Origin: Thelephora terrestris
Lineage: Eukaryota; Basidiomycota; Agaricomycetes; Thelephorales; Thelephoraceae
Reading direction: 5' to 3'
Length of the DNA: 36,893 bases
Assembly: GCA_015956445.1 (NCBI GenBank)
Contig: WIUZ02000041.1
Location: 1 to 36,893 of the forward strand
Shown here: positions 1-36,893 of the stretch, piece by piece
Position numbering within the stretch: the first letter of the stretch is position 1
How the letters are laid out: each line of letters begins with the position of its first letter
Notes under the pieces: generated by a model
The model's input: only the letters and a program-made list of their open reading frames with translations
What the model was told of the DNA's origin: nothing
Database searches by the model: none
Translations under genes and position numbers: made by a program

Positions 1-619
1 TCTTATTTAATGGAGATTGGCGCCTTCCGCCCTCAGACGACCACCCTACGGAATCGAAACTCACAAACAGCCCACATCCCAATATCGGCACCATCGGGGT
101 CCATCAGCTCTTGTTCGCCTTTGGCGTGGGACGCGCGGCGAAGTCCGAACCGTTCAAAATCGAGTATATGCAACGGTGTAACGACATGAATTTCGCTGCC
201 GTCAACAAACGCAATTTCCCTAAATTACAGTGCGTTCGTATCACGCACAGAGGGCTGCTTAGGGACTTGGAACAGAACGATGGGCCCAGCCAACTCGGTC
301 TTTCCAGGTGGGAGAAGTGGTGGGACCAGTGTGCGCGCAGAGTGTCAGGTTGGAGGACTGTACCGGCGGGCTGTTGGGGACACTGCCCCAAGACGAACTC
401 GGGTCGGACAATGGTGACGATGGCGAGGAGGAAGAATCGGACGAATACGAGTCTGAAGAATCTGAGACTGGGGGGGACTGGCAAGAGGAAGATCGGCCCC
501 TACGACACGGGAACTCCGAGACCTACTTGAACAGTGTCGGAGGATGTCCGCAGAAGCGGATAGGGACGGTTTCTGCCGACCTTGAGCTTCTTGCCGCCCT
601 TCAGATTGAGTCGTCGTGA
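1..619 (+). CDS. 3' part of a conserved basidiomycete protein with acidic C-terminus (partial)
   Basis: The frame is open from base 3, so the gene begins outside the window. Visible blocks are LLFAFGVGRAA, then NDMNFAAVNKRNFPKLQCVR, then a Trp-rich stretch (SRWEKWWDQC), then VRLEDCTGGLLGTLPQDE, followed by a run of Asp/Glu/Ser/Tyr. This block order is familiar to me from large families of uncharacterised agaricomycete proteins, often with an F-box at the N-terminus; that part is not in view. The reading frame changes once, near 340-345, between WWDQC and VRLED. No good intron fits there and one missing base restores the frame, so I read it as one exon with an indel. The stop is at 617-619. 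Function unknown; the F-box link is inference. Confidence 0.55.
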
Positions 620-1151
620 ACCGAATATAGTTATTTTTTTGGCCGAGTTTTCTGGTGGCATCTGGAAAACCTTCGCCACTAGCGAGGATATTTGATGTGA
701 ATCAGGTGCTAACCGTGTCTATGTTGACGATCACAAATAGCAGTCCCACTATTCATAGTGCCGCCATAGTTTGGTTCGTGATGGGATAGTCGTTGCATAG
801 CCATTGCATAGCGAGTTGCTGGTGACATGATAGACCCAGAATAGCGACCTATCCGATCGGTTGTAGGTGCAAATAGCTCACTCGCTTTAGGTATAGGGCA
901 GCCTTCGTAAACCAATATATTCGGAGTGTTCTCGAAGTGGAGGTAGATTATTTCTAAGAGATACCTCCGCAAGCACTTTGTTCTAAGGACGACAAAACGG
1001 GTGGTCAAACCGGCAGGAGATCCACGTTCACATGGGTGGGTCTCGCTGATATGCTCAGGATAGGACCAGCCGGTCCTTTGGGCAATAATTCTTTCCTTTA
1101 TCAATGAATGTCAGTAGTCTAGATGTGAAGTCTGACACATGACGGAGTGAC
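620..1151. other. intergenic flank left of the Plavaka element
   Basis: This stretch lies between the stop of the partial gene and the stop of the element's minus-strand gene. The open frames here are short and carry no recognisable motif. The outer end of the transposon should lie within it, but I could not find a convincing terminal inverted repeat against the right flank (6648 onward). Confidence 0.4.
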
Positions 1152-3151
1152 CTACATCGTTCCCATGTAGATGGTCGATAGCAGTCGCGTGAGCTTGGCA
1201 CCGCCGTTCTTCGACAATTTGACTTGCTCGAACGAGTTGATATGTCCGAAGTAACGCTCCCGTTGCATTTCCTCGGAGATCGTAACCGGTCACCTTTCTG
1301 CAACCTCCGTAAGTGCAACTTCAAGCTGCGGATTGCGTCGATTTAGTTGCAAACTGAACATTGACAACAAGGGAACCTTACCAATGTCGTTGCCAAGCAA
1401 CCATCGGTATTGGGACCTCTGGCCCACGCTCTCCAGTCGGAACCCGAGACTTGAGGGACTTGTCACATTTGAAAAATGCCCGAGCAGGACGAGCATTGCT
1501 TGGTGCTGATATGGCGCGCTGCCATCAGGTTCATCTGTGAGCAACAAGGTGAGATATGCTTGAGAATCTTGAATGCCGGATCCCAATAGACAAACTCACC
1601 GCATTTGTCCTTGCGAAATGGAAGGCGTCGCAGTTCAAGAGCTTGGCAGCAGCGACAGCCTTTTCGGCGTGTGAACCCGATAACTTGTAAACGGACTTGC
1701 GCGCGTCTTTCTTCGCCTTCGTCTTCGCCTTCTCAGAGGGTTCTTTTTCTTTGGACAAACCAAGTCCCTTGCCACGTTTAGTACGGATTGACGGTAGCCA
1801 CTCCAACGATTCCGAATCTGTCGGTTACTGTTAGCTGTGAGAATTGCGCCGGGCTGAACCGGAAACCCTCAATTAATCACCATTGACAACAGGCAATTGA
1901 AATAATTGATGTCGACTCTTGCTCGTCCCCCACCTTGGTGATGACGTGGCTCTGATTCTCTGGAGAAAGTGCAAACTTAAGGCGTCTGCTAGCCACTGCT
2001 CTTGGACTTCAGTGTCTGGAAATGAATCGGTCAACACAAGGTTAGCATTTGCCCGCTTGACCGCCACGCTCAGGCAGTTATTGATCTCGGTGATTTGACG
2101 GTCTGTTTGTAGGACCCATCCTCAGCTTGAATCAACTCGGTAATGCTGGCCAACCCAGGATGGGTTGGGTGTGATCTATCGGGTTAGGGGACTGGTTGGC
2201 CGGTGGATGGATTTCTAGGACAGTTGCCAATGCGCCGCGATCGGATATATTCTCGAGTGAGTAATTGGGCTGTTGGAAAGACGGGCCAGGGACCGGGATC
2301 TGATTCACAAAACCAATCAGAGTCAATATCGATGATTGGTCGAGTGCGGTAGTGGTATAACCTACCTCTTTGACGAGACGCTCAATCCGTCTTCCACCCT
2401 AGCTGTGGTGAGATACAAAATACAAACTTATGTAGATGATCACCTACATTGGGACTGCGACAGGATACTTCATCGTTGCAACGTTACTAATGTTTTCAGA
2501 TGACTGGCTGGAACTCTATCACGTACCTCTTCGGTCAGTTGCGTTGCAGTTAGAGCCTCAAGCTCGTCCATCTCGTCCTCACTGGGTAACGGCGATGTGG
2601 CATCACCTGGGGATTGTAAGTTACCCTAATGCGGGAGCTGTAGTGGTTCTCACGAACCATTGGTAGTTTGGTACTGCAGGTCTTCCTCCCCATCTTCTGA
2701 ATCGGAGGAACGAGGGGGTCTTGTCGGCGCTTTCCTCCCAGCCACCTTTGACACGCGCGTCGCCGCCGCAACTGCAAAAACACAATTCAATACGGTGAGT
2801 ACAGATGAAGGAGCACCACACCCACCTTGTTCTGCAATGTCTGAGTTCGTTCCGGAGGTATGTTCCACAGGTTCCTGAATGTCGGCCAAAGGACGCGTCT
2901 TCTGTGCTTTTGCAGACTTTCTATTCGGTCGTTTTGCCGGTTGATCCACAAGCGGTGAGTCCTTTGCCTTCCGTTTCTGAGTCCCTGCATTCATGTGAGT
3001 AAGGAGTACTTGCAACTGTACAGCTGCTGTTACCGGCTTCTCCAACAGGAGGTTCCACCTCCTTGGTTGCCGCTCTGGTACGGCGGGTGGACGAGGCAGA
3101 CTTGGTCACATTTGGTGGAGATTTCTTGGTGGGTTGCTGTTTAGGTGGCAT
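1152..3151 (-). CDS. Plavaka-associated DUF6532-like accessory protein
   Basis: The start is the ATG at 3151 (MPPKQQPTKKSPPNV), giving a Lys/Arg/Pro-rich, probably disordered and nuclear N-terminus. Further short exons encode KDSPLVDQPAKRPNR, then SSDSEDGEEDLQ, then SEDEMDELEALTATQ. The C-terminal half reads RQITEINNCLSVAVKRANAN and SFPDTEVQEQWLADAL (about 2100-1980), then KLLNCDAFHFARTNA (about 1650-1600), EVPIPMVA (about 1425), and finally SEEMQRERYFGHINSFEQV, ending at the stop 1152-1154. This order (FPD motif with a Trp, a basic/helical middle, a PIPM-A block, a Y-GHI block) matches DUF6532 proteins as I know them. Several exon joins need one extra base (about 1970, about 1400), so the gene is either mis-sequenced or broken. 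The middle exons (about 2130-2470) are uncertain. Function unknown. Confidence 0.5.
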
Positions 3152-3315
3152 GGGGGAGGGGAGAGAGGTTCAACGTGGCGAACGTGGCTTCTGCCGGTTT
3201 TAAGGTACACACGGGCCAGGGACCAAAAATTCGTGGACTAAAAATTTATTCTCAGACGATTCCCTCGACTAACACACCTATTTTCCCACCACTTTCCCCC
3301 CAGCCCATTGCCAAC
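3152..3315. promoter_or_regulatory. shared divergent promoter of the transposon genes
   Basis: About 165 bp separate the two start codons of the head-to-head genes, so both must use this interval. It contains an A/T-rich stretch with a TTTAAGG-like sequence and the C-rich tracts common in fungal promoters just before the plus-strand ATG. No specific binding site is claimed. Confidence 0.45.
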
Positions 3316-6300
3316 ATGCACCAACAACCAACCGTCTGTGTCGTGGATGTGGGAAGTATTTCCGCCCAGGTGGGTATACAAACCACCTGAAACTATCTCG
3401 TGACCCCCGCTGCGTGTCTATTCGAAATTCGGTCTTCCCACTAGCCTCCAATGCACAACCTCGTTATCCAGACAATATCCCAACCCCTCAACATACATCT
3501 ACTCCCCCACCTTCTATGCCCAGGCGCTCAGATATGTCTGAAATGACATATCTTGACATCGAGATGACAGACGTTATGTCTGAAACAACACACCTTGATG
3601 TTGAGATGAACGACACTTGTATCGAGGAACAGGACCTCCTTTCAACAGACCACGAGCTGAATCCATCGCCCAGTCCGTCCGTCATGGCCAACAGTCACAA
3701 CACAGATGGGTTGAGTAGTTACGACGACTTGTTGGAGACAATTCCAGACCACTTGGCATCTCCCATCATTATCGGCTCGGACACCGATACCGATTTGTCG
3801 GATAGTGATGATGACCCCAATTTGTCTGATCACGATGATGATACACGCCAAATATGCCAGGATTCAGCGACGCCGCCTGGTAGGTGATTTTGGTTTCGAA
3901 AATTAAATAATTTATACTCATTGCAACTATCAGCCAACCAGGATGCCCCGATTGCAGAATCAGGGGGTAAACCTTTTGTCGTAAAATTTGGTGGGAGAGC
4001 CGGGGAAACGGTGGGGGCAGACGACAGGCACCTCGCATACACGCAATATTCTCAGGACCTTCAAGCAGAAGATGCGCCATGTGAATGGGCACCGTTCTCA
4101 AGTCGTGTTGATTGGGAGATCGCTCGTTGGGCAAAACTACGGGGCCCAAGCTCTACAGCTTTATCGGAGCTTCTGGGAATTGACGGCGTATGTTGATGCA
4201 TCATATGTCATTGACTACCTCGGTCCTAACACGAACCTTTGAACAGCTTGCAAGTGCATTGGGTCTTTCGTACTCAAGTGCTAATGAACTCAACCAAATC
4301 ATCGATAGGAAGCTTCCAAGTGGCCTTCCGGAATTTGTCCGTGAAGAAGTCACACTCGCTGGCCAGACCTATGAATTCTATCACCGCGATATTCTCCAAT
4401 GTATTCGTACCCTCTATGGAGATCCCGAACTTGCAAACTTCTTAGTGCACGCACCAGAAAGGCACTTCACTGGCCCGGATAAGGAAACTCGAATGTATTC
4501 CGAGATGCACACCGGAAAATGGTGGTGGACACGTCAGGTATAGCTCTTGGATGTTTTTTGGTTGAAGAAAACTCAGCTAACATGGTGTGGAACAGGTCGA
4601 ACTTGAGAATGAGTTTGGCGGAGTGACGATTGTCCCGCTTCTCATCTCTTCTGATAAAACCCGAGTTGTTATGTTTGGCACGAAGTCAGCATATCCGGTT
4701 TACCTTACAATCGGGAATATTCCAAAGGAGCTTCGCCGGAAACCATCGCGACGAACCCACGTTCTACTTGGCTACCTCCCAACCACTCCTTTGCATCACG
4801 TCTCAAGCACCGCCTCTCGCCGACGAATGGTCGCCAACCTCTTTCATTATTGCATGTCCCGAATTCTCGCACCGCTGAAACAGTTGGCCACAACCGGACC
4901 AATCGAAATGTCAACTGGTAATGGCGTCATCCGCCGCACCTTCCCCATCTTCGCATGTTTTATCGGGGATTATCCAGAGCAAGTCCTCGTGTCTGGGTGC
5001 AAAACCGGAGACTGCCCTAAATGTCCTACAAAGCAGCCGGAAATGGGGGAGTTTAAAGAGGATAATGATGAATACCGTGACCTTGCTGAAATCTTGGAGG
5101 CGCTGGCCACCTTCGAGAAAGATCCTGCTGGGTATAGCGCTGCCTGTTCTGAAGCCGGAATAAAGCCGATCGTCCACCCCTTCTGGCAGGACCTTCCCTA
5201 CTCAGATATTTATCTGGGAATCACCCCTGACGTCCTCCACCAACTCTACCAAGGAGTAATGAAGCATCTCATGTCCTGGGTCACGGCCGCCTTCGGTGAG
5301 AAGGAACTTGATGCGCGGTGCAAATCCCTCCCGCCCAATCACAACATACGATCGTTCTCCAAGGGAATCACATCCCTTTCACGGGTGACCGGGAAAGAGC
5401 ATGCTGACATGTGTCGCATTCTCCTTGGACTTGTCGTTGACTTGAAGCTCTCAAATGGCTCTTCCCCGATTCCCCTCATTCGCGCTATCCGCTCACTTCT
5501 TGACTTCCTCTACCTTTCCCAATACCCCATCCATACCTCTGAAACCCTCCGACTCCTGCATCAATCACTTGAGCGATTCCATGAGAACAAACACATCTTC
5601 ATCGAGCTTGGCATCCGCAACAATTTCAACCTCCCAAAGTTACACTCCCTCCTCCACTATGTCCACTCCATCAAAACATTCGGGACGACCGATAATTACA
5701 ACACAGAGTATACGGAGCGGCTTCACATCGACTTAGCAAAAGATGCTTACCGGGCAACGAACCACCGAGATGAATACGCGCAGATGACAGCCTGGTTACA
5801 ACGAAAAGAGAAAGTCCTTCGGCACGAAAGTTACCTCAAGTGGCGGCACACTCCTCGGTCAACGATCGTGCTCCGGTCAACCGACACGACCTATAACGGA
5901 ACTCTGACAGTAACGAAGTGGCCCTCGGTGCGAACGGTTAGCTTTGATGACATCATTAGCAAACATGGCGCAAGATTTTTCCGGGAAGCTCTCCGACGCT
6001 ACAGCGTCCTTGCTCAACACTCTGGCCCGCCACTTACGAGGAGCCAGCTTGAGCGTAAAATCTTGTATACCAAACTCCCTTCACAACCGTGTCTGTCTAC
6101 CATAGGCTCAAGTTTACAGCCCCTGGAGATACGACCTCAGCGAAGCGCGTCACCATGGACTCAATTCGTGCTCAGCCTGAGCGACGAACAAAGAAGGGGA
6201 AAAGGATTCCACCCCGCTTTGACACTGCCCTCTTGACTGTTGGCTCAAGTGAGGATACCGGCATGCAAGTATGTTCCACCTCTTTCCAAGGCCTATATCA

Positions 6301-6647
6301 CCCTCAATGTAAATCAAAGGATATCGTGTGGGCCAGGTTCGAGTTGTCTTCGCTCTACCGAGCGATATGGATGGGGTGTCGACTGGGCTTCTTGCATATG
6401 TCGAGTGGTTCACCAAGTTCACGGCATCTGATCACAATCACGAAATGTTTAAGTTGACTCGGTGTCTTGAAGGTGGTAAGCGGATAGCGAGCATCGTCCC
6501 TGTATCAACGATTAGGCGAAGCGTACACCTCTTCCCGAAATTTGGCCCCGCAGTACCAGACGGGTGGTCTTCAGATAACGTGCTTGACAAGTGCGCTTCA
6601 TTTATCTGAACCCATTTGCAGATAGACATATGTACCTAACTCTCTGA
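3316..6647 (+). CDS. Plavaka transposase
   Basis: Likely exons are 3316-3879, 3934-4187, 4247-4537, 4596-6268 and 6337-6647; all introns are GT-AG. An N-terminal C2H2-type zinc finger lies at 3339-3413 (CRGCGKYF, then a His, then DPRC), followed by an acidic linker with a 14-residue tandem repeat. The conserved transposase blocks are RWAKLRGPSSTALSELL, APERHF, MHTGKWWWTRQ, VYLTIGNIPKELRRKPSRR, GCKTGDCPKC, HPFWQDLPY, ITPDVLHQLYQGVMKHL, FGTTDNYNTEYTERLHIDLA and VPVSTIRRSVHLFPKFGP. Three single-base gaps interrupt the frame: 3331-3339 (before the finger), about 6088, and about 6605 (a T run just before the end). Allowing one base at each, the exon sum is 3096 nt, exactly 1032 codons. That supports the model and suggests a recently intact enzyme. 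It would cut and paste the element. Confidence 0.88.
3534..3617 (+). repeat. two-unit 42-nt tandem repeat in transposase exon 1
   Basis: Two back-to-back 14-codon units encode MSEMTYLDIEMTDV and MSETTHLDVEMNDT. They are followed downstream (about 3775-3860) by Asp/Ser-rich repeats (SDTDTDLSDSDDD). The units sit in the linker between the zinc finger and the catalytic part. Confidence 0.8.
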
Positions 6648-7644
6648 TATGTCGATTTGTTAAATAGTGGAGGTAGGGGGTGAACAACGAAATGGAACAA
6701 TGAATGGTTGGCGCGACCGATCTTGGCGGCGCTTTGGGGTATCGCTTCTGAATAGCCTATTTCAACAACATCACGAGAGTTTGAGGGGAGCCTGTCTTGA
6801 GGAGATCTCCTCTGCTTGCGAACGATGATTGAAACCGTTGAGGTCTCGGGAGTAGTAGAGAGGAAACGTACCGTGATCCATGCACAGGTTTGCGCCAACC
6901 CTATCTCGAATATCGCGACACGCTTATCGTGAGGCGGTGTCTTTTCTCTATGGGATGTTGTTTTCAACAAAGTTTTGAGTGTCTACAGAAAAAGGGTTCG
7001 GTCCAAAGCTGTGTGTTGGTCGTCTGTGTGATTGGTTCCATCTATTAAATGCCCAGAACCTTCACGATGGAACGGATGTGGGATGTGGATTGGGGGAGGA
7101 TAGGAGTTGGCTGAACCTTCATAAGTTGTAAGGTCCTGTCGAAGAAGCTGTTGGCGGCGAAGTCGGTGGCACGCAAAGACCGAGAGATGGGATCGCTGTT
7201 GGGATGGGGGAGTGGGTTCAGACGGCAAGGGCAGCGGTTGGTTGAGGCGATGGAAAAGGTTATGAAGAAGAAAGCTAGAGGTGGGAGCCCTGTACACATG
7301 CCTTGGGGCATCCGACGACAGATATTTACCTTCCCAGGACCCGGCAAAACACGGTGTCGCTGGGCAGGACGTGCAAGCCGTTTTGTATGGCGAATGGCGG
7401 TGACAGACGCTCACGGAAGATCCCGAAAAAACGAGTCAGGCGCCGGGATATTGATGGATAATCCCGCATAGACTCAGATAACTTCATATAGCGTCGCTTA
7501 GTCGGCTAAGTTTTCCAGATGGGGTCGCGACGGATCGCTCTCGAGATTTGGCCAAGCCCACTCCGTTGTCAGGTTGAGAAGGCGTGTACGTCGATCAGAT
7601 ACCGTCTCTACCCTATTGTGTAGCTACCCTTTCATGGAGATCAT
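6648..7644. other. intergenic region, right flank of the transposon
   Basis: About 1 kb between the transposase stop and the TRM44 stop. Open frames on both strands (for example 7151-7471 plus and 6983-7414 minus) lack recognisable motifs and overlap each other, which suggests chance. The right end of the transposon should be here; no terminal repeat was identified. Confidence 0.4.
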
Positions 7645-9900
7645 TCAATGGTTGGGCTGTCTCCCCTCCGGCCGTCGAACAGCGAACATGCCTCTCTCGC
7701 AGACGTTCGTGAGAATGTCTTCGACTCGCTGACGTGAAACATCTTCTGGAAGCTGTCTTCTCCTCCCTTTAACATTGCACTCCTACGTCAGGACCTGCCA
7801 GGACAATTTTATAGGAACCCAGCGGCGCTCACCCACAAGAGCCCAGTTCCGCGTGCTGGGTATCCTAAGAACTTCGGTCTCAATCTCCCACCCACACCAT
7901 GCCGTCAGTCGTGCTAGCCAGATTCGATAGGCTGAGTAAGAACTCGTGAACTTCCCATCCCCGCCGAGATTCAAGCTCTCTATCCACCGATCATCGTTGC
8001 CCGAGACGCGGGGAGCCTCGGTCCCCGCGGGGTCCCCTTGTTCGCAACCAGCGCCCTCAGCGTCGTGCATAGTAGGGTGTGGGTATTGCGTGTTATTCGC
8101 ACGACTAAACTTCTGGTCGAGATCCCACGGGCAACACGGAATGTTCAAGTACCCGCTAGCCCCGTATAGGATTGAAAGCACCGGGACGTAGGGTGTCAGT
8201 TCGTCTGCGTGGTTTCCAATTACAAATACACCGCTGGGAATCTGCTGTTGAGATGAAATGTCCTCGCCATCCTCCCCTGGCCGCGCTGGAGATTGCCAGA
8301 GGGGTCCGTGTCGGGCGCAATACATGGCGGAGTTGCAGGATCTGAAACTATTGTTGGTGGAGCTGCATGCCCTAGAGCGAGCGTTGGATCCAACGCCTTG
8401 ACATGCAGATGACGTCGGGTGTTGGGGGGGTAATGCGACCACGACGTTCTCGCTCGAACGTCGACTCCGAAACCTTGGTATCCTTCGGACACAAGGATGT
8501 GTACAAGAAGACCATTCCCACAGCTGCGTTTTCATCCGGGCGCAGTTGCGAATGAATTGAGGAATAAGCCCGAGTCATAGACGTCGACATTTGTTGCGAA
8601 ACGGAAGGTGGTTTTTGGAAAGATCGAGACGTGGGGCACGGGGGACGTGAAGTCGATCAAGTGTGATTACGAAGCGACATAGACGGTTAGCATCCTGTAG
8701 ACGCGGTTTTTGGCTGTGCAGACGCACCCCAGATCGATGAAACCGCCGGGTGGCCTTGGCCAGGAGGACCATGGGGGCAGATCGTTTTCATCTTGGATCT
8801 TGGGAGGATTTCGAATTCCGTCCCGAGTATGCGGATCATTGCCACCGATTGGCTCCGCGGAACAATCCGCCTCGAACGCCCTCTTCCACAAGAGTATCAG
8901 AAATGTGGCGATACCAATGTCCTGCGGAAATTAACGTTCAGCGTCACCGGTCGCGTTAAAGTTTCATCGCCTCTTATTACGGATTCACATGTGATTCGGG
9001 ACCACGAGAAAATGGAGGAGTGGAGTATAGCCGGGAATGAAAAGCACTTGCCTCAAACACGTGCTTAAGCGGATCCGTAGACTCCTGCCAAGTGTTGACG
9101 AGATGCTTGTGCCTTTCTCTCATGAGGAGGTAGAGATCTTGGTACTCTTCCCTGGGCACTATACAATCGTGATTGACCCGTTTCTTGTAATTGGTCATCG
9201 CGCCCCATCCGTATCTGTTGAGAGCTTCCAAGAGCGCTAGACACGTTCTAAAAATCCGACCGGCCGGAGCGAGAGATGCATCGGAGAACGCGATAACCTC
9301 GACTTGAAGCCTGGCGCTCGGACTTGAGCTGACGCCGTCATGAGGGTCCGAGACGGGACAAGGAAGGTAGCGAAAAGCGATGTGGAAAACTTGGGGGTGA
9401 TAATAGGGTAGAGAACCGGTCTGGTCGAGGAGTGGTGTGAGAATCAGGATCGACGCTTGGTGATGTCCATCGATGGCATACATCGTACAGTGCTGATCGA
9501 CGCTACCGTCACGGCCTGGGCGTCGAGGTAACAGCCTCCGAAGCGTGGACTTCAAAACAGATGCACCTCTTATGCGAGGGACCCCCTCTGGAACTTCACC
9601 ACCCTCCGGAAGCGATTCTGCAATGGTTTCAGACCGGAGGATCAGGGTCGAATTGTATTCTGGGTGATCCACGAGTTGCTGCACGGCGTCTGCAAACTAA
9701 GTTAAAATACGATCAGGTGTTGGATCTTTTTTCATGACGCTGAACGTTGAAACAGACACGGACGTGTTCTATTGGAAACTGCACGGGACAGCTGATCAAG
9801 GGGGTCCAAATCGTATCGCCCCGAACATCCTGCAGTCCGCGCGACTGCTGATCGCACGGCGTCGGGCTGAAAACAAGTTGTGGTTGAGGAGAGGACATGT
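7645..9900 (-). CDS. TRM44: tRNA(Ser) (uridine44-2'-O)-methyltransferase
   Basis: Trm44 uses SAM to methylate the 2'-OH of U44 in tRNA-Ser; it is cytoplasmic. Exons read on the minus strand: about 9900-9760 ([15 protein letters not shown]), 9689-9051 ([42 protein letters not shown]), 8921-8729 ([25 protein letters not shown]), 8523-7833 and 7766-7645. The SAM motif [13 protein letters not shown] is assembled across the 205-nt intron 8524-8728. It is followed by [35 protein letters not shown] and [13 protein letters not shown], all hallmark Trm44 blocks. The last exon ends [14 protein letters not shown], typical of the family. Intron 8922-9050 begins with GC rather than GT. Inside exon 4 the frame changes near 8270-8300, in a poorly conserved linker, by an indel or a missed intron. 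The 5' end is not fixed. It is divergent from RIO2. Confidence 0.88.
8922..9050 (-). other. GC-AG intron in TRM44
   Basis: The exon ends KHVFE and the next begins DIGIATFL, joining in phase 0. The intron starts GCAAGT and ends CGCAG, the strong form of the rare GC-AG class. No GT near the junction keeps both conserved blocks in frame. Confidence 0.75.
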
Positions 9901-10094
9901 CTCGATCGGCTGCGGGGATTTAGAAATGGAAGAGAGCATCGGCAAACTCCGACTCTCAGTATCTCTGACAGCAGGTGCTTTCGACTCGGTGGGTCCCCTC
10001 TGTTTACAACAAAACACGAGTGGCTCGTGCAATCATGCCCATGCAAGTTTCAGTGGCCACTGGATCACGAACTAGCCTTATTTGATGGCCGGGG

Positions 10095-10481
10095 TCATGA
10101 TTGGGGAACAAGCTTTGGGTTGTAAATCCACGACCCCCTGGCACGGGGAACTGACACTGACGCGGCGATATCTAACTTCCTAAGACCCACCGTACTCACT
10201 CCGCGAGCTCGAAGCACGATTAATCGCCCAGCCAGGCTGTTTACTACCCCGATTTCCGAGCGTTCGGTGTGGCTTTGGTCGCCGTCGGGTTGATTATGAA
10301 AGATGAACTTAACCGAAGGTGCCGGGGCAACTTCCCGCCCACGATACATAGATACACCCGATAATATCGAATTGGAACCTTGTTTTTGGGTCAGACCGGG
10401 CTTAAGATGAGGGAAAGTTACCCACGCGGAGACAGTACCTCGCGCGGCTCGCTGACTAATTCTATCGACCTGCTTACGCAT
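10095..10481 (-). CDS. unrecognised 128-residue ORF between TRM44 and RIO2
   Basis: The ATG at 10481 opens a frame starting MRKQVDRISQRAARG and ending GSWIYNPKLVPQS. It lies upstream of the first supported TRM44 exon on the same strand and about 190 bp from the RIO2 start. It could be the true first exon of TRM44, a separate small gene, or chance. I recognise no domain in it. About 9900-10095 holds nothing I can name. Confidence 0.25.
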   Translation of the reverse strand: MRKQVDRISQRAARGTVSAWVTFPHLKPGLTQKQGSNSILSGVSMYRGREVAPAPSVKFIFHNQPDGDQSHTERSEIGVVNSLAGRLIVLRARGVSTVGLRKLDIAASVSVPRARGSWIYNPKLVPQS

Positions 10482-10669
10482 GGTGAGGGTACTAGCGGTG
10501 ACATTTTAAATCAACCCACAGCTCGTCTGAGAATCACCATGGGCTGATTTTAGCACGGAGTGATGTTTTGGAACCTTACGGTGCAATGGGATGGCCGGCC
10601 CGGAAACTGCCGGCCCGCCTATTTTTCACCTCGCCTTCCGCTTGTGCTCCCCCATCCTCGATCACAAAC

Positions 10670-12948
<2,279 letters not shown>

Positions 12949-15900
12949 GCGTGGGAGTGCTCAAGCTGTAGATCTCACCAGACGCATCGGACTGAAGTGT
13001 CCAAGGAAGCGAGATTGTCAGCAAAGGGGCAATACTTTAGCCATTAGACATCTAGGCCCCTCGGAAACGTGGTAGCAGATTGTACGAGTTCAAGGAGGCG
13101 CAGTGCAAAGATCCGGATACATCTCATCCTCGCGCAACGAATGTACAGAGTCCTCTCATAATAACGGCATCCCCAACTCAATTCTCGGCTGCCAATCGAC
13201 GACCTAACTCTCGGAACGAACGCTCTCCTTAGCCGACACCGCACTAGCACCTGCACCCGCTGTTTTCGTTTACCGAGCCAGTTTCGCCGCGCTATGAACA
13301 ATGTCGGAAGAAAGAGACGGGTATGGTGATCGTATGTACACAGTTTTCACTGCGGCAAATGGCAGGATCAAGGCCGATTGGAAAGGAGGCATGCGAGAAG
13401 AGGGGTGCCGCCAGCCTTCCGTAAAAGCCTGTCCAACTTCCCTTCAGATGCAAGAAACGGTGAAGCTGTCGACTGCCCTTCAAAATAATAATAACATTCG
13501 GCACGGGACCGTCCGCGTGCATTCTCTACGGAGGAAAAGATCTTGCCCATCGTCGTAGATTGGGTCGCAGATCTCCCTTCACCTTCAATCCCGATCCTCA
13601 GAACTCTCCACATATGGTCCGTGTCCTCACGTGCTGATCGAACGGCCAACGGGAGACGCCGCTGTAATGAATGGGTCATCAAAGGATGTTACCGGATACC
13701 TGGTTTTTCCTACACACACGGCACCACCCCTCCAACCTCTCCCCCTCCTCTGGCCCCACGTTCGGATCTCAGTCGTAATGTTTCAGTTTGCCCCGTTCGA
13801 CACAACTGAAGCTAGTGCCCTCGGTGTCTATTGGCTCTGTTTTTGCCGAAGTTTTACCGGTCTATACAGTTCGGAAGCAATCTGAATTTCTGAATTCAAT
13901 TGAGATGGATGCGGATCGGATGTGATGAAGGAGAGGAGCTGGCCCGTGGCGTGGCGGACTGGAAGGGGGTGGGGGCTCGAAAGGGCCCCTCATAGAATGT
14001 ACTATGCTTACCGTTCATCGGGTTGTCCATCGGATCGGGTGACTGGAACGACACCACACCTTTTTTCAATCCGCTGGCGTCAAGGTCTGCTTTTGTTCCT
14101 AATTTGGACTGGGAGGCTCTATACAGGGACCGAAAAACATACGTGGATGGAGCGCGCGGTGGAACACTTGGAGATGGATGGAATACGATTATCGTAGGTG
14201 AAGTGGTTGGATATCTATTCGAATCGTTTCACCAGTTCACGATCCTACCAAACATATTCGACGTGGGTTTTAGTGCAGGGTCACAGAGGGTCAACGGGCC
14301 AACCACCGCATGGTGCAGGGCTTCAAGCCGAAGTATACGCGTCCATTGTAGAAGCCCATATTTGACCGACACGCGGGAGTAGTAATACAAGTGATGGGAA
14401 TGGACTTCATGTCCTTCCGGAGGCAAAATCTCGCGGCGACGTGTCTAACCGGCACGGTCTGCACGACGATCGAAGCTGGCGGATGCCGATTGCGCTTTGA
14501 ACTTTGAAACAAGTTTTGTAAAAGGGCGGCGAGGGGATGAAATGGAGGAGAGGGGCTCTTTCTGAGGCCAGGAATGGGCCATACCTCCGAGCCACCGAGC
14601 CACCGTTGCCATCCGCCCCTAATCTGCAACCCAGGACAAGGGGGGGGGCTATGGGAATACGGCCGGTAGGAGATGATCGATGACTGACCGATGGATAGGA
14701 GAAGATCATGTCCGGGCTGTCAACGATTCGGAACGCTGGTGGTGGAGAGAGTAAGATCTAGTAAGCACTAGCCAGCGTCATCGAGTAATCGTCCACATGG
14801 ACGGAGAGGTGATTCTAGCAGATCGAGAGGATCGAGAATTTTTAGCCTAGCGCAGCACATATGCTCTGGGGACCGGCAACCCGCCTTGGCTGCGCGTGCT
14901 CATTTGAAATTGGCTCCCCAGTGAGAAGTCCTCTGGCTTCCTCTGGTCAATTTTCCAGCCCGTCCAAAGTGCATGCGTCGGATTAGATACACGGAAATAA
15001 TATGTGGCGTGGCCGTGCATCGATTCTTGGTTTTAATTTTCTACGAAGGCAATACCCTGCGTGAAATCACCATACTGGTGGTCATCAAAAGGCTACCCAT
15101 ACTCAGGTGTTGGGGGTGCTATAGGTGTCGAATTTCGCCGTAGTCTGGGTGGCCAAATGTCACACCCCGCACTGCACTCGACGTTGTTAGTGTATCTCAC
15201 ATCAGCCTCAAGTTACACAGTCTTTATCCCCATAGACCATTATATCCGAGTTACGGCCGCTGCGTTCAAGGGAGAACTGTGGCGCACACCCCTGTTGGGC
15301 GGAGTCGCCTTGCTCGATTCGATCACTAAGATTCGCAGAAAACCCTCAATTTCTGTCGTCCGAGATACTCTCCCAGAAGACCACACCATGAAATAAAAGT
15401 CTACAGTACCCCCGAATGCTACATGTTTTTAATTTGAGTCTGGTGTATGGCAGTCTAGATAAATTTAGCTTCGAAAGTTACGGAACGAACTCGGTGTGTG
15501 GGAATTCACGCGCGGGATCAAATTTTGGCGGAGGGTTGCCGGTCCCCATATGCTCTTTTGATTCTTGTGGAATCCTCCGATCCTATGCGGAGTTGTCAGT
15601 ACTTAGATTTTGACGTGGGGGACAAAAGGAGATATGGAAGGGTGGCTGTTCGCAAATGTTTTTGAGGCTGCCCCGAACTACGGAGGTTCTACACGGCCCC
15701 CTCAAAGCAAGTCGCGTGAAAAATACCGGACGCGTCGCGGTACTTACCACCGACGCGCGCGAAACTCGTAAATATCTAATCTTACGGTTTAGTCGCTGAA
15801 CGCGCCGACCCGTGTCGAGGTGGGAATTTCAAGTAAAGTATATACGCAGAGGGGGGAGAGGAGGATCTAAAAAGCTCGCGGAAAAACAAACTGAAATTCG

Positions 15901-17097
15901 CCACTAGGGTCAGGGCTTGGGCACCCCTTGTGGGAAAAAATGAATTTTACACTAGGTCTGGACCTCTGGACCCTTTAGACCGCAAACATCCGGCCGCGCC
16001 ATTGTTCGGTTTTCGTGACGCAACGGCGCGAGGCTTAGCCCGGGCCCTCGGGCGGAAACTGGACCAATGGGGGAACCGTTAGGTCGAGGCAAGGAGACCA
16101 CGATCGATTTTTATCGAGTGTACCGGGAAAACGGGGCGCGCGTCTTCTAGGTCACCGAAATTTTTGTGACGGGGGAGGGGGGGGGTGTGTGCTGAAACCA
16201 AAAGCGAGATCTCTCTATGAGGCGTGTGCCTTGCAGACAAACCTACGGTAGATCGAAACCAAATCGTCCTCGCAGTGATGGAAATCAAAATCTGGCGAGG
16301 AGCTGGACCACAGAACAGGGTCCCTTATCTTTATTTTTCACTGTCCGCGAAGTCGGCACATTCATAACCAGCCATGGATTTCATGGTCCGCGAAGTTGGC
16401 TCGTTCGTAACGTTTCCAACATCGAGCGCGATAAAGGTCAGATCTCACTCTCTCACTCCCGAGCAGTGTTAACGTTAGGGAGTGGGCCCATATAACCGTA
16501 CGTCACTTCCAAAAGGGGGTGGGGGGAGATGATATTAACGATCTTTTTTTTTAACCTCGCAAAAGAACACGTTGTGACACCCTCCAGGAGACCGTGGCGT
16601 GGCGATGGGGAAAACTCGCGTTCGATGCTTACAAAACCCCGATATTGGAAATCGAGCTGGAAGCTTGGCCCGCGCATCTAACGAAAAATAACCAATAAGA
16701 AACAACGATTGAACGTTGGGCGAGCGGGATAGGAAATTCGCGAGGCGATCTCGTCGTGCGACACTGTGCAGTTAACACCTCCTGCGCAGGCAAAAGAGCA
16801 GACGATAGTCCAGGTGTACGACGTCTCTCACCGTTGACGGCCACACCCGAGCGTTCCGATTTGCGTATATAGATATTATAAACATTGACATCCATCGCTG
16901 ACTGTGAAACGGGGGAGATCTCCGAGGCGTCTCACCACCGGAAAAAGCGTATATCCTCCCCCAGATTTACGTGCTTTCCCACAAAGCCGAGGAATGGAAA
17001 GAATGGAATTAGTTCGTAAGCATTCGGACTCTTTTGCATATGTACAGCAAGACAGGGGGAAGTGGAGGAGGAGGAGAGTGAAAGATAATACGGTAGT
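12949..17097. other. gene-poor 4.1-kb block
   Basis: No gene I can name. Weak possibilities: an ATG at about 13292 followed by short overlapping frames to 13885; a plus frame at 14023-14382 with NLDWEALYRDRKTYVDG, which faintly recalls the segment after an F-box; and a plus frame at 15061-15396. None shows a run of conserved blocks joined by good introns. Short G, C and T runs are frequent. Confidence 0.4.
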
Positions 17098-17385
17098 TTG
17101 TTAGTATCGGGATCTCCGCACATCGAGCAGCCTTCGCAGACGACCGAAGCCCCTTTAACCTTGACCCTGCGAACAATTGACGGAATCTATTGCGAACCGG
17201 AGGTTCTCAATGATGACCCGGAACACCGACAGGGGTGCAACGGAAAAAAATGCAAGGGGGATGAGGAATGTTGCCTGAAAGTGAAATGGAAAAGCGTTCA
17301 CACGTATCGTGGTAGGTGTCTCGCCCGAGGGAAAACAGGCCAGGGACCCAGCCTGATCTTCGCGGTCATCTTTGGCCAGGGATGA
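17098..17385 (+). CDS. small cysteine-rich protein, terminal exon (tentative)
   Basis: After a good acceptor at 17139 (CCTTCGCAG) the frame runs from TTEAPLTLTLRTIDGIYC to a stop at 17383-17385. It contains six cysteines with spacing C-x14-C-x4-C-x5-CC-x14-C, the core being GCNGKKCKGDEECC. Adjacent cysteines with this kind of spacing are common in small disulfide-stabilised secreted proteins. I see no signal peptide in the upstream frame (16980-17100 gives MERMELVRKHSDSF), so an upstream exon would be needed. No homolog is recognised. It overlaps minus-strand frames with no support. Confidence 0.3.
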   Translation: MLVSGSPHIEQPSQTTEAPLTLTLRTIDGIYCEPEVLNDDPEHRQGCNGKKCKGDEECCLKVKWKSVHTYRGRCLARGKTGQGPSLIFAVIFGQG

Positions 17386-17550
17386 GAGATGGACCGAGGA
17401 GGCGGCGTCCTGCATAAATACAGCGGAAAGAACGCTCTCGTTACTGTCTGCACATAGTGTACAATTTGTAGGAAGGACGTATGGGGTTATTTTCTGTTAC
17501 CCGACGATTAGTATGGTCGGATCCCCGAAGAAGCCCAACACAAAAGCCAC

Positions 17551-18374
17551 TCACTGTAAGCTCGGTGGATCAGTCTCGTCCGCCGAGAACTTGTGCTTCT
17601 GGGGTGCGGCGACGGCAGTCATGCCCTTACCGCTCCCGGTCACACCGACTGTCGAAAGGAAAAGACAGGCCTCAGAAACGTCACATCGGAACGATCAGAA
17701 CGGAACGAAATCGCACCCTTGCCCATCGGGTTGTCTGGCGTCTTGAATATGCTCGTACCCGCAACTCCGGCGATGTGAATTCCCTTCTTCTCGCTCTTCT
17801 TCGCAAATTTTTTCCAAGTGGCCTGTTTTTCGTTCTGCTCCTTGGCCTTTTGCGCCCTGACTTCAACCTTCTTCTCGTTCTTCTTTTTCTTTCGCTCCCG
17901 CTCCTCCTCTTCGACTTTGGTCATCTTTCGTTTGTTGCTGGTCGATGCCAGATATGGGTTGTTTGACGCTTGGTAGTTGGGCGGTATGGCCTTGATCGAA
18001 GAGGAGTTTACGAGCTCCGTCGAGTTGTAGACTTTGAATACGATCGTGTACACCCTGTTCTCGACCGATCCACCGACAGAGGCGATCCTAGCCGGATACC
18101 ACTGGCCGTCCGACGAGTATTTCGCCAGACACTCGTCACCGGCTTTCCAGTTCGGCGTAAAGGTCGGCTGCGCGTTCTGTTTCTTGGACGAACCGGCGGC
18201 CGAAGAGGAAGTGCTGGCAGCGCCTTGCTGAGCGAGAGCCTGCTCCGTGAGGGAAATCAACTCTTTCAGTTCCTTGTGGAGATCGTTCAACCCATCGTTG
18301 TCAGGGTCGTTCGAGAGGGCGACTTCGACCTGTTGTAGCTGGACTTGGTAGGTTTCGAGGTCCTCCTTGTTCAT
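17551..18374 (-). CDS. SPF30: Tudor-domain splicing factor SPF30 (SMNDC1 homolog)
   Basis: SPF30 joins the spliceosome during assembly of U4/U6.U5 tri-snRNP with the pre-spliceosome; its Tudor domain binds symmetrically dimethylated arginines on Sm proteins. Two exons, 18374-17717 and 17648-17551, are joined across a 68-nt GT-AG intron, giving 251 residues, the usual size. The N-terminus is helical (MNKEDLETYQVQLQQVEVAL). The Tudor domain is at about residues 75-130 (WKAGDECLAKYSSDGQWYPA, with YTIVFKVY and the NSTELV strand). A Lys/Glu-rich helix (KVEEEERERKKKKNEKK) follows, then the family signature KSIF-type block SIFKTPDNPMGKVGVTGSG and KGMTAVAAPQKHKF. The frame is clean, with no indel. 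Confidence 0.93.
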
Positions 18375-18811
18375 CTCGAGGTTAGACAGGTCGTGTGTGT
18401 GTATATGTGTGTACAGAGACCCCAGAGATTGGAAATAGATGTTGTGTATAGGAAAATAGGGGGTGGTATGACCTGGAATGACCCGCGGTGATGGTGATAG
18501 GTCGGTTCAAGGGCGTGCGAAGCGGATATCAAACAAACCGTCGGTCGATCGCGCGTTCCGATTCCGACCTTCGGCTGGGCCGTGTCAAGGATGGAAGGCA
18601 GAATGTATACATGCTATTCATACAGTCTACAGCCATATGGTGCATAGGGGGTGGGGTGGTTCGTGTAATCCACGAGAGATACGATACAGTCGGGCGTATA
18701 CTGACAAGTTTATACGCGTACACTACCAAGAGAAAGCGGTCCGATTGAGAGAGAGAGAGAGAGAGGACAAGAATAAAAAATCGAGCCAGGCGACGAGTAG
18801 AAAACATGGGG
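18375..18811. other. intergenic, SPF30 promoter side with simple repeats
   Basis: Contains a GT-rich tract (18392-18413) just upstream of the SPF30 ATG and a GA tract (18747-18766). No gene is supported. It serves as the SPF30 5' region and the 3' region of the minus-strand gene ending at 18812. Confidence 0.5.
18747..18766. repeat. (GA)10 microsatellite
   Basis: Ten uninterrupted GA dinucleotides in the interval between SPF30 and the next minus-strand gene. Confidence 0.9.
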
Positions 18812-19798
18812 TCATCGTTGAGCCAGGCGTCTCCGGGTGTCTAGTTGGAGTCGAAGGTTGCCGTTCTGTAAACATACCAATAGAGGTTAGCAAGGGGGGT
18901 CTGGGCGGTGCTTATCCCCATCCGAGATGGACTAGGAGTCAACAGGGATCGGAGTTGGCTTACATCACGTTGAAGCTCTTCCAACCTAATCTTGATCTTT
19001 TGAACGTCGTGGCCGATGCCCCCAATCATGGACTAAAGCAAAGCCGATACCGGAACACCGCAATGAGACACTCCGGCCGAGGTGAAGGGACAGTGAAACG
19101 CTAACTCACCACTACAGTCTTCGACCGGACGCCGTGTATCTTCTCGAGGCGTTCGAGACTCACGGGGTAGAGCTTGCTTTCCAGAAGTTGGGCGTGGAGG
19201 GCGTCCACGTGAGCTTCGAGGCTCGAAACATATACCTTTCGACGCTCTTGGGCCTTCATTTTGTTGCTGAAGCGAAACACAGCGTCGAAACGAGACCGAT
19301 CAGGTTGAGGAAAACATGAGGGAGGAAATGAAGGGCTTACAGTTCCTCAGGGCTGAAGAGTCTGCGTTCGAACATGTGATCCCAAACCTTGCGGCGCTTT
19401 ACACCGTCGACGTCCTTCTTCGCCTCCGGGCGAGTGTATGGGTACGTCCCAGACGGAAGGGAGTCGACGTTCCGCTTCTGGCGGACGACCCCACTGGATT
19501 TGGGGCGCGGTTTGTACTCTTCCGGACTTGGGGCCGAGAGATCTGCAGACCCATCGACGGTCATTGGGCTCTGGGCCTCGGGCTCAGACAAGGGAGAGAG
19601 CCTTGCAGTAGAGGAGAACTGCAACGCCTCCGATAACGAGTTGGAGGACTCGGTGCACCACCACGCCGCGTCGGTCGGAGCCGACGCTATATCGGATAGT
19701 TCTGGTTGATACCGGTCGTCGAGTTGGCCGAGGGCGAGGAGGGTCATGTCGGGGATAGTGGGCAGAGTCAAGGGGGAACTGTCGAGAGGTGGGTACAT
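18812..19798 (-). CDS. regulator-like coiled-coil protein, member A of a divergent paralog pair
   Basis: The start is the ATG at 19798 (MYPPLDSSPLTLPTIPDMTL). Exons: 19798-19341, 19266-19110 (157 nt), 19032-18964 (69 nt) and 18865-18812; the sum is 738 nt, 245 residues with a clean frame. The N-terminal half is Ser/Pro-rich and acidic, as in activation regions. A basic patch (KKDVDGVKRRKVWDHMFERR) precedes a module QERRKVYVSSLEAHVDALH, YPVSLERLEKIHGV, SMIGGIGHDVQKIKIRLEEL with heptad-like Leu/Ile spacing. This resembles conserved agaricomycete proteins I know only as uncharacterised. A basic patch followed by a helix suggests DNA binding and dimerisation, but it is not a canonical bZIP. The module is shared with the plus-strand neighbour at 20531. 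Confidence 0.75.
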
Positions 19799-20530
19799 GG
19801 CTTGGAGCGGGAGGGGAACGGGAATGCGTAATAGAGGGAGGTGAGCATGTTTTGATACAGGGTACGGTATAATATGGAGGCGTCCCAGGTCAGTAAGAAA
19901 ATCAAATCGAAGAAACAGGTTCCTGGTGGTCGGCTCGGGAGTCCGTCCGGATTTGGCTTCGATCTTCCGACGGCAACCATCATGCGCAAACAAAGCCCCC
20001 GTGGAACTGTATGTCGTTCGTATGTGGTAAGGCCGGAGAGGGGCGAGCGAGAGAGAGAGGATAGATGGCTAATCTATGCTTTCCTGGTGCTCGACGAGGA
20101 AAAAAAGGCAAACGATCCTCCCCATTGATCTTCGGTGTGTACGTATCGTGTTTTCTCCAAATATGGAAATCTCGACTGGGAATTTTCGTGGTTCGGCAAG
20201 CCGAAAAATAGGAAAATAAGAAATGAATAAAGAGAAAACTGCCGCAGCGGGTTTGCGAGTACTGTTTAGCCTGAATTGCAATCCCGTGCGGGAACCCTGA
20301 CGAGATGTCTCGATCCTCCTTTCTTCCACATTCTTTTTCTTTTTCTCTCTGTTCTCTGTTTGAAAACCTTTTCGCCACATCTGAGATTGACGCGCTTACA
20401 TTTCTCTCCATCATCCACCGTTCGGGCAAATCCTTGGTCAACTACCGCGCCTCTCCTCCAATATAACTCCCCACCGGAATATCAGCCATGTCCCCTCTCC
20501 GTAGCCCTCTCCGTCCCTCTGTTTCCCCGG
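19799..20530. promoter_or_regulatory. 732-bp bidirectional intergenic region of the paralog pair
   Basis: Lies between the two divergent ATGs. The right half is rich in C/T tracts (20318-20350 and 20490-20520), typical of fungal core promoters before a plus-strand start; the left half contains GA tracts (20040-20060), the mirror signal for the minus gene. The minus-strand frame at 19980-20441 and the plus-strand frame at 20276-20635 are judged chance apart from the true plus start. Confidence 0.5.
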
Positions 20531-21960
20531 ATGTCCGCCTACTTTTCCACCACCGCTTACCCAACCTACCAGCAGTTCTCACCCTCGGTATGCTCATTCC
20601 CTCCCGCTCACTCCACTTCCATTCCCTCCTTCTGACAGTCTAACCTCACCAGGCCAATCTGTCGGGGTATCCGTCGATAATTGCAGGCGCTGACTATGTC
20701 GATCCTCACACCCCCAGTCCGGCGTCGGCGACCTTCACATTATCCGACCTCTTCTCACAGCAGTCCACCCTCCCGGATTCGCCTTTCCAGTACACAAGCG
20801 CCTACTCTCAGCTATCCGGATCTGAGTACACCCCAAGCCCGCCGAATACCGGTTATTTGGCACCTCAGACTCTGCTACAGAGGCAGCCTCGCCCGACCAC
20901 AGGTCGTCACACATGGGGTGTCCGTCCAGATCCCAACCCAATGCCCTGTGCTTTAGAGAACGATCCGATTCCGAGCATCCGTCGTGCCTCGCTACCACCC
21001 AGCCGATTGGCCACCGGACTGCCGTCTCCTTCTCTAGATGCGGACTTCCCACTGAGCGCACACAGCGATGGTAGCTTCAGCACCGCCAGGTTTGGTATCG
21101 CGAATCTCGACCGAGATAAAGGCTGCGGTTCATCCAGCTCAACCCCCACACCCAGCCCCACTCCGAGTCCAACCTCGGCTACCTTCTCGCCCTCATCCTT
21201 CCATCCCAGCATTAGGTCGGAGGTATCCTCAGACTCGGGTCGTCGAAGCCCTTCCCAATCAAAACACACCGATTCCCGCCGTAGGCGCGCGGACAGACGG
21301 CGCTCCAAGTTACTTGAAATTGCTTCCGTTCTCCCGTTCAGAGCAACCGACCCGTGAGTCCCGTCGACTGCGCGGACCCTCCCTCTTACCTCTTATTCCC
21401 AAGTGCTGATCGATTGTTTCTTTCGGTTCGACAGTGACGAAATGTCTTCTCACGATAAGAGACGTTGTTATGTCGGTACGCTCGAGGAGTACGTCATCTG
21501 GCTCGAGAAGGAGATGAAAGTCTTTGGCGGTGTTCCAATCTCAATGAAGAAGGTCGCCAAAAGCAAGGGCATGAGTTGTCGTTCGCTAAGAGTGGGTCAT
21601 GATCGCAACCGCTCTCGTCTTTGAAATTTGATGAACTAACCACATGATTCAGACAATGCTAGCTCACTTCCAAGATGAAGCGCACAAGCTTCATGAACAG
21701 GTTCAAGCCCAAGAAAGAGAGGTCCGTTTTCTGGTTATCTATCACCTCAGACACCGGTAATAATCTTCTTCCAGGCGCTGGAGCTCCAAGCGTTGCTCGA
21801 CGAAGAAGAGCACCGTGATCAACAGGCTGGTCTGGGGTCAACCTTAAGCGCTCCATCGTGTGCTCCAATCTCCGGTCCATTCACGACTGTCCCAATTCAT
21901 CCGCAACCGCCATATCGTCCCCTGATATCCGCTTCTCATCTTCAAGGATACGAATATTGA
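20531..21960 (+). CDS. regulator-like coiled-coil protein, member B of a divergent paralog pair
   Basis: Exons: 20531-20587, 20653-21353, 21435-21591 (157 nt), 21653-21721 (69 nt) and 21775-21960; the sum is 1170 nt, 389 residues, clean frame, all GT-AG. It starts MSAYFSTTAYPTYQQFSPS. A long Ser/Pro/Thr-rich region follows, including a TPSPTPSPTS repeat, then the basic run SRRRRADRRRSKLLE, then the module DKRRCYVGTLEEYVIWLEKE, VPISMKKVAKSKGM, TMLAHFQDEAHKLHEQVQ and a Glu/Gln-rich helical tail. The layout is that of a nuclear regulator: disordered activation-like region, basic segment, helical module. The two internal exons have the same length and phase as those of the minus-strand neighbour. 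The family is not named by me. Confidence 0.78.
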
Positions 21961-24900
21961 CCCATACAATCTTCTGGCCTTCTTATTCGCTCTCCACAAG
22001 GACTAAACCCTCGCTTGCCTCGTGTTATTTCGATATGTTCTTCTATCTCATGCGGTCTTTTCTTGCTGTTTTGATTGTTGTGTTGTTGAAAGCCCCTTCT
22101 GTATCTAACTCTCTGTGCCCCGCTTTGTCCGCTATGCAATCGATGGTGCTTTCGTAAGTATAGTCCAGTAGTACGTATCTAGTCTTATCTCACAACCTAA
22201 TCGTCTTGTACCGATGAAATTGTCCATGTATGTCATGCCAATACACGTATATACCGACCTCTTGACCTTACCCGATCCGGTCCCCGTTTCAGCTCAGAGT
22301 TTATGAATTCGAAAACGGAACACAACTTTGGTGTCATTCCCTTGTCCTCGTGCCCACGTCGGTCTCGACAACACCTAGAGCCGAAGACTACGCACACTCA
22401 ACGGGTTTCCTTCGTGCGAGATTCAACGATCGCTCGCGACCGGCAACTTTCCGAGTGGCGTTCGGTAGCCTCGCCGTTCTGAAACAATTCAATGGTCAAG
22501 ACCCCTCACGTGTCCTGATTGTGGTTGATGATGATGGGTCTTTTTTTTTTCAATTGAACCAGGCTCGAGCGGGTAATCCCCGTTTACTGATTATTGGAGG
22601 GGGCCAGATAGGCACCGTAGGAGCGAGAACGGAAATCTGGGTATTGTACTACACGGGTAAGAAAGATGTATGTATGTGTGTGTGTGTGTGGGGGGGGGAG
22701 CTTCCCGCGTAACCGATAAGTAAAAAATTCCATTCACTTCGAATTCAATCGTTCACGCAACCTGTAGCAGATAGAACGGTCATTCTAATCGATACGGTCG
22801 TGGGGTGGATCCCCTGCGGTCGATGGACCCAGATCCGGGCCCGGGAACTGTTTGAAAAACCGTCTCGAAAATATGGGGTTGGGAGAGCGGTGCCCTTCCT
22901 TCTCTCTCTCTATCTCGCTTTCAGTTAAGCGTTGATTCCAATTCTATGGGTTGAACGATTTCACCGAACACACATACTAGCTTCGACCCGGTGAAAGTTT
23001 TCTTTTTAGTTGGGTCGCGGTATTATGTATCTCTCTCGGGAGAGGCGCGACTTTGGCGTTAGGGGTTGTATGTGTGTTTATCGCTTCCTCACCCCCTGTG
23101 GATGTGGGATGATGCATCAGCAACCCTGCTCGTCGAGATGTAGGGAACCACATGCGAAGTTGGCCATGGGTTCTTGGGGCTTAGTGTCCCGCCCCCCGCA
23201 CCCTTCGGTTTTTTTGCAGTTACACGTACAGCGCTAAGTATTCCAGGCTATTGCTCGCGTCCGCCTTAGCCGCCCACCGAAGGTTCGTGTGCACCAAACC
23301 CTCGGCTTCAATCCTCGAAGAGGCACCTTCCGACACACATCGAAGGTCGAGGGGGAAAAAACCCGCTCTTTTCCCCGTTGTGGTAGATCCTGCGGGGGGG
23401 ATGTTTGGGGCTTACGAACGTACATGGATCATCAAGTCGCCGTCAGCTGATGATCATGATCAGTCTGGCCACAGATGCCGGTAGATGGTGCCTTGTGGAA
23501 CGCGTCGAGGTCGATAGTCGTATGATGTACATTATAGCACTGACTGAGTAAAAGAAAAACGAGTTCGTTGGGTAATAAAAATCGACAACAGATCTCGCGC
23601 GAGGGGGCGAAGACAGGACCCTCACGCGGATGACCGAGAGCTGCAGAACGGATATCCAAGGCGTAAAAAAACCCCGCTCTCAGAAGTGTTCAGAGAACAA
23701 AACAAAGAAAATACCCCCGCTGAAATCTGATGCGGAGGCAGGGGCACGAGGAGTGGGCGCCTGGGGCAATGAGCGAAAACGCATGCTGTTGGGCGTTTCT
23801 CGTATCTCCCTAAGGTTAACCCCCGTCTTTCATGATTCGGCCTCAATCTGGCCCTTCGAAGCGGTCGGAGAACTGCGAAACAAAACTCACGCCCCGTGAA
23901 AAGATCTCTCTCCATCGTTGGTGCGGGAAGGTATCACGGAGGTTCACTCGATGGGGTCCCATGGCATGCGAGGTTCTTTTGCGCGTTATATCGGCTACGA
24001 CTCAAAACCTTAAAAAAACGCTCTGGACGAGCACGGTCTCCGTTTCGTTTTCGCTTTTTGCTGGTTGGTCGGGGATGGAGGGGAAGAGGGTGCCCGTTCG
24101 GACCTCCCTGGCCACTTTCTTTTTCCAAAGCCCGGGCCCTAGCGGCGGGGTGGAACAAGGAGATGTATACACGTGACTGAGCTTCGGTTCCGCCCACTGC
24201 GGCCCAGAGCGAGGCCGACGTACGGCACCCCACAGCAGCCCACAGCCCACTGCATGGATCTTTGACCCTTTGATTAAAAAATTCGGAAAAGGATCATATC
24301 CGAAGATGGGGGGGGGGGGTGTTGGTAGACGCTCGTGGTACCTGTCTCTGCAGAGATGTCGGCCGGAAAAGTTTTTTTTTTTCGACACCAAAAACGATGA
24401 GATTCCCAGTACCTCACGCAATGGATATTTTCGAGATAGAGAAAAACAGCTTGAAGGATCCGGTACCAATGGAGATGCAATTTCAGGAAACCGAAAAAAA
24501 AAACAGCATCTGTCATTGGTCGGGGATCCGAGGTCAGGCGCCCGACCTGTTCGATCATATCATGCAACCCGCAACGCGAATCAATCTTATGTGAAGGCGG
24601 GAGGAGTGTTGACAGCGAGCTGACGCCCACGGGGTGGGATAAGTGTTCGAGGGTGATCTCGGTTATTGGATAACAGGTAACCCAAGATAACGGTCGAGGA
24701 CTCCGGGAAGGAGCGAAACGACTGGGGCTACGAATGTGGGTGGGTGGGGGGGCATGATGATAATGATGATTTCCCATGATACCGGTAAGTCGACGCATCG
24801 AGAAAAGGTCCCAAAAGTAGAAGAGGTCCCGAGGTTGCCTCAGTGAAACGCCGAGATCGGTAGATAACCTGTGCTCAGGTGGTTTCCCCCCATCGACCTG

Positions 24901-27112
24901 TGACTTCTGAAGCTTTTGAGGGAGCGATAGACGGCCTAGTGGCCGTGTGACCATCCATAGAACCTTTTGCCTTTGTTCTGGCAGGTTTGTGGCCAGGTTT
25001 CCGGGGGCGGAGTAATTGCCTGTTAAGGCCTGGGGCCCCGGACCGCATTTTAGAATTTGCCGCCGGCCTACGATATCTCCGCATTCAAGTTGTGAGGAGC
25101 CTTCTCTCAATTGCGACTTTGTTATGAACAATCAGTGTCTGCGGCTGAGACTTCAGGCAGCGGGTCCAGCCGAGAATGCAATCGCTAGGCCCACAGGAGA
25201 AGGGGTAGCTCGAGCCGTATCGTAGCCATCAGGCTCCCAGACCCTCAAGCCTTGTTCCTCAGTGTTCGCAGTGAGTTTCAAATCGGAAGCGTTCGCTACC
25301 GCGTTGGGAGATGACGGTTGACCGCCGCAACCACGCTCAAGGTTAACGGATACTCGCTCAGTATTCAATGCGTTCACTGAATACACCTCAAGACCAGCCT
25401 CATTGATTGCGCACTCGTCGCGAAAAGAGAAGGATCAGAAGGTACCGGTTTCTCGACCGGAGTTTCCGCGATAGACAGAATGACGACCGACCTAAAATGG
25501 GATGCAACACGAGAGATCTAAAAACGATGTCAACTAAATCGGTTGTGATAAGGGCCTTTGGTCGGCCCCCAAGTGCCCAGATGGAGCGAGAACGAAACAC
25601 CTGGTGAGGAAAGGTTGGAAATTCGCACTGGGCCGTGTGATGTGGGGGACCGAGAGATCGTAATACGCACGGTCGTATCGGAGTTATTGGCATGGTCATA
25701 CGTGGCCAAGGTCTTGGGCTGTGGCCTGGTAAAGAACGGAATTTGAATATCGCCCAATGGAAAAGCATGCGGACCGAGGACCATATATAGCTGCTTGCTG
25801 TTCACTGCGCCTAGAGACGTAAATAGGGCGTTTGTGAAAACTGTTCGTGTTCGTGAGCTATACGATGACACTAAGAGAGAATTTCAGCCGGATCGATGGC
25901 TCCTGAGGGCCTCAGCTGCTCCCAGACGCACTTGACTAAAGAATACGGAGACACATGTCATGCAATCGGTCGTGCTCACCGTCGATCTTACGTCCTTCGA
26001 GCTCCATTTAGGCGCAGACGATAATGGAACATAAGGGGGGTCAGGGACTGGAGATTCCCTGTCAGAAATCGACGGTGTGTCCAAAGAAAGCAGGCGGCAC
26101 CTTCGACCAGATCACGAGGGCTGTGACCAAGGTGGGGCTTTGAATGGAGATGGTCGATATGCTCGCGGAGTTTTCTCTCCCCCGCACGCGGGAGTCTGAT
26201 GATACCAGAGGTCCGTAGACATCGCCAATCATCTCTCCAACATGCCACTACCAAACCGCTTGGGTCACATCCTATTCAATTTTTGACACCAGCGCTGGCC
26301 CGTATTGTAAAAGTTCGGGCAGTGCCGCATGCATAGGAGATCCTGCTGATGCAGGGGTTGCGTCTCCAGTTTATCATTCCAGCTCTTTGCCTTTCCCTTA
26401 CGGGGTTACATAGGCGAAAAGCGCAGTTGAACACCCCAGATGCGAAGGTGGTATTGGTTCCGAGGAGAAATAGAGTTGTGTTGATCAAATGACTGGAAGC
26501 TGAGATTGACCTCTCATTGAGAGAAGAAACGGACGAAACGGACATGTTCCGCTGTGTTGTGAGAGACGGGGTCTTGATGCGAGGGTTGAACCTTGTGAGC
26601 GGGGGATCTTCTGACAGGCAGGATTGATTAGAATGATGACCAGGAAAGACGCAGCGTCCGTGGATACTGATGAATGATGCGGGGAGGCTCGGTTCGCGTT
26701 GGAAGGAGGGTACAAGAGGTGTAAGCAGAATCCTCCGGATCGCATTCTTCGGATGGTTGCCATGATTATGAGGTGTATCCAGTCACGTCCAATCAGCGAC
26801 AATCAATGACGTCTCAGATCTCAGGTGCGATAGCAGGCGAAGATATTGGAGAAATTTCGAGAGACCTCTTAGCCAGCTTTTGTGTACAAAGGCGACAGAC
26901 GATAAACTGAAGGCCTTCCTTTGTGGAGAGCCGTGACGCGTGACCGTAACGGTGCGGAGGGGGGTGGAAGGCGGAGCGTCTTGATGTTTTCCTCACCTAC
27001 TTACAGACTTCACTGACGATAACCCCCAATTTCTTTACCACTTCTCCTTCCCCGCCCTATCCCACCCCAAGCCATAGCATACTCTTGAAGAAAATCATCT
27101 TCGATAATCTCC
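21961..27112. other. gene-poor 5.1-kb block
   Basis: No gene can be named. Candidates looked at: plus 22350-22712; minus 24274-25131 (285 residues, low complexity, no motif); and minus-strand pieces from 25150 to 27000, where one frame at about 26980-26800 reads FSLSSVAFVHKSWLRG, faintly like the start of an F-box-type protein. Long G and T runs (24307-24317, 24370-24380, 22540-22550) and a GT/G tract occur here. A decayed minus-strand gene at 25.1-27.0 kb is possible but unproven. Confidence 0.4.
22675..22698. repeat. (GT)n followed by a G run
   Basis: About eight GT units followed by nine G residues. A simple repeat with no evident gene context. Confidence 0.85.
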
Positions 27113-28302
27113 ATGGCTTCCTCCGTTCACAGTTCGCTGCCGGCCCCAGCGCTCCACGCTTCCAAAGCAGCATTGAATGCTGCCCTCTCTGACATTGAAG
27201 CTTCTGAACCTGGCGAGGTCCAGGAAATCGAAGTCGATATGGCGGCTCAGGCCGAAACGCTCAAAACCGTGTTCAATGACCCAAAAAATTTCAATGTCAA
27301 GGTACGCGTTTCCCTAAAACGCCTTTTCCCCCTTCACGCGGGAGGATTCGCGAAGCCTGTCTTTGAAAACCTCGCGGTGGTGAATCTTGTGCTCATCTTG
27401 CCCACGTGTTTTTAGCATCCACTCTATTCCGCATGGACGTTGTGGTTCGATTCGCCTGCGACGAAAGGTCGTAATCTGCCACAGACTCCGGTGACGGCGT
27501 TCCCCCAGACCCGCACCCAGGAACACCCGGCGGGCGGCAGCTCACGGGTGGATGGAGGATATCAAGAGGGTCATCAATATAGATAGTGTCGAGGAGTTCT
27601 GGGGGTGCGTCCAGTCGTGTGATTCTCAGAGAGCGCTTCGGTTGACCTTTCCTGCCAACCAGATTGTACAATAATATTCTACCACCCTCCGCCCTGCCCC
27701 AAAAGGCCAATTACTATCTTTTCAAGGTAAGTCATCGATCTGCCACACTTCTCGCCACTTTCAACATTTGCCTTCATAGGAGGGGATCATCCCTGCTTGG
27801 GAAGATGAGGCCAACAAACTTGGCGGCAAATGGAGCATCCAGCTGCCTAAGGAGAAGAACCGTAGGCATGTGGATACTCTATGGCTGTATACCGTACGTC
27901 TCCGTCCGATCCGTTTCTAACCGCTTGCTTCACCCGCGTTTCCTAATTCACCCTCGTTCATGTGTACAGATGTTGGCTGCTATCGGAGAGACATTTGACC
28001 CCTACCTGACGGATCCTGAACTCTTGGAGCCCCACCCCGAATCATTGGTCACCGGGGTCATCGTCTCCTCCCGCCCCCAGTTCTACCGTATTTCCATCTG
28101 GACAAGGAGTGCTCCTGGTATCAACAGCGAGGATGACGACAAACTTCGACAGCGAATAGAAGGGATCGGTAGGCATTTCAAGACGAGCGTGCTGGGGTAC
28201 AACGAAGGGCAGAAGTTGGCCGGACCACTCGCCACGGAAGTTGAGTTCATCTCCCACAAGGATTCGGAGAAGAAGGGCAAGGGGAGGAAGATCACTGTGT
28301 GA
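27113..28302 (+). CDS. translation initiation factor eIF4E
   Basis: The cap-binding subunit of eIF4F. Exons: 27113-27301, 27416-27604, 27663-27726, 27780-27893, 27970-28302, all GT-AG. Signature blocks in order: HPLYSAWTLWFDSPATKGRN, LPQTPVTAFPQT (a fungal insertion), WMEDIKRVINIDSVEEFWG, LYNNILPPSALPQKANYYLF, WEDEANKLGGKWSIQLPKE, DTLWLYTMLAAIGETF, RISIWTRSAPG. The cap-stacking tryptophans are in FWG-type positions and in WEDEAN. Exon 2 changes frame between PQT and WMEDI. One base missing at about 27511 (C run) and one at about 27536 (G run) restore both frames, and the exons then total 891 nt, 296 residues. Because eIF4E is essential, sequence error is more likely than a null allele. Its last exon is the left breakpoint of the downstream tandem duplication. 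Confidence 0.93.
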
Positions 28303-28628
28303 TAGTTTTGTGGGGGGTTTCTCTTGTGAACCCTCCCATGTTCGGTTGGCTACCCACCCGTCTATGTGGTGGGGTAGAACATATGCTTGTAGTTATTGTT
28401 GTCCTCCGTGCTTTCTCTGGAACCAGCTGTGATCGAAATATACGATATTCGAGGACGGGTTCACCCAGACAGAGTTTCCTACCTCAGTTTGACGTTGGCC
28501 GCAACTCCCCTCTGGATTTGAGGGTGGATTCCAGCCTACGACCACGGAGAGTACCTTCGAGTCTTTCGACTAGTATGCTTTCTGGGAAGTCCGATGATTC
28601 AGGTAGCTGAATTCAAGGTCACAGAATC

Positions 28629-28638
28629 ATATATATAC
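28629..28638 (+). promoter_or_regulatory. TATA-like element of F-box copy A
   Basis: An ATATATATAC stretch lies about 100 nt before the ATG at 28733. The same motif at the same distance precedes the ATG of copy B, so it was duplicated with the gene. A TATA role is inferred from position only. Confidence 0.35.
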
Positions 28639-28732
28639 TTCCTTGTATATGACCGTTTACGTCGCGGGCGCTTCCCCCTACATCTCCTCGCCTCCACCGC
28701 AGCAGATCATCGAATCGTCTGTTGACCCCAAA

Positions 28733-30220
28733 ATGGCTCGCTCAGAGGACAATAGGCATGTCGAATCTTCTCGTCACGGAGAATCTTCCGTCCGTACGTG
28801 CACAAACGCGTTTTATCTAATTTATTGATACCAATCTGGCAACTCACAGTTAGAAAGCTCACCATCTGGTGGCCACACGTCGTCGTGACCCAGTCGTCTC
28901 TACGAATTGTGCAATTCTTATGACTCAGCTGGAGCGATGGACTTACCTCGAGACGTCGTCGAACATATCTTATACTTCCTGTGCGAGGATAAGAGAACGC
29001 TCAGGTTGTTTCGCTGACCTGCCGTGGCGTTATTCTCTGCGGCCCGAAGACTGATCCACAGGAAGATCGAGCTGGCGACGTGGAAGGTATATAGTCCCTC
29101 AAAATTGGCGGATAGGGTCGCGGTGAAGGTTACTCCAGCTCGAAGGTTCGCGAGGCGAAATGCAATATCTATCTGTGGCTGGGGGGCGAGGGCTCTTGGG
29201 TTATACTCGGGAGCTTATCATCGCCATCGGACCGAGTTTCTCTCCGGAGACGCTCGAGACATGCCTCCACCAATTCCGTTCCTTCGAGCAGGTCCAAATT
29301 CTGAGGATCCATCAGTTCGACCTCGCGAGCTTCCTGCCCCCACTTCGAGCGATACTTCACACAATTTGTCCCGACCTTGCGTTCGCTGCACCTCCCGGAC
29401 GTTGTGGGTAGCGATCGTGAGGTGCTGGAGTTCATCTGCAAGTTCCCACGTACTTGACGACCTGTCCCTCAAGCTATCCTCAGCTTGTTCACCGACGATC
29501 CCCCGAGGCCATCCATGGAGCCCTCTCCGCCGTTGAGGGGGAAGCTGATACTGAGGGGATGGGGATTTCCTCCTTCGCGGTTTTCTATTGGAGATCCCAG
29601 GAGGACTCCACTTTCGTTCAATCGATGTGGGCAAAGTGGGCAAAGCGAATTTGGACGAAGTCCTGGTCGCATGTCGTCTACTCTTGAGGAGTTTTCCTTT
29701 TCTCAACGTCTAGTGAGTTGACCTCAAACTATATCCTGCTGTTGAGGGGCGACGATGGATCAACTGAACTGACCTCCTCGTTATCCAGTACGGGATGCCG
29801 TGGACTTGAGCCACAATTTGGTCCTCAAGCGGTTTGAACTCCGTGTCGATCCTGACGATCTGTCTTACATCCCTATCTCCTGCACCGACTCCTGCCCACC
29901 ATAGCTTCCCCGGTATTCTCTGAGTTCGTCCTCAAACTCGAAGGCGAGCCCGCTCCACCTCGTCCCGTTCCCGAGATTACCGACAGAAGAATTTGGGGAG
30001 ACGGGTGGGAATGATTGACGATATCTTGCACGGTAAGATCCTTGAGATCGGCGGGGACATTCGGTTTCCGTTCGGGTCGGGGGAGTTCGGCGGATTGTTT
30101 TGGACTTCTGACCCCTGGAGAGTTTGTGGCGCGCATGCTTCCGTCGTTGGGTGCGAGAGGTTTGGTGAAAGTTGAGATACCGGGGCTCAGTTGGGCGGAG
30201 GGTGAGCGGTTCATTGGTAG
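28733..30220 (+). pseudogene. F-box protein gene, copy A, decayed
   Basis: The start MARSEDNRHVESS, first intron and overall order match copy B (31251-32716). Relative to B, copy A lacks one base in the F-box (CTCAGGTTG against CTCAAGGCCG, about 29003), has an extra G soon after (about 29026), an extra C in CTGCCCCC (about 29336), an extra A in CACGTACTTG (about 29452) and lacks a C at about 29490. The longest intact piece is MQYLSVAGGRGLLGYTRELI through SFEQVQILRIHQFDL (29160-29411). Some breaks may be sequencing errors, but more frame breaks separate A from the ancestral frame than B. If expressed it could not make the full protein as written. Confidence 0.65.
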
Positions 30221-30378
30221 ATTCCGGTTTTCGATGATTAGCACGGTGTACCGAAGCTCGTTGCATTCTTGTATGGTATGCGCTGGTTGTATATGTAGAA
30301 ACCCCACGCGGGGACAGTAGGTAGGGGTCCAACAAATCACTATATCCCTCACCCCACACCGATAGTGCACGTGCGCAA

Positions 30379-30710
30379 ATGGCAACCCCCTTCGACTCCG
30401 CCTCAGACGAAAATCTGCCTGAATTGGAGAGAGAGAGCTCGGTCACATACCCCCCCCCCTCCCGACCGATAGCTACGAAAGTTTGCGTGATTTGTCAGGA
30501 TCACCTCAGGTTCCGTTCCTTCAAAACCCACAAAAGTTCTCCGACTGGACGATATGGGCCCGCAAAGCAATGGCAACATTCCACATAGTCGAGTGCCTTC
30601 GGAATTTAAAATTGTGCATTACAGTCGTTAAGGTACATCGCGTACACTCTAAAAGAGTGCTCTACATCCAAGAAGTACATAGAGTACCAATAGGGCACAA
30701 TGTGGTATGA
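30379..30710 (+). pseudogene. small gag-like ORF, unit A
   Basis: An ATG at 30379 starts MATPFDSASDENLPELERES; after a C run the frame moves to one reading VPFLQNPQKFSDWTIWARKA, then MATFHIVECLRNLKL. The pattern of a short target peptide, N-x-F-x-x-W, then a helical segment recalls the N-terminus of copia-type gag proteins. A relic of such a retroelement is a guess. The same ORF is in unit B at 32870. Confidence 0.3.
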
Positions 30711-30744
30711 TGATGTAGATCGCTCCGGGTAACAGAATCCTACT

Positions 30745-30811
30745 GAGCCCCATCCCGAATCATTGGTCACCGGGGTCATTGTCTCCTCCCGGGAGGAAGA
30801 TCACTGTGTGA
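30745..30811 (+). pseudogene. eIF4E last-exon remnant
   Basis: About 46 bp match eIF4E from 28027 (coding LEPHPESLVTGVIVSS), then the sequence jumps to the last codons (KITV, stop at 30809-30811) and on into the copied 3' region. It has no upstream exons and cannot make eIF4E. It marks the duplication junction. Confidence 0.88.
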
Positions 30812-31141
30812 TAGTTTTGTGGGGGCCCCGGTTTCCCTTGGGAACCCTCCCATGTTGGGTTGGCTACCCACCCGTCTATGTGGTGGGGTTGAACATATGC
30901 TTGTAGTTATTGTTGTCCTCCGTGCTCTCTCTGGAACCAGCTGTGATCGAAATATACGATATTCGAGGAGGGTTCCAACCTGACAGAATTTCCCACTTCA
31001 GCTTGACGTTGGGCGCGTGACTCCCCTCTCTGACTTTGAGGCTGGATTCCAGCCTGCGACTGAAGGAAAATACTTTCGACAAACGAGTCTGCTGTCTGGG
31101 GAAGTCCGCTGATTCAGGTAGCTGATTTCAAGGTCACAGGT

Positions 31142-31152
31142 TCGTATATATA
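31142..31152 (+). promoter_or_regulatory. TATA-like element of F-box copy B
   Basis: A GTATATATAC stretch about 100 nt before the ATG at 31251, matching the element before copy A. Confidence 0.35.
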
Positions 31153-31250
31153 CTTCCCCGTATATGACCGTTTACGTCGCCGGGCGCTTCCCCCTACATC
31201 TCCTCGCCTCCACCGCAGCCTCAGATCATCGAATCGTCTGTTGATCCCAA

Positions 31251-32716
31251 ATGGCTCGCTCAGAGGACAATAGGCGTGTTGAACCTCCTCGACAAGGAGG
31301 CTCTTCCGTCCGTACGTGCACAAATGCGTTTTATCTAATTTATTGATACCAGTCTGGCAACTCACAGTCAGAAAGCTTCGCAATCTGGTGGCCACACGTC
31401 GTCGTGACCCAGTCGATCTCTACGAATTGTGCAATTCTTATGAATCAGCCGGAGCGATGGAGCTACCTCGAGATGTCGTCGAGCATATCTTATACTTCCT
31501 GTGCGAGGAAGAGAACGCTCAAGGCCGTTTCGCTGACCTGCCGGGCGCTATTCTCTGCGACCCGAAAATTGATCCACAGGAAGGTCGTGCTGACGACGTG
31601 GAAGGTGTATAGTCCCCCAAAATTAGCGGGTAGGGTCGCGGCGAAGGTACCTTCAGCTCGGATGGCTCGCGAGGCGCACATGCAATACCTATCTATGGCT
31701 GGGGACGAGGGCTCTTGGGTTATGCCCGGGAACTTATCGTCGCCATCGGACCGAGTTTCTCTCCGGAAACGCTCGAGACATACCTGCACCAATTCCGTTC
31801 CTTCGAGCAGGTCCAAATTATCAGGATTCATCGGTTCGACCTCACGAGCTTCCTGCCCCACTTCGAGCGATACTTCACACAATTTGTCCCGACCTTGCGT
31901 TCGCTGCACCTTCCAGACGTTGTGGGTAGCGATCGTGAGGTGCTGGAGTTCATCTGCAAGTTCCCACGTCTTGACGACCTGTCCCTCAAGCTGTCCTCAG
32001 CTTGTTCCACCGATGATCCCCCGAGGCCATCCATGGAACTTTCTCCGTCGTTGAGGGGGAAGCTGATACTGAGGGGATGGGGATCTCCTCCTTCGCGGTT
32101 TCTATTGGACATCCCAGGAGGACTCCACTTTCGTTCGATCGACGTGGGCAAAGTGGGAAAAGCGTATTTGGACGAACTCCTGGTTGCATGTTCGTCTACT
32201 CTTGAGGAGCTTTCCTTCTCTCCGATTTCTAGTGAGTTAGATTATCCTTCTGGTGAGGGCGATGATAGATCACTGAATTAACCTCTTCTTTCTCCAGTAC
32301 GGGATGCCGTGGACTTGAGCCACAATCTGGTCCTCAAGCGGTTTGAACTCCGCGTTGATCCTGACGATCTGTCTTACCTCCCCTATCTCCTGCACCGACT
32401 CCTGCCCACCATAGCTTCCCCGGTGTTCTCTGAGTTCACCCTCAAACTCGAAGGCGAGCCCGTTCCCAATCGTGTCGTTCGCGAGCTCACAGATAGAGCA
32501 ATTTGGGGAGACGGGTGGGGAATGATTGATGATATCTTGGACGATAAGATCCTTGAGATCGGCAGGGACATCCAGTTTTCCGTTGTGGTCGGGTGTTTCG
32601 GCGGAGTCTGGTCTCGTGGCCTTGGACCGTTTGTGGCCAGCATGTTTCCGTTGGGTGCGAGAGGTTTGGTGAAAGCTGTGGCAGAGGGATTTGGTGGGGT
32701 TGAACAGTTCTTTTAG
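31251..32716 (+). CDS. F-box protein with LRR-like C-terminal part, copy B
   Basis: Likely an SCF ubiquitin-ligase substrate adaptor. Exons: 31251-31311, 31368-32231, 32298-32716, joined by GT-AG introns. The F-box lies at about residues 50-90: LPRDVVEHILYFLCE, then RTLKAVSLTCRALFSATRKL. The remainder is Leu-rich with LRR-like strands: LHQFRSFEQVQIIRIHRFDL, LRSLHLPDVVGS, LDDLSLKLSSACS, LEELSFSPIS, NLVLKRFELRVDPDDL, and the end GARGLVKAVAEGFGG. Compared with copy A, it lacks two bases at about 31510 (GAGGAAG against GAGGATAAG) and one G at about 31702. These sum to three, and adding them back restores the F-box frame. Such proteins form large, fast-evolving families in agaricomycetes. Functional or recently broken cannot be decided from sequence alone. 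Confidence 0.65.
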
Positions 32717-32869
32717 TAGATTCTTTCCTCGATGATAAGTACGGCGGACCGGAGCTTCGCTGCATTCTTGTATGATGCGCCAGTTGTTTATAAACCCACG
32801 CGGGGACAGTAAGTAGGGGTCAAAAAAATCCCATATCCCTCACCCACACCCGATAGTGTACGTGCGAAA

Positions 32870-33180
32870 ATGGCAACTCCTTCAACTCCCTCGCCTCAAA
32901 CGAAAATTTTGCCTGAATTGGAGAGGGAGAGCTCGGTCACATACGCCCCCCGACCGATAGCTACGAAAGGTTGCGTGATTTGTCCGGATCACCTCAGGTT
33001 CCGTTCCTCCAAAACTCACAAAAGTTCTCCCGACTGGACGATATATGGGCCTGCGAAGCGATGACAATGTTCCACATAGTCGAGTGCCTTCGGAATTTAA
33101 AATTGTGCATTACAATCGTTAAGGTACATCGCGTAAATTCTAAAGAGTGCTCTAAATCCAAGAAGTACATAGAGTACTGA
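32870..33180 (+). pseudogene. small gag-like ORF, unit B
   Basis: The copy of the ORF at 30379: MATPSTPSPQTKILPELERE, then after a C-run frame change VPFLQNSQKFSRLDDIWACE and MTMFHIVECLRNLKL. The change from DWTIW to RLDDIW comes from small indels between the copies. It has the same doubtful retroelement link. Confidence 0.3.
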
Positions 33181-33458
33181 TAGGGTACAATGTGGTATGA
33201 TGTAGATCGTTCCGGGTAACAGAATCCTACTTGCAAAAGTGGGGCAGGACGTGGAGTGTAGCATGCATAGCAGAGGGTCGTGGTTGGAGCCGCTGGCCTG
33301 TGAGATGAGTACGTTTCGCCAATGGGGCAGAAACAGATTTTGTAATGGAGGGACCGCCAAATTATCAGACCGTTACCCCCCCGCCTGGATCACCGGACGG
33401 GATCCAGATAGCCTCGACAAGGAGGTCAAGGGTGGTGTAGCCCACCCCACTCTGATGC

Positions 33459-35596
33459 TTAATGCGCGGCAAACTTGGATTTTGCCCTCAGCCTAGGGCC
33501 GATTTTGTAGAATATAAATCTTCCCGAAGGAACCCCGTCAGCGAAACTTCCAGAGTCTTGCTGATGAAAAACTCACGGGAGAGGTGCGAACACGGCCGCT
33601 AAACCCGCGACCAACGCGGTCGCGCCGACGGTTCCCAGAGTCTCGTACATCGCCGAGGTGAACAACGGAAACGCGCATGCGAAACAGCTCCTGATGAAAC
33701 TGTTGCTGGCGAGCACCGAAGCGGCGATGGGCCGGTAAGCGCTAATGAGGTATGTGAACACGGATGTGAACGTGTAGCAGATTCCCATTCCGAAGGGAAT
33801 CGAGCCGATGATTGGGACGATCCAGTGAACAGAACGATAGGTCGTGAACGCGATCCAGAAGAGACCGATTGGGATGAGGATACCGCCGACTTGGCCCATG
33901 ATGAGCCTGGATTCTGGCCTGACGCTGCCGTGCTTTGGATTTCCTTGAGCGTAAGTCTACACGAGCTGGGTCAACCGAGCGGTTAAGAAAAGGCTGTTGG
34001 TCTAATACCTGTTCCAATATGGTTGTGATAGCGACGCTAAGATCATGCCGACACCGATTCCAAGGAAACTTAGTCCGATAAACTCTTCGCTGAATCCGTG
34101 AAGTCCGAAGATAATGGGGAACGCCTGGAATGCGAGGTACAGGATTCCAAGGGTCAAGGCGGTCCTATTGAAAATCTGGTTGAGTTTCAGAAGGGTGGTA
34201 TAGAAAGTTAGCCTACCAGATATCGAGAAGTAAGACCATCCTGTCGTACAACAACACCTCTGTCGGATCATCAAAAATGAGTGGGGTCAGAAGAAGGCGT
34301 GTTGCTAAACTGCTTACGGAAAGGCCGGTAACAGCTGATGATGGTCAATCGAAGTAAGGAGGGGTTTTCCTTCTCCAAGAGAGAATAGTAGCGTTCGTCA
34401 CCGGTCTCCTTTCGTAATCTATGAGAGAAATCAGTGTGAGGGCTCGGGGAGCGAACTGGTGGAGTTCCCTACCGCACGGCTTTCTTTCTCTCTAGAACGG
34501 GAACATATGTTTCCCGCACCTACATGGTTGTATGAGCGAAGCCACACGGCGATGTAAGAGAGAACACTCACGAAAAGAAGAGCGACGAGAACGACAAATA
34601 CCCAAATGATAATGACATAAAGGTCCACCTCCAGTCAAGGTTCTATAGAGGGTCAGCCGGGAAATCATACTACTTACCAAACGGAAACTCAACTCACTTG
34701 GTTGATAAACCCCGCGGCTAATGGGCCGATCACTGGTCCGAGAAATGGTGCCATACTATAAACCGACATCGGACTGATGAGATAAGAGCAGAAAGAAGAG
34801 GGTCAGTTTTTCATCGCCGGGCCATTCGCCACGAACACGGTCTGAAACTCACCTTCCGAGGTTGGCAGGAGAGAACAGGTCGCTTACAGTGCCCCCAGCC
34901 ACGGACAGGAACGCAGCACCACAGAGGCCAGTTATGAAGCGGAAAAAGATAAGAACGGCTGAGACGATAGAAGAGGTGGGGTGAGGGGGGAGTTTTCGAC
35001 GAGAGAGAGAGAGATGAGACGCACCGGCGTTGGGGGCAAACGCTACTGGCCAGGAGAAGATAAAGAACCCAGCGAACGAACCCAGGTAGACAGGATTCCG
35101 ACCTGTGGAAGATTTGGTATGAACCGGCGGAGAAGGTAAATCGTGCAGCATACCATGTACCTCGGATAGCGGCCCCACAAGCAGAGGACCAGTTCCAAGG
35201 CCCATCAAAAAGAGGGATATAGGTAGAATAGCAACGGTGCTAGATATGCCGAACTCCTCCATAATCCCTGCCTCAACGAAAGCAGCCTATAAGGGTCGAT
35301 GCGTTAATTCTAAGAGCCCACGGGGAGGTCTATTCCGTGTAAAACTCGCCATTGATGATGCTGAAGTCACACACATCGCACCTGAGCTGACAATCAACAC
35401 GATGACCCACTTATACCAGGTCGCCATGTTCTTCGGATCTTCACTCTCTAGAGTGATCCCATGGTGAGAGGCTCTTTTCACTGGCGCTGATGTCACTCTC
35501 TATGGGAGAGCCAATGGCTTTCTCAGGTGCCTCAGGATCATGATCTTGTACAGGGTCGGTTGTGGCTGTCTGGGAAGAACGCAGAGAAGCAGTCAT
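33459..35596 (-). CDS. MFS transporter, DHA1 drug/polyamine-resistance type
   Basis: A plasma-membrane proton antiporter family with 12 membrane helices; the substrate is unknown. The start is MTASLRSSQTATTDP at 35596, a polar cytosolic N-terminus. Then LESEDPKNMATWYKWVIVLI (start of helix 1), AGIMEEFGISSTVAILPISL, GTGPLLVGPLSEVHGRNPVY (motif A-like loop), FFRFITGLCGAAFLSVAGGT, MAPFLGPVIGPLAAGF (motif C-like), WRWTF, the family signature ETYVPVLERKKA and LRKETGDERYYS in the central loop, GILYLAFQAFPIIFG, and SAYRPIAASVLASNSFIRSC. The last exon ends IFYKIGPRLRAKSKFAAH, with the stop at 33459-33461. About ten exons with short introns. Single missing bases are needed at about 35455 (PWDH/LESED) and about 34620 (WRWTF/YVIIIW, a T run). 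The exon between RPF (about 34320) and GILYL (about 34150) and the join after SQPYWNR (about 34010) are uncertain. Confidence 0.88.
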
Positions 35597-36893
35597 GGCA
35601 GAGCGGGGAGGTGGTGGAAGTGGGGATGTGGACACCAGCACCCCGCTTTTGTAGATGCGAAGCGGTAAATATATCCGAATCATCCAACTTTGACTCTATT
35701 CTATTTCATCAGGGGCTCTGTCATACATGTGGAAGTAGGTGGGAAACGATTACTGACTGATCGAATTCGATGTGTCATCCCACCTCGCGCTCATGCCTGA
35801 GAGTAAAAGCCTTGAATGCGTGAGAGATTGAGGGATCGTTTATTGCCGCTTCTATCATTTTACGTTTTGCTCGCATTTTGGATAGAACTCTTGCTTTAAC
35901 ATCCTGGGTATGTGGTCTCTAGACCCGGCCTCTTCCCCTCACATGCGTATCGTGGAGGTCTCAAGATCGAATTATCGCAAGTATCCTTCGGACTCGGAGC
36001 GGATCCGTGGAAACTCCGATAATCGATTTCGGCTTGGCTGCCGTCCGCGGACGGAACTTGTGGGCATGATCACGTGAGTTCGTAACTGGCATGACTGATC
36101 TCATCATCGGAGATGGGTGGGTCAATACAAATGATTATCCTTGGGACAAACAACAGCCGTGGCCACCCTGCATGCACCCGGGTAGAATTCAAGTGGTGTT
36201 TGGCCTTGTGCATCCAAAGCTGAAGCGCTGAAGGTGTGACCTGCGGGCTTCCGCGTGCTCATGCAGGTGGAAGAAGCCCTGCCCACCTTTCCCGTCCCTC
36301 TGGGATCACCACTGGAAGTGTCGCTATGAGCTGAGGGAAATCAAGTCCGCCATCGATGAAGCATCGCAACCACTTGAGTTGGAACGCGTCGAACACGGTG
36401 TAGTCGCAGTCGCACTGAGGCGCCTATATTCGGACCCCCGTGTGAACCCTCTACATATCGTTCCTCTGGGGAATTGCCTCCCCCGCCGCTCGCCAGGATC
36501 TGTTCTGGGCGCGACGAACTGATCGAGAAAAACCATCGACCTCGCTGAAAATCTCGAACCCATCTCACTCATCGGCGCAGGGGGGGGGGTCGAGAAACTT
36601 CTATCGCCCTCAATCAGGTTCCCCATCACAATCGCATCAAAGGCAGATTTGGCGCGGGCGTCGAAAATAGGCTGGGGATCCAACTTCTCTACGGTCTTTC
36701 CTGTCGTAGACGGAGATGATACTGTTTCCTGACATCACAAGAACGGCGGACGGTCCGATGTTGTCACGGCCCACCCAACCACTAGACTTCCACACTGCAC
36801 TTTCCACGTGTGGGATTGCGACCGATTTTTCAGAGATCGAACGAACGCCAGCGCAAATATTTCGAACGGATTATAACGAGGCCTCACAGCGGC
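35597..36893. other. terminal 1.3 kb without a recognised gene
   Basis: The first part is the 5' region of the MFS gene. Near the end a minus-strand frame, open from about 36728 after an acceptor-like TCAG, reads TVEKLDPQPIFDARAKSAFD and AIVMGNLIEGD, stopping at about 36324. It could be an exon of a gene extending beyond the window, but no domain is recognised and overlapping frames compete. Confidence 0.35.

What the first reader, a model, noticed from the sequence alone, without database searches (positions are those of the whole stretch)
18812..21960. Divergent gene pair is an ancient inverted duplication with preserved exon structure
The minus gene (245 aa) and plus gene (389 aa) have unrelated N-terminal regions but share a C-terminal module. 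Read from the sequence: two consecutive internal exons are exactly 157 nt and 69 nt in both genes. The flanking intron phases agree (phase 2 before, phase 0 between and after). The encoded 75 residues align without a gap, with 15 identities (for example RR-K/R-V/C-YV, LE--V--L, PVS/PIS, HG/KG, SM/TM). Each is preceded by a basic patch. A head-to-head arrangement over a 732-bp shared promoter, kept while protein identity dropped to about 20 %, suggests co-regulated partners. Inference: the products may heterodimerise through the module, with the basic segments touching DNA.
Basis: partly seen in the sequence, partly recalled or inferred. Interest (0 to 1): 0.75.

Follow-up and report, generated by a model that had tools for sequence, protein, structure and literature searches.

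The report
Head-to-head gene twins of unnamed family
Two fungal genes that point away from each other carry the same zipper-like segment, cut by introns at the same places, so they are old duplicates; that they work as partners on DNA is a reasonable guess, not shown.

Summary
Gene A (minus, 19798..18812, 245 aa) and gene B (plus, 20531..21960, 389 aa) each hold consecutive 157-nt and 69-nt exons with equal intron phases 2, 0, 0. The encoded modules align without a gap: 15 identities, 43 positives of 76 columns; BLASTP E 1e-8; 0 of 20000 fixed-register shuffles as good. Two hand-made queries bridging A and B find both genes and no third in the 40.6-Mb assembly, beyond their near-identical copies on contig C58. 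Old inverted duplication is the best reading. Pfam, NCBIfam and PDB sequences give only chance matches. The module reads as a basic helix, a break, then a zipper in one heptad register in both proteins. Module columns 4-27 weakly resemble the bZIP fork, but the bZIP Asn and Arg are absent at the aligned positions. Heterodimerisation, DNA binding and co-regulation are untested; the charge pattern does not favour the heterodimer. Fungal proteomes could not be searched, so age and spread of the pair are unknown.

The parts
19341..19798 (-). Gene A exon 1 (152 codons plus 2 nt); Ser/Pro-rich N-terminal part
   Evidence: one C fewer in the C58 copy at 19489
19110..19266 (-). Gene A exon 2, 157 nt, first part of the shared module
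18964..19032 (-). Gene A exon 3, 69 nt, zipper part of the shared module
18812..18865 (-). Gene A exon 4, end of the zipper, basic C-terminus and stop
19799..20530 (.). 732-bp gap between the two start codons; candidate shared promoter
   Evidence: no functional evidence
20531..20587 (+). Gene B exon 1
   Evidence: start codon not verified
20653..21353 (+). Gene B exon 2, Ser/Pro/Thr-rich, ends with the basic patch
21435..21591 (+). Gene B exon 3, 157 nt, first part of the shared module
21653..21721 (+). Gene B exon 4, 69 nt, zipper part of the shared module
   Evidence: weak donor GTCCGT
21775..21960 (+). Gene B exon 5, end of the zipper and C-terminal tail

Best explanation
A and B descend from one gene that was copied in inverted orientation next to itself (shown as far as homology, intron positions and the lack of a detected third copy can show it). 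Each protein has a Ser/Pro-rich N-terminal part, probably disordered, a basic stretch, and a C-terminal helical module: a basic first helix with two heptads, a break at the Pro-x-Ser, a short helix, and a zipper of four to five heptads in the same register in both proteins (sequence pattern and low-confidence models). Inferred: the zipper makes parallel dimers, A-A, A-B or both, and the basic segments take them into the nucleus, where they act as regulators on DNA or chromatin. The head-to-head layout would let one promoter region set both genes.
For: Gapless module alignment, BLASTP E 1e-8, 0 of 20000 shuffles. Three intron positions equal in place and phase. Two bridging queries hit A and B (E 1.4e-13 and 1e-10; 1.7e-5 and 1.3e-6) and no other place up to E 10 apart from the C58 copies. 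The same heptad register is the best of seven in both A 201-237 and B 301-337; shuffles as good: 17 of 20000 and 239 of 20000. An Asn at a zipper 'a' position in A, typical of parallel dimers (recalled). Models of exons A2 and B3: helix 5-29, then 37-44 or 37-43, mean pLDDT 75 and 72.
Against: No known DNA-binding family matches. No expression, localisation or binding data. Charge pairs do not favour A-B (by hand). Searches are exon by exon: query A missed B and query B missed A at E 10, so a third member as far from both could be missed even by the bridging queries.
Confidence: 0.5

Rival explanations
1. The module is a far-derived bZIP: the fork between basic region and zipper is kept, but the DNA-contacting Asn and Arg are gone and the zipper was interrupted and rebuilt. 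The pair might then modulate true bZIPs instead of reading DNA.
For: hhalign against two bZIPs of the same genome aligns 24 columns at exactly the fork (P 0.0025); ungapped scores reached by 3 and 2 of 5000 shuffles in two of four comparisons.
Against: hhalign probability only 11.8%; the other two comparisons were reached by 308 and 251 of 5000 shuffles; shuffles do not keep helix periodicity. Pfam's bZIP model finds 8 places in this genome at E 0.1, not these. In A the one N-x7-R near the fork (N154-R162) lies three residues out of bZIP register (by hand).
Confidence: 0.2
2. Ordinary leftover of tandem duplication: the two genes diverged to unrelated jobs and the head-to-head layout is only the scar of the event.
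For: About 20% identity; only short repeats in the gap between the genes; charge pairs do not favour the heterodimer (read by hand).
Against: Same heptad register and intron positions kept; adjacency kept despite deep divergence.
Confidence: 0.3
3. The resemblance is convergence of two amphipathic helices and the equal exon lengths are chance.
For: Low identity; helical repeats raise similarity scores; 1 of 1000 full-protein shuffles reached the observed score.
Against: 47 of 84 positives with no gap, E 1e-8, plus three matching intron positions and phases.
Confidence: 0.04

Closest known systems
bZIP transcription factors (PF00170)
   Same: RR-K/R-x-Y-V-x-x-L-E-x-x-V-x-x-L fits the junction of basic region and zipper of two bZIPs of this genome
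   Different: Asn and Arg of N-x7-R absent at the aligned positions (read by hand), only two heptads before a Pro break, no match to the model
bHLH and bHLH-zipper factors (PF00010)
   Same: General order basic stretch, helix, break, helix with zipper (reading by eye; bHLH layout recalled)
   Different: No profile match: hhalign probability 0.1% against three bHLHs of this genome; not among 13 places found by the Pfam model at E 0.01
HD1/HD2 mating-type homeodomain pair of basidiomycetes
   Same: Divergent pair of two different regulators that work as heterodimer (recalled; searches list papers holding these terms, such as PMC8305134, of which only the listing and the start of the abstract were seen)
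   Different: No homeodomain in A or B; the two copies of the locus in this assembly carry no substitution between them

Membership tests
bZIP | Match to the Pfam bZIP profiles | tested here: not met
   0 families for A; for B only HAUS6_N and New_glue at chance level; neither gene among the 8 places
bZIP | N-x7-R with Leu ten residues after the Arg (recalled; seen in L027) | tested here: not met
   pattern; aligned positions hold Glu/Gln in A and Thr/His in B (by hand)
bHLH | Match to PF00010 and the His/Asn-x3-Glu-x2-Arg core (core recalled) | tested here: not met
   Pattern absent in both proteins; not; hhalign 0.1%
Homeodomain (HD1/HD2) | Homeodomain | tested here: not met
   6 places in the genome, none in this window; none
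Inverted duplicate gene pair | Homologous coding parts in opposite orientation, adjacent | tested here: met
Inverted duplicate gene pair | Same intron positions and phases in the homologous part | tested here: met
   on predicted splice sites without RNA evidence
Co-regulated heterodimer pair | Co-expression and physical complex | not testable with these tools
   No expression data; no complex prediction offered

The most novel reading that the evidence does not exclude
A and B are founding members of an undescribed family of fungal zipper regulators that is kept as one head-to-head locus because the two products form an obligate pair, a second HD1/HD2-like invention built from another fold, perhaps from a bZIP that lost its DNA-reading residues.
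Probability: 0.13. Interest if true: 0.65.

Novelty: new variant of a known kind. Interest (0 to 1): 0.4.

Why it matters
If adjacency and orientation hold in distant fungi, this would be a compact natural case of how a self-pairing protein turns into two partners that stay locked together in the genome, and would put a name on a module for which Pfam gave no match here. If not, it is an ordinary pair of old duplicates.

Tried and rejected
A third member on C60 (1465397-1465540, 36% over 48 aa, E 0.32): rejected as chance, because the bridging queries do not return it and I saw no matching second exon behind it when reading the frames by eye. Relatives in prokaryote and viral collections: 27 and 76 pattern matches, 0 confirmed. 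Solved structures by sequence: one match each for three queries, at E 0.99 (a GCN4 coiled-coil construct), 1 and 0.64, taken as chance. Fold search of the A2 model: one match at E 8; the B3 model was not searched. Papers: seven searches. Five aimed at this pair or its kind (one search found 0 papers, one search listed 12 of 175) and no listed title or abstract start describes this family; the other two were on Plavaka transposons and HD1/HD2 (6 of 13 listed). No paper was opened, and theme words cannot find an unnamed family. Promoter symmetry: two direct and three inverted short repeats in 732 bp.

Full report
WHAT IS THERE. Gene A runs on the minus strand from 19798 to 18812 in four exons (458, 157, 69, 54 nt; 245 aa). 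Gene B runs on the plus strand from 20531 to 21960 in five exons (57, 701, 157, 69, 186 nt; 389 aa). The start codons lie 732 bp apart. All seven predicted introns are GT..AG, 53 to 98 nt long. G+C by codon position in A is 0.61, 0.44, 0.68, like the in-frame RIO (0.53, 0.39, 0.61) and eIF4E (0.55, 0.43, 0.67) stretches of the window; in the module exons of B it is 0.61, 0.41, 0.49, and flat in all of B (0.55, 0.55, 0.56) (the Tudor stretch in that call was not cut in frame and is left out, the transporter gave 0.58, 0.52, 0.53). This supports A and says little about B.

MORE THAN CHANCE. The 157-nt and 69-nt exons of the two genes encode 76 columns, counting the split codon, that align without a gap: 15 identical, 43 positive by BLOSUM62, score 74; 0 of 20000 shuffles in fixed register reached it, and 0 of 3000 shuffles reached the local score of 77. 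BLASTP of 89-residue pieces gives 18 of 84 identities, 47 of 84 positives, E 1e-8, the match running past the third intron. Against this, with full proteins 1 of 1000 shuffles of B reached the observed score. Intron phases are 2, 0 and 0 in both. Homology is the only sensible reading.

HOW MANY. The window is a whole contig (C36) of a 40.6-Mb, 60-contig assembly of unknown completeness. Query A found only itself and its C58 copy, plus one weak place on C60 (E 0.32); query B found only itself and its C58 copy. Neither found the other gene, so those two searches are too weak to count paralogues. Two bridging queries, one mixed by hand from A and B and one made up, found both A and B, each in C36 and C58, and nothing else up to E 10 (6 of 6 matches each). 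So the family has two detected members here, in one place. C58 matches the window at 99.66% over 29458 columns, with 93 indel columns and 6 counted substitutions, two of which lie in the end of a transposon and are alignment artefacts. C36 is best seen as a second copy of the same chromosome region, by haplotype or assembly.

WHAT THE MODULE IS. Pfam and NCBIfam give nothing above chance for A or B. PDB sequence searches give one chance-level match per query. Models of the 52-residue exons A2 and B3, from a two-sequence alignment, show a helix at 5-29 and a short one at 37-44 or 37-43 (mean pLDDT 75 and 72, pTM 0.40 and 0.41); Foldseek of the first gave one match at E 8. From A201 and B301 on, hydrophobic residues follow heptads in the same alignment register, the best of seven in both (17 of 20000 and 239 of 20000 shuffles as good). 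A has an Asn at one 'a' position. The opposite-charge g-e' pairs, read by hand from that register, number 4 in A-A, 3 plus one Asp-His in A-B, and 2 Glu-His in B-B; the Asn faces Ala in A-B. This does not single out the heterodimer.

RELATION TO KNOWN FACTORS. Two bZIPs and three bHLHs of the same genome, 2 of 8 and 3 of 13 places found, served as yardsticks. Module columns 4-27 align to the bZIP fork with hhalign P 0.0025 but probability 11.8%. In ungapped comparison, two of four pairs were matched by 3 and 2 of 5000 shuffles, the other two by 308 and 251 of 5000. The aligned places of the bZIP Asn and Arg hold Glu and Gln in A, Thr and His in B (by hand). bHLH gave probability 0.1%. So it may work like a zipper factor, but it is not a member of bZIP or bHLH by the tests made.

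MECHANISM. Shown: common origin, layout, intron positions on predicted splice sites, heptad pattern. Inferred: dimerisation through the zipper, nuclear location through basic stretches (strong in B, modest in A), a regulatory role, and shared control by the 732-bp gap, in which only short repeats were found.

LIMITS. Scans of the prokaryote and viral collections confirmed no relative. Five paper searches listed nothing that plainly describes the family; no paper was opened. One C in A exon 1 is missing in the C58 copy, which may be an assembly error or a broken allele.

Noticed in passing
window 659-7521: About 6.86 kb present in the window and absent from contig C58, with a Plavaka transposase ORF (PF18759, E 1e-81) and 12-bp inverted ends CATCTGGAAAAC; a transposon insertion that differs between two near-identical copies of the region, so probably recent.
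   Followed up: partly
window 28282-30744 and 30791-33231: Each of these two adjacent stretches of about 2.5 kb also matches the other's place on C58 at 88% and 89%: a tandem duplicate; parts of their reading frames look alike.
   Followed up: no
window 19489: One C fewer in the C58 copy inside gene A exon 1; it would shift the frame there.
   Followed up: partly
window 7509-36893 against C58: 93 indel columns but only 6 counted substitutions (2 of them artefacts at the transposon end) between two near-identical copies, 73 of the gap columns in the window: looks like uncorrected sequencing error.
   Followed up: partly
L018 (C58:1893001-1903000): A homeodomain match, with a WFQNKR motif close behind it, lies about 35 kb from the C58 copy of the pair; C17 near 474-476 kb has three homeodomain matches close together.
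   Followed up: no
window 17640-18506, 11647-12642, 27646-28302, 33573-35286: Neighbours: a Tudor-domain protein, a RIO kinase piece, an eIF4E-like piece and a major-facilitator transporter in pieces, of which 34849-35286 passes Pfam's cut-off and 33573-33956 does not.
   Followed up: no
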